Below are positions 1 through 64,000 of a stretch of DNA of 64,000 nucleotides, piece by piece. Under the pieces are notes generated by a model. That model worked only from the letters and a program-made list of their open reading frames with translations, did no database searches and was not told where the DNA came from. A program made the position numbers and the translations under genes. This DNA comes from Botryosphaeria dothidea (lineage: Eukaryota > Ascomycota > Dothideomycetes > Botryosphaeriales > Botryosphaeriaceae), in assembly GCA_011503125.2 (NCBI GenBank), contig WWBZ02000002.1, forward strand, positions 1 to 64,000, given 5' to 3'. The stretch's first letter is position 1, and every line of letters begins with the position of its first letter.

Positions 1-1194
1 ATTTACTAAAGCCCGCTATATCTATACGGCCGTAGTAAGGCTAGTCCTTATCTACGGCTATAGAGTATAGTATACTCTAGAGAGAATCCTAGAGTAGAGG
101 AAAATAGCTATCTAGCTACTAAAGAAGATCTAAAACTAGTATCTACGCACTATCTTAGGGGCGTATAAGTTAACTAGTATATAAATCTTAGAGTATAAGA
201 TAGAAATTCCCCTACTCTTACTATACCTAGACGAACTAATACTAGCCTAGGCTATTAGAGCTAAAGATAGCCTAGTCGTAGTAGTAGTAGAGGAAACTTA
301 CTAGAGTATTAAATAAATAGCTCGGGCTACTCTAAGTACTAGAGACGCCGCTAGCTCTACTAGAAGAACCCTACTTAGAAAAAAGATAAACTTACTCCTT
401 AACTACTATCTCTCTACCTACTAGAGTCTCTTAGAGCGAACGAAGCTACGTATAGTATATAGAAATAAGTAGAAGAAGAGATAGATAAAGTCTACTAGCT
501 AGGAAAGATAAGATAAGCTAGTAGTCTAAAGTATATAATAGAACCTAAAAATTAGATAAATCTATAGCGAACTATCTAAGCTATAGAGTATAATCGCTAC
601 CCTACTACGTATAGAGTATATTAGACTAGAGAACTTCTTCTTAAGGCGTAAGGTACTAAAGTATCCTAGTTCTATCTATCTATACGGCTAGTATAGATAA
701 ATCCTAAAGTATATTCTCTTCTTCTACTCCTACTTCTAATAGAATAGAGTATAGATACTCTAAAGAGTAGGGACTACGGACTACTACTCCCTTCTCTTAA
801 TAAAGAAGAGGATTAAAGTAGTAATAGACTAGTTTTTACGCCTAGGGCTACTTAAGTAATTTAGCTTAGTAAGAAAACTAATATAGAAAGATAACTAGAA
901 AGAGAAACTAGGAGGATAACTAGGACTACTAGAACTACTAGAACCTAGATAACTACGAGAATAAGAACTAAAGAGATAGGTCTAGTAGGTAAATATAGGG
1001 CTACTATAGTAGCCGCTACTAGTAAGAAGAAAAAATAAGAACTAGTATAGAATAGTATACTTAGAGAGAGAGAAGGGGTTTTTACTAGGCGAAAAGATTT
1101 TCCCTCTTATATAAAATAACTATAGATAGCTAGCCCCGTATAGATTCGTAAGAGAGCTATATCGGAAAGAAATAAATTTATCTATCTATCTATC
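1..1194 (+). mobile_element. LINE copy A, 3' part, RIP-degraded
   Basis: This is the 3' portion of an APE-type LINE, cut at its left by the window edge. It matches, base for base apart from RIP-type transitions, the stretch from the end of the reverse transcriptase to the tail of the copy at 10675-15828 (from about 14,650) and of the copy at 49062-54533 (from about 53,345). It ends with the family-typical TTTATCTATC tail at about 1178-1194. Directly afterwards the sequence jumps to ORF1 zinc-knuckle sequence of another copy, so A was probably inserted into copy B. Its own target duplication cannot be checked because the left flank is outside the window. Confidence 0.85.
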
Positions 1195-2577
1195 TATAGT
1201 AAGATATATAATACTAGAAACTACTCTAAGAAAAGTATATAGTACGTAAACTACTCTTAAAGGTATATAGTCTAGAGTAACTTCTATCTAGTATATAGAG
1301 CCTATTATACTAAGACCGCCTAGGCCCGTCTAGTAGTACTAGAAAGGTACTAGGAAAGACCCCTAATAACTAAAATATAGTCTTAAACTAACTAGTTAAC
1401 TATTAGACTAAGGAAGAGAATTAGAGAGAAGAAGCCGATTAAGAGGGGACTAGGTAGGCTAAGAGACTTAAGCCGTCCTTCGCCTTCTAACTAAATAAGG
1501 TTTACTAAACTTAATAGCTTATAATACGCCTTAGAGAAGCCCGCGGGAACTTCCTTCTTATAGTCTATACTACTAGCCTTCTCGTAGCCGGACCTAGAGA
1601 TAGAAGAAAGTTAATATTAGATATAGACTCTCTCTCTATTATATAGTATAACGTCTATAAGAGTAAGAATAGGATAATACTTCCGCTCTTTAAGGAAGTA
1701 GACCTAAAGATCTACTATATCCTAGCTATTTAGAAACCTTAGAGAAATCTAAGAGTTAAGATAATAGTAAAATATTCTATCTACTATATAGTTTTTTTCT
1801 AGAAGAAAGTAGTAAGAACCTACTTCTTTATAAGTAAGGCTATTAGCCCTAACTCCTAGTAAGTAATAGTCTATTTACTAGATCTTATTATACTATTTCT
1901 TATTACTAAGATATATATAATCTATATCTATAACTACTATAATCTTCCGCTAGCCTCTTATACTAGTATAGCGCTAAAAACCCTATCTCTTCTACCGGAA
2001 GTTCTTAGAAAACTAAGAAAGTATATTCTTCTAGAAGACTTTAACCTCTACTATTCTATTTAGAGAGATATAACCTTTCTAATATACTATACTCTAGCGA
2101 ATAATCTAATTAAGATAGCTACTATAGCTAATCTTAACCTAGCCCTTCTAATAGGTACTATTACTAGACGAGATAGTAGTAGCGAGAGTACTTTAGATCT
2201 TATCTTTATATTACGGTAGCTAGAGGAGAGAATTCTTAGCTATAGAGTTAGCTAGAAGCTCGAATTATTCTCTAACTACCTACCTATTCTTACTATACTT
2301 AATTTTTCTCTTACCTCCGTAGAACTACGTTCTCTAAGACCCTAGTAGAAGAAAGTAGACTAGAAGAGAACTAATAATATACTCTAATTAAAGCTCGAAT
2401 ATCTTAAAGTAGCCCCTCTTAATACTAAAGTAGACTTAGATTACTTTACTATACTACTCTAGGAGGCTATCTAAAAAATAATCTAAAAGACTATTCTAGT
2501 AGCGAGACCCTCGCCCTAGACCTCTATATAATAAATAAAGAAGTATTCGGATCTAGTATACTAGGCTAGAGTAGCTA
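1195..2577 (+). mobile_element. LINE copy B, segment 1 (ORF1 end, endonuclease)
   Basis: The segment runs from the ORF1 zinc-knuckle region through the ORF1/ORF2 junction near 1608 and the apurinic-endonuclease-like part of ORF2. It aligns with 11840-13215 of the inner LINE copy and with about 50,545-51,915 of the lightly mutated copy. It is interrupted at 2577/2578 by the Gypsy element and resumes at 9541. It is strongly RIP-mutated and cannot be expressed as protein. Confidence 0.85.
2573..2577. repeat. Target site duplication (left) of the Gypsy element
   Basis: The five bases AGCTA directly before the left LTR are repeated directly after the right LTR at 9541-9545. The uninterrupted LINE copy at 13210-13220 carries AGCTA once at this point. 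A 5-bp duplication is normal for Ty3/Gypsy integration. Confidence 0.9.
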
Positions 2578-2997
2578 TATTACGCTAGGCCTTAGAAATA
2601 AGAAAGTCTAAGGGGCTTAGGCGTCGGGAAGGTACGTAGCGTCTAGGAGTTTTACTACCGCTATTAGGATATTACTTATATAAGAAGATAGTAGCCGTAG
2701 CTAAGTAGGGAAGATAAATAAGATAGGTATTAAGTAATAATTAGAATTAACTACGAAGGTCTTATCTACTTATAAACGAATATAGTCTATATACTATAAT
2801 TAGCCGGTAGTTTAGCTAGACTATAGTATTAGTATAGATAGTAGGGTAGTTAATAGCTAAGAGTAATCTACTTCTAGGGGTCGGGCTTACTAGCCGCCTA
2901 AATAGGTTAAGCGTATTTCGGGGTTCGGCACGTAATAATCCGATCCCGCTTATAAGTTTCTACTATACCGCTTACTCTACTTCCTAGGCCCGTAATA
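2578..2997 (-). repeat. 3' LTR of the Gypsy element (RIP-mutated)
   Basis: The 420-bp repeat is nearly identical to 9121-9540, differing mainly by transitions. Its ends read TATTACG and CGTAATA. These fit a standard TGTTACG...CGTAACA LTR in which the terminal TG and CA have been converted to TA by RIP. Because the coding sense is minus, this left copy is the 3' LTR. Confidence 0.92.
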
Positions 2998-3122
2998 CTA
3001 TCTCTTCTCTAAGTAGCTTTCGGCCCGAAAGCTTTCTTATAAGTATATATATACTTCTAAGATCTTTTTTTTTTATTAGGAATACTAATTTCCTTATTAT
3101 AGTTTTAGCTCGTACCTAGCGT

Positions 3123-3957
3123 CGTGTTATATTAGTCTAGCGTATCGTAGTTCGTTATCGTAGGGTTTCTACGGCTTCTTCTTATACCCGCTATATTCGT
3201 CTAGATTTAGTTTATTACGCCGCTTCTTTCTATTCTGCCTATTTCGGCTATACTAGGAAAGATCTTACGTCGTACGAGGCTATAGCTTCTTCCGTTAATA
3301 CGGAGTATAAGTTAGGCCTTTCTTTCTTTTCTTATCGTAGTAGCTAACTATTTCTTAGTTCGGTACTTAGATCGGGCTCGTAAGAGTTTAGAGCGCTAGC
3401 TTTAAGAGGTAGCTATAGAGATTAATTAGGACGAGGAGGCCGCTAATACTACTACTACTACTACTAATACGGCGGCTTAGGCGGCGTTAGTAGCGGCTTA
3501 GTATACTAGTCGCGTAGCGAAGCGGTTACGAACTCGGTAGTAGAAGGAGCGGCGGTTACGTTTATTACTCCGGTCCGTAGAGTAGCGCGATATAGCCCTA
3601 TTTTCTTATAAAATATAGTAGCTTAAGTAGGAGGAGCGGGTAGAGCGGGAGGCTACTATTCGAGAGAGCCGTCCTTCTTAGAACGTTTCCGAGGTTTCTA
3701 TCGAAGAGGCTATACTATATTTATTTAGCGGGTCCGGTAGTAACGTAGCGGGTACCGATAGCGTAATCTCCCGGTAGGCTCCCGTAGATTAGCTTTAGAT
3801 ATTACTAGATCCTCCTTCTAGTTTTACGTCCTAGAAGAACGCTCTAGAGCTAGACGATCTAGGTTTTATTAGTAGAAGTCCGCGAGAAGTTCTAGGTAAC
3901 TAAGATTTAGTAAGGGTTCCTAGGTATTTTCTAAGTCTTCGTAGTTTTTCTATTTAA
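3123..3957 (+). pseudogene. Antisense reading frame inside the Gypsy element, between integrase and 3' LTR
   Basis: From 3361 to 3957 one plus-strand frame (codons starting at 3361) is broken only by TAG/TAA codons that RIP can make from CAG/CAA. It closes with TAA TAA at 3952-3957. Reading through those stops gives a charged, probably coiled-coil stretch (ending ...RTRQQKERRLRLLLRSVEQRD, about 3520-3590) followed by an acidic, serine-rich tail. Upstream, about 3123-3330, another plus-strand frame has protein-like composition (rich in Tyr, Arg, Ser), so a frameshift or lost intron lies near 3335-3360. This is opposite to gag-pol. I recognise no domain. It may be an accessory antisense gene of this element family or a captured host gene fragment. 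Confidence 0.5.
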
Positions 3958-4199
3958 TAAGGTATTTAAGCTAACCGTTAGAGTCCCTTTTACTATCTAG
4001 GATTTTTTTAATATTCTATTTCTACGCGTCTTCGGGTTAGATTTCTTTCTTAAGATATTCCGGTGTTTAGGCGTTTTAGGGTGCTAGTTTAAGGAGTGCT
4101 ATATAGAAGACTAGACTTCGGCGTATATTCTTTAGTAATTTAAGTTTAAATATAATAGAGGAAAGTTTTTATTTAATTTCGAAGGGACTAATTTTCTTA

Positions 4200-7100
4200 T
4201 AATCTAATTTAGAGCTTAGTCGGTTAGTTTTAAGGTTTTTAGTAAGTAGCTAGACTTTATCTCCCTCTTCTAGGGGTAGCGGCTCCTAGCGCCTTCGGTT
4301 ATAGTATATAGCTATACGGTAGTTAATAAATTCGATATCTCGGGCGAGGCTTTAGTATAGTCCTTTTAGTTATTCTACTTAGAGTATTTCTTTCTACGCT
4401 ATATTTTCCTAGGAAATAGATTCTCTATAGGCTCGGGGTTCGAAACCGTAGTTAACGTAGAACGGCGTTTCTTAGGTTATTTCCGCGATTATACTATTAT
4501 ATATAAATTAGGCTAGAGATAGAAATTCTATCTAGTCGTTTTATTAGTAGTTTACGTAACTTCGTAGGTATTCTTCTAAGGTTTAATTAAGCCGTTCCGT
4601 TTATTTATCCGTCTAAGGGTGGTAGGCGGTAGATAGCTTATACTTTATTCCGAGTTTATTTATTAGGGTCTACTAGAATCGTGCGCGGAAGCGGGTGTCT
4701 TAGTCTAAGATAATTATCTCTAGTATTCCGTAGTTTACGAGAATATAGCGTAGGAAGATATATACTAGCTTAGGGACTCCCGAGGCTTCTTTATAGAGGA
4801 TAAAGTACCTCTATTTCGAGAGTCTATCCGTAATTACTAGGATAAAATCGTAGCGCGTACTAGTAAGGAGTTCTTTAGACTTAGATAGTTTAGTAATAAA
4901 GTCTAGTACGATAACTTTCTATAGTCGGTCTAGCGGGGTAATTAGCTATAGTTTTCTATATAGAGCGTGGCGTACTACCTTATTTCGGGCGTAGTTCTTA
5001 TATTCTATAATAAACTAGCGTACTTTCTTCCTAAGATACGGTATATAGAATAATCGCTCTATTCGTTCCGTAGTAGGGTTAATACCGCGGTAGCCGTAGG
5101 CTAGAGATATATAGATATTCTTAATTATTTATCGCCTAAGTCGTTAAGGTACGTAGACTAGCTCCTTAAAGAGGATAGTTTCTTCTAGGCTTAGTATAAG
5201 ATTAGAATCTTCCTCGGGGTATTCGCGAATTTACTCTAGAAGTTATTATACTATAGTATCGTTTTCGTAGGCTACTCGAATATACTCTTCCTAAGTAATT
5301 TCTAAGGAATTAATTTCTTAAGGAAGGTCCGTGCTTAGGATTTTCTCCGGATTTTAAGGTTCTACTTAGTTTAGTAATTCCTAGTTTAAGGATTCTCCTT
5401 AATTTTAAAATTCTTCTAGATTATATATTTATTAATTTAGTAATTCTTAAGGATTTCGTGATCTTTAGTTATTTTAGGTTTCTTAGTTTTAGAATTCTAG
5501 CCTATTTTAGCTTCTTACCTAATTTCGCGTAATTAGTACTAAGAGACGAATTGCCGCTAGTTCTAGTTACGGATAGTTAAGTTTAATATTTTCTTTATTA
5601 TTTCGTTCTAAGAGTACGGAAGATAGTTCGGGCCGGTTAAGAGTATAGTCGTATCTTCGGCTAAGTACGTCTACCTTCCCGTTTTCGGATTTCTTACGAT
5701 ATACTATCTTAAAGTTAAATAAGGCTAATTATTCTACCTATCTTACTTACTATCGGTTAAGAATTTTTATCGTTATAAAGGCTCCTAGGTTTTAGTAGTT
5801 AGAATATACTATTATTTTAAAGTTCGCTCCTTCTAGATAGTATCTCTATTCTTTAAAGGCGATAACGATAGTAAGTAATTCCTTATCGTAGATATTATAG
5901 TTAAGTTCTACCGGGGTTATTTTTCTAGAATAGAAGGCTACGGGGTAAAGTCGTTCTTAGTTATCGGGTTAGCTAAGATAGGCTTCTATAGTATAGTCGG
6001 AGGCGTTAGTTTCTAGGTATATTAGTTTATCGAGATCGAATAGTACTAGAACTAGGGCTTTTATAAAGGTCTTCTTAAGTAGCTTGAAGGCTTTCTTCTA
6101 TAGATCTTACTAGTTAAAGCGAGTATTCTTTCGTATAAGCCGAATTAAGGGTTCTACGAGTTTAGCGTAATCTCGGATAAATCGCCGGTAGAAGTTAGTA
6201 AAGCTTAGAAATAATTATACTTCTCGAAGGTTCTTAGGTATAGGCTAGCTAAGAATAGAGTCTACTTTCTTAGAGTCTATTATAACTTCGCCGGATCGGA
6301 TAATAAATTTTAGGAACTCTACTTCTTAAATATAGAAGGCGTATTTTTTAGGTTTAACCTATAGCTTCCGTTCTTATAGCTTCTTTAGTACCTTCTCTAC
6401 GTATTTCTAGTATTCTTCGAGTATTTCGGAGTAGATTAAGATATCGTCGAGGTATACGGTATAGAAGACGTCTAGGTATTCGTAGAGAGTATCGTTAATT
6501 ATAGCTTAGAAGGTTACGGGAGCGTTCGTAAGTCTAAAGGGTATAACTAGGTATTCGAATAGTCCGAATCGGCTTCGCTATACTATTTTTTATTCTTCCT
6601 CTTTCTTAATTCTAATTAGGTAATAGCCGTCTTAGAGATCTAGTTTAGTAAAGTATTTTACTTTCCGTAGGCGGTCGCGTAGCTCGTTAATCCGGGGTAG
6701 AGGGTACCGGTTCTTAATAGTAATATCGTTTAAGGCTCGGTAGTCTATATATAGTCGTAGTTTACCTTCTAGTTTTAGTATAAATAGGATAGGGGATGCT
6801 ACTAAGGACTACGAGGGCCGTATATATTCTTTCCGAAGGTAGATTTCGATATATTTCTTAAGTACTTAGAGTTCTTTTTCTAATAGGGAGTATAAGAATC
6901 CGAATTTAGGTATTATTTCGGGGATTAGGGGTATCTTATAATCCTACGGCTAGTATTTAGGTAATATATCCTCTTCGGTTTTTTCCGTAAAGAGGTCGAA
7001 GTATCGATACCGAAGGGGTACGTGGTCTAGGGGGTTCTCTAGTTTAGCGGAGCTAACTTATCTTAAGTCGTATCTTATACGTTCTTAGGGTTCTCGGGGT

Positions 7101-7700
7101 TTCGGGGTTTTCTAGGATCTTTAGGTTTTTCTACGGGAAAGGCAGGCGACTCTATAGGCCTACTAAACTTCTAGGGGTTATTATATCTCGATCTTAATTT
7201 CTTAGAGGGTAGCGCGTATTTAAAATATTCTAGTAGGGTTACCGTTCTTAACTTCTTTTCGAAGAGCTTTCTTAGAGATCTTACTAACCCGAACTAGCTT
7301 ACTCCGGGTTATCTATAGATATACTAACGCCGCTATAGTACTAAATAGCTACTACGTCTCGTTCTTTTCTCTAGACCTAAACTTTACTTCTCTAGTTTCC
7401 TAATCGATATAGAGTTTCTATTTCTAGAGCTAGGGGAGCCCTAGGATAATATCGTATTCTAGGGTTTTTATAATATCTAAGTAGATTCTTTCTCGGTGTT
7501 TTCCTCGGGATAGTACTAGTTCTTAGATTTCTATAAAGATTAGCCCTCCTCTATATATACTAGGCGAGCTATCTATAGTAATAAGTTTATAGAAATATTT
7601 CTTCTCTCGGTATCGTATATTATATTTTTCTATAAAGCGGGGGTTAATATAGTTTCCTCCGTCTACTAAGTTAATAAGAACTCTTACTCGTCGTCCGTTA
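4200..7700 (-). pseudogene. Gypsy pol region (protease, RT, RNase H, integrase), degraded
   Basis: On the minus strand a retropepsin-like stretch (VDGGNYINPRF, about 7690-7620) is followed by reverse transcriptase containing VYLDDILIYSE at about 6470-6425. Sequence in the RNase H position (about 6050-5650) comes next, then an integrase core whose AYHP/TERLN block lies near 4625-4570. The edges are approximate. Many in-frame TAG/TAA codons from RIP interrupt every domain. Order and motifs place it in Ty3/Gypsy rather than Copia. Confidence 0.85.
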
Positions 7701-9120
7701 GCGAGTATATTAATAACTAGGTATTTAGCGTATTCGGCTAGGGGTTCCTAGTCTAGTAGTATAGTATAGAATAATCTAATAGAGTTACCGGTCGTAGTTA
7801 TAGTTACTTAAAGGGGCGCTAGGGGCTACGCCTCTACCCGCTCCTAGATTAGAGGCTCTTTTAGTTTTTTATCTTAGGCTAGTATCTACTAGATTCTTTA
7901 GCTTCTTAGTAGACTTCGTACTTATTATTAGTATAGTCGGCCTAGTACTATTTAGGATAAGAGTTCTCGGGTTCGGCTATCTAAGTAGTTATAGTCTAGC
8001 GTATATTCCTAGGATTAGAGGTTTTCTTATATTATCGCGCGTAGTATTTCTTTTTATCGTAGCGGAGGTAGAGATCTTCTTTACGACGGCGGTCTTTCTC
8101 TTCCTAGAATAGAGATCCTCTTATTTTAGTACTATCGAGGTCTATAGGGTCGCTCGGAGGGGTAGTATATCTTAGTTATCTAGTATTAGCGGTAGGCTAA
8201 GGCGTTCTTTCTATTTCCCGTCGTTAATTATATAGGCGCGTGTCGAGTTAGATAGCTACGCGAGTAACCTCTTAGTAGGATTCGGGTAGTTTAATTCTAG
8301 TAAATTTATCCTTAATATTATTCTTAAGGCCTTCGTAGTATATTATTCTTAGAACGGGGTCGGGCTATTAGAGTCGGGAGGCGTATAGACGGAACTAGAT
8401 CGTATAGGTAGCCGCGGAGCTAGTTTACTTAAGGGTCTAGATTCGATATATCGCGTCTTAGTATTAGTTCTTATTCTCGAAGGTTTCTCGGAGGTTTTTT
8501 ATAAAGGTATTAAAGCTAAGAAAGAGCTTAGTTATTTCTTTATATTAGTCTATCTTTCCGAAGTCTTCTTAGTAGAATTCGAACTATCGGGCTACGTTAC
8601 CGCGGAGGTATAACCTAGCGAAGAAGATTTTCTAAGTATTATTTTAGAAGGCCGTTTTAAATAGGTGGAAGTAGGTGTTTAGTTAGCGTAGGAACTCGTC
8701 TAGCTTGCTTCGGGTGCCGTTAAAGATATCTAGTTTCTTAACTTTAAACTTAGGGTTATACGTCTAGATAGGAGTATTTTCGGTAGGGGTTAGCGTAGGG
8801 ATTCGTGTAGTGCGGTTAATAGAGAAGGCTTATCCCCTAATAAAGTACTCTAGAAGAACTTAGCCGTAATCTTCCGATACGTTCGGTAGGAGTCGCGGTC
8901 TATTAATATCGCGAGATAGGGAGGCGACGCCTATAGTATAGGCCTCCATAATAAGAGTACGGGTTTCTAGGTTAGGTATACTAGGGATAATCGGTCTAAT
9001 ATTATTTATTTAGTCCTCCTTATTAGAGAGCGAGGCGCGAATCTTAGTTTAGATTATTATAGTTAGTTTTATCGTAGAGGGTTTTTCTTATCTTCGGTGC
9101 CTATAAGGTAGTAGTTAAAG
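7701..9120 (-). pseudogene. Gypsy gag and leader region, degraded
   Basis: This lies between the protease-like stretch and the 5' LTR, where gag is expected on the minus strand. It is too RIP-damaged to translate convincingly, and I could not fix a zinc knuckle with confidence. The primer binding site should sit just below 9120, but RIP prevents a clean tRNA match. Confidence 0.5.
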
Positions 9121-9540
9121 TATTACGCTAGGCCTTAGAAATAAGAGAGTCCGAGGGGCTTAGGCGTCGGGAAGGTGCGTAGCGTCTAGGGGTTTTACTA
9201 CCGCTATCGGAATATTACTTATATAAGGGGATAGTAGCCGTAGCTAGGTAGGTAAGATAAATAAGATAGGTATTAAGTAATAATTAGAATTAACTACGAA
9301 GGTCCTATCTACTTATAAACGAATATAGTCTATATACTATAATTAGCCGGTAGTTTAGCTAGACTATAGTATTAGTATAGATAGTAGGGTAGCTAATAGC
9401 TAAGGGTAATCTACTTCTAAAGATTAGGCTTACTAGCCGCCTAAATAGGTTAAGCGTATTTCGGGGTTCGGCACGTAATAATCCGATTCCGCTTATAAGT
9501 TTCTACTATACCGCTTACTCTACTTCCTAGGCCCGTAATA
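9121..9540 (-). repeat. 5' LTR of the Gypsy element (RIP-mutated)
   Basis: The 420-bp partner of 2578-2997, with the same TATTACG...CGTAATA ends and followed by AGCTA at 9541-9545. Equal length of the two LTRs and differences restricted mostly to transitions suggest that RIP, not age, accounts for most divergence between them. Confidence 0.92.
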
Positions 9541-10674
9541 AGCTAGAAGAAAGTAGACGGCTATAGAGAGGGAGAAGGACTAAGTAGTATACTAAACTAT
9601 TACTAATAGTAAGAAAAGATAGATTAGAAGAGATAGAATAAAAGTATAGCGTAGAATAGTAGCTAAGATTACTTCGAACCTATCTATACTCTAAAAGCTT
9701 TTAAAGTAGATAAGAATAAGAGTACTAGAACCTCTAGTCCTATCTTAGTTTCTATTTCTCTAAAAAGTAGATAAATAACTATATTACGATAACTAGTTTA
9801 AGGTAGAAATCCTTACTAACTAGTTCTTCCTACCTTCTAGAGCTACCGACCTCTTAGATCTAGATAGATATATATATCTAGTACTAGTAGAGATTTCCTA
9901 AAACCTTACTAAAGAGTAGATCCTCTATACTATTAAGAAGCTTTTTCTAAATAAGATACTAGGCCTAGATAAGATTACTAATAGATTTCTAAAGTAATAC
10001 GCTAAGATACTAAGGGAACCTCTTACTAGGCTCTTCTAGAAATATCTCGTACTTAGATACTACCCTAGATAGTTTAAAAGCTCTATTACCGTAGTTCTTA
10101 GGAAACTATAGAGAAACGACTATACTAAAGCTAAGTTATTTAGGCTAATTACTTTACTTAATACGCTAAAGAAGCTACTTAAGAGGATTATAGTAGATAG
10201 AATCTTCTAGGCTACTAAAGTATATAGCCTACTTTCTAATATATAAATAGAAGTTAGAAGAAATAGATTCGTAGTAGTAGCTCTTAACCTACTTATAGAA
10301 TAGATCTATACTATCTAGATATAAGATCTAGAGCTAGTAGCTTTAGTTCTTAGCCTAGATATCTCGGAAGTATATAACTACGTATCTTATAGAAGGCTTC
10401 TCTATAATATAAGAATAGTAAAACTTTTAGAATAGGTAGAAAAATTTACCTAATTCTTTCTATAGAACCGTACTACTTAGCTATCCTTCGGAGACTTTAC
10501 TAGTCTACTAATCTAGATCTTAACCGGAATTTCCTAGAGATTCTTACTATCGCCGATACTCTATCTATTCTTTACTTCTAACCTACTTATATAGCTATAT
10601 AGAAGTAATATCTTCCTTCTTAGATTCGTCGATAATACTAATATTCTAACCTTTAGTAGATCTATAGAATAGAA
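9541..10674 (+). mobile_element. LINE copy B, segment 2 (linker and reverse transcriptase)
   Basis: It continues copy B after the Gypsy insertion; the first five bases are the right Gypsy target duplication. It aligns with 13216-14349 of the inner copy and with about 51,910-53,045 of the lightly mutated copy. It includes the RT blocks with the FVDD active site, near 10,620-10,635. It is interrupted at 10674/10675 by the complete inner LINE copy F. Confidence 0.87.
10660..10674. repeat. Target site duplication (left) of inner LINE copy F
   Basis: The 15 bases ATCTATAGAATAGAA recur at 15829-15843 after the tail of the inner LINE. Uninterrupted copies have the motif once (about 14337-14351). 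The first one or two bases are ambiguous because the LINE tail itself ends in TATCT. Confidence 0.88.
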
Positions 10675-13600
10675 TATACTATACGTAAAAACCTAAAAAA
10701 AATATAACTATACTAAAAAATCGATTCTAAGCTACGGCGCCGGAAGAGGGCCCTAGGGACTCTTCTAGGCTTCGCGAGTTCTAAAATAGTACTTAAGATA
10801 ACTATAGCCGCGAAGTAGTTAATATAGAGAATATAGAAAGAGGCGAATAGCCTCCCCTAATAACTACCTCTACCTAGCTCTAATATACTCCTAAGAAACC
10901 GTAGAGCACCTAATATAGCGTAAAATACGTTAAGAGAGTCTTAAAAATAGTAGATACCCTTCTCTAAGCCCTATAAATATCCGCTAGCCTTTCTTTAGTC
11001 CTCTCTAGCTAGGTAAAAAATTTTCTCGATATTACTAAGATAATCTTCTAGGATTATATTACTATCTACTAGGAGGCAACTACTAAGAAGCTAGGCCTTA
11101 AGAATATTCTTAAAGAGGTCTAATAGATCTAAAAGATAGTTAACCGTATCTAGGCTATCTCTATACCTATACCTAATACTCGTAGCTAGATATAAATTAT
11201 AGTCTAAGTAGCCCCGAAGCTCCCTACCCCCCTAGCTACTACTAAACTTATCCTCTACTTCCTAGAGATAGTAAATAGATAAGAAATAGCTAAGCTCTTA
11301 AATAAGATAATTATTAGAAAGATCTAGGTAGGAAAAAGCTAGGCGTATAAGAAAGTACTTACTACTAAGAAGCTCCCTAGTAGAAACGTTAGAATCTTTA
11401 TACCGGATAAAGTAACTAGAATAGCCCTTCTCTAGGACTAGAAATAGACTATAGGACTAGAAAAAGAAGTTAGGCCTAACTAGTAGCTATACTTAGTACT
11501 AGTATATAACGTCCCTCGAGAAGAAATCGATACTATAGACCCCTAAGCTATCTAAACTATTTAGAAGTAGAACCTATCTCTATACCTAGAACTACGTATT
11601 AATAAGCTAGCCTAGCTAAAGAGAAAGCTTCTAGAGGAAAAAACTTACTCGGCTATTATTCTTAGTACTATAAACTCCGAAACCGCTAACTAGATTATTA
11701 ATAAGGGGCTTATTATTAACTTTACTATCTATATAGCGTAGTACTATAACGTAGCCTTTATAGTAACCTAGTATTTTAAGTACTAGGCCTACGGTTATAT
11801 TACTAACTATTATAAAAAGAAGGAAAAGTACGGATAGTATAGTAAGATATATAATACTAGGGACTACTCTAAGGAAAGTATATAGTACGTAAACTACTCT
11901 TAAAGGTATATAGTCTAGAATAACTTCTACCTAGCACGTAGAGCCTACTATACTAAGGCCGCCTAGGCCCGCCTAGTAGTACTAGAAAGATACTAGGAAG
12001 GACCCCTAATAACTAAAATATAGCCTTAAACTAACTAGTTAACCGTTAGACTAAGAAAGAGGATTAGAGAGAAGGAGCCGGTTAAGAGGGGACTAGGTAG
12101 GCTAAGAGACTTAAGCCGCCTCCCGCCTCCTAACTAAATAAGGTTTACCGGACTTAATAGCTTATAATACGCCTTAGAGAAGCCCGCGGGAACTCCCTCC
12201 TTATAGCCTATACTACTAGCCTCCTCGTAGCCGGATTTAGAGATAGAAGGAAGTTAATATTAGATATAGGCTCTCTCTCTATTATATAGTATAACGTCTA
12301 TAAGAGTAAGAATAGGGTAATACTTCCGCTCTTTAAGGAAGTAGACCTAAAGATCTACTATATTCTAGCTATCTAGGAACCTTAGAGAAACCCGAGGGTT
12401 AAGATAATAGTAAGATACCCTACCTATTATATAGTTTTTCCCTAGAAGAGAGTAGTAAGAACCTACTTCTTTATAAGTAAGGCTATTAGCTCCGACTCCT
12501 AGTAAGTAATAGTCTATTTATTAGATCTTATTATACTTTCCCTTATTACTAGGATATATATAATCTATATCTATAACTACTATAATCCCCCGCTAGCCTC
12601 TTATACTAGTATAGCGCTAGAAACCCTATCTCTTCTACTAGAAGTTCTTAGAAAACTAAAGGAGTATATTCTTCTAAGGGACTTTAACCTCTACCATCCT
12701 ATCTAGGGAGGTATAACCTCCCTAATATACTATATTCTAGCGGATAATCTAATTAAGATAGCTACCGTAGCTAATCTTAACCTAGCTCTTTTAAGGGGTA
12801 CTATTACTAGACGAGATAGTAGTAGCGAGAGTACTCTAGACCTTATCTTTATATTACGGTAGCTAGAGAAGAGAATTCTTAGCTATAGAGTTAGCTAGGA
12901 GCTCGAATTATCCTCTAACTACCTATCTATTCTTACTATACTTAATTTTTCTTCTACCCCCGTAGAACTACGCCTCCTAAGGCCCTAGTAGAAGAAAGTA
13001 GACTAGAAGAGAACTAATAATATACTCTAATTAAAGCTCGAATATCTTAAAGTAGCCCCTCTTAATACTAAAGTAGACTTAGATTACTTTACTATACTAC
13101 TCTAGAAGGCTATCTAAAGAATAATCTAGAAGACTATTCTAGTAGCGAGACCCTCGCCCTAGACCTCTATATAATAGATAAAGAAGTATTCGGATCTAGT
13201 ATACTAGACTAGAGTAGCTAGAAGAAAGTAGACGGCTATAGGAAGGGAGAAGAACTAGGTAGTATATTAAACTATTACTAATAGTAAGAAGAGATAGATT
13301 AGAAGAGATAGAATAAAAGTATAGCGTAGAATAGTAGCTAAGATTACTTCGGATCTATCTATACTCTAGAAGCTCTTAAAGTAGGTAAGAATAAGAGTAC
13401 TAGAACCTCTAGCCCTATCTTAGTTCCTACCCCTCTAGGGAGTAGATAAATAACTATATTACGATAACTAGTCTAAGGTAGAAATCCTTACTAACTAGTT
13501 CTTTCTACCTTCTAGGGCTACCGACCTCTTAGATCTAGATAGGTATATATACCTAGTACTAGTAGAGATTCCCTAAGACCTTACTAAAGAGTAGATCCTC

Positions 13601-15828
13601 TATATTATTAAGAAGCTTCTCCTAGATAAGGTACTAGGCCTAGATAAGATTACTAATAGATTTCTAAAGTAATACGCTAAGATACTAAGGGGACCTCTTA
13701 CTAGGCTCTTCTAGAGATACCTCGTACTTAGATACTACTCTAAGTAGTTTAAAAGCTCTATTACCGTAGTTCTTAGAAAACTATAGAGGGACGACTATAC
13801 TAAAGCTAAGTTATTTAGGCCGATTACTTTACTTAATACGCTAGAAAAGCTACTTAAGAGGATTATAGTAGATAGAATCTCCTAGGCTACTAAAGTATAC
13901 GGCCTACTCCCTAATATATAGATAGGAGCTAGAAGAAATAGACCCGTAGTAGTAGCTCTTAATCTACTTATAGAATAGATCTATACTATCTAGGTATAAG
14001 ACCTAGAGCTAGTAGCTTTAGTTCTTAGCCTAGATATCTCGGGAGTATATAACTACGTATCTTATAGAAGGCTTCTCTATAATATAAGAATAGTAAAACT
14101 CCTAGAATAGGTAGAAAGATTTACCCGATTCTTTCTATAGGACCGTACTACTTAGCTATCCTTCGGAGACTTTACTAGTCTACTAATCTAGACCTTAACC
14201 GGGATTCCTTAGAGATCCTTACTATCGCCGATACTCTACCTATTCTTTACTTCTAATCTACTTATATAGCTACGTAGGGGTAATACCTTCCCCCTTAGAT
14301 TCGTCGATAATACTAATATTCTAACCTTTAGTAGATCTATAGAATAGAACTATAGAATACTAGAGGGAGTATATTAAATTTACGAGTACTAGGTAGCTAT
14401 CTACGGGTTAGCTTTCTCGTCCGATAAGTATTACCTTATTTATTTTATAAGGAAACTAAGAAGATTTAATATAGTAGCAGGGATCCGTATCCCTAGATTT
14501 ACTAGATACCTAGAGCTTATAATTAAGATTCTAGGAGTCTACGTAGATAATAAGCTTAGATAGAGATCCTATATTAGAGAAATAGAAGCTAAGGTAATTA
14601 AATAGTATATATCTCTCTCTAGACTCGCGGCGTCTACCTAGGGAGCCTTATTTACTAAAGCCCGTTATATCTATACGGCCGTAGTAAGGCTAGTTCTTAC
14701 CTACGGCTATAGGATATAGTATACCCTAAAGGGAATCCTAGGGTAGAGAAAAATAACTATCTAGCCACTAAAGAAGATCTAAAACTAGTGCCTACGTACT
14801 ATCTTAGGGGCGTATAAGTTAACTAGTATATAAATCTTAGAGTATAAGATAGGGATTCTCCTACTCTTACTATATCTAGACGAACTAGTACTAGCCTAGG
14901 CTATTAGAGCTAGGAATAGCCTAGTCGCGATAGTAGTAGAGGAAACTTACTAGAGTATTAAATAGATAGCTCGGGCTACTCTAAGTACTAGAGGCGCTAC
15001 TAGCCCTACTAGAAGAACCCTACTTAGAAAAAAGATAAACTTACTTCTTAACTACTACTTCTCTATCTACTAAAGTCTTCTAGAGCGAACGAAGCTACGT
15101 ATAATATATAAGAATAAGTAGAAGGAGAGATAGATAAAGTCTACTAGCTAGAAAAGATAAGATAAGCTAGTAGCCTAAAGTATATAGTAGAACCTAAAAA
15201 TTAGATAAATCTATAGCGAACTATCTAAGCTATAGAGTATACTCGTTACTCTACTACGTATAAAGTATATTAGACTAGAGGACTTCCTCTTAAGGTATAA
15301 GGTGCTAGGGTACCCTAGTTCTACCTATCTATACGGCTAGTATAGATAAATCCTAAAGTATATTCTTCTCTTCTACCCCTACTTCTAATAGAATAGAATA
15401 TAGATACTCTAAAGGATAGGGACTACGGACTACTACTCCCTCCTCTTAATAAAGAAGAGGATTAAAGTAGTAATAGACTAGTTCTTACGCCTAGGGCTAC
15501 TTAAGTAATTTAGCCTAGTAAGAGAACTAATATAGAAAGATAATTAGGAAGAGAAACTAGAAGAATAACTAGGACTACTAGGACTACTAGGACTTAGATA
15601 ACTACGAGGATAAGAACTAAAGAGATAGGTTTAGTAGATAAATATAGGGCTACTATAGTAGCCGCTACTAGTAAGAAGGAAAAATAAGAACTAGTATAGA
15701 ATAGTATACCTAGAGAGAGAGGAGGGGTTTTTACTAGGCGAAAAGATTTTCCTCCTCGTATAAAATAACTATAGATAGCTAGCCCCGTATAGACCCGTAA
15801 GAGAGCTATATCGGGAAGAAATAAATTT
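10675..15828 (+). mobile_element. LINE copy F, about 5.15 kb, nested in copy B, RIP-degraded
   Basis: The copy runs from about 40 bp before the ORF1 start to the TTTATC tail and is flanked by a 14-15 bp target duplication. ORF1 (about 10,715-12,270) shows, when RIP stops are ignored, Cys/His knuckles near 11,770-11,940. ORF2 (about 12,265-15,620) carries the endonuclease, reverse transcriptase and a terminal Cys-His motif. The ORF2 start codon has become ATA (about 12,264) by RIP. Its 5' 1.15 kb is unlike the 5' part of the copy at 49062. No ribozyme-like fold is seen at its 5' end, so it may be 5'-truncated. Confidence 0.9.
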
Positions 15829-15843
15829 ATCTATAGAATAGAA
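15829..15843. repeat. Target site duplication (right) of inner LINE copy F
   Basis: Second copy of the 14-15 bp duplication described at 10660-10674. Copy B sequence resumes directly after it. Confidence 0.88.
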
Positions 15844-16773
15844 CTATAGGATACTAGAGAGAGTATATTAAATTTACGAGTACTAAGTAGCTACCTACGG
15901 ATTAGCTTTCTCGCCCGATAAGTATTATCTTACTTATTTTATAAGAAAACTAAGAAGATTTAATATAGTAGTAGGGATCCGTATTTCTAGATTTACTAAA
16001 TACCTAGAGCCGATAATTAAGATTCTAGGAGTCTACGTAGATAATAAGCTTAGATAGAAACTCTATATTAGAAAAATAGAAGCTAAGATAATTAAATAGT
16101 ATATATCTCTCTCTATATAGTAGAACCTAAAAATTAAATAAATCTATAGCGAACTATCTAAGCTATAGAGTATACTCGCTACTCTACTACGTATAGAGTA
16201 TATTAGACTAGAGAACTTCCTCTTAAGGCGTAAGGTACTAAAATACCTTAGTTCTACCTATCTATACGGCTAGTATAGATAAACTCTAAAGTATATTCTT
16301 CTCTTCTACCCCTACTTCTAATAGAGTAGGATATAGATACTCTAAAGAGTAGGAACTACGGACTACTACTCTCTCCTCTTAATAAAGAAAGAAATTAAAG
16401 TAATAATAGACTAGTTCTTACGCTTAGGGCTACTTAAGTAATTTAGCCTAGTAAGAAAACTAATATAGAAAGATAACTAGGAAGAGAAACTAGGAGGATA
16501 ACTAGGACTACTAGAACTACTAGAACCTAGATAACTACGAGAATAAAAACTAAAGAGATAGGTCTAGTAGATAAATATAGGGCTACTATAGTAGCCGCTA
16601 CTAGTAAGAAGGAAAAATAAGAACTAGTATAGAATAGTATACCTAGAGAGAGAGGAGGGGTTTTTACTAAGCGAAAAGATTTTCCCCCTCGTATAAAATA
16701 ACTATAGATAGCTAGCTCCGTATAGACCCGTAAGAAAGCTATATCGGGAAGAAATAAATTTATCTATCTATCT
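15844..16773 (+). mobile_element. LINE copy B, segment 3 (3' end, with internal deletion)
   Basis: The segment resumes the reverse transcriptase after insertion F and ends in the TTTATCTATCTATC tail at about 16,759-16,773. Compared with copies F and A it lacks about 560 bp. The jump is at about 16,118, from the ATATCTCTCTCT stretch (F: about 14,620) to the stretch equivalent to F 15,183. After the tail, sequence switches to minus-strand LINE copy C, so B was probably inserted into C. Confidence 0.85.
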
Positions 16774-17584
16774 ATAATAAAATCTAGTAAATAGACTATT
16801 ACTTACTAGGAGTCGGGAGTAATAGCCTTACTTATAAAGAAGTAGGTTCTTACTACTTTCTTCTAAGGAAAAACTATATAGTAGATAGAATATCTTACTA
16901 TTATCTTAATTCTTAGGTTTCTCTAGAGCTCCTAGATAGCTAGAATATAGTAGACCCTCGGGTCTACCTCTTTAAAGAACGGAAGTATTATCCTATTCTT
17001 ACTCTTATAAACGTTATACTATACGATAGAGAGGAAGTCTATATCTAATATTAACTTTCTTCTATCTCTAAATCGGGCTATAAGGGGGTTAGTAGTATAG
17101 GTTATAAGGCGGGGGGAGTTTCTATTAGCTTCTTTAAAGCGTATTATAAGCTACTAAGTTTAGTAAACCGTATTTAGTTTAGAGAAGAAGGGCGGCTTAA
17201 GTCTCTTAGCCTATCTAGTTTCCTCTTAACCGGCTTCTTCTTTCTAATTCTCTTTCTTAGTCTAACGGTTAACTAGTTAGTTTAGAGCTATATCTTAGTT
17301 ATTAAGGGCTCTTCCCGATATCTTTCTAGTACTACTAGGCGGGCCTAAGTAGTCTTAGCCTAGTAGGCTCTACGTATTAAATAGGAGCTACTTTAGACTA
17401 TATATCTTTAAAAGTAGTTTACGTACTACGTACTTTCCTTAGAATAGTTCCTAGTATTATATATCTTACTATACTATCTATACTTTTTCTTCTTTTTATA
17501 ATAGTTAGTAATATAGCCGTAGGCCTAGTACTTAAAATACTAGGTTACTATAAAGACTACGTTATAGTACTATACTATATATAT
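16774..17584 (-). mobile_element. LINE copy C, segment 2 (ORF1 end, endonuclease)
   Basis: The reverse complement aligns with about 11,740-12,540 of copy F: zinc knuckles, ORF1/ORF2 junction and the start of the endonuclease. It continues copy C after insertion E. Its own downstream half is missing here, consistent with copy B having integrated at 16,774; the remainder of C would then lie left of the window. The last 14 bases (17571-17584) are one side of the target duplication of E. Confidence 0.82.
17571..17584. repeat. Target site duplication (right side) of LINE copy E
   Basis: TATACTATATATAT recurs at 19695-19708, the other boundary of copy E. Joining the flanks across E restores continuous ORF1 sequence as in copy F near 11,735-11,745. 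Confidence 0.82.
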
Positions 17585-19694
17585 AGATAGATAGATAAAT
17601 TTATTTCTTCCCGATATAGCTCTCTTACGGGTCTATACGGGGCTAGCTATCTATAGTTATTTTATACGAGAGAGAAAATCTTTTTACCTAGTAAAAATCT
17701 CTTCTCTCTCTCTAGGTATACTATTCTATACTAGTTCTTATTTTTCCTTCTTACTAGTAGCGGCTACTATAGTAGCCCTATATTTACCTACTAAACCTAT
17801 CTCTTTAGTTCTTATTCTCGTAGTTATCCGGGTCTTAGTAGTTCTAGTAGTCCTAGTTATTCTTCTAGTTTCTCTTCCTAGTTATCTTCCTATATTAGTT
17901 TCTTTACTAGGCTAAATTACTTAAGTAGCCCTAGGCGTAAGAACTAGTCTATTACTACTTTAATCTTCTTCTTTATTAAGAGGAGGAAGTAGTAGTCCGT
18001 AGTCCCTACCCTTTAGAGTATCTATACTCTACTCTATTAAAAATAGAAGTAGAAGAGGAGGATATACTTTAGAGTTTATCTATACTAGCCGTATAGATAG
18101 ATAGAACTAGAATATTCTAGTATCTTATATCTTAAGAGGAAGTCCTCTAGTCTAATATACTCTATACGTAGTAGGGTAGCGAGTGTACTCTATAGCTTAG
18201 ATAGTTCGCTATAGATTTATCTAATTTTTAGGTTCTACTATATATTTTAGGCTACTAGCTTATCTTATCTTCCCTAGCTAGTAGACTTTATCTATCTCTT
18301 CTTCTACTTATTTCTATATATTATACGTAGCTTCGTTCGCTCCGGAAGACTCTAGTAGATAGAGAGATAGTAGTTAAGGAGTAAGTTTACCTTTTTTCTA
18401 AGTAGGATTCTTCTAGTAGAACTAGTAGCGCCTCTAGTACTTAAAGTAGCCCGAGCTATCTATTTAATACTCTAGTAAGTTTCCTCTACTACTATCGCGA
18501 CTAGGCTATCTCTAGCTCTAATAGCCTAGACTAGTACTAGTTCGTCTAGATATAGTAAAAGTAGAGAAATCCCTATCTTATACTCTAAGGTTTATATACT
18601 AGTTAACTTATACGCCCCTAAGATAGTACGTAGGTACTAGTTTTAGATCTTCTTTAGTAGCTAGATAGTTATTTTTCTCTATCCTAGGATTTCCTCTAAG
18701 ATATACTATATTCTATAGCCGTAGGTAAGAACTAGCCTTACTACGGCCGTATAGATATAACGGGCTTTAGTAAATAAGGCTTTCTAGATAGACGCCGCGA
18801 GTCTAGAGAGAGATATATACTATTTAATTATCTTAGCTCCTATTTCTCTAATATAGAGTTCCTATTTAAGCTTATTATCTACGTAGACTCCTAGAATCTT
18901 AATTATAGGCTCTAGGCATCTAGTAAATCTAGGGATACGGATCCCTACTACTATATTAAATCTCCTTAGTTTCCTTATAAAATAAATAAGGTAATACTTA
19001 TCGGGCGAGAAAGCTAACCCGTAGGTAGCTATCTAGTACTCGTAAATTTAATATACTTCCTCTAGTATTCTATAGTTCTATTCTATAGATCTACTAAAGA
19101 TTAGGATATTAGTATTATCGACGAATCTAAGAGAGAAGGTATTGCCTCTACGTAGCTATATAAGTAGATTAGAAGTAAAGAATAGGTAGAGTATTAGCGA
19201 TAGTAAGGATTTCTAGGGAATTCCGGTTAAGATCTAGTAGGAAATTATATAATTATATCTATATATAAAGTTATAGTAGGATTTAATATACCTATAACCT
19301 CTAGTCTCCTAAAGGTCTATCTAGGCCCCTACTCTAGTTTTTAGCCGCTTCTTATTACGGCCTCTATAGTTAGGGCCGGGCTAAACCCCTTCTATCTAAG
19401 TAATCCCTATTTACTCCTTAAATATATATCGCCGGCGCTCTATTCTAAAAGCTCCTAGTTATTTATTCTCGTTTACTTTAGCGTTAGTTTAGAGGCGAAT
19501 AGTCCCGTCTCTATATATACCGATACGCGTATCCGTTCTCTCGAGCTACGTAGTAGTCTCTCCGGCTAGAACGTAATCCTATCTACTATCTAAGTATACT
19601 AAGAGTTAGAGCCTAGCGAAGGGATAAGGTTCTTAGAGCTAGTAGTAGCTACTACGTACTACGCCCCGCGGGTAGCCTAGATATCGTATAGAGG
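17585..19694 (-). mobile_element. LINE copy E, internally deleted, nested in copy C
   Basis: On the minus strand the 5' part (19694-19230) matches only the distinctive 5' region of the copy at 49062 (about 50,088-50,540). The sequence then jumps at about 19,229 directly into the reverse transcriptase (equivalent to about 52,885). It ends with the family tail at 17,585-17,600. It therefore carries a deletion of about 2.3 kb that removes the rest of ORF1, the endonuclease and part of RT. It is flanked by a 14-bp target duplication and is heavily RIP-mutated. Confidence 0.85.
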
Positions 19695-19708
19695 TATACT
19701 ATATATAT
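19695..19708. repeat. Target site duplication (left side) of LINE copy E
   Basis: Partner of 17571-17584 (same 14 bases). Confidence 0.82.
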
Positions 19709-20760
19709 AGTAAAGTTAATAATAAGCCTCTTATTAATAATTTAGTTAGCGGTTTCGGGGTTTATAGTACTAAGGATAATAGCCGAGTAAGTTTTTCCCT
19801 CTAAGAGCTTCCTCTTTAGCTAGGCTAGCTTACTAATATATAATTCTAGATATAGAGATAGATTCTACTTCTAGATAGTTTAGATAGCTTAGAGGTCTAC
19901 GGTATTAAATTCTTCTTAGAGAACGTTATATATTAGTACTAAGTATAGCTACTAGTTAGGCCTAACTTCTTTCCCTAGTTCTACGGTCTATTTCTAGTCC
20001 TAGAGAAGAGCTATTCGAGTTGCTTTATCCGGTATAAAGATCCTAATATCTCTACTAGGGAGCTTCTTAACGACTAGTACTTTTTTATACGCCTAGCTTT
20101 TCCCTACCTAGATCTTTCTAATAATTACCTTATTAGAAAGCTTAGCTACTTCTTATCTATTTACTATCTCTAGGAGGTAGAGGGTAAGTTTAGTAGTGGC
20201 TAGGGGGGTAGAGGGCTTCGGGGCTGCTTAGGCTGTAATTTATGCCTAGCTGCGAGTGTTGGGTGTGGGTGTAGAGGTAGCCTGGATACGGTTGACTGTC
20301 TTTTGGATCTGTTGGACCTCTTTAAGGATATCCTTAAGGCCTGGCTCCTTAGTGGTTGCCTCCTGGTAGATAGTAATATGATCCTGGAAGATTGTCTTAG
20401 TAATGTCGAGAAAATTTTTCACCTAGCTAGAGAGGACTAAAGGGAGGCTAGCGGATGTTTATAGGGCTTGGAGGAGGGTATCTGCTATTTTTGAGGCTCT
20501 TTCAACGTATTCTACGCTATACTGGATGCCCTGCGGTTTATTGGGGGTACGCTGTGGTTGGGTAGAGGTGGTTGCTGGAGGGGGCTGTTCGCCCCTTCCT
20601 GCGGCCTCTACATCAACCACAACGCGGCTGCAGCTGCTCTGAGTGGTATTTTGAGTCTCGCTGGGCCTGGGAGAGTCCCTGGGGCCCTCTCCCGGCGCCG
20701 TAGCTTGGGGTCGATTTTTTGGCGTGGTCATTTTTCACCGTGCTATTATAGTAATCACCC
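19709..20760 (-). mobile_element. LINE copy C, segment 1 (ORF1 5' part), half RIP-mutated, half not
   Basis: The reverse complement aligns with about 10,700-11,740 of copy F. From 19,709 to about 20,200 it is heavily RIP-mutated. From about 20,203 to 20,760 CA and TG are normal and the ORF1 start reads MTTPKNRPQATAPGEG (ATG at 20731). That frame stays open for 90 codons, to a TAA at 20459. The right edge of the element is unclear: sequence up to about 20,860 shows no match to other copies. The stop codon of the TFIP11-like gene is about 180 bp further on, at 20943. Confidence 0.8.
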
Positions 20761-20942
20761 TCGAAGTCGACTTTTTTTTACCGTTCATTGGCTAGTACCT
20801 TTTAATTATTTTTTTTGCTGTAAAGTCGAATCTTCCTAGCTCTAAAGCTAATATACTTGGAAGTTTTTGCATTGAGTACTACGTGCCAATGGCCCGTTTT
20901 TCAACCTGCAATTTTCTGTTCCTATTCTACATATACAAACGA

Positions 20943-23153
20943 TTACTTGCCTTCAGCTTTCTTGATGAGACTCTCCTCCAAACCAAGTGGCTCCCTCGTG
21001 TCATCCTTCCTATTGATTGCCCAAACAACGTCGCCCTTCAAGTACACTATAGCGCCACCTTTACCAGACGCGCTCGCCGTGATCCTGAACAGCGGCAAAC
21101 CGGTCGTCTTGTCTGCTTCGCGAAGCGGAATCATCAGGAGATCGTTCTCACCGCACCAATCCTCGACGACATCCTTGAACGTCGTCTCATCTTCCTCGGC
21201 TACTCTGCTTGCCGTCGATGCTGCAAAGTCAGGGCGCTTCTCTTCCTGTTCATCGGCGACGGCAGGCGGGGCCTCCGGAAGAGGCAGCTCGTTCTTGGCT
21301 TCGTCGCCCAGGTCGAGCGCTGTGTTCATCATCTCCAAACCTTGCTCCCAGGCCTGTGAAACAGCCGGGACAGCGTTGATAGTGTCTGAGAATTGCTCTT
21401 TCCACCAGCTGAACCACTGGCCGACTTCTTCGTAGTCAGGGTCTGACGTCAGCCATAAGTGCAGAACATTGTGCCACTTGGGGAAGAACTCTGCTATCAG
21501 AAGCTGGCCCATGGTACTAGGCTTGAAGAAACCCGTCCAAGCGAGGACGTGTTCAAGCGGCATGAGATCTTGATCGGATGGGTCGACCGTGAAATTGGTC
21601 GACAGATGCATGGCGAGGCGTGGAAGTAGATACCGCACGAGCGTATGCTCCAGGTTCGGAAGCACTTCACGCCAGCTGTCAAGCCCGGGCATAACACCTC
21701 TGGACAAGTCCCAAGACTTGAGTGCAGAGCCGAACTTGTGTCGGACATCCGTCAGTATGCCAGTAGGGGACTTCGGGTTAGTGTGTTCGTCAGACAGATA
21801 CTGGAGCCATGGAAACAGCCAGATGTGTGGCAGAGGCTTGGTGTGTTTCTTCCTGAGAGAGCTTCTAGGGTTCCAGTCATGCAGAGTGTTTTTCAGTTTT
21901 TGCACGATGAGGTTGTTGAGCAGGCTGTAGCGAACGAATGGAGGAAGTATATTCTTCCAAGCTTCAACAAGAGCAATGAGGGGAGTCGGCGAATACGGAT
22001 CCCAGGCGTTGGTAATGGTCGTTCTGACTCTGGGCAGCCAGAGGTTATAGATGAGCGACTCGTAGGGCGTGGTTGACTTGTGTCTTCTGTATCCATAGAG
22101 GTCATCATGTCCGCTGTGAAGCACGAGATCATCCTTACCAATGCCCAAGATTGTACGAAGGCGCTGGATGTACGGGACGAGATGCATTGGCTTCTCCAAC
22201 GGCTCCCAGTCGAGCATTTCCTGCTTGAAAAGCGGGGCAATTGCTGCAACCGCAGCTTCCTGCAGACCAAACTGCATGAGCTCATCGCGGAATTCAAACT
22301 GTAGTGTCTCGAGCTCCGATGCAACCTGTTCCCAACGGGCTGATGCATCGTCAGCAGTGCTGGGTCTGTTCAGTTCCAGGCGGCTGAGCCTCTCGACCGC
22401 GTCAGTGACACCCTGCAATTTGCGGCTAGCCTGCTCTTGCTCGTCGATCTCCCGCTGAAGTTGTTCCTCCTCGATGTCGATGAATTGTTTTCGTTCAGTC
22501 AACTCAGTCCACGAATTCGCAAACGCTTCGAGCTCGCGACGGGCACGCGTGGCGATTTTCTCAGCCTCGGTAGCTGCCGACGGAGTGCCGGCCGAAGGTG
22601 TCATCAGCCCCGCGGTCGACGTAAGCAGCTTCGTCTCCTTGCCCGTGGCATCGATAAGGTTTTTCAGCACATTCGGCACCTCCAGTCCTTCGGCAGCAGC
22701 TTCGATATCGGCGACGGTCCTGTACTTGGTCTTGGGACGAGTGAATCCACTGGGCGTGCTGGCTCCACTGGCGCCGGACTCGGCAGCCTTCCTGCGCTCT
22801 GCCTTCCTCCGCTGGCGAGCCTTGCGCTCCTCCTCTGACGAATCTTCATACTCCTCGCCGCGGCGTTCGGCAGCGCGACGCGCTTCGTGCTTTGCCTGAT
22901 CGGTCTTCTCCTTCACGGCGCCAACACCGGCGCCCTGAGGCCGCAGCTTGACCTCGATAGGATTCAAGATACCCTCGCCGGACTTGCCCAGACCCTGGCC
23001 TTCCTTGTAGCCCATCTTCGCCATCATGCGCTCAGCGAAGGACATCTTGGGCTTGCCGGCGGCGGCGCCAGCGCCCGCGCCCTGCGTCTTCTGGTTCTTG
23101 CGGGCGCCGGCATCTTCGCTGTCGAGCTTGCGCTTGAAGGACGGGCGCTCCAT
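20943..23153 (-). CDS. TFIP11/Ntr1-like G-patch spliceosome disassembly factor
   Basis: A 736-residue protein in one exon. A G-patch lies at about residues 38-83 (MSFAERMMAKMGYKEGQGLG...). It is followed by a basic/acidic linker, a conserved stretch near 155-195 (FTRPKTKYRTVADIE), a coiled-coil region, and a GCFC-type domain rich in aromatic residues (about 280-600). G-patch plus GCFC is the architecture of TFIP11 (yeast Ntr1/Spp382), which recruits and activates the helicase Prp43 to release the intron-lariat spliceosome in the nucleus. I chose the ATG at 23153. The frame stays open 61 codons further upstream, but that extension is low-complexity and lies in the likely 5' UTR. The gene is divergent from the one at 23591 and ends 180 bp from a transposon remnant. 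Confidence 0.85.
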   Translation of the reverse strand: MERPSFKRKLDSEDAGARKNQKTQGAGAGAAAGKPKMSFAERMMAKMGYKEGQGLGKSGEGILNPIEVKLRPQGAGVGAVKEKTDQAKHEARRAAERRGEEYEDSSEEERKARQRRKAERRKAAESGASGASTPSGFTRPKTKYRTVADIEAAAEGLEVPNVLKNLIDATGKETKLLTSTAGLMTPSAGTPSAATEAEKIATRARRELEAFANSWTELTERKQFIDIEEEQLQREIDEQEQASRKLQGVTDAVERLSRLELNRPSTADDASARWEQVASELETLQFEFRDELMQFGLQEAAVAAIAPLFKQEMLDWEPLEKPMHLVPYIQRLRTILGIGKDDLVLHSGHDDLYGYRRHKSTTPYESLIYNLWLPRVRTTITNAWDPYSPTPLIALVEAWKNILPPFVRYSLLNNLIVQKLKNTLHDWNPRSSLRKKHTKPLPHIWLFPWLQYLSDEHTNPKSPTGILTDVRHKFGSALKSWDLSRGVMPGLDSWREVLPNLEHTLVRYLLPRLAMHLSTNFTVDPSDQDLMPLEHVLAWTGFFKPSTMGQLLIAEFFPKWHNVLHLWLTSDPDYEEVGQWFSWWKEQFSDTINAVPAVSQAWEQGLEMMNTALDLGDEAKNELPLPEAPPAVADEQEEKRPDFAASTASRVAEEDETTFKDVVEDWCGENDLLMIPLREADKTTGLPLFRITASASGKGGAIVYLKGDVVWAINRKDDTREPLGLEESLIKKAEGK

Positions 23154-23590
23154 TGCGGCGAGGTCGCTGCAGTCAGCGCGGGGAGCGAGGTGGAACTGCG
23201 GCGGATGGTGGGTGGTGTCGCAGGGTGAGCTCGGGACGTTTGCGGTAGATTGATACGAAGGCAGAAGGGCTCGCGCGAGCCTGACGCGGGCCTGACGCGG
23301 GCCTGAGCCGGAGGGCAAAAGCTGAGCTTGGCGCATTTCTGGCAGGGGGGGGGGGAGGCAGCGCGCCGTCTAAACGTCGATCCCGGTTATTTTTGGCCTA
23401 TCGCGCGTGCCCTTGGGCCTCGCGCCGCGCCCTTTTGGTGGCTCCTTGCTGCTGTCTCACGACTCTGCGATATAGCCTCCCCCGTCCCTCGCTTTCGCCC
23501 TTTCTCTACGTCCTGCTGTGCTCCTTCAAAACTACGCCCACGCCTGCACGCCCACCACCGCCGCCCAGGCGTGTTTCTCGTTGAAACGCC
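23154..23590. promoter_or_regulatory. Shared divergent promoter region
   Basis: This 437-bp gap separates the start codons of the TFIP11-like gene (minus) and the large protein at 23591 (plus), so both promoters must lie here. It holds a run of ten G near 23346-23355 and long pyrimidine-rich stretches before the plus-strand ATG. No TATA box is evident. Confidence 0.6.
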
Positions 23591-26500
23591 ATGGCCCCCA
23601 AGCCAATGGTCCGCACCGCCTCCGCCGAGGGCTCGCTCCAGCTGTCCCAGCCCACGCCCGATCTGCAGTCCCCCACCGACGGCTTCGCAACTCATGTCGA
23701 GCGCCTCGAGAAGCACGCCGAGCGCATGAGCTCCAGCGGCTCAGACATCGGCGAGGAAATACGCAAGCTACAGCTGGAGGAGAAGGAGCAGAGCAGGCGC
23801 TCATCGCTTGTTGAGGCTGACAACCCCAAACCCGCTCCCACAGGCAGGTCGCGCAACACGTCGATAAGCTCCTACGCAAACTCTATTGTCGATGTCAACT
23901 CCGCCGCCCGCTGGGGTGGCTATTCGCCCACCGCCTATATCACATCGCCCAAGGGGTCCATTCGCTCAGGCTCGTGGTCGCACCGCTCCGGCGTGCAGCG
24001 CCAGCATTCGGTGTCCAAGGGCTCGCAGTCCAAGGGCTCACTACTCGGTCAATTTCCAGAAGACAGCGAGAACATCGACGAAGCCGAGACCGCCACCGTC
24101 CACAACGAGCCGCAGCTACCGTACGCCGAGTCCTCGCAACCCCACACCCGCAACGCCTCCCAGTTCAGTCTCGAATACGACAAGATCGTGCAGGACATTG
24201 AGAATGAGCTGGCAATTGTACCTAGCCAGGAGTCCGCCCCCGCCGCCGGTGCATATGATCGTGCTGCCCATGGTCTGATAGACCCGGACGACCTTCCCGA
24301 CCGCCCAGCTACCGCCGATACCTTCCAGCAGGCCCAGACGGCCTTCCGAGACTTTGATGGTGTACACTATACTCCTGCTATGATGGGCCTGCGTGAGATA
24401 TCAGAGGGCAGTGAGCACTCCATGCTGCATTCCGTCCCGCACGCCCAACATACCGGGATTCCCCCGCCGGATGATGGAATGATCTACTACCCTGCCCCCG
24501 TCCCCAGAATGTTAAACCTGCCCAAGCGATTGTCTCAACTTCCTTCTGCCGATGTGCGTATGAAGCGCCGGACTCAAGTGCTTGAAAACTTGTCCGCCGA
24601 AGCCAGAAACTCTGCATTGTGGCTAGGTGGCAACGAGAAGCCGCCCAAACACCAGAGTGCACACCCAAGGCACAGCGCCCACATGGACAAGATTCCGCCC
24701 CAGCTTCGCGCCAGCGTGTATTTCGATCAGCCCAACGTGCCCCATGACGTTGACGTTAAGGGTGAATCTGCCCAGGCTACGCTTGACGATATCCTCAACG
24801 CATCTACGAATGCCCCTGTTTCAGCTTTTACTGACCACCCTATTGCTGGACCCGTTGGAAAGGCTGTGTATGGCAAGGAGAACAAGCGTAAAAGCGTGCT
24901 GGAGAAGCGGAAAAGCACCACGGCCCTCCTCGACACCGACAAGAGAAAAAGCTCAGCAACCCTGTTGGATGATGAGAAAAGCGAAAAGAAAGAGAAAAAG
25001 GAAAAGAGAAAATCATCATTTGGCTTTTTGCTGGGACGACGCTCAAGCACCGACGAAATCTCGAAGCAGCTCAAGAGGAATAGCAGCGGCGACAAGATAA
25101 ACAAGCTCCAGAAGCGGAACAGCCAGATGAGTCTAGGGAAAACCCTTGGGCAGAGTGAGGCAGAGGCCGCCCATAAGCGGCAAGGTTCCGCATCCAGCCA
25201 TGGCTCCAACATCAACGAGTCGACAGCTCTGCATGGAGATGGCCGTGATGATGTTTACAATGGTCTTCCGATAGCATCACGCGAAGGAAGTGAAGATGAG
25301 GACGACGAGGGCCAACTCGACGATGACGACCAATTTATCGGCCCACCAACCACTCTTCTTGCAGAGCTACAAATGCGCAAGATGCAGCAGAGGGAGCGGA
25401 ACCGTACTGCCGCGACCGCATTTCCCAACGGCATGCACAGCACCCTGCTTCAGCTCGATGCTGTTGCTGAGATTGAGAAGAGAAAGCGCCAAGCTCATCG
25501 CCCAAATCTTGCGTGGGAGGCTCCCAACCAAGAGGAGGAAGACGATGAAGTGCCGTTGGGTATGCTTTTCCCCGGTCGTAATGGTCTTGCCAATAAAGCT
25601 GGCCCGGGAATCGGTGCTCGGGAGGATGATTGGAACCGACCTCTGGGTCTGCTCGAGAAGAAAGAGTTGGAAGACAGCGAACCTCTGAGTAGACGAAGAA
25701 ATCGTCTACGGGGGCTCGCGGCTGACACTCCTTATTCTCGCGATGTCAGCCCGGGCAAGCGCATGACAATGCATAGCGCCCATTCGCAAGATCAAGGAGC
25801 GCAACGTCTCAGCGTAGACCCTGCATCAGAACCTCCACAGAAGCAAGAATCGGAAGACGAAGAAGAACCTTTGGCGGCAAGGCGAGAGCGCCTCAAGCGC
25901 AAGGAGGCCTTGAATTCAGCATTGGGAGATATGGGTTCGCGGCCTATCAGCGGCGATTTTGCTAGTGAGATGATGAGCCAATTTGGTGGCTTAAAGGACG
26001 CTGAGGAAAAGAACAAGGACGCGTCACCCAAGACACCTGGAGCGGTCAATGAGGAGGAAGAAACTTTAGGGCAACGCCGCGCTCGCCTTCAAGCCGAGGC
26101 CTTAGCTCGTGGTGCCACAACACCTTCAGGGCTGTCTCCCGGTAACCCCTTGCGCCCGCCGCTCAAAGCTTCTCGAAGTCTGGCGGATATTCTGTCGGCT
26201 CACCCCGCTGGCCACCAAGCTGACAAGATCAGCGACGACGCTCTCCTTTCAAGCCTTCCACAGGGTAGCCTGTTGCAGAAGAATGAGCAGAAGACTGCAG
26301 CACGTCAGACTAACATCCGTGAGGGTAACAAGAGAACTACCAGTCATGGACTTGACAAGCCACTTCTAGACGTGCCGTCGGCCACCGATGCACGTACCAA
26401 GAGCATGGTTCTTAACGGCTCGAGTGGAGGACGTGGTCTCCTGGGCAAGGATTATGGTTCTGGACTGGCAGCAGCTCGTCGCACCAGCGGCCAACGTCAG

Positions 26501-26989
26501 CTTGACAGACGTGCTAGCATGATGACCCTCGGAGCCAACAACATGGGCATGGGTAATAACAACGTGGGTATGAGCATGCCTAACATGAACCAGAGCGGAT
26601 TCCTCACTCCACAGGCTGGCATGATGGGCATGGGTTTGCCGATGCAGCAACAACCCATGATGATGGGAATGGGCATGCCTACGCAGACCCCTATGCCCAT
26701 GCAGACTCCTGTGAACATGGGCATGAACAACATGAACATGGGAATGGGCATGAACATGAGTGCCATGGGCATGGGAGGCGCCGGTATGGGTGGCTTCCCC
26801 GGCAATCAGATGATGATGGGCCAGCCGTACGGCATGCAGCCTATGGGCGGCATGCAGATGGGGATGCAGACGGGAATGGGAATGGGTGGCATGGGCATGG
26901 GCGTCGGCAACCAGATGCAAATGGATTCTGGTATGTTGGACCCCGGCCGTAGGGCAGCCATCGACCGATGGAGACAAGACGTGTTGTAA
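23591..26989 (+). CDS. Uncharacterised 1132-residue protein with Met/Gly-rich tail
   Basis: Single-exon ORF, largely Ser/Lys-rich and predicted disordered. Recognisable parts are a Ser-rich N-terminal block with SSYANSIVDVNSAARWGGYS (about residues 96-115), a strongly basic Lys/Ser/Glu block (about 430-510), and acidic stretches. Three spaced LxxRRxRL-like motifs follow (EPLSRRRNRL, EPLAARRERL, ETLGQRRARL). A Met/Gly/Asn-rich segment runs from about residue 977 to 1112, just before the conserved-looking C-terminus GRRAAIDRWRQDVL. I do not recognise a family and assign no function. The repeated basic motifs and Met-rich prion-like tail would fit a scaffold or RNA-granule-type protein, but that is inference. 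The start is the first ATG after a pyrimidine-rich leader. Confidence 0.85.
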   Translation: MAPKPMVRTASAEGSLQLSQPTPDLQSPTDGFATHVERLEKHAERMSSSGSDIGEEIRKLQLEEKEQSRRSSLVEADNPKPAPTGRSRNTSISSYANSIVDVNSAARWGGYSPTAYITSPKGSIRSGSWSHRSGVQRQHSVSKGSQSKGSLLGQFPEDSENIDEAETATVHNEPQLPYAESSQPHTRNASQFSLEYDKIVQDIENELAIVPSQESAPAAGAYDRAAHGLIDPDDLPDRPATADTFQQAQTAFRDFDGVHYTPAMMGLREISEGSEHSMLHSVPHAQHTGIPPPDDGMIYYPAPVPRMLNLPKRLSQLPSADVRMKRRTQVLENLSAEARNSALWLGGNEKPPKHQSAHPRHSAHMDKIPPQLRASVYFDQPNVPHDVDVKGESAQATLDDILNASTNAPVSAFTDHPIAGPVGKAVYGKENKRKSVLEKRKSTTALLDTDKRKSSATLLDDEKSEKKEKKEKRKSSFGFLLGRRSSTDEISKQLKRNSSGDKINKLQKRNSQMSLGKTLGQSEAEAAHKRQGSASSHGSNINESTALHGDGRDDVYNGLPIASREGSEDEDDEGQLDDDDQFIGPPTTLLAELQMRKMQQRERNRTAATAFPNGMHSTLLQLDAVAEIEKRKRQAHRPNLAWEAPNQEEEDDEVPLGMLFPGRNGLANKAGPGIGAREDDWNRPLGLLEKKELEDSEPLSRRRNRLRGLAADTPYSRDVSPGKRMTMHSAHSQDQGAQRLSVDPASEPPQKQESEDEEEPLAARRERLKRKEALNSALGDMGSRPISGDFASEMMSQFGGLKDAEEKNKDASPKTPGAVNEEEETLGQRRARLQAEALARGATTPSGLSPGNPLRPPLKASRSLADILSAHPAGHQADKISDDALLSSLPQGSLLQKNEQKTAARQTNIREGNKRTTSHGLDKPLLDVPSATDARTKSMVLNGSSGGRGLLGKDYGSGLAAARRTSGQRQLDRRASMMTLGANNMGMGNNNVGMSMPNMNQSGFLTPQAGMMGMGLPMQQQPMMMGMGMPTQTPMPMQTPVNMGMNNMNMGMGMNMSAMGMGGAGMGGFPGNQMMMGQPYGMQPMGGMQMGMQTGMGMGGMGMGVGNQMQMDSGMLDPGRRAAIDRWRQDVL

Positions 26990-27767
26990 GTTGTTTTATG
27001 TTGAGTTACGTTGCTGATTTTGAAAGACCTGCGGTACGCGAGCAAGAAACATTGGTGAACGAACTGGCGTGTTTGTGGATTTTGAGTGTATGGTTGGCAC
27101 CGAGTTTGAGGTTGTACTGATCTTGGGAGTGGCATCGGATGGGCTCCTTCTCTATCCTTCTTTTTCTGTCGTTTCTTTTATATTTCTTCTCTTGCTCCTT
27201 TGTCTTCTTCTTCTCCCGTTCTTTCGAGCGCGCATTCTGTCATCTCTCTCTCAACATACCTATTTGTAATCTTCCGTGAAGCACTCTTGATCAGTTCGGA
27301 GCGCTGGAGACGCGTGCATGCTAGGGATCGTATCATAATTAGCTACAGGCAACAAGGGATACAGCACACAACAAAAGTCCGGGATGGGTTGTATGGCGCA
27401 GGGCTTACGGTGGGCTTGGGCAAAGGAAAGGAAATGGGACCGGGGAACTCGGAAAGCATAGTCGTGTGATAAAGGTATTTCCTAAATATTTTAGAGGGGT
27501 ATGGTGATCCTACAATGTTTTGCAACTTTAATTGTAATTTGACAGAAGTCCCTAAGGTGTTTTTGAAGCATTCGATGCCGTTGACCTGAATAGTGACAGT
27601 GACGTCAAATTTGGCGGGATTTCCTCGGACCGGAGCTCTCCCACTTTCCTAAAGTAGAACCCAGACGAATCTTAACGGAAAAGCGTCGCGCTACGCTTCA
27701 CCATCCACTAACCCGTCACCAGTCTAAAAAAGAAACAGTGACAAGATCTGACGGTAAAATATTGACA
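26990..27767. other. Intergenic region, 3' end of one gene and promoter of the next
   Basis: It holds T/C-rich sequence after 27,140 (likely 3' UTR) and, near its right end, a palindromic TGACGTCA. No convincing gene. Confidence 0.6.
27600..27607. promoter_or_regulatory. CRE/ATF-type bZIP site TGACGTCA
   Basis: A perfect 8-bp palindrome 161 bp before the ATG at 27768. TGACGTCA is the known binding site of ATF/CREB bZIP proteins (Atf1/Atf21-type regulators in fungi). It suggests stress- or cAMP-linked control of the next gene; function here is inferred only. Confidence 0.4.
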
Positions 27768-28706
27768 ATGGCTTACGTCCCTCCCGCCCTTCGCAAGAAA
27801 CAGCAAGAGCCCGAATCCAAGAGCGAGAAAAAACACGACGACAGCAAGCCTGCGGCGCAGCAGAGGCGGGACAGCGGCAACAACGGATTTCACCGCGAAC
27901 GCCTTCCGCGCGCTGAGGATGTGCACGAGCACTACTGGCCGCCCGAGCCCGAAGAGGGAGGAGAGGGCATGCGTTTCACTGTCCACAGCACGTTGAATTC
28001 GTCTCGCTCCGAGCCTGATGCGCTGAAATACGTCGTGCTCTTCAAGGACGCCAATCCGCGCTGGCAGTCGGATCGGATCGTCTACGTCAAGACGAACCTG
28101 CACCTGCTGCCGGGGAGCGAGAGGTTCGGAGGCGCGGTAGCGGCGCAGAAGAAGGAGCAGGAGGATCCAGACAACGGCGAGGGCGAGGCAGGCGCACAGC
28201 AGTCCCAGCCGCCATCAGAAGGCGGTTCTTCCGTCGATACTGCTACCCATACCACGGACCTATCGGCTTACGACCTGCAGCCCGTCGCTGTCTTTGAGCA
28301 GGTCGGTAGCCGGAGTGGGGGCTTTCGGTTTGCGGGCTACCACGCGATCGCGCGCCTGCAGTTCTTGGAGCCGCGCAGCCAGGACCTGGTGCGCACGCTG
28401 GAGCAGAAGTTTAGCGTTGTGGATGTCTTTGGGAGGGTTGTGAGGCAGCAGCGGTCTCCGGAGGCGTGGAAGGCGAGTCTGGAGCACAGGTGGGCGGTGC
28501 TGCAGTTGGCAAGGATTGGCGATGAGGAGGCAGAGGTGAAGGGTCTGGCGGCGCCGGATATTAAGGTCGGGGAGGTGGTGGAGAGGGTTGTGAAGAAGAA
28601 GAAGGGAGAGGAGGCGCCGAAGAAGAGTGTGAATGAGATGTTGAGGGAGATGAGGTTGGGGAAGGCAGAAGGTGAGGCTGAAGAGAGGAGGCCTGCCTGG
28701 ACTTGA
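27768..28706 (+). CDS. Conserved hypothetical protein (MAYVPPALRKK...)
   Basis: A 312-residue protein in one exon. It starts with the short motif MAYVPPALRKKQ, a lead seen in various RNA-associated and cytosolic proteins. A Lys/Asp-rich linker follows, then a more ordered block (about residues 80-240) containing MRFTVHSTLNSS, YVVLFKDANPRWQSDRIVYVKTNL and GFRFAGYHAIARLQFLEPRS. The end is a basic tail (VVKKKKGEEAPKKSVNEMLREMRLGKAEG). An in-frame ATG ten codons upstream (27738) is less likely because the conserved-looking motif begins at 27768. I cannot name the family; no catalytic motif is visible. Confidence 0.75.
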   Translation: MAYVPPALRKKQQEPESKSEKKHDDSKPAAQQRRDSGNNGFHRERLPRAEDVHEHYWPPEPEEGGEGMRFTVHSTLNSSRSEPDALKYVVLFKDANPRWQSDRIVYVKTNLHLLPGSERFGGAVAAQKKEQEDPDNGEGEAGAQQSQPPSEGGSSVDTATHTTDLSAYDLQPVAVFEQVGSRSGGFRFAGYHAIARLQFLEPRSQDLVRTLEQKFSVVDVFGRVVRQQRSPEAWKASLEHRWAVLQLARIGDEEAEVKGLAAPDIKVGEVVERVVKKKKGEEAPKKSVNEMLREMRLGKAEGEAEERRPAWT

Positions 28707-29223
28707 AGACGATGCTTTTCTTTCGTCTCTTATCTTCTTCCCAGACTGATTTTTGCGAGCTTTATGGTCAACTGAAGGGAGAGCTCCCACTTACTCAAGT
28801 GTTGATCATCTCAGGCTGTGCTGAATCATATTCCTTTCAGGTCGTGGTCAGAGCAGTGTGGTAGCCGGTGGGTGGCCACACTTTAGCTAAGTTTGAGGAT
28901 TTCTCAGGTTTCTTGAGAATCTCTTTGGTGGAGACACATGGGCACTAGTGCAAAGAGATCACTTACGAACATTTTATGCTGCGTCCTTGTTCTTGCGGCA
29001 GGCCAAAGCTAGCCCGGGCCAAGCGTTTACCCAGGTGCTCATGCACACTGGCAAGGAAACTGTTGCCATCGGTAAACGAGCCAGTACTCTTGGCTTTCGC
29101 GTGAAGAAGCTAGAACTTTGCTTCAAGGTGGATGCACGTCATGCATGCAGGGGAACAAATTCATTTGACGTTCATAAATCATTATATTATTACAGTATTT
29201 GTTGTTTTGCTTCTTCGCATCGA
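28707..29223. other. Intergenic region between convergent genes
   Basis: 517 bp between the hypothetical protein (plus) and the UstYa-like gene (minus); both 3' ends face it. No gene or notable repeat seen. Confidence 0.6.
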
Positions 29224-30480
29224 TCAAAACGTAGTCTTATCTGCCACCTTGTTGCTAACGGCCCACTCCCGGACCGCATCCCAATTCCTGCACACGTGCT
29301 GCATCTCGTAGTCGGGCTCCATCTTGCCGTCGTCGGCGGGCTGCTCCTGGTACAGGATCACACCGACGTCGGCCTCGCACATGACCTTCATGCGCAGAGC
29401 TTCGATGCAATGATCTTTTCTGCTTGTCAGCAAACGGTTCTCCTGTTGCGGCGATAGGGGACTTACCCAAATGTCTGGTCAGCCTCTCCTCCGACACGGC
29501 CAGGTCGCCGCCCAGCGGCTGGTAGTGGTCCTTGTGCGTGACCTTGCGCATCAGGTTCAGGCAGTGCAGCTGGTGCACGACGGCCAGCTCCATGCGCCAG
29601 CCCGTCTCGCCGGTTGCGTTGTCCGTCACGCGCAGCCGGTCGTGCGGCTTGCCCAGCTCCGCCATGTCGGCTTCGGTGACCATCTGGTCGCCCACTGTTT
29701 TGTTTGCCAGTCAGACATTGTCTACGATGAATCCCGGATGGATGTGATGGGTAGACTGATGGTGTGCAGGTATTTGTGATTGCGGGTTTGGGGTAGATGG
29801 GAATGTCTTACTGTGCATGGTAATGTGCTCCCAGGCCTTGTCGGCCTCGGCACCCGCGCCAAAGTAGGGCGTTTTGGCGCCTTTTGTGTTGTTGAACGTC
29901 ACGGTTTCGTATCTCACTGCGCTCAGCGCGGGTGCTGTTGGTTGATCCCGTCAGTAAACGTGCTCATCTCTAATTCGAGGCGTGCGGGACGAATCGCCGT
30001 GAGACATCTCCGAATGAGCCGGTGCGCTTGGCGAATAAAAAGACTCTTAAGCTCCCCAAAGTCTTGGTGTTCCTTCGTAAAAAGGAAATGGTAGGCTGGT
30101 GGCGTTCTTCTCGCCTCCTCTTCGGGGATGTGATATCTTGTTGAGGACAACTCACAATATGCAGAGAACTGGTGCACGTAGGCTCGGGTCGTTGGACCCA
30201 TGGTCGCGCCCAGGATGAAAAACATCAGCGACATGAAGAACAAGCCCGCATGCAAGGCCCACAACCACACCGACCTGAGCCTCGCATGCCGCCTGCTTCC
30301 ACTCTTGTCGAAGCCGCTTTCGTGGTCGACATCGTGCAGGTCAACGTGCTCGAGAAGGGTTGAGTCGGTCTCTTCCGAGAGCCGAGCACGCAGCATGAGG
30401 CTCTCCTTCTCCTCGGCATGACCGTGTTGTTCACCCGAGCTGATGACGTGCGTGTACTTGGTGGTGTTGTGGTGGTCCAT
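29224..30480 (-). CDS. UstYa-like (DUF3328) membrane protein, four exons
   Basis: I join exons 30480-30156, 29934-29812, 29694-29467 and 29414-29224 (introns 221, 117 and 52 nt, with GT-AG ends and branch-like CTGAC). This gives 288 residues. A cytosolic N-terminus is followed by one membrane segment (about 71-92) and an outer domain with the two HxxHC motifs that define the family: HQLHC (190-194) and HLDHC (224-228). The second motif forms only with this splice choice, which supports it. UstYa proteins are oxidases/cyclases in fungal RiPP (ustiloxin, dikaritin) and some other secondary metabolite pathways. The gene is divergent from a secreted repeat-rich protein at 31912. Exon 1/2 junction is the least certain. 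Confidence 0.82.
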
Positions 30481-31911
30481 GATTAGACTTTCGGAAGATG
30501 TTAATGCCTGGGGTATTGGCAATGTCTTGGTGGGGCGTGGCAAATGCAGTCAAGATCTGATGGAAGGAGGGCGAGTGTATATGCGCTGGTTTGAGGAGGT
30601 TTGAGCCAAGACGAGAGACGCCCTTGGCTGAAATGCTGCGGCTATGCAGATATACATATGACCCCTCCCCCCGGGTGCCTTACTCAGTAGCGCCCAGTAT
30701 CTGCCTTGCCGCTGCTTACTTGTCGAGCGAGCCATTGGCGGGACTATGATCTACATCCTGGAGCAGCGTGTGCGGCCTGACGGGTTTGACATTGTACGTC
30801 GCTTGCTTGTTCAGAAGGTTTCAGATACGAAGAAATTGCAAGCGGGACAGAGGTTGGAGGAGTGGCTGTGATCGTGACTTGAGCCGTCGGAGAAGCTTGG
30901 TGTTGTGAGACTGAGTGCAGACGGTACTGAGACGGAAGTGGTTGTGGGTTGACAGGGGTCTGATACAGGGGTTGCGTTGCACCATTGCGGGAGCACCCCA
31001 TAACCTTATCCGCAACCACTCGGGCCCGCGCGCTAGCATCGATCCGAGTCCAAACCTTGTTTTCGTGACTTCAGATTGTGCATTTGAATCAAATGAAATT
31101 AGTAGTCAAAAAGCTAGAACATCGCGAAATTATTTGGACGTAAAGTCTGGAAACAGTTTCTGACAGTTCAGCGCTCTTCGGCAGTTCAAAACCTACCAGT
31201 GTGTGTAGAAGCTAGACAACGGCCGCGAAGCCGCATTAACGGCGGCCCAGCCACCAGATGATTCTATGATGCAAGGCCAGATCCGAGACGATGGTAGACA
31301 AGCCGCTAATCCGGGGATCGCAGCACTGAGAGAAAAGGCTTGGCACCCACGGCCAGCTCGCGTGCCTGTGTGATCTGCACGGAAGACGGAGACCCGGCTG
31401 ATACCTTATGCACCACTCTGACTGCCATATATGGACGGCCAGTCCGCTTTCTGGGGCGCCTGCGGGGTCAGAAAACTGGAGCATCGCTGGCTTGGCTACT
31501 GTTCGCTGTTCGATGCTCCCTCTCCCTCAACTTGCACTGTACGAAGTGGCGTTAGCGAAGGATGCCTTTGAAAATCATTGATTGGATTGTCGAGCGCTAC
31601 TGCGCTAAACGCCGTCACGCCTCTGGCCGCAAGGCCTCTCTCCGAGTGCGGACCACCAAACGGTTTTCCTACCGGTTTGGAACAAGTCAGGAACAGCAGC
31701 GCAACGCCGGGGATCGGTGTGGACATAAAAATGCTATGTCTCCAACCATATCTTCTGCAGCAGCAATCAAGTTGACCTTGTTCTGTCTCAGTCGCTGACT
31801 TTTTCTCCACTTGCTTGACTTTACTTACAGTTTTATTCATTTCGAAACTTACCTTTTCAGACTCCACTCACTGCGGGTCAGTCTATTCTTCACTCTCTTT
31901 CACAAGCAAAG
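30481..31911. other. Divergent intergenic region between UstYa-like gene and secreted-protein gene
   Basis: 1,431 bp holding the promoters of both flanking genes. The 100 bp before 31912 are C/T-rich, typical of fungal core promoters. Small ORFs inside (up to about 120 codons) have no supporting features. Confidence 0.6.
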
Positions 31912-33337
31912 ATGAAGTTCCTTGTCACTTCCAACTTGCTGGCTCTGAGCCTCCTCGCCGCTCCCAGCAGCGCCCTGCCGCACGGCAACGCTCTCGAGAA
32001 GCGCTTCGTGGTATGTCCAATTTGCGAACAGGACTGTAGGTGTGATTCTAACTTGTCCATAGGACTCGGCGAACAAGGCAGCTCCATCGCTGTTGCAGAG
32101 GGATTCTTTCGTACGTCGTCAGAATGGTACTTCCTCGAACGCGTTTCAGGGGTTTCCCCGGGCCGTGGTCGTAGAAAGGACTCCCCAGAATGGTGTGGAT
32201 AGCAGTTCCAACGTTGTTCAGGATATTCCCATCGAAAACGGCCTTGAGGCCAACCGACAAGCTCTTCGTGCCCGGTACCCCCAGGCGGCCGCGGCTCAGA
32301 ATGGTACTGGTGCTGATGCGGCCGCTGCTGTAGCCACCCCTGCCGCTGCTACTCCTGCTGCTGCTGCCGCCGCAACTCCGGCCGCAGCCGCTGATGCAGG
32401 AGCTGCTGGAGCCGCTGGAGCCGATGCTGCGGCTGGTGGTGCCGATGCTGCTGCCGGTGCTGATTCTCAGGCTGGTGCGGGTGGTGGTCTCGGAGACCTT
32501 CTCGGAGGGCTGGGCGGAGATGCCAACGCTAATGCCGCTGGAGATTCAAATGGCGGTGGACTCGGTGATCTTCTCGGCGGCCTGGGAGGCAATGCGGCCG
32601 GCGGAAATGGTGGCGGCCTGGGAGACCTCCTGGGTAATCTTGGACTGAAGAAGCGCTTCCCCGAGCCGCAACGCGGAGGCCGTAGAGGCGGAGGTGGCCG
32701 AGGCGGTCAGAATGGTGGAGCAGGAAGAGGAGGTAATGCTGGTAATGCTGGCAATGCAGGAAATGCCGGCAACAATGCGAATGCTGGCAACAACCAGGCA
32801 AACCAGGGCAACAACCAGAATGCCAACCAAAACGCAAACCAGAACGCGAATAACCAGAACGCAAACCAGAATGGCAACGCAGCAAACAACAATAACAACA
32901 ACGGTGCAGCTGCAGCTGCAGGTGGAGCTGGTGTTGCAGCCGCCGGGGCTGGTGCTGCGGCGGCTGGCAACGCAACGGCCAACGCTAACCAAGCCCGGTC
33001 CGCGGCTTCTGCGGCGAGTAACTCGACGGCGAATGCAAATCAGGCCCGGTCCCCGGCTTCTGCGGCGAGCAACTCAACGGCCAACGCGAATGAAGCCCGG
33101 TCCCCTGGTCCGAATGCTCTCTGCGCGCGCTCCCTGAAGCTCTTTGAGCGCAACCCCACGAGGGACACTACTGCGGCGGCGGCGATTAACTGCGCTCGTG
33201 CGATTCCTGCTTCCTCCTCGGAGAGCATTGTCGATGTCCTGAAGAGAGATGTTATGATGATGAACATCCGCGAGAGTATGATGGAGAAGCGTGAGAGCGG
33301 TTCCGGAAGAGTAGCGCCTATTGACGGTATGGCCTAA
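31912..33337 (+). CDS. Secreted Ala/Gly/Asn-rich repeat protein with Kex2-type sites
   Basis: Exons 31912-32010 and 32063-33337 (52-nt intron with TTCTAAC branch site) give 457 residues. A signal peptide (MKFLVTSNLLALSLLAAPSSA) is followed by a dibasic KR at 30-31, typical of a Kex2-cleaved propeptide. The mature part contains an Ala-rich block and three GGGLGDLLGxLG repeats (about 173-227) ended by KKR. Then come a Gly/Arg and Asn/Ala/Gln-rich block, three 17-residue repeats around TANANQARSPASAASNS, and a tail with further dibasic KR sites and two cysteines. Its sequence fits a cell-wall or extracellular low-complexity protein. It could also be a precursor processed into peptides, given the Kex2-like sites and the neighbouring UstYa-like gene, but no clear core peptide is seen. 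Confidence 0.82.
32969..33112 (+). repeat. 51-bp in-frame tandem repeat, about 2.8 units
   Basis: Units at 32969-33019, 33020-33070 and 33071-33112 encode N(A/S)TANAN(Q/E)ARS(A/P)... repeats of the secreted protein. Unit length is a multiple of three, so copy-number changes would keep the frame. Confidence 0.85.
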
Positions 33338-34616
33338 AATGGCTATCCACAGTGCCTCGGGCTCAGAGCCCAGCTTGCGGTGGCTGAATGGCCATTCCTC
33401 TGAAACTGGGTAAAACTGGCAGTTGATCCAATCGGAACAGCACATGTTTGGAGACGGAAGCTCGCCGTTCTAAATCGATCTTGGTGAGCAGACGATTGAT
33501 GTTGTTGTTGTAACGGCCGTGGCAAGGAAAGGCGGGCGTTAGGGAAGCCCGGACAGTCTTTACATCTTGAAGATTCTGTATTGTAACTGCAGATTGGTGA
33601 AATGAAAGAAATGTTTAGTTCTAATAAGGGTAATGAAAGACACCTTAGAGACAATCGTAAGATGAAATAAATTGAGTACGCAAAATGGAGTTCACCTATG
33701 TTGCTGTGATGTGGATGTGGTCCTTTTCCTTATCGGGCTTTGCATCTGAACCAATAAGTACGTCCGCCACAGGCCGGGTAGATTGTATACCTGTCCGAGA
33801 AGGCGTACAGAGGGAGGCTGCGGCCGTCGGTCAACACCCAGTGCAAAGATTATATCGAGACTCCCATGGGGAGTTGAAGCATTCATCTGGACACAAGTGT
33901 TTTATGGTGACAAAGTTATTCGGATGGATGCCTCGACTCCTATGGTAGTTCTGAGGTGGTATCTGCAAGGTTCGGTTGGGAGCCTCTGATTTCTTTCTGA
34001 GAGCAGTCGGGTTCTGAGTCAGCGATATTTCCGATCTCGGACTTGAGGCCTGGGAATGTTCGTCTGGTCCAGAAAGTAGCGGGTCCTAGCGCCCTTGAGG
34101 TTTGTTCAAGGGCAGCTCGATTGAGTCGATTCCGAGCTGATGTTGTAGGGAACACGAAGAACGAGCATGGCCAACACAGATGAGATGCTCTCGCCTGGAT
34201 TAAGGGACTGATGATCACGTGAGTGACGCACAGCTGTCAGATGTCAGTGTCGAGGGAATGACAGCGGCAGCGAACCAGAGGCAGACGAATAATCCGGGGT
34301 CAGCGGATGGAGGGTGGTCGGGACAGGCAGGCTGCAGAGCCGTGCGGGCGGTGATGGCCACGCTTATTTTTCGGAAGGGAAGCGGCCAGGCTGAGCGCGC
34401 CAAGCAAAGGGTGCTCCGTGCAGTGGTCGTGCTATCGGAGCCGCGGCGGCAACCTTCAGTCTCCTTCGTCACCACATCACACCCGCCCCAGTGAGAGTGG
34501 CCACCTCCCTCACTCGTCCTTCCCCCATCACTACCACCTCTCCCGTTACAGTATATCCTCATCTGCCACTGTCTTTCTTTTTATTTCGCGGCATCGGCCG
34601 CCGCGCCCCATAAATC
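33338..34616. other. Intergenic region
   Basis: 1,279 bp between the secreted-protein gene and YME1 (both plus). It contains the 3' UTR of the former and the promoter of the latter; the last 200 bp are C/T-rich. No gene supported. Confidence 0.55.
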
Positions 34617-37266
34617 ATGGCTTTCCATGCTCCGGTCAGCTTGCAGGTGCGCCTACACCCTCTTTTGCAACCACTGCGTGTTTGCAGAAATGTACTGATT
34701 CCTCCGAAATAGAGCATTGTCTCTGCTGCGACCGAAGCCTGGCCATCAATGACTACTGCTGCGCAAACTGCCTTTCCACTCATCGCCCGTCGCGCGACGT
34801 CCTCGGAATCTGCCCAAGCCCGCCAGTCACAACCCGCCGGACACCAAGCGCCGGTGGCGAACGTACGCTGCATGAGAAGTCCAGAGGGTTCTGTTGCTGA
34901 TGAAACCCAGGCTGCGATACCGCAATGTCTTACCTCTGCTCCGCTCTCTGCTCTCCGCTTTCGCCCGTCGCCAGAAGTGCTCGGGACTCCACCAACTACG
35001 ACTGGCATATTCTCTCAAGGTGCGTAAATGGATAGACATGTGGTAGATAATAGGCAGTCTCACAGCTTGCTAACATGTAACAGTACCAACTAGCAGTCTT
35101 CGACGCTTCAGTCCTCTGTCTCGTGCTTTCACTTCGGCTCAAAATGCTTCTCGGCAATACTCTACTTTAACACGGCTCGCTCCTTTCAAGTTAAATCCGG
35201 TTATACGGCCTGGAAATGTCGGCTTGACTCAGCAACGCAACATTTTCGGCGGTAACACTTCACGGAATCTCCTAGCTCACATGGAACAAACGGCGAATAA
35301 CAATCCCCAGAGTGCCAGCGCTCAGAACGCCTTCTATGCTGCTCTCCTCCGCGCCAATCTTCCGCAAATTGTTGTAGAGCGCTACGAGTCAGGAAGGTAC
35401 GCAACGAATGCAGCCTGCGATGCGCTATACACACGGGCTCTGGAACGGCTGGGCCAATCGGAGAAGGTATCGGACATCCAAGGAAACAACACCAACCCAG
35501 CCGGTCAGAGTTCTGGTCTCGGAATGGATCAGATTACGGCCATCGGCCAAGCAGTTGGTGCTCGTGTCCGCGGTGGCAACATAGCGACTGCCCGTACCGG
35601 CTCCGGCGAAAGAGCCAGCCCGCTTTACGTTGTTGTCGAGGAGTCCACCGGTGGTACTATCTTCAAATGGGTCAAATTCTTCTTCTGGTTCGGCCTTGTC
35701 ACCTACCTCTCCATGGTCTGCGTCACAATGTTCATCGAAGCAACTGGCATGCTGCAGAAGCGGGGTGCCAAGCAGGATATGGAAGCAAAGCCGGAGCTCC
35801 AGACTACTCGGTTCAGTGATGTCCACGGTTGCGAAGAGGCCAAGGAAGAACTACAAGAGCTTGTCGATTTCCTCAAGGCCCCCGATAAGTTCAATACCCT
35901 TGGTGGCAAGCTCCCTAAAGGTGTGCTCCTTGTGGGTCCTCCGGGTACTGGAAAGACTCTTCTGGCCCGCGCTGTCGCTGGAGAAGCTGGAGTACCGTTC
36001 TTCTACATGTCTGGCTCGGAATTCGACGAAGTCTATGTGGGCGTCGGAGCGAAGCGTGTTAGAGAACTCTTCGATGCTGCGAAGACTAAGGCGCCTGCTA
36101 TCGTTTTCGTTGACGAACTGGATGCTATCGGTGGGAAGCGCAATGACCGCGACCATGCCTATGTCAAGCAGACCCTCAACCAGCTTCTCACGGAACTCGA
36201 TGGGTTTGAGCAAAACTCAGGTGTCATTTTCATTGCTGCTACCAACTTCCCAGAACTCCTTGACAAGGCTCTTACCCGCCCAGGACGTTTTGATCGCAAT
36301 GTTGTCGTCCCTCTACCTGATGTCCGTGGCCGTGCTGCTATTCTGAAGCACCACATGCGGAATGTTCAGATCGGCACCGACGTGGACGCTGAGGTCATCG
36401 CTCGTGGTACTCCCGGTTTCAGTGGCGCAGAACTCGAGAACATCGTCAACCAGGCGGCAGTACATGCCTCAAAGAACAAACAAAAGCGCGTTTCCATGAT
36501 CGACTTTGAATGGGCTAAGGACAAGGTTCTTCTCGGAGCTGAACGTCGCTCTGCCGTCATTCAGCAAAAAGACAAGATTGCTACGGCCTACCACGAGGGC
36601 GGTCATGCACTCGTTGCTATGTTCACGAAGCACGCGGATCCTCTCTACAAGGCAACAATCATGCCGCGCGGTCACGCTCTTGGTATTACCTTCCAGCTGC
36701 CCGAAATGGACCGGGTCAGTCAAACGAAGCTGGAGTATCTTGCCCATATCGATGTATGCATGGGTGGTAAGGTCGCGGAAGAACTCATCTACGGACCGGA
36801 TCACGTCACCTCGGGCGCCTCCAGTGACATTCAAAAAGCCACTGCTATTGCCTACTCGATGGTGACCCAAATGGGTATGAGTGATGAGCTAGGCAATATT
36901 GATCTGTACAGCAATTTCTCTCGCCTGTCTTCGGAAACGAAGAACAAGATCGAAGACGAAGTGCGCAAGATCCTTGACGCATCACGAGAAAGGGCGAAGA
37001 AGCTTCTCACTGAGAAACGTGAGGAGCTTGACAGGCTAGCAGGGGCATTGGTTGAGTTTGAGAGCCTGACCAAGGAAGAGATGGAGAAGGCTGTGAAGGG
37101 CGAGAAGATTGGAGACAAGCTCAAGGGCGAATTCCAATTACCAATCAAGCTCCCGGAAAACTTTCTCCCGCCGGCGATACCAGGAAGCGGTGACCAGTCT
37201 GGAAACTCGCCGTCACCGGCTCCAGGCTCCGGCATACCCGGTACCAATGGTATGGATGAGAGATGA
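34617..37266 (+). CDS. YME1: Mitochondrial i-AAA protease Yme1
   Basis: Exons 34617-34646, 34713-35019 and 35084-37266 (introns 66 and 64 nt) give 839 residues. It is an ATP-dependent zinc metalloprotease of the mitochondrial inner membrane with its active sites facing the intermembrane space. It degrades misassembled and short-lived inner-membrane proteins. Seen in the sequence: a long N-terminal targeting region rich in Arg, Ser and Ala, one membrane segment (about 308-332), Walker A GPPGTGKT (397-404), Walker B VFVDELDAI, the second region of homology with ATRPGRFDR-like LTRPGRFDR, and the zinc site HEGGH (616-620). A single membrane segment and the domain order fit Yme1 rather than the two-segment m-AAA proteases. 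Exon 1 encodes only ten residues and is the least certain part. Confidence 0.92.
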
Positions 37267-38404
37267 GGGGAAGCTGCAGAAAGATTGTGACGTCAAACTT
37301 GTACGAGAACGAGATAGGAAGGATGGGATGATGGGAACGGAGCCGCGGTCGTGCGGCTAATGCAAGGCGCGTGGCGTTTGCGGGTACAGGGGCTGTTGCG
37401 CCTCAACATGGATGATGGAATGCCCATCGCTCCCGGGGTAGCAGTGACAGTGAAGATGAAGAACGAGCGACCTTCACTGAGCATCGGTTTTCTTTAGCGT
37501 TTGCAGTGCTGCATTGGCATTCATTAGGATGTGGAGATAGCATAGCATCAAAACGTCAGTGTATAGACAACAAACGTCAGGCAATGCAGTGTTGTACCGT
37601 TGTGTTGTGTTATGCAGGCGGCCGTGGAGGATCTGCCGACAGACGATGGCGACGTATCTGCAAGCTCGGCGACGGCCGGGTGGAGAAAAGCATGCTGGCC
37701 TCCGAGAGTTCTCCCGACGCTGGGGGGCTGACGATGATGTGCATGCAGCGCACAGTCGCACAGAGAAGCAGCTGGAAGCGAAGCATCCGGGGAAAGCGTG
37801 GCTCGTGGCTTCTGGACGCCTGCAAAACCAAAAGCGCCCGCCCGCCAATGAAGTCACAAATGCCGCGTTCTTGTTGAGACGTCCTGCGCTCCTCACCAAC
37901 ACTTTCTCTGCCTGTCTGCCGCGTCTCCGCAGTGCAGTGCTCGGTCCACCGCGCTTCTCCAGCTCTCGCGCCTCGGTGTGCAAGGGCCTTTCCGGTCGAA
38001 CGCGCGCGTGTGCGTGCGTCGCATCCCGCCGTGGCGCCGCGATAGAAGAAAAAACACAGCACATGCTCGCCTGCCCGCTGTGGGGGGGTACCGTGATCCT
38101 ACATTATTTAAGCGTAACCCTCTATACCGCTTCGCGCCGCGCCGTAAATACTCCCTGCCCTCTTCTAGCGCTGTCCTCCGTGACATTCCTCTTCTCCCGC
38201 TCCGACGCGCGCACCTAGGCCACTCTCCGACCCTGGAATCACACAATCTCTCGCCACAACGCCCTCTACCCGGCGCCCGCTAACGAACCGCGTTCCCGTT
38301 GCCGTCGCCCAGGGTGCCCCAGATCCTCCTATATTACGTAGCTTTCCCCTGCACGAAACCACCGACCGAGCCCCTCGACACTGCTATCAAACACTGCCGG
38401 CACC
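37267..38404. other. Intergenic region
   Basis: 1,138 bp between YME1 and the acyltransferase gene (both plus). The last 250 bp are C-rich and likely promoter/5' UTR. Overlapping ORFs up to 219 codons on both strands have no recognisable content. Confidence 0.55.
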
Positions 38405-40913
38405 ATGCCGCAGGACAAGACGGCTTCGAGCCGCAAATCGGCCGCCCAAACGCTGGCGCCGATGAACAATTTTATCTACGACCTTCTGCTATGGACTTTC
38501 TCTATTCTTGTGGATCTCTTCTTCCGAGAAGTACACCCCCGGAGTTCGTGGAAGATCCCCCGGAACGGGCCAGTTATCTTCGTTGCTGCTCCCCATGCAA
38601 ACCAGGTATGTGTAACCAGGCAATCCGAAAATATGGTACACAAGGGAGTCCTGCAGATCTGACCTGGCACGCCAGTTCGTGGACCCTCTGATCCTCATGC
38701 GCGTCGTACGCATGGAAGCCGCCCGCCGCATCTGCTTCCTGATCGCCGAGAAATCGATGCGGAGAAAGTTTATCGGGTGGTTCGCACGCAACGTGGGTGC
38801 TCTGCCCGTTGGTAGAGCTATGGATAGCACGAGGCCCGGCGAGGGCTTGATATACCTCCCCGACCCCGTCAACGACCCCACCCTCGTCCGCGGAGTAGGA
38901 ACAAACTTTGAGGGCAACGACTTCCAGGTCGGAGGGCTCGTCGTGCTTCCGTCTGTGAACAATACGGCTGCGAGCTCGGAAATTTTGGAAATACATGGAC
39001 CGGAGGAGCTCCGCGTCAAGAAGCCGTTCAAAGGTGGGGTAGCTATCCGCCAGTTGACCGGCCGCGAAGATATCAGTGAGGATGGCAAGATTTTGAACGG
39101 CGATGGCAAGATCGGTCCGGCAGAGGGATTCCCAGGCATCAAGTTCAAGGTTGCACCGAAAGTAGACCAGAGCAAGGTGTACGATGCCGTGTTCGAGAAG
39201 CTCAACGAGGGTGGCTGCGTCGGTATCTTCCCTGAAGGTGGTAGCCATGACCGTCCGGAGCTCCTCCCTCTCAAAGGTAAATCAGAATTTCAGCCCTTCT
39301 CTGACGCTTTGATTACTGACTTTCTTGACAGCTGGTGTTGCAATCATGGCTCTTGGCGCTCTTGCTGCTAATCCGAACAGCGGCTTGAAGATTGTGCCTG
39401 TTGGTATGAACTATTTCCACGCCCACAAGTTCCGCTCCAGGGCCGTGATCGAGTTTGGAACGCCCGTCGAGGTTCCACAGGAGCTCATCGAGCTTTACAA
39501 GAAGGGCGAGCGTAGAGAAGCTGTTGGTCGACTTTTGGAGAATGTATACAATGCCCTTGTATCTGTTACGGTAACGGCACCGGATTATGACACTCTGATG
39601 GTACGTTTCGGCATGTGGTCACTTTTACATTCCATTCGGGGCTAACCTCTCCATAGCTGATTCAAGCTGTTCGTCGTCTTTACAATCCCAAGGGCAAGAA
39701 ACTTCCGCTGCCGATGGTGGTGGAACTCAACCGTAGGCTGGTGAAGGGCTACGAGAGATACAAAGATGACCCTCGTATCATTCACCTGAAGAAGTCGGTC
39801 CTCGCGTACAACAAGAAACTGATGATGCTGAACATTCGCGACCACCAGGTCGAGTATGCGAAGTTCTCCATCCACAAAGTTGTTTTCATGCTGCTCTACC
39901 GCGTCAGCAAACTGCTCTTGCTGTCTATCGGTGTGCTACCTGGACTTGTCCTATTCGCCCCAGTCTTTATCGCTGGAAAGCGCATTTCTATCAAGAAGTC
40001 GCAGGAAGCGCTGGCAGCTTCCACCGTCAAGATCCAGGCCAAGGACGTTATGGCGACTTGGAAGCTCCTCGTTTCGATGGCCCTCGCACCTATTCTGTAC
40101 AACTTCTACACGATCCTGCTCACGTACTGGACTTACCGCAATCGCATCCGGGGATACGTTCCGGAGTGGGTCCCTCTCTGGGCTGTTGTCATATTCGGTT
40201 ACATCTTCTTCCCGACCATTACGTATGCGGCTCTCCGTTTTGGTGAAGTCGGGATGGACATCGTGAAGTCACTGAGACCGCTCGCGTTGTCGCTGAACCC
40301 ATCGTCGAACAACACGCTGCACAAGCTAAGGGTGATGAGAGCAAACCTGGTGCGCGACCTCAACGATGTGATCAACGAACTGGGCCCGGAGATGTACCCG
40401 GACTTCGATCATGCCAGAATCGTCGCGGATCCTTTCCACGACGAGTCTCCAAAGCGCGAGCACTTCAAGCGGCGCGACAGCGAATACTCTGTCGAGTCGC
40501 TGCCTTCGTCGCCCAGCCAACCCAACGTCCAAGTCACAGACACGGGCATGGGCAGTGGACTGACAGCAGACGGACACTTGCCACGCAACGAGTCTTTCAA
40601 GAACCTCGGCAATATCGCGCTCTTCGCAACACGACCAACGACGCCGAGCAAGCCACGCTCGCGAACAAACTCGAGTGGCGGTCTGGCGGGCAGCGGGGGG
40701 TTCCCGCTCCAGGGGTTCAGCACGCTCGACAGCCAGGGTGGGTTCGAGGAGGTGAGCAAGAAGATCCGCGGGGCGCTGCGCGAGAGAGGGCAAAGGCGGA
40801 GAAGCAGCAACCCCAACAATGATTGGGAGATGGGCAGCGGCAGTGGGGCAACGACACCTGGCAGCGAAGTCAGCGGGTTCAGCGGGTTCACGGACAGCAA
40901 GAAGGGTCAGTGA
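38405..40913 (+). CDS. Glycerol-3-phosphate/DHAP O-acyltransferase (Sct1/Gpt2 type)
   Basis: Exons 38405-38605, 38676-39276, 39332-39600 and 39657-40913 (introns 70, 55 and 56 nt) give 775 residues. It should acylate glycerol-3-phosphate (and dihydroxyacetone phosphate) at sn-1, the first step of phospholipid and triacylglycerol synthesis, in the ER membrane. The HANQFVDP motif (from residue 64) is split by intron 1. FPEGGSHDRPELLPLK (252-267) is the acyltransferase substrate-binding motif, with an insert between the two motifs as in yeast Sct1/Gpt2. Hydrophobic segments follow at about 431-470, 495-520 and 532-556. The C-terminal 180 residues are Ser-rich and likely phosphorylated, as known for the yeast enzymes. 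Which of the two yeast paralogues it matches cannot be decided here. Confidence 0.9.
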
Positions 40914-41633
40914 GGGGGGGGCTTTGCATAAGTATTCAGCATGGTGTCTGGCGTTGGTTTCGCGGGTTGGTTGATACCAGGACTGTACATTAGTAGACTG
41001 GATAGAAAATATGGAGCGGGTGTCTCAGGCACGCATGGCCGGGCTCGAGCGCGCTAGAGGGCTGGCGCGCGCCGTTTCATGTCGGCGAGGCAGGGCAGAC
41101 CCGGGCACAGGTGAAGAAAGGCGCGCGCACATGTGAAGTGGGCGGAGGGCGCGGTGGTGTGGGAATGTGAGCTGCATGGGCAGGCTGCAGGCGCACCCAT
41201 CGGGAGGCGTGCGCGGCGCATGCACGATTCGGGGTTCGATGCTCGCAGTGGCACCTCTCCCACCACCGAGAGGCCTAGCTGATACCCACGGACCCGACAT
41301 CAATGACGCCGCATCCCGCGACCCGCGAGTGATATAACAGCGCTCGGACGCACGACTCGCTGTCCCATCTGCTCGCCGCTGCGCTGTCCCAGGCCCCAAA
41401 TTTCGCTTGCAACACCATCCTCCGCCAGCTCCAGCGCTGACGATGACTGCGTCTGACCCAGCGCCCCAGCCCCAGCTCAAGCCGCGCTGAGCGAAGTGCC
41501 ACCCGTCCAGGACCCGCCCGCGAAACGAGACAATTGCGCGGCACCGCCCTTGTCTTAGGCCGCCCGTCCAAGACCTCTCTGTTTCTGCGCACTCGTACAG
41601 GCTGCCCGAGCTCCGCAAGTCCTGCCACAAGGC
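40914..41633. other. Intergenic region
   Basis: 720 bp, GC-rich, between two plus-strand genes; promoter and 5' UTR of the gene at 41634. A minus-strand ORF here (266 codons) is rejected as a composition effect. Confidence 0.55.
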
Positions 41634-44600
41634 ATGGCGCCCTCCAACGTCTTCTCCTACCTGCGCCCCCACCACCGCCGCGCCAGCTCGCAGCCAAATT
41701 CCCCCGAGCCGCCGCTGTCCGCGTCCTCGCAAATATCCCCCACCAATCCCCAGCAGTTTCACGACATCTTCTCGCCCACCAGTGCGCCCCAACAGCACCA
41801 ACTGCCGCAGCCCCCGAACCCCCACCGCTTCCAGCTCGCCGATGCCAGCAGTTCAAACTCCAATTCTCCCGTCAGCCCGTTCCCGCCTGTCCTCCCGCCC
41901 ATACCCCGCGTCGCCAGCCGCAGTGAACCTCCGGCGCCGCAGAAGCAGGTGCCCCGGAATCAGCGACGGTCTGTGCCCCCACCGGCCACCAACACAATAC
42001 AAGAGCAAGGAAGACAACTGTCCACTCGAGGAGGTGATGCTTGGGTAGCGCAGCAAGGTAGTAGTGTTGGAAGTCAACAAGTGACGTCCCCGCCAGCGGA
42101 ACAGCCTAAGCCATCTCCGGACCCGGTACTTTCGCCGGATAGCTGGCGTGATACGGCAAGCAGAAGAATAAGCGCACCTACGGGTTTCCGGTCGAAGGGT
42201 CAGAGAGCGCCGGGCGCGGCCACGGCTGGCCAGAATGGTCCGCTGATAGACCAGGTGCCGTCATTTCCGCATGGTGACCCACCCGTACCGTCTTTCCAGT
42301 CGCCGTACATGATGAGCCAGTCCTCCTTGTCGTCCTCTGGCCTGTCGGAGAAGGTCTCCAACGCAAAACCAGCGACACCGGTCCAGCATGGAAAGAGTGG
42401 GAAGAGAGGGTTGAACTTGTTGAACCCTATGTCTCTACTGCTTCGGCGAAGGTCTGCCCAAGCTCTGCAACATCTTTCAGAAGAGAGTTTGGTCACTCAT
42501 CGCAACAATGTCGTCCCGGCTATGAAAATGGGAGATGATTTCGACCCCAGTATACGAGGCCATATTGTACATGACTTCAGCGCTCCAAAGCCTCGGCGAA
42601 CCGTGTCTTACGATCCGAGTGCCAGCACAAACACGCTTGGCCTCAGCGATACCGACACCAGACGTCAGTCCCGCCGTACTGACGACGAAAGTCCTTCCAA
42701 ACGTGATCGCTCTCACACTCCCGTTTTCAAGGAGAATTTCGATGACAATACCGAGGCGGACGACGAAAAGCGCAAGTCTGCAATCCGTGCAGAAACACTT
42801 GCAAACCACGACTTCCTTGCAAGAAACGGGGTGCCTGACTCCTCAGAACCAGAGCCTCCCGCACCGCCCTTTGGACGAATATCGGCAAGTGGCCCTCAGA
42901 TGACCCGCAAAGCAATACCACCGCCGCTCACACAAGTGCCGGTTCGGGAAGATGCATCTGGAGGGCTCGCAACGGTTCCAGAAGCAAGTCCGACTTCGCC
43001 GATTTCCACCGAGTCAAAACGATCAAGCACTGCTAAGACGCCTCCCAAGTCTCGTTCGAGAGCGACTTCTGGTGCAGATTCCGGGTTTCAGCCCGCAGGT
43101 CTCCCGGCGCATATGACCAGCAGAGCTTCCCGCTTTAGCTTCCAAATCGCAGGAGTCGACTCCGCGGCACAGGAGAAGCTGCTCGAAGAAAAGCATAGAC
43201 AAAAGGTTGCGGCAAGAGAGCAATCAGGCAGAGCAGAAGATGACTACGGAGATGAGGAAGATGACTTGTTCGATTACGACAATATAGACGAAGATATGTT
43301 CCCGGGTTTTGAAGAGGAGGTTCCTACCATAGGCGATTACGACGATGACTACAGAGATGATGGCTATGGAGGCTATGGAAGCTACAGCAACTCTGGGCCG
43401 GCGCCTGGTCTGGCATCATTCGATTTTAACACGTTGAACGGTAGGGTGCCATTCAGCAGCACATTGAGTCCAATCAGTGCTGGTGGAGAGTCGTCGTTGG
43501 CTACACCAAGAGATCCCTCCGGCAACGTTATTGGTTCGGCAATCACGGATGACCACCAGAAATTCGCACCTGCACCAAGCCCTCTGGGTGCACCTCCTGT
43601 AAATGGAAACCACCAAGATAGCCCTGAAGCCACAGGTCTTGGGCTTGTTGGGAGTGAGAGCCTCAGCAACGACCTCGCGCAGATGCACCTTAGCCCAGAT
43701 GTAGTACCTGAACGTCAGCAAACATTTTCGGACCAACCACAGAGAGATAACATTCTAGACGATGATGACGATCTTTACTTCGACGATGGCCTGATTGGAG
43801 AGCCGGACCCTCCGGAGGATGGCGAGACATTCGATGAATCCGTCTTTGACGACCCGAATCACCCGCTCTACGAACGACCAGCGCCAGCCATGCCGTCTCA
43901 ACGTTTCGTGGACGCCGGACAAGACTCCGACGATCTCGATCCGGAAGACGAACATGCCACTAAAAGTGGATTGGCACCGCATCCCTCTACGCGCGGCAAC
44001 AGACGCCCGTTTCAAGCTTCCAGCGACCCATTCGAGTTCAGCAGCCCTCAGGATTACTTCAGTGCCTTGGTTGAAGCTACACACAAGGCTGATGCGGATG
44101 GCCGATTTGTGCGGAAGAACAGTGTTGCTACTACGCACCAATCTCTGCACAGCAAGGACGAAGATGAGTCCGAGGAGCAGAACAGGAATACTGTTCGTGA
44201 TTCGCAGGACACAGCTCCGAGTCTTATCCCTGACTCGGGTCGGGTGAGCGGTGCTACCGAGATCTTCCCGCCCAATGCGCTGAATGACCTGGGAGACTTG
44301 GCCTTTGATCCAGATGCTTACGGAGACGACTACGGAGACGGATTCGACGATTACGACAGCGCTCTTGAGGACGATCCAATCATCGCTGCTGCAAATGCTG
44401 AGGCTCTAGCAAACGATTATGAAGGCGAATACGGCTCTGAGTTCGGTTTCTACGCTTCATCGAACGACAGTGCTGAAGCCGTCTATGGAGGCTACTTTGG
44501 TCCCCGAGATGTGCTTGGACGCAGTGTCAGTGGTCGCTATGCGGTCAGAGAACCGAACCTCACGCCTATCACGGAGCGCTCGGAATACAGTACCCGCAAT

Positions 44601-45770
44601 TCGTTCATCGGAATGGGCCCGCTCTCGGCCGCCCCAACCAGTGCAGGAGGCATGGGCCAGCACAACTCAGCCAGCACACTTCCGTCCCCTGGTCTGGCTC
44701 AGCTGGCGAGAATGAGTCCGTACGGCTTTCCTCCAGGGTCTGAAGACGACTACGACTACGATTACAAGCTTGAGCAGTTGATGAAGCTGCGGAAAGGCGC
44801 ATTCGGTGGCGCAGGCACCGCCAGTCCTGGGGGTAGTGCAAGCAGTAGCCCTAGGAATTCCAGTCCTCTGAGTTACTTTCCTGGAAGTTTTCCTGGGAGA
44901 GGAGGCAGTCCCGTAGCGACTAGGACAAAGAGTGCGTTAGACACGTACTCGGACCTTCCTGAAGTGGAGGAGACGCCAAATGAGGGTACTGCTGACGTCG
45001 AGGATGAGGAGGAGGATGAATCAGAGACTAATGATGAAGCCCTGGTGTCTGAGATCAACAGGACCGACTCCGCATCTGAGGTCAGCGCTTCGGTATACGA
45101 TAACATGCAAAGCAGCAAGCAGTCGGAGAACGAGAGTCCCTCTAGCCCCGTCGCGTCAGCACAGAAGAAACTCCCCCACCAAATCAACACCAACTACGAG
45201 TCTTTCCTCCCCGATCACCCGGGAAACATCCCTCCTTCAGTTCCTGCATCCGCCATCTCCACCACTTCCACCACCTCTCTTCCTACGAGCCACACCTCCG
45301 CCGGCGGTTACCCCATCACGACATCCGCCTCCGCCTCCTCCAACATCCCTCCTGCCCCGCTTCTTTCGCCGACTTCGCCATCGCAGCTGCAGGCAACAGG
45401 GATTCCCGATCCCCAGAAGTCGCTCCCGCTCTCCTCGGCCGATCAAGCACCCTTCCACCCATACGGCGGCGGTGCCGGCGCTAACCGCGACTCATCGTCC
45501 GCCTCGATCGCAGTCTTCTCGCCACTCTCGCCGACGTCGTCGACGCTCGCCGAACATCCGAATCGCAAGTCTGGTGGGAGGCACAGCAGGACGAGTAGCG
45601 GTGGGATGGATAGCGTGGCATATGTGAAGGAGCGGATAGATGAAGAAAGCAGTGAAGAGAGTAGTATCAGAAGGCCGGAGTTTAGGTGGGTGTTGGAGAG
45701 GAGGAGGACGAGTGGGACGGGGGAGGTGGAGGTTATAGGGAGGGAGATTGTTGAGGGCGGGAGGATTTAG
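41634..45770 (+). CDS. Uncharacterised 1378-residue acidic, serine-rich protein
   Basis: One uninterrupted ORF. The N-terminus is Pro/Ser/Gln-rich. A conserved-looking block near residues 250-320 contains KSGKRGLNLLNPMSLLLRRR and DPSIRGHIVHDFSAPKPRR. The centre has repeated Asp/Tyr/Gly-rich acidic segments (for example DYDDDYRDDGYGGYGSYS). Another ordered-looking block at about 960-1000 has VYGGYFGPRDVLGRSVSGRY followed by REPNLTPITERSEYS. The C-terminus carries FRWVLERRRTSGTGEVEVIG. Motif islands in a disordered background suggest a regulatory or scaffold protein. I recognise no domain and propose no function. It converges on the thiolase gene. Confidence 0.83.
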   Translation: MAPSNVFSYLRPHHRRASSQPNSPEPPLSASSQISPTNPQQFHDIFSPTSAPQQHQLPQPPNPHRFQLADASSSNSNSPVSPFPPVLPPIPRVASRSEPPAPQKQVPRNQRRSVPPPATNTIQEQGRQLSTRGGDAWVAQQGSSVGSQQVTSPPAEQPKPSPDPVLSPDSWRDTASRRISAPTGFRSKGQRAPGAATAGQNGPLIDQVPSFPHGDPPVPSFQSPYMMSQSSLSSSGLSEKVSNAKPATPVQHGKSGKRGLNLLNPMSLLLRRRSAQALQHLSEESLVTHRNNVVPAMKMGDDFDPSIRGHIVHDFSAPKPRRTVSYDPSASTNTLGLSDTDTRRQSRRTDDESPSKRDRSHTPVFKENFDDNTEADDEKRKSAIRAETLANHDFLARNGVPDSSEPEPPAPPFGRISASGPQMTRKAIPPPLTQVPVREDASGGLATVPEASPTSPISTESKRSSTAKTPPKSRSRATSGADSGFQPAGLPAHMTSRASRFSFQIAGVDSAAQEKLLEEKHRQKVAAREQSGRAEDDYGDEEDDLFDYDNIDEDMFPGFEEEVPTIGDYDDDYRDDGYGGYGSYSNSGPAPGLASFDFNTLNGRVPFSSTLSPISAGGESSLATPRDPSGNVIGSAITDDHQKFAPAPSPLGAPPVNGNHQDSPEATGLGLVGSESLSNDLAQMHLSPDVVPERQQTFSDQPQRDNILDDDDDLYFDDGLIGEPDPPEDGETFDESVFDDPNHPLYERPAPAMPSQRFVDAGQDSDDLDPEDEHATKSGLAPHPSTRGNRRPFQASSDPFEFSSPQDYFSALVEATHKADADGRFVRKNSVATTHQSLHSKDEDESEEQNRNTVRDSQDTAPSLIPDSGRVSGATEIFPPNALNDLGDLAFDPDAYGDDYGDGFDDYDSALEDDPIIAAANAEALANDYEGEYGSEFGFYASSNDSAEAVYGGYFGPRDVLGRSVSGRYAVREPNLTPITERSEYSTRNSFIGMGPLSAAPTSAGGMGQHNSASTLPSPGLAQLARMSPYGFPPGSEDDYDYDYKLEQLMKLRKGAFGGAGTASPGGSASSSPRNSSPLSYFPGSFPGRGGSPVATRTKSALDTYSDLPEVEETPNEGTADVEDEEEDESETNDEALVSEINRTDSASEVSASVYDNMQSSKQSENESPSSPVASAQKKLPHQINTNYESFLPDHPGNIPPSVPASAISTTSTTSLPTSHTSAGGYPITTSASASSNIPPAPLLSPTSPSQLQATGIPDPQKSLPLSSADQAPFHPYGGGAGANRDSSSASIAVFSPLSPTSSTLAEHPNRKSGGRHSRTSSGGMDSVAYVKERIDEESSEESSIRRPEFRWVLERRRTSGTGEVEVIGREIVEGGRI

Positions 45771-46994
45771 TCATGGATGGAGATGGTTTTGGTTTGAGAT
45801 CGCTTTATACCAGTTTCGAAGAGAAGGAACTCGTGAAGATTGAACGGAGGAAGGGAGTTGGATACCAAAGATTCTTCTTGTTTTTTGAGTCATCGTGGGT
45901 GGATAAATATCCTTGGGATGCATAGCAACGGCGTTTTTTATTTCCTGCTCATTCGCGCATGCACCACCACCCCCTTTAAAGAACAATGGAGGGCTCACCT
46001 AATCCTCGATTTTCTAATCCTTATTTAATCTTCTTTTCATCCCTCTTATTTTCTTTAGTGGGGACGGGTCGTTTAGAGGCGGTTACTATGCTCATAGCTT
46101 TTGACGATGCACCTTACTTGGAATTGGCTGATGGGCATGGCCTTCACTAGTCCCCTCCTCGCCAGTCATTTCGCGTTTTTCTTTTTTGCCTTAAGCAACA
46201 CGAGAAAGGAAGTTTGATATTCCCCAATACCTTGCGTCTACACTTCCGTTTTGCCTTCTCCCCCCCGCCCCCCCCCCCTTTTTTTTTTCTATCCAGGTCT
46301 TTGTGTTCGGTAACAATACCCCCCACGAGAAAATTAGCTACGGCAGTTGGTGTATTTCTCTTATTTTCTTATTTGATAGACATATGCGCTCGTGCAAAGA
46401 GGAGGGACAAGATTAAGGGAGGGGAGAAACAAAAGAGTAGGAGGTACATACACACATACGAACGCTCGGCTTAGATTTCGAGTAGTGTAGGGCGGTTCTC
46501 TTTCTCTAATTTTAATCATAATATTAAGACGTCCTGGTTTACCGTTAAGTGAAAGAGAAGCCGATGCGGAGGGGATTTCTACGAGAGATCGACGAGTTAT
46601 ACTATGCACGCCCTCTCCCTCACCGAGAATAGACTTAGTAGACTGTTTCCCAAATTTCTTAATGCTTTTAGAACGGCCGTATAATGCAGTGAGCAACCAC
46701 GAGTGCATTATATCAGATGAAAGTGACCAGACGAAAAGATAAGATGAGACGACACTCTAAGAGGCAAGAGGTATGATTGCCTAATTAGGAAAGACAGCAT
46801 AGTCCACCATCGAGTTCTAATAGTATTTCCTGATGCATGACTACGAGGGAGGGCCGCACACCTCCGAAGCCATCATGTCACTACACATAAAAGTTGAAAA
46901 AGCTATGATTTACTTCCAAGTTCGTGAGAGAAACATACATTCTATTTCATTTTCAAAAGTTGCACATGAAACTTATTCAGTTCCCACCCCCCCC
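45771..46994. other. Intergenic region between convergent genes
   Basis: 1,224 bp holding both 3' UTRs, relatively AT-rich. It includes a C-run joined to a T-run at about 46,260-46,289 and no supported gene. Confidence 0.6.
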
Positions 46995-48641
46995 TTACTC
47001 CGCAACCCAAACGGCCGCCATACCCATCCCCGTGCCCACGCACATGCTCGTCACGCCAATCTGCTGCTTCCTTCTCCTCAGCTCATACAGCAGCGTGCTG
47101 ACCTGCCTCGCGCCGGTGCAGCCGAGCGGGTGGCCGAACGCAATAGCGCCACCCTTGGGGTTGACCTTGCTGACATCCAGGCCGAGCTCCTCGATGCAGA
47201 AGACGCACTGGGAGGCGAAAGCCTCGTTGATCTCGTAGATGTCGACATCATCCTTGGACAGGCCCGTCTTCTGGAGGGCGACGGGGATGGCGGCGGCGGG
47301 ACCGACGCCCATAAGCAGCGGCGGCACGCCGACGACGGAGGCCTGGACGAACTTGCCGAGGATGGGCTGGCCGAGGCGCAGGGCGGTGCTGCGCTTCATG
47401 AGCAGCACGGCGGCGGCGCCGTCGCTGACCTGCGACGCGTTCCCGGCGTGGATGCTTCCGTCCTTTGCGAAGGCGGGCCTGATCTTGCCGAGCGACTCGG
47501 CCGTCATGCCGGGGCGCACGCCGTCGTCTTTCGCGACGGTGATGCGCTTCTCCTCGTCCGTCTTGGGGTCCTGCCACAGGATGTTGTCGAGCGGCACGAT
47601 CTCCTCGTCGAAGAGCCCCTCCTTCTGCGCCTTCTCGGCCTTCTGGAACGAGGCCGCCGCGAAGGCGTCCTGCTTCGCCCGCTGCACGCCCTTGTCCTTG
47701 GCCATGGCCTCCGACAGCACGCCCATGGGCACTTTGCAGTTCTTGGATTCCGCGACCGAGTCGAGCAGCTCCGAGAATTCGCTGACGGCTTGAGGGCTGT
47801 TTGGGAAAGAGAGAAGGGTCAGCACCATGTCGAGCAGCTAGCAGCGCTCTGTCCAAACACCAGAGACCAGCTTGTTCCCCAAGGTATGTCCAACTTACCC
47901 ATACTGCGTGCTCATGCTCTCCACACCCGCACCGACGCCCACCTCAATCATGCCCGCCTTGATCGCATTCGCAATATCCACGCACGCCTGCAGGCCGGAG
48001 CTGCACTGGCGGTTCAAGCTCTTGACGCCGCTCGACAGCGGAAACCCCGCCGCGATGGCAGCAGCACGGAACTCGGTGGCGCCGCCGCCGGGGGCCAGCA
48101 CGGTGCCGACGGCCACGTCCTCGACGACGCTCGGATCGATCTTGGAGCGGGTGATCAGCGCCTTGAAGGCGCCGACGAGCAGATCCGAGGCCTGGGTGTC
48201 CTTGAAGCCGCCCTTGCCGCCCTTGGTGATGGGCGTGCGCAGGGCGCAGGTGACGACGATCTGGAGGTGTTAGAGAAGACGGCGATGCCCTGCGATCATG
48301 ACTGGATCATGCTTTGAGAGAGAGGAGAAGAGAGGGGGAGCTGTAGGCAGATGCCGGATGGGTTTCCCCGCGGTGATTGGTCTCAACCTCTCAAAAAGTG
48401 TGTTCTCCGCGGCGATTCGTGCGTGCAACTTACATCATCGGGATGCTTCTCCAACAACGCTGCCTTTCCGCCCGGGACCGAGGAGCCGGTGGAGGAGATG
48501 TGGTCAGAGACCTGAGAGAGGCGTTCCTGCGCTGGCGGACGAGCAGAAGATGTCAGCATTCGGCCGTATGCTTATGGAGGGGCTCTTCTTCAGAGCTCGG
48601 TGGAGCTTACCCTTAGCGTTGGTGCCGGCCTGGTTTGCCAT
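46995..48641 (-). CDS. Peroxisomal 3-ketoacyl-CoA thiolase (PTS2)
   Basis: Exons 48641-48611, 48531-48434, 48260-47899 and 47796-46995 (introns 79, 173 and 102 nt) give 430 residues. It catalyses the last step of fatty-acid beta-oxidation, cleaving 3-ketoacyl-CoA with CoA to acetyl-CoA and a shortened acyl-CoA. The N-terminus contains a peroxisomal PTS2 signal (R14-L-x5-H21-I22), seen only after splicing exon 1 to exon 2. The thiolase catalytic residues are present: Cys129 in LNRQCSSG, His386 in GHPLGCTG and Cys416 in CVGTGMG, with the NEAF motif before them. Length is normal for POT1/Fox3-type enzymes. A full LINE begins about 420 bp upstream of the start codon. Confidence 0.93.
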
Positions 48642-49047
48642 GGTGTCTTGAGAAGAAATCGAAGAGGCGAGAAGAGAATTAGGACGGCAAAGCTGGAGAA
48701 GCGGGATCTGTGGGGTAGGAGAATGCGGAGGAGAGTGGGAAAGGGTTATAAACGGTGAAGAAGGGGAGTTGTGGGCTTGCGGACGAGAAGGCCCAGCTGA
48801 TGCTCGACGGCATGCCGAGGCTGTCCGCATCCAGATTAGCGCCCCGGATTGCCGATTAGTCATGCGCTTCACATGTCAAAAGTCTGGGGAAAATGTGCCT
48901 TTTCACAAGCCTACAGCCGCACTATGCCGTCACGCTCCAGAATCCGCCCGTCAGCAGCGGTCAGCACTCCGGACGACATGCTTTAACGTCGGCCCGATCA
49001 AACGTGCTGCAGTTCCTGGATTACATATCTGACGCAAAACCATGGCT
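48642..49047. promoter_or_regulatory. Remaining promoter region of the thiolase gene
   Basis: About 406 bp between the thiolase ATG and the left target duplication of the LINE. It holds a CCGAGG hexamer at 48815-48820 and no gene. Anything that lay further upstream is now 5.5 kb away because of the LINE insertion. Confidence 0.55.
48815..48820 (-). promoter_or_regulatory. CCTCGG element, candidate fatty-acid regulator site
   Basis: CCTCGG on the minus strand, about 175 bp before the thiolase start codon. CCTCGG is the known core site of the FarA/FarB fatty-acid-responsive zinc-cluster regulators of beta-oxidation genes in Aspergillus. A single 6-mer can occur by chance, so this is suggestive only. 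Confidence 0.4.
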
Positions 49048-49061
49048 TATAAGAATGTCTC
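49048..49061. repeat. Target site duplication (left) of full-length LINE copy D
   Basis: TATAAGAATGTCTC, repeated exactly at 54534-54547 directly after the LINE tail. The flanking bases differ, so the duplication is 14 bp and fixes both ends of the element. Confidence 0.95.
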
Positions 49062-49151
49062 GGCCGCGAAATCCTACTGCACGCGTCCTCGTCGCCGCGG
49101 CTGGTAATATCCATCAGAGGAGAGTCTCTGATGGGTAGCTGAGTGCAGAGG
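49062..49151 (+). ncRNA. HDV-like self-cleaving ribozyme at the LINE 5' end (predicted)
   Basis: The first 90 nt fit the nested double-pseudoknot of HDV-like ribozymes. P1: GGCCGCG (49062-49068) with CGCGGCT (49096-49102), including a G-U pair at the cleavage position. P2: CCTACTGCAC (49073-49082) with GTGCAGAGG (49143-49151), one bulged A. P3: GCG/CGC (49083-49085, 49093-49095). L3: TCCTCGT, sharing UCCUCG with HDV. P1.1: CC (49087-49088) with GG (49103-49104). P4: CCATCAGAG/CTCTGATGG (49111-49119, 49126-49134). J4/2 GTAGCTGA supplies a candidate catalytic C at 49139. Such ribozymes cut 5' of their first base, which here is the first base of the element. In R2- and RTE-type elements they are known to release the element RNA from a read-through transcript. 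Confidence 0.82.
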
Positions 49152-50185
49152 TGATGATTGGCAGTCTGCAACACGCCATTGCAGGCTGTTGGGGTGCGGC
49201 TTCGACGCGATGAAAATTTTTCATCGACGCGCCGACCGCGACCACAACCACGCTGCCTACTGCCTCCGCTTGGGCAACGCGACCATCCATCCAGGGAGGC
49301 CCATCGAGGGAAACTGGGATACGAAAACCACCCGACGTACGACTACCTGGCTCGCAGCCAGGCCCGACGCTGGCCCATCCAGCCAGCCGATGTGGACGCG
49401 CCCTAGGCGTATGACAGGACACCCTTGGGCTTGCACCGGCTCTGAGATCGCTGAGAACGCGGCGAGGGCGCAGGGGAACCTCTTTTCTGAGAACTTGTTA
49501 AGACTAACGTGTTGTAGACCCTCGGTGCGAAACCTATTAAGGCCTCGAGGCCTCCGACCGCGAAGCCCTTGTTAAGGCCCAACCTCGAGAACTCGTTAAG
49601 GCCTCTCCGAGAGAGCCGATCCGGTACGCACATAGGAGACCTAACAGAGGGTCTTAATAGGCGTGGTGCTCGCAACCTGGCACGATGCGACCGGTCGGCT
49701 CGACGAGACGGAAATATGGGCAAGCTCTGGGGAAGGGAAACACAGGCCAGCTTCGACGGCCCTCAGCGAACCTGTTAAGCGGGCGTCTAGGCGACTCAAC
49801 GGAGGGTCTTAATAGGCGTGGAGCACGCAACCTATGACGATGACACAGGCCAGCGGTAAGGGGAGGCTCTCGAGGAGTCACAGGCCAGTCGCGCAGAGAC
49901 TCAACACGTTAGAAACACAGGCCAGCTCAGGACAAGAGGGGATACAAGCTTGGTTAGTAGGAGCGGGTGGAGCAGGTCGCCCGGCGTGGGATCTAGTCCG
50001 TTACCCCTTCTGCAAGACACGGTCGGCCTGTCATGGGGAGACCCTTACAGGCAACGCGAAACGGGGACCTGGTGAGTGTAGGGTGTTGCGCCCCTGCACG
50101 ATACCTGGGCTGCCCGCGGGGCGTAGTGCGCAGCAGCCACTGCTGGCTCCGAGGACCTCACCCCTTCGCTGGGCTCTGACCCTCG
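49152..50185 (+). other. LINE D 5' leader with subrepeats
   Basis: It lies between the ribozyme fold and ORF1. It contains two identical 20-bp blocks ending AATAGGCGTGG (49647-49666 and 49802-49821) and four copies of CACAGGCCAG (49741, 49844, 49879, 49916). A short perfect hairpin GATGAAAA-T-TTTTCATC lies near 49209-49225. Subrepeats in a LINE leader may act as internal promoter or RNA structure, but that is inference. The leader is not found in copy F, whose 5' region is different. Confidence 0.6.
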
Positions 50186-50959
50186 GTGCACCTGGATGGC
50201 AGGCAGGATCACGTCCTGGCCGGAGAGACTGCTGCGTGGCTCGAGAGAACGGATGCGCGTGTCGGTATGCATAGAGACGGGACTGTTCGCCTCCAAACCA
50301 ACGCTGAAGCAAACGAGAATGAACAACTAGGAGCTTTTAGGATAGAGCGCCGGCGATGCATGCTTAAGGAGCAAACAGGGATTACTCAGGCAGGAGGGGT
50401 TTGGCCCGGCCCTGACTGTGGAGGCCGCAATGAGAAGCGGCTGAAAACTGGGGTAGGGGCCTGGATAGACCTTTGGGAGACTGGAGGTTATAGGCATGTC
50501 GAACCCTACTGCAACTTTGTACATAGATACAATTGTATGATTTCCTGCCACGAGTGCCCTAAAGAGAAGACGCAATGTGCAAACTGCAACCAAGAGCATA
50601 CGGCCTGGAGCAACTCCTGCCCAACGCGCAGAGCCCGTCAGGCTAAGGCCACCAAGGCCCGCCTGGCGGCACCAGAGAGACATAGAGGAGGCACCCCTAC
50701 GGCTAAGACACAGCCCCAAACCAACTGGTTGACGGTTGGGCCAAGGAAGAGGCCCAGAGAAGAGGAGCCGACCAAGAGAGGGCCAGGCAGGCCAAGGGAC
50801 CTAAGCCGCCCCCCGCCTCCTAACCAGATGCGGTTCACCGGACTCAACAGCTCCCAGCATGCCTCGGGGGAAGAGCCCACGAGAACTCCCGCCTCCTCGC
50901 AACCCATACCACCAACCCCCTCGCAACCTGACTTAGAAATGGAAGGAAGTCAATGTTAG
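50186..50959 (+). CDS. LINE D ORF1, Cys/His-knuckle protein (257 residues)
   Basis: Open from the ATG at 50186 to the TAG at 50957-50959. Cys/His residues are concentrated in MISCHECPKEKTQCANCNQE followed by HTAWSNSC (about residues 117-147). They match the second half of the zinc-knuckle array seen, after allowing for RIP, in copy F (about 11,770-11,940). The first knuckle of F is missing here and the upstream sequence is unrelated. A basic Arg/Lys/Pro-rich tail follows. ORF1 proteins of LINEs bind the element RNA. The true start is uncertain because the N-terminal 110 residues have no counterpart in F-type copies. The last codons overlap the ORF2 start. Confidence 0.6.
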   Translation: MHLDGRQDHVLAGETAAWLERTDARVGMHRDGTVRLQTNAEANENEQLGAFRIERRRCMLKEQTGITQAGGVWPGPDCGGRNEKRLKTGVGAWIDLWETGGYRHVEPYCNFVHRYNCMISCHECPKEKTQCANCNQEHTAWSNSCPTRRARQAKATKARLAAPERHRGGTPTAKTQPQTNWLTVGPRKRPREEEPTKRGPGRPRDLSRPPPPNQMRFTGLNSSQHASGEEPTRTPASSQPIPPTPSQPDLEMEGSQC

Positions 50960-53900
50960 ACATAAGCTCTCTCTCTATCGTGCAGTATAACGTCCATAAG
51001 AGTAAGGATAGGGTGATGCTCCCGTTCTTTAAGGAGGTTGACCCAAGGATCCACTGTATCCTGGCTATCCAGGAGCCTTGGAGGAACCCGAGGGTCAAGA
51101 CAACAGCAAGATACCCTGCCTACCACACAGTTTTCCCTTAGGAGGGAGTGGCAAGAACCTGCTTCTTTATAAGCAAGGCTATTGCCCCCGACTCCTGGTA
51201 AGCAATAGTCTACTCACCAGATCTCATCACACTATCCATTACCACTAAGACACGTACAATCTATATCCATAACTACTATAATCCCCTACCAGCCTCCCAT
51301 ACTAGTACGGCCCTAGAAACTCTATCTCTTCTCCTAGAAGCCCTTAGAAAACCAGGGGAGCATATCCTCCTAGGAGACTTTAACCTTCACTATCCTATCT
51401 GGGGGGGTATAACCGCCCTAAGACACCATACCCTTGCAGATAACCTTATCGAAATAGCTACTACAGCCAACCTTAACCTAGCCCTCCTAAGAGGCACTAT
51501 TACGAGGAGAGAGGGTAGTAGCGAGAGTACTCTAGACCTTATCTTTACCACACAGTAGCTAGAGGAGAGGATCCTTAGTTGCGGAGTCAGTCAGGAGCTT
51601 AAATCATCCTCTGACCACCTACCTATCCTTACTATACTCGATTTTTCCCTTACCCCCGCGGAACCACGCCCCCTAAGGCCCTAGTGGAAGAAAGTAGACT
51701 GGAAGAGAACTAATAATGTGCTCCAATTAAAGCTCAAACACCTTAAAGCAGCCCCTCTTGACACTAAAGCAGACCTAGATTACTTTACTATACTACTCCA
51801 GGAGGCCATCCAAAGGACAATCCAGGAGACTATCCCAGCAGCGAGACCCTCGCCCTGGGCCTCTATGCAATGGACAAAGGAGTATTCGGACCTAGTGCAC
51901 TAGGCTAGAGCAGCTAGAAGGAAGTGGATAGCCACAGGGAGGGAGGAGGACTGGGTAGTTTACCAAACTATTGCTAATAGCAAGAAGAGGCAGATCAGAA
52001 GAGACAGAATAAAAGCATGGCGCAGAATAGTAGCCGAGATAACCTTAGACTCTTCTACACTCTGGAAGCTCTTAAGGTGGGCAAGAACAAGGGCATTAGA
52101 GCCGCCAGCCCCACCCCAGTTCCCACCCCTTCAGGGAGCAGATGGACAACTACGTTACGACAACCAGTCTAAGGCGGAAATCCTCACCAACCAGTTCTTC
52201 CCCCCTCCCAGGGCCACCGACCTCTTAGATCTAGATGGGTGTATATACCCAGAGCCAGTAGAGATCCCCCAAGGCGTTACCGAAGAGCAGGTCCTCCACA
52301 CCATCAAGAAGCTTCCCCCAGACAAGGCACCAGGCCTAGACAAGATCATCAACAGGTTCCTAAAGCAATGCGCTGAGACACTAAGGGGACCCCTCACCAG
52401 GCTCTTCCAGGGATGCCTCGTACTTGGATACCACCCTAGGCAGTTCAAAAGCTCTATTACCGTAGTCCTAAGGAAACCACAGAGAGATAACTATACCAAA
52501 GCCAAGTCATTTAGACTAATTGCTTTACTTAATACGCTAGGAAAGCTACTTAAGAGGATTATAGTAGATCGGATCTCCTAGGCGACTGAAGCCTATAAAC
52601 TACTTCCCGATACATAGATAGGAGCTAGGAGAAACAGGTCAGCAGTAGCAGCTCTCGACCTACTTACGGAACAGATCTATACTATCTAGGCGCAAGATCC
52701 GGGGCTGGTAGCCTCAGTCCTTAGCCTAGACATCTCAGGGGCATACGATCATATATCCCACAAGAGACTCCTCTATAATATAAGAATGGCGAGGCTCCCC
52801 GAATGGGTAGAAAGATTCACGCACTCCTTCCTACAGGACCGGACCACTCAGCTATCTTTTAGGGACTTTACTAGCCCGCCAATCCAGACCTCAACCGGGA
52901 TTCCCCAGGGATCCTCCCTATCCCTAATCCTCTATCTATTCTTTGCCTCTAATCTACTCACATAGCTACGTAAGGGTAATACCTTCCCCCTTAGATTCGT
53001 CGACGATACTAATATCCTAGCCTTTAGTAGATCTATAGAATAAAACTATAGGATACTAGAGGGAGCATACCAAGTTTACGAGCACTGGGCAGCTACCTAC
53101 GGGTCAGCGTTCTCGCCAGACAAGTACCACCTTATCCACTTTATAAGAAAGCCGAGGAGATTCAATATGGCAGCAGATATCCGCATCCCTGGATTTGCTG
53201 GACACCCAGAGCCCACGATAAAGATCCTGGGAATCCACGTAGACAACAAGCTTAGATAGGGACCCTATATTAGGGAAACAGGAGCTAAGGCAATCAAATA
53301 GTGCATATCTCTCTCCCGACTCGCAGTATCCACCTAGGGAGCCTCATTTACTAAAGCCCGCCACATCTATACGGCCGTGGTAAGGCCAGCCCTTACTTAT
53401 GGCTGTGGAGTATAGCATGCCCCGGAGGGGACCCCAGGGTGGAGGAAAACAGCCATCCAGCCACTACAGAAGATCTAAAACCAGTGCCTACGCACCATCT
53501 CAGGAGCGTATAAGTTAACCAGCATACAAACCTTAGAGCATGAGACGGGGATTCCCCCACTCTTATTACACCTGGATAAACTAGCACTAGCCTAAACTAT
53601 TAGAGCTAGAGATGGCCCAGTTGCAGTAGTAGTAGAGGAAACTTGCTAGAGTATTAAATAGATAGCTAGGGCTACTCTGAGTGCTGGAGGTGCCGCTAGC
53701 CCAGCTAGGAGATCCCTACTCAGGAAAAAGGCAAACTCCCTCTTTCACTGCTACCCCCCTACCTACTAGAGCCTCCCAGAGCGAACAAGACTACGTATAA
53801 TATACAGGAACAAGTAGAAGGAGAGATGGATAAAGTTTACTAGCCAAGGAAGGCAAGGCAAGCTAGTAGCCCAAAGTACACAGTGGAACCCAAAAATCAG

Positions 53901-54309
53901 ACAAATCCACAGCGAACTGCCCAAGCCACAGAGCACACTCGCCACTCTACTACGTACAGAGCACATTAGACTAGAGGACTTTCTCTCCAGGCGCAAGGTG
54001 CCAGGGCACCTTAGCCCTGCCTGCCCATGCGGCTGGCATAGATAAACCCCAAAGCATATCCTCCTCTTCTGCCCCGACTTCCAACAGAGTAGGGCATAGA
54101 TGCTCCAAAAGGCAGGAACTACGGACTACTATTCCCTCCTCTCAACGAAGAAGGGGATCAAAGCAGCGACAGACTGGTTCTTACGCCTAGGGCTGCTTAA
54201 GCAATTCAGCCTAGCAAGAGAACTAATCCAGGAGGGTAACCAGGAAGAGGAACCAGGAGGACCACCAGGACCACCAGGACCACCAGGACCCGGACAACTA
54301 CGAGGATAA
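50953..54309 (+). pseudogene. LINE D ORF2 (endonuclease and reverse transcriptase), about twenty RIP-type stops
   Basis: The ORF2 ATG (50953-50955) overlaps the ORF1 stop in ATGTTAG. One frame runs 1,119 codons to the stop at 54307-54309. It holds an APE-like endonuclease (IVQYNVHKSKD near the start, LLGDFN about 51,365, SSDHLPI about 51,610) and a reverse transcriptase (STGIPQGSSLS about 52,895, catalytic FVDD about 52,995). Next is a thumb/connection region with LQKI-NQCLRTISGAYK (about 53,465), and then a terminal CPCGWH-x-CPDF Cys-His motif (about 54,025-54,080). The end is a GPPGPPGPPGPG tail. I see no RNase H motif. All stops are TAG or TAA, the first at 51139. No frameshift is needed. 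Confidence 0.85.
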
Positions 54310-54533
54310 GGACTAAAGGGATAGGTCTAGTAGGTGAATGTAGGGCTGCCACAGCAGCCGCTACCGGTAAGAAGGAAAAACAGAACTAGTATAGGATAGC
54401 ATACCTAGAGAGAGAGGAGGGGTTTTGCCAGGCGAAAAGGTTTTCCCCCTCGTATAAAATAATAATAGATAGCCAGCCCCGCATGGACCCGTAAGGGAGC
54501 TATATCGGGAAGAAATGAATTTATCTATCTATC

Positions 54534-54547
54534 TATAAGAATGTCTC
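54534..54547. repeat. Target site duplication (right) of LINE copy D
   Basis: Exact 14-base partner of 49048-49061, directly after the TTATCTATCTATC tail. Confidence 0.95.
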
Positions 54548-54968
54548 ATTGTAGTGAATACTCGTAGGTGGGTTATGAAGAAACGTCACACTCTCAGCGA
54601 CTGTAACGCTTGCTGTTGCACAGGAAGAGCCCCCGAAAATCTTTCTAGCCAAGCCAACCATTTTCGAACCCATGACAATCCAAAATCCAAATTATCAACG
54701 CCATGCTGTCGCCGCCGTCCAGGCAGGCCTCCGAGGAAACGCCTGTTCATGAATACACACATCCCGCTGAAACCCGCAAGTCTGTGACAAAATATAATAG
54801 TGCTGTAGAGCCTGGCTGAGAAGCGCGCAGGGGAAAAGAAGAGAAGACGAATGTGGATGCAAGTCATGAACTAAGGTTAGAGTTCAAGAAGATCCGACTG
54901 TGCTACAAGGCCAGGACTAGCCCGGACCCGCGCATAGTCGCACCTCTGCCCTCTGCAAGACCCCGCGT
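54548..54968. other. Intergenic region
   Basis: 421 bp between the LINE and the 3' end of the GRAM-protein gene; CA/TG are normal. No gene or repeat seen. Confidence 0.6.
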
Positions 54969-55805
54969 TCATGACTGCGGTCCTCTGAGTCTCCTCTCCA
55001 GTTCGTCCGCCACGCTCTGGCTCTGCACTTCCTCGTATCCTGGCGGCGGCTCTGTTGGCGGGTCATAGTTGTCGTCTGGCTTTGGTGCTGTAGCCGCGTT
55101 CCCGCCCTCTGGGCTGCTCATGCCTAGCCCGCTGTCTCTCGATGTATCCGGAGTGGCCGGGTCAGCGTCGGCGGGCGGCGGAGGTTCGTATGCGGGGAGC
55201 TGGTCGAGATGCACCGTGTTCAGATTAACGCCAGCGAGGGCTCCGCCGGTTCTGAGGGTTCCGTCGTCTGAGCCATCGGCTGAGCCGTGGTAGTTACCCG
55301 ACTCGCGCGCGATTTCGATCGCCTGCTGCATGCGCTCCTTGATGCGATCGTAGGTCTGACTGAAGTCGTAGGCACCGCCGTCCTTGAAGGTGATCTTCAG
55401 CTCAAGAGCTGCGTGTTGGGGCGGGATGTTGCCGCCAGGCACCGGCTGAACGATGGCAGTCCATACGTTGGGGCCGAAGAAGGGTGCCTGAACGTGTGTG
55501 TCGTGTAGGTTAAGGATGGGCGCGGCGAAAGACTGTAGGGCGTCGGAAGGAGAGCCGGGAAGGTAGACGACGCGGCGATTTGTGAGGTGGATGGAGCCGG
55601 TGCTGCTCTGGATGTTGAAGGGCTCCTTCCCAGGGTACTTGTTGAGCGACTGAAGGGTCAGGGCGGTGCGTGGCGGCGAGGTGTATAGGCGCTGTTCACC
55701 CGGCAGCGCGGTGAAGCCCTCGGCCTCGGAGAGCATAACCCAACTGGCTTTCTTAGCACGGATCTTCTTCAGCATTTTCGACTTTGTGGCGGCCATGGCG
55801 GTCAT
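54969..55805 (-). CDS. WBP2/UPF0664-like GRAM-domain protein with PY motifs
   Basis: A 278-residue protein in one exon. A GRAM/PH-like fold occupies about residues 20-170 (SWVMLSEAEGFTALPGE, GSIHLTNRRVVYLP, LELKITFKDGGAYDFSQTY). A Pro-rich tail carries LPAY (about 215) and PPGY (about 260), motifs bound by WW domains. This is the layout of WW-domain binding protein 2 and of the fungal UPF0664 stress-induced proteins. In fungi the likely partners are WW-containing Rsp5/Nedd4-type ubiquitin ligases or their adaptors (inference). The N-terminus begins MTAMAATKSKM; either of the first two Met codons (55805 or 55796) could start. Confidence 0.85.
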   Translation of the reverse strand: MTAMAATKSKMLKKIRAKKASWVMLSEAEGFTALPGEQRLYTSPPRTALTLQSLNKYPGKEPFNIQSSTGSIHLTNRRVVYLPGSPSDALQSFAAPILNLHDTHVQAPFFGPNVWTAIVQPVPGGNIPPQHAALELKITFKDGGAYDFSQTYDRIKERMQQAIEIARESGNYHGSADGSDDGTLRTGGALAGVNLNTVHLDQLPAYEPPPPADADPATPDTSRDSGLGMSSPEGGNAATAPKPDDNYDPPTEPPPGYEEVQSQSVADELERRLRGPQS

Positions 55806-58800
55806 GATGGGCGAGGCTGCCGGAGCTTTGGTGGGGGGGGGTTGGGTGTAGCGCAGGCAGCAGAGAGGGAGGATGGCGGGGCTCGGGCTGGAGTCGCTGC
55901 GACGAGGGCGGAGGACTCAGATGCGGGAAGGGGATATACTAACTTTATGGACATCTGGGGCAATTTCGCGCTGGGTAGGGTGTAGTGTCTGGCGAAGAAA
56001 CAGTTGCAGCGCGGGCTTGGTTGGTGACGCGGGCAGCGCCAGCCGCGGTTAAGCTTGCACAGGCAGAGCAGGCGCGCACGGCCCCGCTGTGGAACGCGAG
56101 CGAATAGTGCGCGGCTGCGGCGCGTCTTCTGCATCGCGGAGCCCGGGATCGCAGCCTCGCTAGCACCTCGTCCTCCCCGTCCGCTGCCATTGTTGGCCAG
56201 ACGCAGCGCCCTCCAAATTTCCCAGCGCCGCTTGATCTAAGGATCCGGATGTCGGCTGTGCTGACGTGCATCTGATGCCCCTCTCTCCACTGGCCTGTGT
56301 GAGTAGTCATCAGGGCCGCCTTCGACGACGACCAGAAGCAAGCAGCATCTTGCGAGTCGGCCTATGCCGTCCCTTGCGGTAGTAGCCAGAAACGGTTCCG
56401 CCTACATGCAGACGCCTGCCCGTCCGGCGGACCATGCTCCGGCCGCCATCTCTGGCGCCAACCGTCACCGCCGGTCTGGTTGACAGCGGGGAGCGGGAAG
56501 CGCGACATGTCCGATGAAATTCTCACGCCAACAACGGTCCAGGCGGCGGGGACAGCGCTGCCAACTGCAATCGCGCCAACCCCACTCCAATTCCAAGCAC
56601 TGGCCGTGATCTCCATTTTTCGACATGATGTGCAAAGCTCGCTGCGGTCTCGCCCTCACGGACGACCGCCTGCGCCCTGCAACTCCCTTCCGCTTCCGTC
56701 CCGTCAGAATCCCCGTCCACGTCCTGATCCGTGCCGGAGCTGTGATCTCGTCCCGCGGCCTTTGCTCTCTCTGCCCACTCCCATCTCCCCATCCTGCCAG
56801 CCACGCAATCGGGGAACCGTGCCGCCGTGGGGAATGTCTCAAACTTTCGTGCTCCTTGCCGTGGACGATCGACTGTGTTATTCTTGGGTCTTCATCGCCG
56901 CATATGTCCGCCCAAGTATTGTTCAGGGGCGAAATTAAGCAGAGCAAGAATCAACCGAGATCACCTCATGGACCAAAGCCGGCATTGTTCCGTTTCTCTG
57001 GCTCCAAGGCAACCATGTTTTCTGCGCCGCAAGACTGAATGGCGCGACTGGTGTCCGCGACCACGCGAGCCGCCGCGCCGTGCAGCCGTTCAAGGCGGCG
57101 AAAGCCATCGATCTTGCGAACAACCAATGCATGCCTATCTCCACTCGTCGGGTGACGCCCATCGTCGGCCGTCGGGCTCAAGAGAACTCCGTAGCCACCT
57201 CACTAACGTCCCAAAACAGAAGCACCTACCTCCGCTCATGACTCTGCATGCCGCACCAACAGAGATGATCATGCCAAATAACAGAAAACATTTCCACAGC
57301 CAAGGGAAGGGACCGGAGTCATTAGGCAAGGCTGAGCGCGGGACACGTCGTCTTCTTTCCCCACGAGCTGCAGTTCTAAGCCCCCAAAGGAGAAGGAAAG
57401 CCACTACTTAGATAGGCCTAAGCCTGCATGACCTCTGACGACCCTCAATCGCGGGAAAAAGGACGCCCGACTTTGGTGTAATCCGAATCATGTTCTGGTG
57501 GTGACGAGGGCGCCGCAAGGCAGCTACGTAAAAATACTCAGCCCTTTCCAAGGCTGCCTATCGCAACACCAACACCAACACTGACTCGCAAGGGCTTGGT
57601 GGTTGGGGGGGGGGCCAAAAAAAGGGAGGGCTGAAAGATAAAACACAAGAATTGGACACCAGTCGTACTCTTCGATCACCGAAGTGTGATCCCACAATCA
57701 TACTTCTCGTACACCGGTCAGTCTCGGGTGTACACACCCGGGTGACGCAAGGCGAAACACTTTGTTCTTTATTTCAGCCTTGTGAGCAAGTGTGTCTGGT
57801 TACCAGCCGATCGGTAGAATGGGTGCCTGAAAACCTACCACACCCAGCCCCTGCCCAGCCCTGCAAGGATGAAAAAGAAGACCCGAGAAAAAAAAGTTTG
57901 GCAGCAGCCGATCCGGATCAGGGTCTGGTCTCGCGAGATAAAGACATCAGGCAAAGTATTGGATGCCTTGGGACGCGGCAAACCGCCCCCAAACGCAACC
58001 GAAGCCTATCTCGTTTGTGAAGGGCATAGTTGGTCGCCGGCAGTTGAAGCCATCACCCGCAAGTAAGGCTGTGTACGAGAAATGCGACTCGCCAATCCAT
58101 CACGAACTCTCCGCTATCATCACATCACTCGCACCTTCTCAGAATCACCTGCTCGACATCCCAGTTCCAAAGCATACTCTGTATTCTCTACTCTTTTTTC
58201 ACTTCCGAAAACACAGATTCCGGAGCTCCATCTTCCTACCTATTCCCGATTCCGTTTGGTAACGGTATCTTATACGCCATCATGATCCATCCCGCTGTCC
58301 ACTCCCTCCATCAAACAAAGGTTCAGCAAGAGATCCAGCCAGATTTTTTTTTGCTAAAGTCATGCGTGGACGCGCGCCTTGCGTAGGAGCAAGATGCCTT
58401 TTATATCAAACCAAAACAGTGCAGACAACAGAAAAAAGAAATCGATGAAGCAAAAGGGTTTCTGCAGTAATAACAGGGTCGAAAGCAAGGAAACATTCGG
58501 ATGTGTACCAAACTGTGTTGAGGAGGCTGATAAACGTATAGTAAAAGGAAACTGAGGCGAGCTTTGCAAAAGCATTGATTTGTTCGTTATTCGAACTGTG
58601 TGGAAAAAAGGAAACCAGAGCAAAATAATCGTTTATAGAGCACTCCGGGTATATCCAACGCGGTAAGTGGCCGTTAAGACAGTCCATCGAAAGCAAAAAA
58701 GGAAAAGGGGGTGGTCCGGCCCACCCGGTGAGGGATGTTATAAACAGTGATTCAGTGGGCTCGTGTAAAACGGCGTTATAGCCGTATGTGTCGGCCAGAG

Positions 58801-58873
58801 CCCTAATAGGCACCCTTGCTAATAGATGGTATCTATTTCACCTCGCTTGTGTGAAAAACTCGTCTTAATAAAA
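55806..58873. other. Long gene-poor interval
   Basis: About 3.1 kb between the GRAM-protein start and the 3' end of the Ca2+/H+ exchanger gene. It holds the promoter of the former and, at right, the likely 3' UTR of the latter (58,300-58,870). Homopolymer runs occur near 55,832 and 57,605 (G) and near 58,345 (T). Several ORFs of 60-194 codons show no family features, introns or codon pattern that would support a gene. A small unrecognised gene cannot be excluded. Confidence 0.5.
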
Positions 58874-60737
58874 TTAAGAGGAGACCAGATTCCTGAAGAG
58901 ATCGGTTATGTCGCCTGCGTCATCAGGGTAGACGAAGAAAGCCAGAGCGATAATGATGTAGGTGCCAATGCACATAGCGCCCTCGAGGTAGTTGCTCTTT
59001 CCGTCCTGAATGAGGTAGTTGACGACCAGAACACTGAGGAAGAAGACCACGGTCTCGAAAGTCTGGAAGTGAAGGGTCATGGGCTGGCCCATGATCCAGC
59101 CAAGAAGAACCATGAACGGAGTGACAAACAGCGCGATCTGCATCGAGCTACCAATCGCCACGTTGATGGCCAAATCCATCTTGTCCTTGTAGGCAACAAT
59201 GACGGCCGTGACGTGCTCTGCAGCGTTTCCGACGATGGGAAGCAGAACCAGACCAATGAAAGTCTTGGAGATGTGGGCAGTCTGGACAATGGCGTCGATG
59301 CTGTCGACCAGGTACTCAGCGCAAATGGCGACGATGACGGTGACAATGAGAAGAGCGACACCGGCGGCAATGGGGTTCAGGATGTGCTCCTCAGGCTCTT
59401 CCTCCTCCTGAGCCTCCGCGTCGAAGAAGTCTGAGTGAGACTTCAGCTGAAAGTAAAGGTACATAATGTAGAGAATGAGTAGGATGACCGCGGTGCCGTG
59501 CGAGAGGATGAGGATATGTTCTTCGCTCTTAGAGTGCGACGACTGCAGGGCAGCGTAAAGGGTCGCGGGAATGATAAGAGAGGCGCTGGCGACGGCCATG
59601 AGAGAAGACATGGTGGAAGCCACCGTCTCGTTGAAGGTCTGCTCGCGATGGTGGATACCACCCGCGAGGAAGCAGCAACCAAGAACCTGCGTGCTGTGAG
59701 CTTTTTGGAGCATCGAGCTGAAACAAATCATGACGTACGAGAAGAATGTTGGAGAGAATACTGCCCAGCATGCTGGACTGGACAATGCGAATCTCGCCAT
59801 TTCTCAGAGCCACGATGGAAACCTGCGCGAAACTCGCAATTAGCTCCAGCGCATTCGAACGCGAATGCTCCAATACTCACAATCAGCTCAACGGCATTTC
59901 CGAACGTTGCATTCATCAGGCCGCCAATGGTCTGACCAAGCTTGGCGGCCAGCTCCTCGGTCGCGAAACTCAGCAGGGCCGCGAGCGGAATGATGGCAAT
60001 GAAGTTCTAGGCGGGGTGGTCAGCAATGGATTCCGTCGCGGGACTCCACCAGGTCCGAAGACATACCAGGATGAAAACCCAGGTTGGACTCCACTCCAGA
60101 ACGCCGGCGATGATACCGAGCGGGACGAAGACCAGCAGGACATTCACATAGTTGCTCGAGAGCGTCAACCAGGTGGTGTGGACAACGCCCAGCGGGTAGC
60201 GCACGTAGGCACGGTGGTCATCCTCACCCCATTTCTTGAGGTGGTGGGGATGAGCACTGCCGTTGGTGGGTGCGTCACCGTCGCCGTTAGAGTTGGCGAG
60301 CAGGTGGGTGCGCTCGGTGGGCGCGGCATGAGTGCCGTTGGGTTCGTTGTCGGGATGCGGCATGGTTTGGGGACGTTCGAAGGAGCCGTGTCTAGATGAC
60401 TGACGGCGATGGAACTTCTGCAGTAGGCCTTTGTAGATGGGAGCTGTGATTCGGGCCAAGAAGGATCAGCATCGGAGAGTGATTAAAGGCGCACGCGTGT
60501 CGAGATCAGTTGGCTGGGGTGAGCGAGGCGTGGGTGCGCCAATGGCTTTCGCGGTGAGTGATGGGCAGACGGTGGGATGCGTAGTAGTAGAAGCGTAGGC
60601 GCTCGGGAATTTTGGTGATGAGATTGAGCCCAAGCAGCAGGCTGGGCACATGACAAGGGATGCCAAGGTTGTGCTAATTGCTACTAGGTGTTGTGGCCGT
60701 GGGGACAAAGAGGAGGCGGGAAGATGAACGTACCCAT
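58874..60737 (-). CDS. Vacuolar Ca2+/H+ exchanger (CAX/Vcx1 family), five exons
   Basis: Exons 60737-60734, 60443-60067, 60006-59881, 59822-59739 and 59686-58874 give 467 residues (introns 290, 60, 58 and 52 nt). It is an antiporter that uses the vacuolar proton gradient to move Ca2+ into the vacuole. Seen: a hydrophilic N-terminal tail, about ten or eleven membrane segments, the first alpha repeat [13 protein letters not shown] (spanning an intron) and the second [13 protein letters not shown], and an acidic loop [11 protein letters not shown] between the halves, as in CAX proteins. The frame at 60459 lacks an ATG (it would need TTG). A four-base exon ATGG at 60737-60734 before a GTACGT donor gives a proper start, [10 protein letters not shown]. 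That first exon is the uncertain part. Confidence 0.88.
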
Positions 60738-62820
60738 TGCTTCCTTGCCAGCGCAGACGCAGAGCGGGCTATTTAGTAAGGTTCCGAGAGCGGCAGCTGT
60801 GGCAGTTGGGCTTCGGTTGTGGAGGCCCTGTCAGCAAAGAAGGCAGCGGGTGACGGCGGGGGGGAAGGCAATCGAGGCTGCAGCAGGGCGTTGGAAGAGA
60901 TGGTGTCTGCTCACAGCCAGGCCGTTTCAGGGAGGATTTTGGGATGGAAGAGGGCTGTGTAGCTGCTGTGCTACGCGAAACCTGTGAGCGCAACGATGGG
61001 AAAGCTGCATCATCCGCATGCAACCGGCCAATCAGGCGTCCCGCTGCCTTCCGCACCACGTCGCAGCCGGCACTGCCACAATTCCCGACAGGGATCGAGC
61101 TTCGAACCAGCGATCCGAATGCTTGGCGTTCGCATCCCTCCAGAAGGCCTTTTGCGCCCGGCGTTCGCTGGCATTCGCTGGCAGCAGCTGTCGTGGCCTT
61201 CCAGAACGCATCCATTTGCTGTCAGAGACAGCTGCCGCGTGCGGCACCTCCCGAGCATGCCCCGGCCGTCGGCGCCCGTTTCCGTCGTTGAAGCAGTCGT
61301 GTTTCACGGCGCCGAATCCGCGCGCGCGTGGCCCATAACGCAGCCTGTTCGATAAGGCAGGTACGCCCGGCCAAGTCCGACAACTTCCCCGCCTTCGAAG
61401 GCGCAGCACTTCTCTCGATAGCCTCGCCTGCAGCAGAGCGCTATCTTATCGATCCCTCCCGGCTGTGGCCTGAAGAAAAGGAAAAAAGGGTCGAGAAGGC
61501 TGGTTGTCGGCTTGCGAGAAGCTTGGACGAATTCCATCGCACCCCTGCTGTAGATCTTAGCCAAACGCTAAGGTACATCCAAGACTCAACACTCACGTCT
61601 TCGTGAGAGACATGCCGTCAGCCAAGCGAACCCTGACAAGACATGACAGCCGAGTCAAACATCTTGACATCTTAACTAGTTCCGCTCCTCGAGCCAGCTG
61701 TCAAGCCTCCTTGAATCGACGCTGTACAGCCTCCATGCAACCATCAGTGTAGCTTCATTGCCAAGCGCCGGAAGAATCAAGTGCTTCGCGTTCGGATATT
61801 TGCGGACCAATGCTGAGAACACAGCCATCCCACGATGTTCAGGAGACGTGGTCGGCAGTCACCTTGGCACGGCGGACAAGGCGTATTGCGCATTAACCGT
61901 CCGCGGCGATCGCCATCCTGTGCGAAATGCCGGCCGAGATCTCGGGGAAAGGGGTCCACCTCATGACGTTCGGAAAGACAAGAGCGAGCGGCTTCTCAAC
62001 ACTACTCGTCACTCATGCAGTTATATCTCGAGAACATCACTATTGCACATACGCAAAAACTAAAGAGAGCATAGGTTGAATTTTCTTTTTCAATACCCAA
62101 CGTCAAATACACTCAATGTGCGGGCGAACCTCAAAGGCCGTATTTCCCCTAGACTAATATTGTCCAACCTGTTGAAGATTGAGACATTTTCCAAAGAGAC
62201 TTGTTGAATGTGCTCAATGTCCGGTCAAGGATGGAATACGAGAAAAAAGATCAAACATAGGAACCGCCCTCGTTATATCAAACTGCAATTTCCCTTCCCA
62301 TGTTTTTTTAAGGAGCTTTCCGGATTGTGTGAGCGTTACTTATAGTGTTGGAGACATCCTTAGTCTGACGCATGCGGAGTTGAATCCAACTGTCGCCCAA
62401 GGAAAAGAAAAACAAAAACAAAAAGATTGACCAATGCAAGCCTAACGAAATGACAACGGTTCCATGTGGATGTTGGCCGAAGACAATTTCGTGATTTACC
62501 CCGTTGTGTTGAGAAACTTCCATCGGCTTGCGCTCATTGAGTACTCAGTGGGTGAGTGTCTCGATCGAGACAGGTTTGCTTTGGTCTCTGTCGTCGTTTG
62601 CATGTCGATGTATCCAGCTCGGGGTCGTTAGGTGTCGGGGTTTAAATATATTGTGAGCCATTTCGAGATCCGGTTGGGATTGCGATTCTGGGCAATTGCG
62701 GCATCAATGAAGCGTGCTGAAACTCAGATGGATAGTGAAGTCTTCTGGGTTGCTGGTATGACGCGCATGGGGAGTTGAAGCAGTCTTCCGGGTGGTAAGA
62801 GGATATCCAAAACACATGTT
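60738..62820. other. Gene-poor interval between exchanger and Argonaute genes
   Basis: About 2.1 kb: promoter of the exchanger at left and 3' UTR of the Argonaute gene at right. GC-rich from 60,800 to 61,500, AT-richer after 62,000. ORFs up to about 150 codons overlap on all frames without recognisable content. Confidence 0.5.
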
Positions 62821-64000
62821 CTACAAATAGAACATGGTATCTTTGAGGCGGTCGTGAACACCACGAGTCCAGTGACGCGACCTGTCGTATGACACATTTG
62901 TGTTTTCCTTAAGAAAGGAATGCAGATACGAGCGTCCACGCTCGCACACAAGATCAGCGTAATACGCCGGCGGGCAAACCGAGACGGCACGAGTGGCGCG
63001 GCCGTAGACGTAGCAGAGGTTGTGCGTGATCCTCTGCAACTGGTCGGCGCCAAGTTTGTTTTCATCTCTCAAGCAGATATAATGCGCTGGTTTGGAAGTT
63101 CCCTGCAGACCGGCATGGGCAACGAGGAAGAAATCGAAAAGTCTCTCGCCCGTGATACCACGATCAACGACCGTGCCGGGTTTGACGTTCATGTTACGGC
63201 CCTCGGAGTCTTCCTGCTTAGTAGGATAGAATCGAGTGTGGCCACGCTTGGTACAGATGACGAGAGAGGACTTGGGGAAGTTCTTTTCTATGCCATAGAG
63301 CTTCTTGTATGCCGCGGCAAAGCTCGGCCATTCCTCGCGCAGAACAACAGGATACTGACCTTCGGAAACACCATCGCGGTAGACGATGACCTTGTTGGGC
63401 AAGGCACCACCGTTCCGCTTGCGCCACAGTTCGAAGCGTTCGACAATCATTTCCGTAAGGTCGTTTGAATCGACCATCTCTTGGCGGCCGGTTTGTGTAC
63501 GAATAGACGCTGGGTAATTATTGAACTGGGCATCGACAGAGCCCACAACACCAGTGATGCTAGGCGCGCTGTCTGAGCTGCCTGGGACAGGATGTGAGAC
63601 ATCGATTCCAATCAGAATGGTCTTATTGTCAAGAGGTGCCAGTTGCTGGATGCGCATGTCATGATTAACACCACCACACTTCAGGTTGAACTTCAACCCT
63701 ACGTTGGCCATATACTGAGCCTGGCCACGCTGACTGAGAATCTTCTTGGCAATGGTGCAGACGGTGGCAACACCGAATCGAACATCGCCCTGGTACTTGA
63801 TGGTATCGTACAGAGCCGTGTTATCAGAGGGGAGAAGCACAAGCAGCATGCCAATGCGCATCTTAACCATCTGAGCGAACTTGGCGGACACCACCTCAGT
63901 GATCTCACTTGGGTTGTACGGCCAAGAAATCGCAATCTTAGCCGGAGGTTGTGGGTCATCCATGCGCAGACCGTACGACTGGAGAGCAGACTTGAAAGTG
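62821..64000 (-). CDS. Argonaute (PIWI domain), C-terminal part; gene continues past the window
   Basis: The minus-strand frame is open from the right edge to the TAG at 62821 (393 residues seen), so the N-terminal, PAZ and MID parts lie outside. The PIWI RNase H-like core is complete: ILIGIDVSHP (first catalytic Asp), IVYRDGVSEGQY (Asp), VICTKRGHTRFYP, AHYICLRDENKL, THNLCYVYGRATRAVSVCPP, then AYYADLVCERGR. The final catalytic position is Asp in AYYAD where human Ago2 has His, giving a DEDD-type tetrad as in other fungal Argonautes, so it is probably slicing-competent. It should bind small RNAs in gene silencing (quelling or meiotic silencing type). The ATG at 63963 is internal to the domain and is not the start. 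Confidence 0.93.
   Translation of the reverse strand, partial: TFKSALQSYGLRMDDPQPPAKIAISWPYNPSEITEVVSAKFAQMVKMRIGMLLVLLPSDNTALYDTIKYQGDVRFGVATVCTIAKKILSQRGQAQYMANVGLKFNLKCGGVNHDMRIQQLAPLDNKTILIGIDVSHPVPGSSDSAPSITGVVGSVDAQFNNYPASIRTQTGRQEMVDSNDLTEMIVERFELWRKRNGGALPNKVIVYRDGVSEGQYPVVLREEWPSFAAAYKKLYGIEKNFPKSSLVICTKRGHTRFYPTKQEDSEGRNMNVKPGTVVDRGITGERLFDFFLVAHAGLQGTSKPAHYICLRDENKLGADQLQRITHNLCYVYGRATRAVSVCPPAYYADLVCERGRSYLHSFLKENTNVSYDRSRHWTRGVHDRLKDTMFYL

Follow-up and report, generated by a model that had tools for sequence, protein, structure and literature searches.

The window analysed here is a 64,000-nt stretch of Botryosphaeria dothidea DNA (contig WWBZ02000002.1, positions 1 to 64,000 of the forward strand). 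It contains two chimeric insertions in which an apparently noncoding module is joined to a LINE, and a target-site duplication (TSD) brackets the one on the forward strand:

49048..49061, +: TSD, left copy (TATAAGAATGTCTC)
49062..49151, +: predicted HDV-like ribozyme, which would cleave between 49061 and 49062
49062..50547, +: apparently noncoding module of 1486 nt, WEIRD-like in position, with the constant 3′ end ...GATTTCCTG
50548..54533, +: EN/RT LINE that follows the module, 5′-truncated and running from LINE ruler position ~1160 to the (TCTA)n tail; TAG codons break the frame
54534..54547, +: TSD, right copy
17582..19694, -: second chimera, RIP-mutated; its module (19694-19239) is 5′-incomplete and meets the LINE at ruler position 3490

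When TAG is read as Q, the window's LINE contains the domains RVT_1 (E = 8.5e-23) and Exo_endo_phos_2 (E = 4.3e-19).

A predicted ribozyme fold at the first base of the insertion

Every helix of an HDV-like ribozyme was found within 49062-49151, pairing the bases both by hand and by script. The elements of the fold, all on the forward strand, are as follows:

49062..49068, +: P1 5′ strand, 7 bp with 49096-49102; G49062-U49102 is the cleavage-site pair
49073-49075, +: P2 extension, 3 bp with 49149-49151; A49076 is unpaired between the two parts of P2
49077..49082, +: P2 5′ strand, 6 bp with 49143-49148
49083..49095, +: P3 and L3; 49083-49085 pair with 49093-49095 (3 bp), and L3 is UCCUCGU
C49087-C49088 with G49103-G49104, +: P1.1
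49109..49136, +: P4 hairpin, 11 bp between 49109-49119 and 49126-49136
49139, +: putative catalytic C in J4/2, unaltered in all 17 ribozyme copies

The fold agrees with what the earlier note had described in its 7-bp P1 with a G-U pair at the cleavage position, its P2 of six plus three pairs, its 3-bp P3 with an L3 beginning UCCUCG, its P1.1 formed by CC in L3 and GG after P1, and its C in J4/2. The claimed P4 hairpin is also present, although it has 11 bp rather than 9. As had been claimed, the TSD ends at 49061 and fixes the first base of the insertion at 49062, which is exactly where the fold starts.

In the window copy, P1, P2, P3 and P1.1 can be read from sequence and structure as a nested double pseudoknot. 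Calculated with an energy model that leaves out the pseudoknot costs, the half containing P1, P3 and P4 has a folding energy of -30.2 kcal/mol, as does the half containing P2, P3 and P4. P3 and P4 alone have -19.4 kcal/mol, and therefore P1 and P2 contribute about -10.8 kcal/mol each. The pseudoknot-free minimum free energy of the 90 nt is -34.9 and includes a competing helix between nt 37-41 and nt 76-80. This pseudoknot-free fold is only mildly stable (z = -1.75, with 10 of 200 shuffles equally good), which counts against the ribozyme.

Rfam was searched in E-value mode with 30 nt of free flank on the site; a stretch starting at 49062 would force that start. The drz-agam-1 model aligned over its whole length to exactly 49062-49151 (28.1 bits, E = 4.1e-4), and the whole HDV_ribozyme model aligned to 49060-49155 (29.7 bits, E = 0.006). 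The drz-agam-2-2 model scored 19 bits (E = 0.0026), but its alignment extends 5′ to the end of the given stretch; in a search of 501 nt it was the sole HDV-class model listed (24.8 bits, E = 1.7e-4, 49008-49152). Applying the curated cut-offs, Rfam gave no match anywhere in the whole window, all scores at the site being below the gathering level. The consensus of drz-agam-1 (RF01787), which from its name we take to be a mosquito family, also has the L3 sequence UCCUCGU. Its full-length match, at 28.1 bits versus a cut-off of 37, is a likeness of class and does not imply homology.

A generic double-pseudoknot descriptor, written after the site had been seen, scores 19 at 49062, the top of its 27 matches on both strands of the window (the next scores 14). 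The same descriptor matched 240 Mb of order-1 random sequence 12,884 times at any score (5.4e-5 per position) and 5 times at a score of at least 19 (2e-8 per position). Because the TSD sets the position independently, the relevant chance lies between about 2e-8 and 5e-5 per position. The earlier note had proposed a covariance or pattern search as a check, and its outcome is divided: the E-value alignments span whole models and the descriptor scores best at the site, but the curated cut-offs are not reached. Judged by fold and model alignment, 49062-49151 very likely belongs to the HDV-like class of self-cleaving ribozymes.

Ribozyme-bearing copies of the module share a first base

The genome searched was a single 51.7-Mb assembly of 78 contigs. 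A flanking gene has a top match at 98%, and among named species it matches best Macrophomina phaseolina (88%), Diplodia and Lasiodiplodia, all of the Botryosphaeriaceae. A BLAST comparison of fetched copies places a break at about nt 1486, separating the module from the sequence that follows. The ribozyme-core pattern, with RIP-type letters and three mismatches allowed, occurs at 17 places (0 in the reversed control), and all 17 are module starts. The pattern of the module 3′ end, with two mismatches, occurs at 25 places (control 0). The census comprises at least 27 copies, 17 of which begin exactly at nt 1; the 5′ incompleteness of the other 10 reflects either early stops or later damage. Counts of modules are lower bounds, with L024, L025 and L030 taken as one copy split by insertions. 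The modules of L010 and L019 are without any 3′ end that we found. By eye, LTR-type insertions lie within the module in L010, L011 and L025.

All 17 ribozyme-bearing copies share the same first base. From nt 1 onward their first 30 nt are 91% alike, and the 30 nt upstream of nt 1 are 31% alike on average (maximum 60%, 136 pairs). A TSD was found in 11 of the 12 ribozyme-bearing chimeras tested, each ending directly before module nt 1 and with the whole chimera lying within that one TSD, as in MINE-type elements; in L021 a TSD was sought and none was found. The TSDs of L018 and L020 were read taking module nt 1 as A, and L010, L011, L019, L022 and L025 were left out of the test because later insertions hide the 3′ end or the partner's end is unidentified. 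Taken together, the shared starts and the TSDs point indirectly, by way of genomic ends, to an RNA whose 5′ end would be the first base of P1.

Considered as a coding gene, the module has stops in all three forward frames, no shared reading frame, and substitutions spread over codon positions. Its predicted fold has z = -3.7 against 60 shuffles. Searching Rfam with E-values up to 10 gave no family on the module outside the ribozyme stretch, the sole other match, leuA-Halobacteria, falling inside it, and the module's minus strand gave no ribozyme match. Among the 25 module 3′ ends found in the assembly, none belongs to a solo or source locus. A 78-bp piece (L037, G000:C29:4153226-4153303) is 94% like module nt 369-446; its surroundings are unrelated and the rest of the module is absent there. 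The genome has 5.8S rDNA at two places with no module match nearby, and viral contigs scanned with two exact module patterns gave 0 matches.

The LINE and its junctions with the module

The earlier note had taken the ribozyme to be the 5′ end of a fungal LINE, and this claim does not stand. Six inspected LINE copies (L028, L029, L019, L022, L023 and the one at window position 10699) start with an A-run, after which comes the ORF1 ATG or a RIP-altered version of it, and these copies carry neither module nor ribozyme; the ribozyme pattern is found only inside the module. The LINE starts in L019 and L022 have a clear TSD, and those in L023 and at window position 10699 show some extra bases before the LINE. 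A LINE with a 5′ ribozyme of its own, of the R2/L1Tc type, was considered and rejected: all 17 matches to the ribozyme core in the 51.7 Mb lie in the module. We correct the owner of the ribozyme from the LINE to a separate, trans-captured noncoding RNA. In the LINE copies inspected, the A-run adjoins the ORF1 ATG and there is almost no 5′ UTR.

All 25 module 3′ ends found pass straight into other sequence. Twenty of them join the window's LINE at 16 positions, the LINE being 5′-truncated at most of these:

Positions 1, 626 (twice), ~1160 (the forward-strand window chimera), 1394, ~2416, ~2473, ~2806 and 2830
Positions 3183, ~3283, 3432, 3490 (three times), 3683, 3869, 4444 (twice) and 4679

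For L022, junction 4444 was assigned from its likeness to L023. Together, 21 of the 25 ends lead into a LINE of the same or a related kind, and the 25 ends have 21 distinct junction types. The partners other than the window's LINE are these:

L035: a LINE 68% alike
L011: a sequence weakly resembling RNase H (E = 3e-4, short of the curated cut-off)
L030: a sequence RT-like by eye only, without a Pfam match
L031: from 1291 onward, a repeat that also lies upstream of the module in L026, SINE-like by eye
L018: another module, from its nt 26

The L031 partner was considered as a tRNA-derived SINE, for which ARAGORN and Rfam give no support.

One module sequence on several LINE lineages

We compared, pair by pair, the 10 chimeras (of at least 27 copies) in which the module is complete and the LINE part has been assigned, counting only transversions because RIP makes transitions uninformative. 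Nine of the 10 modules are 0 transversions apart over about 1485 nt, and the LINE parts of those chimeras are up to 22.2 transversions per kb apart. Two chimeras that share junction 3490, L013 and the one at window position 19237, have LINE parts that differ by 13 transversions and 10 gap columns in 1648. Modules free of transversions between them, on diverged LINE parts, therefore indicate that one RNA sequence was joined to several LINE lineages. The mismatch also runs the other way: the module of L014 is 13 transversions away, yet its LINE part has 0 transversions in 1693 from that of L016.

More than one module RNA sequence was captured, since 5 of the 16 5′-complete copies (L010, L011, L014, L019 and L023) differ from the window, outside the ribozyme, by 16-25 changes that are neither C>T nor G>A. 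The module of L021, by comparison with that of the window, has 307 C>T or G>A changes and none of any other type. L009 and L016 are both joined at LINE position 626 and differ by 2 transversions in 4508 nt; judged from this closeness, the pair may have been copied by descent.

RIP-type changes imitate covariation in the predicted ribozyme helices

Compared with the window sequence, the 17 ribozyme copies show 171 differences in all; 167 are C>T or G>A, and 127 of these lie at CpA or TpG. From their type and context, we infer that the changes are due to RIP. Apparent compensatory pairs occur in P2 and P4 (18-85, 19-84, 51-72 and 54-69), where one arm of the helix has CA and the opposing arm TG. 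They are useless as evidence of RNA structure because both arms are RIP targets. The compensatory changes in P1, P2 and P4 that the earlier note had named as a check consequently lend it no support, all double changes being of the RIP type. More generally, under RIP, a C-to-T change paired with a G-to-A change looks like helix covariation, and compensatory changes among genomic copies are therefore no proof of RNA structure.

The changes that are not of the RIP type number 2 distinct ones in nt 1-90 versus 54 in the other 1396 nt. With 3.5 expected in nt 1-90, there is no clear excess conservation of the ribozyme over the rest of the module. Both non-RIP changes in the ribozyme lie in P4, one altering a loop base and the other turning a U-A pair into U-G. 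C49139 is constant, which is weakly informative because it is not in a RIP context. In 12 of the 17 copies a RIP-type G-to-A change at G42 (position 49103) disrupts P1.1, and therefore most inserted copies have probably decayed and would be weak or dead as ribozymes.

Comparison with known systems

MINE of Magnaporthe grisea is described as WEIRD, a highly expressed noncoding RNA of 1.1 kb, fused to a 5′-truncated MGL LINE; it has TSDs and reused junctions, joins other partners too, and includes no solo WEIRD copy (PMC2104539). The chimeras here likewise consist of a 5′ full-length noncoding RNA (~1.1 kb there, 1.5 kb here) followed in the same orientation by a variably 5′-truncated LINE, again with TSDs, several reused junctions, further partners and a noncoding part that is never solo. 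The fungus and the LINE differ. By analogy, the module-LINE fusions are built like MINE, the WEIRD-LINE chimeras that arise in Magnaporthe by template switching. Two published WEIRD primer sites, the only two sites at which module and WEIRD were compared, do not occur in the window. The word 'ribozyme' is absent from the MINE paper (word count 0; PMC2104539), and in the open-licence literature we found no paper that connects HDV-like ribozymes with WEIRD, with MINE or with chimeras of fungal LINEs.

R2, L1Tc/ingi and related LINEs are described as carrying an HDV-like ribozyme at the 5′ end (PMC3774820, PMC4035085). As in R2 and L1Tc, the present fold starts at the first base of the insertion and its expected role is to set an RNA 5′ end; unlike in those elements, it would lie on a trans-captured RNA rather than on the LINE. 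A fungal HDV variant is characterized by three features: its cleavage pair is C-G, its P4 contains a loop E, and an extra nucleotide separates P2 from P3 (PMC5640933). The present fold has none of these three features: it has a G-U pair, a plain P4 and no extra nucleotide, which is the classical form, and what it shares with that variant is the occurrence of the HDV class in fungi.

A proposed mechanism and its alternatives

Our preferred reading, to which we give a probability of roughly 0.8, is that the 90 nt act as a self-cleaving ribozyme of the HDV-like class, with which a separate, structured noncoding RNA of ~1486 nt begins, and that LINEs captured this RNA by template jump. A precursor of the module RNA would be transcribed from a source that the searches did not find in the assembly. 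The ribozyme would then cut just 5′ of GGCCGCG and set the 5′ end of the RNA, as the fold and the shared copy ends suggest. At its other end, the RNA would carry the fixed sequence ...TTTCCTG that the copy ends display. A LINE reverse transcriptase (RT), copying LINE or other retroelement RNA at the target site, would jump onto the module RNA at its 3′ end; the constant-variable junctions and the mismatch of module and LINE lineages are the observations on which this step is based. The RT would often reach the ribozyme-made 5′ end, and the chimera would be inserted with a TSD, in keeping with the ends and TSDs observed.

The first reading of the locus merged ribozyme and LINE, and a related possibility is that the module is a true LINE 5′ UTR, with the ribozyme at the real element 5′ end as in R2 or L1Tc and with module-less LINEs and truncated chimeras as derived forms. 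L027, in which LINE nucleotide 1 follows immediately on the module 3′ end, speaks for it, as does the near-absence of a 5′ UTR in the LINE copies, which is unusual. Nevertheless, we consider it very improbable: the full-LINE junction is 1 of 25, only L009 among 40 scored LINE places (from 365 first-look candidates, with L009 as the query) lies within 3 kb of any of the 25 module 3′ ends, and one module sequence is found on diverged LINE parts, on other retroelement-like sequence and on another module. The 5′ end at GGCCGCG could instead come from an ordinary transcription start or another nuclease, the HDV-like fold being coincidental or inactive. Such a coincidence would be compatible with the lack of usable covariation, the lack of clear excess conservation of nt 1-90 and the Rfam scores under the cut-offs, but it is unlikely given a chance at a fixed position of ~2e-8 (score 19) to 5e-5 (any match), and given a full drz-agam-1 model that, with free flanks, falls on exactly the 90 nt at E = 4.1e-4.

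Two further alternatives concern where the module RNA resides and how the chimeras multiply. The module could be an extrachromosomal ribozyme RNA, satellite or viroid-like, whose sole DNA traces are LINE captures. This would fit the lack of a solo locus among 25 3′ ends, a commonest module sequence that is unchanged in many copies outside C>T and G>A (e.g. L021), and two fixed ends on a structured, apparently noncoding RNA; WEIRD, too, is reported to be without a solo copy yet highly expressed (PMC2104539). Several observations nonetheless make it doubtful. The unit boundary, ...CCTG followed by GGCCGCG, is absent at 25 3′ and 17 5′ ends, the module's minus strand has no ribozyme match, and a nuclear gene missing from the assembly accounts for the same facts. 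In such a unit, moreover, the last module base, G, would become the -1 base, and G at -1 is poor for HDV ribozymes. Chimeras might also multiply as units, by retrotransposition of a few chimeric elements and not by fresh jumps. L009 and L016, with their common junction 626 and 2 transversions in 4508 nt, and L022 and L023, with their common junction 4444, may be such products, but 21 junction types among 25 and the diverged LINE parts at junction 3490 (L013 versus window position 19237) render this improbable as a general account and disfavour it for most copies outside these two pairs.

Implications of a proposed ribozyme on a captured RNA

Our analysis separates the ribozyme from the LINE. 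If the capture of a separate ribozyme-bearing RNA is correct, there would be a physical reason why a MINE-like noncoding partner is copied to one exact 5′ base, and a first candidate activity would be suggested for the unexplained WEIRD type of RNA. The origin of module-type RNAs also becomes testable. As a long shot, WEIRD-type modules might be the traces of self-cleaving noncoding RNAs that have no chromosomal gene, are kept extrachromosomally in filamentous fungi, and enter the genome only when a LINE RT jumps onto their fixed 3′ ends.

Two details of the junctions can be added. In 19 of 25 junctions the module is followed at once by CC or CT, a likeness to, and not a test of, the GCC*A/U switching motif given for MINE (PMC2104539). 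The copy L018 (486-5782) is tripartite, consisting of a module, a second module without its first 25 nt and a truncated LINE, an arrangement that suggests two successive template jumps.
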